5,199 nucleotides of DNA from an uncultured Porphyromonadaceae bacterium (GTDB taxonomy: Bacteria > Bacteroidota > Bacteroidia > Bacteroidales > Muribaculaceae): positions 1 through 5,199 of the forward strand of contig URWH01000156.1 of the NCBI GenBank assembly GCA_900551515.1, given 5' to 3'. The notes under the pieces were generated by a model, which was not told the origin of the DNA, did not search any database, and saw only the letters and a program-made list of their open reading frames with translations. This document shows positions 1-5,199 of this stretch, one piece after another. Made by a program: the position numbers and the translations under genes. Within the stretch, counting starts at the first letter, position 1, and every line of letters begins with the position of its first letter.

Positions 1-25
1 AAATCTCTTACTAAGAGATATGGAT
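1..25 (+). repeat. Left inverted repeat of an invertible promoter segment
   Basis: These 25 bases are the exact reverse complement of 414-438; the match stops at base 26 (pairing base 413 is C where A is needed). The repeat holds a 17-base palindrome at 3-19, atctcttaCtaagagat, with 8-base arms around one central base. The outer edge coincides with the start of the window, so the repeat may be longer on the left. A short palindromic core inside a longer inverted repeat is what a site-specific recombinase site looks like. The role as a recombination site is inferred. Confidence 0.9.
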
Positions 26-29
26 TGTG

Positions 30-59
30 CAAAATTAATAATAATAATTAACATACCAA
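30..59 (-). promoter_or_regulatory. Bacteroides-type promoter inside the invertible segment, pointing away from susC
   Basis: On the minus strand the -7 box is TAATTTTG (plus bases 30-37), a full match to the Bacteroides consensus TAnnTTTG. A -33 element TTG lies at plus bases 57-59, with a 19-base spacer, within the usual range. The start of transcription should fall near base 23, inside the left inverted repeat, so RNA would run left out of the window. It is the best promoter match found in the first 676 bases on either strand. After inversion it would drive the susC leader from about base 416. Confidence 0.75.
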
Positions 60-413
60 CACTTAAAAGCATTTATTTTCAGCTTTTAACATAAAAATCA
101 GTATAAATAACCACCGATTATTAATTATAATCTTTTGATATATGGTCATATAGAGCGAAAATTACGCGTTGAAAATTCATGATGTTAAATTTTTCGCAAA
201 ACGACATTTTTAAATCGCAAATAGTGACAATTGTAAACTATAGGGGTGTAAAACCGCGCACAATTGTTACTGCCGCCATTCGCTGATGACCGGTTGCCGC
301 CCCGCCGGAGCCGTTCGCCGCCATTTCACCCGAAAAAACGCCTGATCTGTCAGTTTTCCGCCTTCCAGGCCGCTCTGCCGGAGTCGGGAAAAGAAGCGAT
401 GTGCCTGCCTGTC
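60..413. other. Interior of the invertible segment: AT-rich left part, GC-rich right part
   Basis: Bases 60 to about 258 are strongly AT-rich and look intergenic. The 8-base palindrome acaattgt occurs at 227-234 and again at 260-267, start to start 33 bases apart. From about 260 to 413 the composition changes sharply to GC-rich, similar to the genes downstream. On the minus strand this block is open from an ATG at 417-419 (inside the right repeat) to a stop at 267-269, giving a basic 50-residue peptide starting MDDRQAHRFF and ending SEWRQ. I do not recognise it. It may be chance, or the tail of a gene that joins it through a repeat. No strong terminator hairpin was seen. Confidence 0.4.
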
Positions 414-438
414 ATCCATATCTCTTAGTAAGAGATTT
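414..438 (-). repeat. Right inverted repeat of the invertible promoter segment
   Basis: Exact reverse complement of 1-25. Its palindromic core at 420-436 is atctcttaGtaagagat, identical to the left core except for the central base. It lies 238 bases before the susC-like start codon. Any transcript entering from the segment in its flipped orientation would cross it, and the core could fold into a short hairpin (six base pairs, five-base loop) near the 5' end of the susC mRNA. Confidence 0.9.
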
Positions 439-676
439 GGACGTTGCGACAAATAGGTAAAAAGATTATTAACAATAGGTAACAAGGTAAAGAAAGAGAG
501 AAGAAAACAGAAGCTGTCAAATCACAATCACATCGTGCTCCGCAATCCGCTTCCCACACATGATTAACTAAAAAAGTTGCGCCGCAAAGCCGACAGTGTG
601 AGGCAAATGCTGCGAGAGCATGCAATGAAAAAGAAAGAAATCATTAAAAGTTTATATGTCTAATTTAAATTAAAGT
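439..676 (+). promoter_or_regulatory. Long untranslated leader of the susC-susD operon
   Basis: This stretch separates the right inverted repeat from the susC-like start. I found no TTG / TAnnTTTG promoter here on the plus strand, which agrees with the promoter being supplied by the invertible segment. Small features visible are a palindrome ttgcgCcgcaa at 577-587, a five-pair hairpin atgct-gcgag-agcat at 607-621, and the perfect 12-base palindrome taatttaaatta at 661-672, directly before the start codon. A short open frame runs 607-663. No Shine-Dalgarno sequence precedes susC, as is usual in Bacteroidota, where AT-rich unstructured sequence before the start serves instead. In the ON state the leader would be roughly 260 bases long. 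Confidence 0.5.
607..663 (+). CDS. Possible 18-codon leader peptide before susC
   Basis: A short frame starts at ATG 607 and ends at TAA 661-663, 13 bases before the susC-like start and in a different frame. An internal ATG at 625 would give a 12-residue lysine-rich peptide, MKKKEIIKSLYV. It has no homology I recognise and no Shine-Dalgarno site, and such short frames occur easily by chance. Its position would allow translational coupling to susC or an attenuation-like effect. Coding status is very uncertain. Confidence 0.12.
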   Translation: MLREHAMKKKEIIKSLYV

Positions 677-3600
677 ATGAAAAAGCTGTTTTTATTACTT
701 GCAGCCATCGTGACGCTGGCTCTGAGCGCCCAAGCTCAGAACCACACCTATCGCGGCACGGTGCTCAGCTCGGCCGACGATGAGCCGCTGGCCGGTGCGT
801 CAGTCAAGCCGGTGGGCGGCAGCGCCTCGGCGGGTGTCATGACCAACGTCGACGGCGTGTTCACCATCACCCTCCCGGCCTCTGTCCAGCAGATTACGGT
901 AAGCTATGTGGGCATGAAGCCCGTTACGGTGAATCTGTCGGATGACATGAAGATATTCCTCGACAACGACACCAAGGTTCTCGACCAGGTGGTTGTCACC
1001 GGTTACGGTTCGGGCAAGAAGCTCGGCTCGGTAGTCGGCTCGGTAAGCGTTGTCAATTCAGGAGTCATAGAGAAGACTCCGGCATCCAACTTCATCGACG
1101 CTCTCCAGGGTCAGGTGTCGGGTCTTGCCATCAACTCCAACTCAGGCGACCCCTCTTCGAGCAATACATCTATAATCCTGCGTGGCCGCAACTCTCTGAG
1201 TCAGGACGTCACACCTCTTTTCATATGCGACGGCGCTCCGATCGACGAGTCTTTTTTCACGACAATGAATCCGGCCGACATCGAATCGGTGACCGTGCTT
1301 AAGGATGCGGCCTCAATCGCCATCTACGGTAGCCGCGGTGCCAACGGTATCATCGTGATCACCACCAAGAAAGGTAAGTTCGGTGGCAATGCCAAAGCCA
1401 CTATCCGCGCCAATTACGGCTGGAGCCAGATGGTAGCTGACAACGTGGAGATGATGAACTCGGAGCAGTATCTCTATTTCCGCAACAATCTTGTCGGCCA
1501 GCCGCTGAGCAGCGAGGTTGCAAATCTCATCCAGACCTACGGCATCTCGACCAACTGGCGTGACGAACTGTTCAACAGCTCGGCTCCCACCTACAGCCTC
1601 GAAGGCTCTGTGACCGGCGGATCGGACAATGTCAACTATTATGTTTCGTTAGGCCACTACTCGATGGCCGGTATCATCGAAAACTCTGAAATGAACCGTC
1701 AGACACTCAGCTGGAGCCTCGATGCCAAGATCAACAACTGGTTCCGCGTCGGCTTCAGCGGCAACACCGGTTTCCGCCGCTGGAAAACCAACTATTCCAG
1801 CGACAACTTCGTGACCGATGAGGGTCTGGACGTAGGCAACCCGACAATGATGGCCCGTCTGGCTCTTCCTTACGAAACGGCACGCGCCTATTCGTTTAAC
1901 GAAAACGGCGATCTCGTGTGGGGCGGCCCGACAGAACAGCTGCGCTACCTCGGATGGACACTTCCCTGGTGGACCTACACCATCCGTCACTGGAAAAACA
2001 CCGAACTCATGGGCAACATGCGCCTCTATGAGATGATCAATCCCGTCAAAGGCCTCACCATCAAGGCTCAGCAGGCTATGGAAGGATCTGACACACGCCA
2101 TAGTGTGGTTTACGATCCCTACAAGTCGTTCAACACCGCTTTCGGCCGTAAGGTCGGCTCCGCCGCTCTTGGCGAAATCAATCCCGGATCGAACAACGAA
2201 TCATTCTCAAGATACTATCAGTTCACCTACACCAACACCGCTGAATATAAGTTTGAATTCAACAAAGTGCACACCGGATCGATCCTCGTCGGTCAGGAAT
2301 CCATCATCCAGCGCTCTGAAGGTTTCGGAGTGTCGACTGTGGGCACGACAGACGTGCGTATGAAGCTGTTGGATCAGGGCAACTTCACCGATATCAACCG
2401 CGTTTCATACAGCAAAGGCGAGATCGTGATCAATTCATTCTTCCTCAATGGCAACTACGGTTATGACGACCGCTACTTCGTCGACTTCTCCGTACGCCGC
2501 GACGGCAGCTCGCGTTTCGCTCCCGATCACCGCTGGAGCACATTCGGCGCCATCGGTCTGATGTGGAACATGAAAAACGAAAAATTCCTGAAAGAAAAGA
2601 CCTGGCTCAACGACCTGCGTCTGCACTACAGCTACGGTGCAACCGGCAACTCCAACGTCGGCAACTTCGCATGGCAGGGCATGGTCGGCAACGGCAGCAA
2701 CTACAACGGCGAATCGTCGATCGTACTCTCCGGTGCATCTAACCCCGATCTTTCATGGGAAACCGTCTACAGCCACGACCTCGGCGTGAACTTCCGCGTG
2801 TTTGACCGCTTGAGCGTTACGGCCGACTGGTATTACAAACGCACCGAAAACATGCTCTATTCCATCCCGTTCTCTCTGATCACCGGTGTGTCCAGCGGCA
2901 TGTACAATGCCTGCTCGATGACCAACAAAGGTATCGAAGTCGAAGAGCAGGGCGACATCTTCAAAAACAACGACTGGTATGTGGGCGCTCGCGTGCAGTT
3001 TAACTACAACAAGAACCAGATCTCCGAACTCTGGGACGGCAACGAGGAATTCGTGGAAGCCAACACCGGTCTGATCCAGAAGGTAGGCGACGTGATGAGC
3101 CAGTATTATCTCGTACGCTATGTAGGCGTTGATCCCGCCGACGGCAAGCAGGTATGGCTTGACAAGAACGACAATCCCACCAAGGTGTTCCCCTCCGATG
3201 CATATGTGTGCACCGGCAAATCGGCTTACGCTCCCTGGATTGGCGGCTTCGGCCTGAATGCACGCTGGAAAGGTCTGTCGGCTTCGGTCAACTTCGCATT
3301 CCAGAGCGGCAAATACATGATCAACAACGACCGCTACTTCATCACCAACCCGACCGAATTCGCAGCCTACAACCAGACGGTTGACGCCCTCAACATGTGG
3401 ACTACCCCCGGTCAGGTCACCGATGTCCCCGCCTACGGTGAATCACTCCACTTAGGCGAAGACACAAGCTGGCTTGAAGACGCATCGTTCACCCGTCTGA
3501 AAAACCTTACCGTAGCCTACGACTTCCCGACGGCTCTCGTCAACAAATGGGGTCTGAAGGGTCTGCAGCTCCACTTCACCGGCCGCAACCTCTGGACAAT

Positions 3601-3703
3601 CACCAACTTCTCCGGCTATGATCCCGAAGTGCAGAGCAACATGGTTCAGTTCCAGTACCCGAATACACGTCAGTATGAATTCGGTATCGAGGTTAGCTTC
3701 TAA
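677..3703 (+). CDS. SusC/RagA-family TonB-linked outer-membrane transporter
   Basis: This complete 1008-residue protein is an outer-membrane barrel that imports a nutrient, typically an oligosaccharide, using energy from TonB-ExbBD, and works with the SusD-like lipoprotein encoded next. Residues 1-20 are a signal peptide (lysines 2-3, hydrophobic core, cleavage likely after AQA at 18-20). Residues about 24-97 form the carboxypeptidase-D regulatory-like domain typical of SusC. The Ton box region DQVVVTGYG is at 103-111. The plug follows, with the family signature LKDAASIAIYGSRGANG at 208-224 and ITTKKG at 228-233. The rest is the beta barrel, ending in a typical strand with terminal phenylalanine (YEFGIEVSF). 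Length is normal for the family (B. thetaiotaomicron SusC is about 1000 residues). There is no STN domain between signal peptide and regulatory domain, so signalling through a FecR-type anti-sigma factor is not expected. The start is fixed by the signal peptide. The frame is intact. Substrate cannot be read from sequence. Confidence 0.96.
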   Translation: MKKLFLLLAAIVTLALSAQAQNHTYRGTVLSSADDEPLAGASVKPVGGSASAGVMTNVDGVFTITLPASVQQITVSYVGMKPVTVNLSDDMKIFLDNDTKVLDQVVVTGYGSGKKLGSVVGSVSVVNSGVIEKTPASNFIDALQGQVSGLAINSNSGDPSSSNTSIILRGRNSLSQDVTPLFICDGAPIDESFFTTMNPADIESVTVLKDAASIAIYGSRGANGIIVITTKKGKFGGNAKATIRANYGWSQMVADNVEMMNSEQYLYFRNNLVGQPLSSEVANLIQTYGISTNWRDELFNSSAPTYSLEGSVTGGSDNVNYYVSLGHYSMAGIIENSEMNRQTLSWSLDAKINNWFRVGFSGNTGFRRWKTNYSSDNFVTDEGLDVGNPTMMARLALPYETARAYSFNENGDLVWGGPTEQLRYLGWTLPWWTYTIRHWKNTELMGNMRLYEMINPVKGLTIKAQQAMEGSDTRHSVVYDPYKSFNTAFGRKVGSAALGEINPGSNNESFSRYYQFTYTNTAEYKFEFNKVHTGSILVGQESIIQRSEGFGVSTVGTTDVRMKLLDQGNFTDINRVSYSKGEIVINSFFLNGNYGYDDRYFVDFSVRRDGSSRFAPDHRWSTFGAIGLMWNMKNEKFLKEKTWLNDLRLHYSYGATGNSNVGNFAWQGMVGNGSNYNGESSIVLSGASNPDLSWETVYSHDLGVNFRVFDRLSVTADWYYKRTENMLYSIPFSLITGVSSGMYNACSMTNKGIEVEEQGDIFKNNDWYVGARVQFNYNKNQISELWDGNEEFVEANTGLIQKVGDVMSQYYLVRYVGVDPADGKQVWLDKNDNPTKVFPSDAYVCTGKSAYAPWIGGFGLNARWKGLSASVNFAFQSGKYMINNDRYFITNPTEFAAYNQTVDALNMWTTPGQVTDVPAYGESLHLGEDTSWLEDASFTRLKNLTVAYDFPTALVNKWGLKGLQLHFTGRNLWTITNFSGYDPEVQSNMVQFQYPNTRQYEFGIEVSF

Positions 3704-3735
3704 TCTATTTGTTTAACCTCTTGAAAAAGCAAACA

Positions 3736-5199
3736 ATGAAAATGAAAAAAATAATATTAGGTTTAGCAGTGTCCGCCACGATGCTCACCACTTCGTGCGA
3801 CATGGACACCACCAACTATGGTATCATAGATCAGGGCAATGCCATTGAGTCTGTCGACGACTGCCATTCGTTTGTCAACGGCATCTACACCTATCTCCGC
3901 GCAAAAGGAAGCGGCACGTGGCTCAACAATCAGGACATCCAGATGGATCAGTTTGTCGGACTTGTCGACAACGGCAACCGTCACGGCCTGATGTCGGACG
4001 GAACGTTCACCGCCTCCGATCAGGATCTGACCAACCTGTTCTACAACCTCTATATCCAGGTCAAGGCCGCCAACTATTTCGTTCCGAAAGCTGACGCGCT
4101 TCTTGAGAATCCCGCGATCTCCGACACCGACAAGGCCCGGATCAAATACTACAAGGCCACGGCAATGTTTGCCCGCGCCTACGCCTACTGGTATCTGTTC
4201 GACAAATATGTCGACTATAAGGAATCTGATCTCGACGCTCCCGCCAAAGGCCTGCCTATCGAACTGACTTACAATCCTTCAGGCGACCGCTCGACCTACG
4301 TGGGCCGCAGTACCATCCGCGAAACCGTCACTTATATCAACGGACAGCTCAAAGATGCCTATGATCTGATGAAGGAATATGAAACAAATGTTTCCGCAGC
4401 CAACTGCAACCCCAACGCCATCTATGTCAGTTCATATGCCATCGCAGCACTTCAGGCACGTTTTGCATTGCTGACCGAAGACTATGCCACCGCTCTTGAC
4501 AAGGCCGAACTGGTCATCAACAGCGGCAACTACGAACTTTGCGACATTGACGCTTACGCTGACATGTGGGTCAACGACGAAAGTTCCGAACTCATCCTTG
4601 TCGGCTCGGCTCAGCGCGGCGAAGGCGGCGTGGATGTCGGCACGGCATATTACACCAACAACAAGAAGGAAACATCCGACTATATTCCGACATTCGACGT
4701 GCTGATGTCGTATGACGACGGTGACTGCCGTTTCGACACATTCTTCGAACTGTATGATATGGTCGTAGGCGGAAACAATTATTATGCGTTCGCCTTCACC
4801 AAATTCCCAGGCAATCCTGCCCTCGACACCAATACCGGTGTCAACTCATGCCTCCAGAAAGCCAAGCTTTTCCGTCTTTCGGAAATGTATCTCGTGGCAG
4901 CCGAGGCAGCCGCCATGCCGGGCACACAGAAAAACGAGACCAAAGCCAACTCATATCTCAATGATCTGCGCGGCAAACGTATCCAGGGCTATGAGGCGGT
5001 CACTTACAGCGGCAACGCCCTCATAAACGCAATCCGTGCCGAGCGTGGCAAAGAGCTGATCGGCGAAGGTTTCCGTCTGAGCGACATCCGTCGCTGGGGC
5101 AACGGCTTCACCCGTGAGGCAGGATTCGAGAATTTCGCGGGCACATCGCTTGCTCCTCTCGCCGATATCATGGAAGTTGTGCTCAACAAGACCAACAAC
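3736..5199 (+). CDS. SusD/RagB-family nutrient-binding outer-membrane lipoprotein (3' end outside window)
   Basis: An open frame of 488 codons runs to the window edge without a stop. SusD-like proteins sit on the cell surface as a lid over the SusC barrel and bind the incoming glycan. Residues 1-20 are a lipoprotein signal peptide ending LTTS before Cys21; the acidic residues Asp22 and Asp24 fit a Bacteroidota surface-export signal. The N-terminal SusD-like domain includes SFVNGIYTYLR (45-55) and the TPR-type helix motif AMFARAYAYWYLFDKY (143-158). The C-terminal part has RLSEMYLVAAEA (380-391) and the family hallmark ERGKELIGEGFRLSDIRRWG (436-455). Normally some tens of residues follow this hallmark, so only a short tail is likely missing. 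The gene starts 32 bases after susC with no terminator between, so the two are surely co-transcribed. ATG 3742 is an equally possible start, giving MKKIILG instead of MKMKKIILG. Ligand is unknown. Confidence 0.95.
   Translation, partial: MKMKKIILGLAVSATMLTTSCDMDTTNYGIIDQGNAIESVDDCHSFVNGIYTYLRAKGSGTWLNNQDIQMDQFVGLVDNGNRHGLMSDGTFTASDQDLTNLFYNLYIQVKAANYFVPKADALLENPAISDTDKARIKYYKATAMFARAYAYWYLFDKYVDYKESDLDAPAKGLPIELTYNPSGDRSTYVGRSTIRETVTYINGQLKDAYDLMKEYETNVSAANCNPNAIYVSSYAIAALQARFALLTEDYATALDKAELVINSGNYELCDIDAYADMWVNDESSELILVGSAQRGEGGVDVGTAYYTNNKKETSDYIPTFDVLMSYDDGDCRFDTFFELYDMVVGGNNYYAFAFTKFPGNPALDTNTGVNSCLQKAKLFRLSEMYLVAAEAAAMPGTQKNETKANSYLNDLRGKRIQGYEAVTYSGNALINAIRAERGKELIGEGFRLSDIRRWGNGFTREAGFENFAGTSLAPLADIMEVVLNKTNN

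Follow-up and report, generated by a model that had tools for sequence, protein, structure and literature searches.

A putative invertible promoter bounded by CTCT-N5-AGAG sites upstream of a susC-susD locus

Inversion of promoters and gene clusters is established in Bacteroidales and is described for capsules, S-layer lipoproteins and SusC/SusD transporters in the available text of PMC4747536, PMC8375218, PMC12548429, PMC12632263, PMC10939037, PMC13114119 and PMC8748976. The initial annotation of the locus studied here had taken invertible promoters to be established for capsule and SusC/SusD loci, and this literature, including PMC4747536, agrees. The Bacteroides -7 consensus is given as TAnnTTTG in PMC4747536. 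The capsule promoters of B. intestinalis lie on short invertible segments of 183-186 bp and their transcription begins inside the proximal repeat, according to the available text of PMC8375218. The BT1927 S-layer promoter of B. thetaiotaomicron is described as a single invertible promoter that can be locked by mutation of one repeat (PMC12548429). A literature search covering papers outside their supplementary files found none on invertible promoters in Muribaculaceae. Searching with the letters of the site described below gave, among the matches listed and again outside supplementary files, no paper that bore on the site by title. This CTCT-N5-AGAG site may already be in print.

The window is the whole stretch of 5,199 nucleotides that was analysed. 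Its features are listed in Table 1. The product of 677-3703 matched the SusC/RagA model TIGR04056 in a profile search (711 bits; cut-off 368). The product of the gene behind it matched NF033071, a narrow starch-SusD model, weakly (37.8 bits; cut-off 725). This gene is called susD-type by its position directly after susC and by tblastn, which ties it to the post-susC genes of relatives; its start at ATG 3736 was our choice. The susC-susD calls of the initial annotation were borne out by these results. In a protein search, the window SusC fell into a 16-member cluster whose contigs reach up to 7,470 bases. An Rfam search of the window gave no matches, and neither the whole window nor its first 700 bases matched the plasmid and phage collections. 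A 36-base string of the window was absent from IMG/VR. A scan of IMG/VR with the site core returned 24 stretches. A sigma-70 promoter and terminator scan yielded a single promoter-like match, fewer than the average of 1.7 in shuffles, and such a scan is uninformative for Bacteroides promoters. The G+C-rich half of the segment between the repeats (241-413) was without a convincing ORF.

Table 1. Features of the window, with positions, strand and basis
Feature	Position	Strand	Basis and remarks
Left arm, perfect inverted repeat	1..25	+	Inverted-repeat listing; possibly longer, past the window start
Left site core ATCTCTT-ACT-AAGAGAT	3..19	+	Core scan; palindromic arms, centre ACT
Conserved promoter block of this susC group	20..98	-	Reads towards susC in nine relatives
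Interior of the putative invertible segment, 388 bp	26..413	.	Inverted-repeat listing
Bacteroides -7 element TAATTTTG (TAnnTTTG)	30..37	-	Motif; 10 nt from the 17-nt left core, reads leftwards, away from susC
-33-like element GTTG	57..60	-	19 nt upstream of -7; four columns invariant in 10 aligned sequences
G+C-rich right part of the segment, ~55-60% G+C	241..413	.	Composition
Right arm, perfect inverted repeat	414..438	-	Inverted-repeat listing
Right site core ATCTCTT-AGT-AAGAGAT	420..436	+	Core scan; centre AGT, the reverse complement of the left centre
susC 5' leader	439..676	+	Predicted; a flipped-state transcript would begin near the right arm and traverse it
susC, SusC/RagA TonB-linked outer membrane protein, 1008 aa	677..3703	+	ORF and profile match
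susD-type gene, truncated by the window end	3736..5199	+	ORF, weak profile match, tblastn

As had been noted before, bases 414-438 are the exact reverse complement of bases 1-25, with 388 bases between them. Six inverted repeats were listed for the window, and no other pair is complementary throughout. The repeat may exceed 25 nt because the left arm starts where the window starts. The arms are also palindromic in themselves (left, ATCTCTTA-C-TAAGAGAT; right, ATCTCTTA-G-TAAGAGAT), and the direction of a site is therefore set only by the centre base and the outer bases. The initial annotation had overlooked both these palindromes with their asymmetric centre and a recognisable promoter inside the segment, directed away from susC. 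The site core ATCTCTTANTAAGAGAT occurs twice in the window, at 3-19 and 420-436. The control of 200 dinucleotide shuffles of the window gave a mean of 0.01 cores with up to three mismatches per shuffled window, and two cores in 0/200. The initial annotation had judged chance matches of this length to be essentially excluded. The cassette measures 417 bp between sites, which is longer than most (410 in L068).

GTDB species genomes were scanned for ATCTCTTANTAAGAGATAT, giving 40 stretches. A second core with up to three mismatches lay no more than 800 bases away in 23 of them, all titled as Bacteroidales groups. The paired-core records included Phocaeicola vulgatus, P. sartorii, P. faecalis, other Bacteroidaceae, Muribaculaceae, Paludibacteraceae, Prevotellaceae and others. 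The 17 stretches without a second core comprised nine from clearly different groups (e.g., an archaeon and Pantoea), two from unplaced Bacteroidota, two from environmental-looking Bacteroidales and four single sites in Bacteroidales, three of these no more than some 100 bases from the end of a contig. In the mouse gut, Muribaculaceae are abundant. The genomes of this family, assigned by record titles (L022, L039, L040), number 397 and include G005; 128 carried ATCTCTTNNNAAGAGAT, with 300 sites in all, compared to 3/397 for the reversed control. A draw across the phylum of G001 gave ATCTCTTNNNAAGAGAT in 15/375 genomes and the reversed control in 6/375; P. vulgatus had 10 sites forming five pairs and the other 14 genomes had one site each. 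Identity between sites dropped to background about 7-11 bases beyond the core (37 pairs compared), which gives a site about 17-32 bp long. Judged from these scans, the site is common to many putative Bacteroidales switches. In eight Phocaeicola loci (L004, L008, L015, L017, L023, L024, L028 and L038) the sites preceded a small gene, and behind this came a lipoprotein-like gene that starts with MNKKFLSAILFGALMV. The small gene next to the L017 sites encodes an AraC-type HTH. The lipoprotein-like genes may resemble phase-variable S-layer lipoproteins.

The centres of 40 distinct site pairs, the window included, were compared. Two sites were taken as a pair if both were exact, consecutive and 60-1500 bp apart, and the duplicate pairs L104, L116 and L125 were removed. 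The count left out the direct pair of L111 (34 bp), the pairs with one arm mismatch (L009, L012, L016), those with deviating arms (L117-L119) and five further pairs that came with L151-L180. Centres differed between loci and were reverse-complementary within 38/40 pairs. Of the two exceptions, L068 deviated by a single base and the other was a direct pair in L092, a locus with three sites. In the loci supplied by the 40-stretch scan, the search pattern had restricted one site to the centre ANT; where neither centre was fixed by the search (L085-L114), 16/17 pairs matched, or 16/18 with the L111 direct pair added. The window centres ACT and AGT follow the same rule of palindromic arms and reverse-complementary centres for CTCT-N5-AGAG sites. 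A one-mismatch scan of 12 genomes from the 40-stretch set added, among the matches listed, the pairs GGT/ACC, GAT/ATC, ACG/CGT and AGG/CCT, and its reversed-pattern control gave nothing in 12/12 genomes. A variable core that matches between partners is expected of the overlap region of a tyrosine recombinase. Homogenisation by recombination would yield the same pattern of matched centres. Two loci had three sites, L092:1502-1795 (AAC, AAC, GTT) and L111:1295-1550 (GTT, AAC, AAC), an arrangement that could permit deletion as well as inversion.

The element TAATTTTG, read from 37 to 30, is the only TAnnTTTG in window 1-700. Its distance to the left core is 11 nt by the measure of the 40-segment count. 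The consensus for the -33 position is TTTG. TAnnTTTG was found 5-20 nt from exactly one segment end and pointing outward in 37/40 segments, and at both ends in 0/40. It was missing near the ends of L001, L036 and L096. The same arrangement was met in a mean of 1.2 and a maximum of 5 of 40 segments across 200 dinucleotide shuffles of the interiors. Block 20-98 matched at 78-97% in nine related loci (G225, G240, G005, G115, G284, G101, G268, G272 and G187) whose susC products were 50-71% identical to that of the window. One block search matched 34/397 genomes, 26 of them weakly or over a short length, and missed G187. TAnnTTTG and GTTG were kept in 10/10 aligned block copies. An exact recombination site directly followed the promoter only in the window, L067 and L068; the seven other relatives (L065, L066, L069, L070, L071, L075 and L076) had the promoter without exact sites. 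By motif and conservation, the putative promoter lies inside the segment, near one end, and points outward. The block was oriented towards susC in 9/9 relatives and away from it in the window. Because of this reversal the given copy is most likely OFF for susCD, a polarity resting on motif and conservation, and the opposite orientation was seen in relatives of other species only. About 30 bases upstream of the -33 element (window 63-91, minus strand) were nearly as conserved in the susC group as the promoter core. This stretch is perhaps a candidate regulator site.

A miniature transposable element inserted before susC, 438 bp long and non-coding with 25-bp terminal inverted repeats, would fit the size, the perfect terminal repeats and the lack of a convincing ORF. 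It is nevertheless a very improbable explanation. No two of the 40 segments that share the arms have the same sequence, their lengths run from 92 to 763 bp, and their centres vary by locus yet match within a pair. The interior in the window contains the promoter block of the susC group, which stands in the same place without arms in relatives. The transposable-element reading was set aside on the differing segments and the promoter block.

A tyrosine recombinase with Phage_int_SAM_5 and Phage_integrase domains was encoded near the sites of L017 (P. vulgatus), L038 (P. sartorii) and L002, at a distance of about 230-530 bp; the second domain of the L038 protein scored just under its cut-off. Relatives with 47-56% identity to the L017 protein lay about 50-330 bp from site pairs in 6/30 Muribaculaceae-type loci (L090, L091, L092, L096, L099 and L100). 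Loci were also ranked by likeness to the L096 recombinase, which had itself been picked for adjoining a site, and a CTCT-N5-AGAG pair was present at 21 of the 30 that matched it best, its own locus included. For this count inverted repeats were found without a site model and the list was then read by eye. The five-base centres at these loci varied (AAATA, TATTT, GCGCG and others). Site and recombinase (E <= 1e-60) co-occurred in 112 of the 397 genomes, with recombinase only in 108, site only in 16 and neither in 161 (Fisher p 2.6e-20, a value that overstates independence as the genomes are related). Seven recombinase matches (E 1e-40 or better) came from P. vulgatus, and two of them adjoined site pairs. 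G005 and G006 had site pairs and no recombinase match at E 1e-40 or better. These associations point to a family of tyrosine recombinases linked to CTCT-N5-AGAG sites, from which, we infer, the window is also served. No recombinase is encoded in the 5.2 kb window, so the enzyme would act from elsewhere.

The lack of a recombinase in the window would also suit a former switch, now frozen, in which the sites remain, the recombinase has been lost and the orientation is fixed. The 16 of 128 site-bearing genomes without a recombinase match at E 1e-60 are consistent with such losses. So is G005, which has a single site beside its susC promoter and no second CTCT-N5-AGAG in 6.2 kb upstream. However, the arms in the window are identical over all 25 nt. 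A promoter fixed in the away-facing orientation would silence susCD, yet both reading frames are open. A frozen switch is accordingly considered unlikely.

An invertible promoter upstream of susC-susD, as the initial annotation had proposed, is by far the best reading of the sequence. It is supported by the paired-site family, the linked tyrosine recombinases and the reversal of the promoter block against nine relatives. Bases 1-438 are very probably an invertible promoter cassette that is acted on by a tyrosine recombinase encoded elsewhere and that leaves susCD OFF in the given copy. Most simply, two sites would have captured the susC-group promoter between them, and the window would show the OFF form. 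The recombinase would bind both palindromic sites (ATCTCTT-NNN-AAGAGAT), which would pair through their identical centre, and the segment would invert. Inversion would move the promoter from the left end, where its -7 element occupies 30-37 on the minus strand, to about 402-409 on the plus strand. Transcription would then start in or next to the right arm and drive susC-susD. The promoter of the given copy would act leftward and may keep the unseen neighbour before base 1 ON, possibly a second, divergent susC.

The initial annotation had proposed that single cells probably switch the transporter on and off. We infer that the segment flips in the source strain, but simple on/off is not the sole option, as a comparable segment lies between divergent susC genes in three relatives. 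The segment could be a two-way selector between divergent susCD operons, where a flip would swap the transporter and the unseen left operon would be ON here. This is a refinement of the promoter-cassette explanation and not its opposite. The three relatives are G201 (L117), G069 (L118) and G043 (L119). In each of them, two full-length susC genes diverge from a segment that bears a promoter and inverted sites. One susC of each pair matched window SusC residues 1-1008 in a single tblastn stretch, and the other was an open frame of 1069-1076 aa. The leaders and first codons of the two genes were exact inverted repeats of 69-98 nt. The arms were variant, e.g., CCGTTTCTTACCAAGAAACGG in G043, and TAnnTTTG pointed to the window-like susC in all three, as read from the printed sequences. 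The mirrored repeat in G115 (L116) was 141 nt long, and the partner gene was a broken remnant. This remnant of a second susC (L116:7407-7700) contained stops, matched 87 residues and lay opposite the intact susC, with the 141-nt mirrored leader common to both. The window also begins exactly at an arm, as might an assembly broken at such a repeat. Against this, the view given by the window ends at base 1, so that the left neighbour is outside it, and the seven relatives listed above have the promoter without exact sites. Selection between two transporters is plausible at this locus, at somewhat less than an even chance, and the relatives indicate that a switch of this design is able to choose between two transporters. 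Two other loci had segments between divergent genes. The sites of L031:2595-4736 were 763 bp apart between genes nearly identical over their first 60 residues, the right one of which matched NusG (UpxY-type). This suggests a selector between two capsule-type operons. L108:1502-1694 is a segment between genes with lipoprotein-like starts (LASSCSTP) and is a possible selector.

A wider proposal is that Muribaculaceae and Phocaeicola share a tyrosine-invertase system in which the arms are common and the locus-specific centre acts as an address, and that here the system captured the native promoter of the susC group and chooses between divergent SusC/SusD transporters. This proposal is tentative and, taken as a whole, doubtful. 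If the address idea is true, a few enzymes could flip many promoters independently, without joining different loci or scrambling the chromosome. With a sequence rule made up of arms, matched centre and a -7 element near one end, it would be possible to read switches and the state they are in from assemblies. A transporter-swapping switch would let single cells change nutrient uptake, and possibly also the phages that attach, without losing the function altogether. The initial annotation had suggested that the benefit may go beyond nutrition, as surface SusC/SusD proteins can be phage and immune targets.

Invertible susC promoters are known and the window is very probably a further example, with some features that were not found in print. 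Tsr0667 is a tyrosine recombinase. The Tsr0667 inversions of B. fragilis likewise act on SusC/SusD transporters by DNA inversion and produce phase variation (PMC4747536). They are described there as multiple inversions of the shufflon type at three SusC/SusD clusters and nine other regions, whereas the window has one short promoter segment. A shufflon has multiple sites that shuffle several susC/susD genes; the window, whose view ends at base 1, shows two sites, a comparison made by description and not by site sequence. Tsr19/BF2766 of B. fragilis is described as a tyrosine recombinase acting on one local and one distant promoter (PMC4747536). By the same description, and not by site sequence, its targets differ, being an extracellular polysaccharide and an outer-membrane gene cluster. 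The BT1927 promoter resembles the window in being single, but drives an S-layer lipoprotein and not susCD (PMC12548429). Short invertible promoter segments are also found in the Mpi capsule promoters of B. fragilis and in related promoters of B. intestinalis (PMC8375218). Mpi is a serine recombinase with the repeats ARACGTTCGTN and GTTCGTTTAA in the available text of that paper, unlike the site of the window, and the recombinases found here are tyrosine recombinases. The window arms read AAATCTCTTACTAAGAGATATGGAT and do not match ARACGTTCGTN. A transcription start in or next to the right arm of the flipped form would be like that of the B. intestinalis capsule promoters, which have other repeats (PMC8375218).
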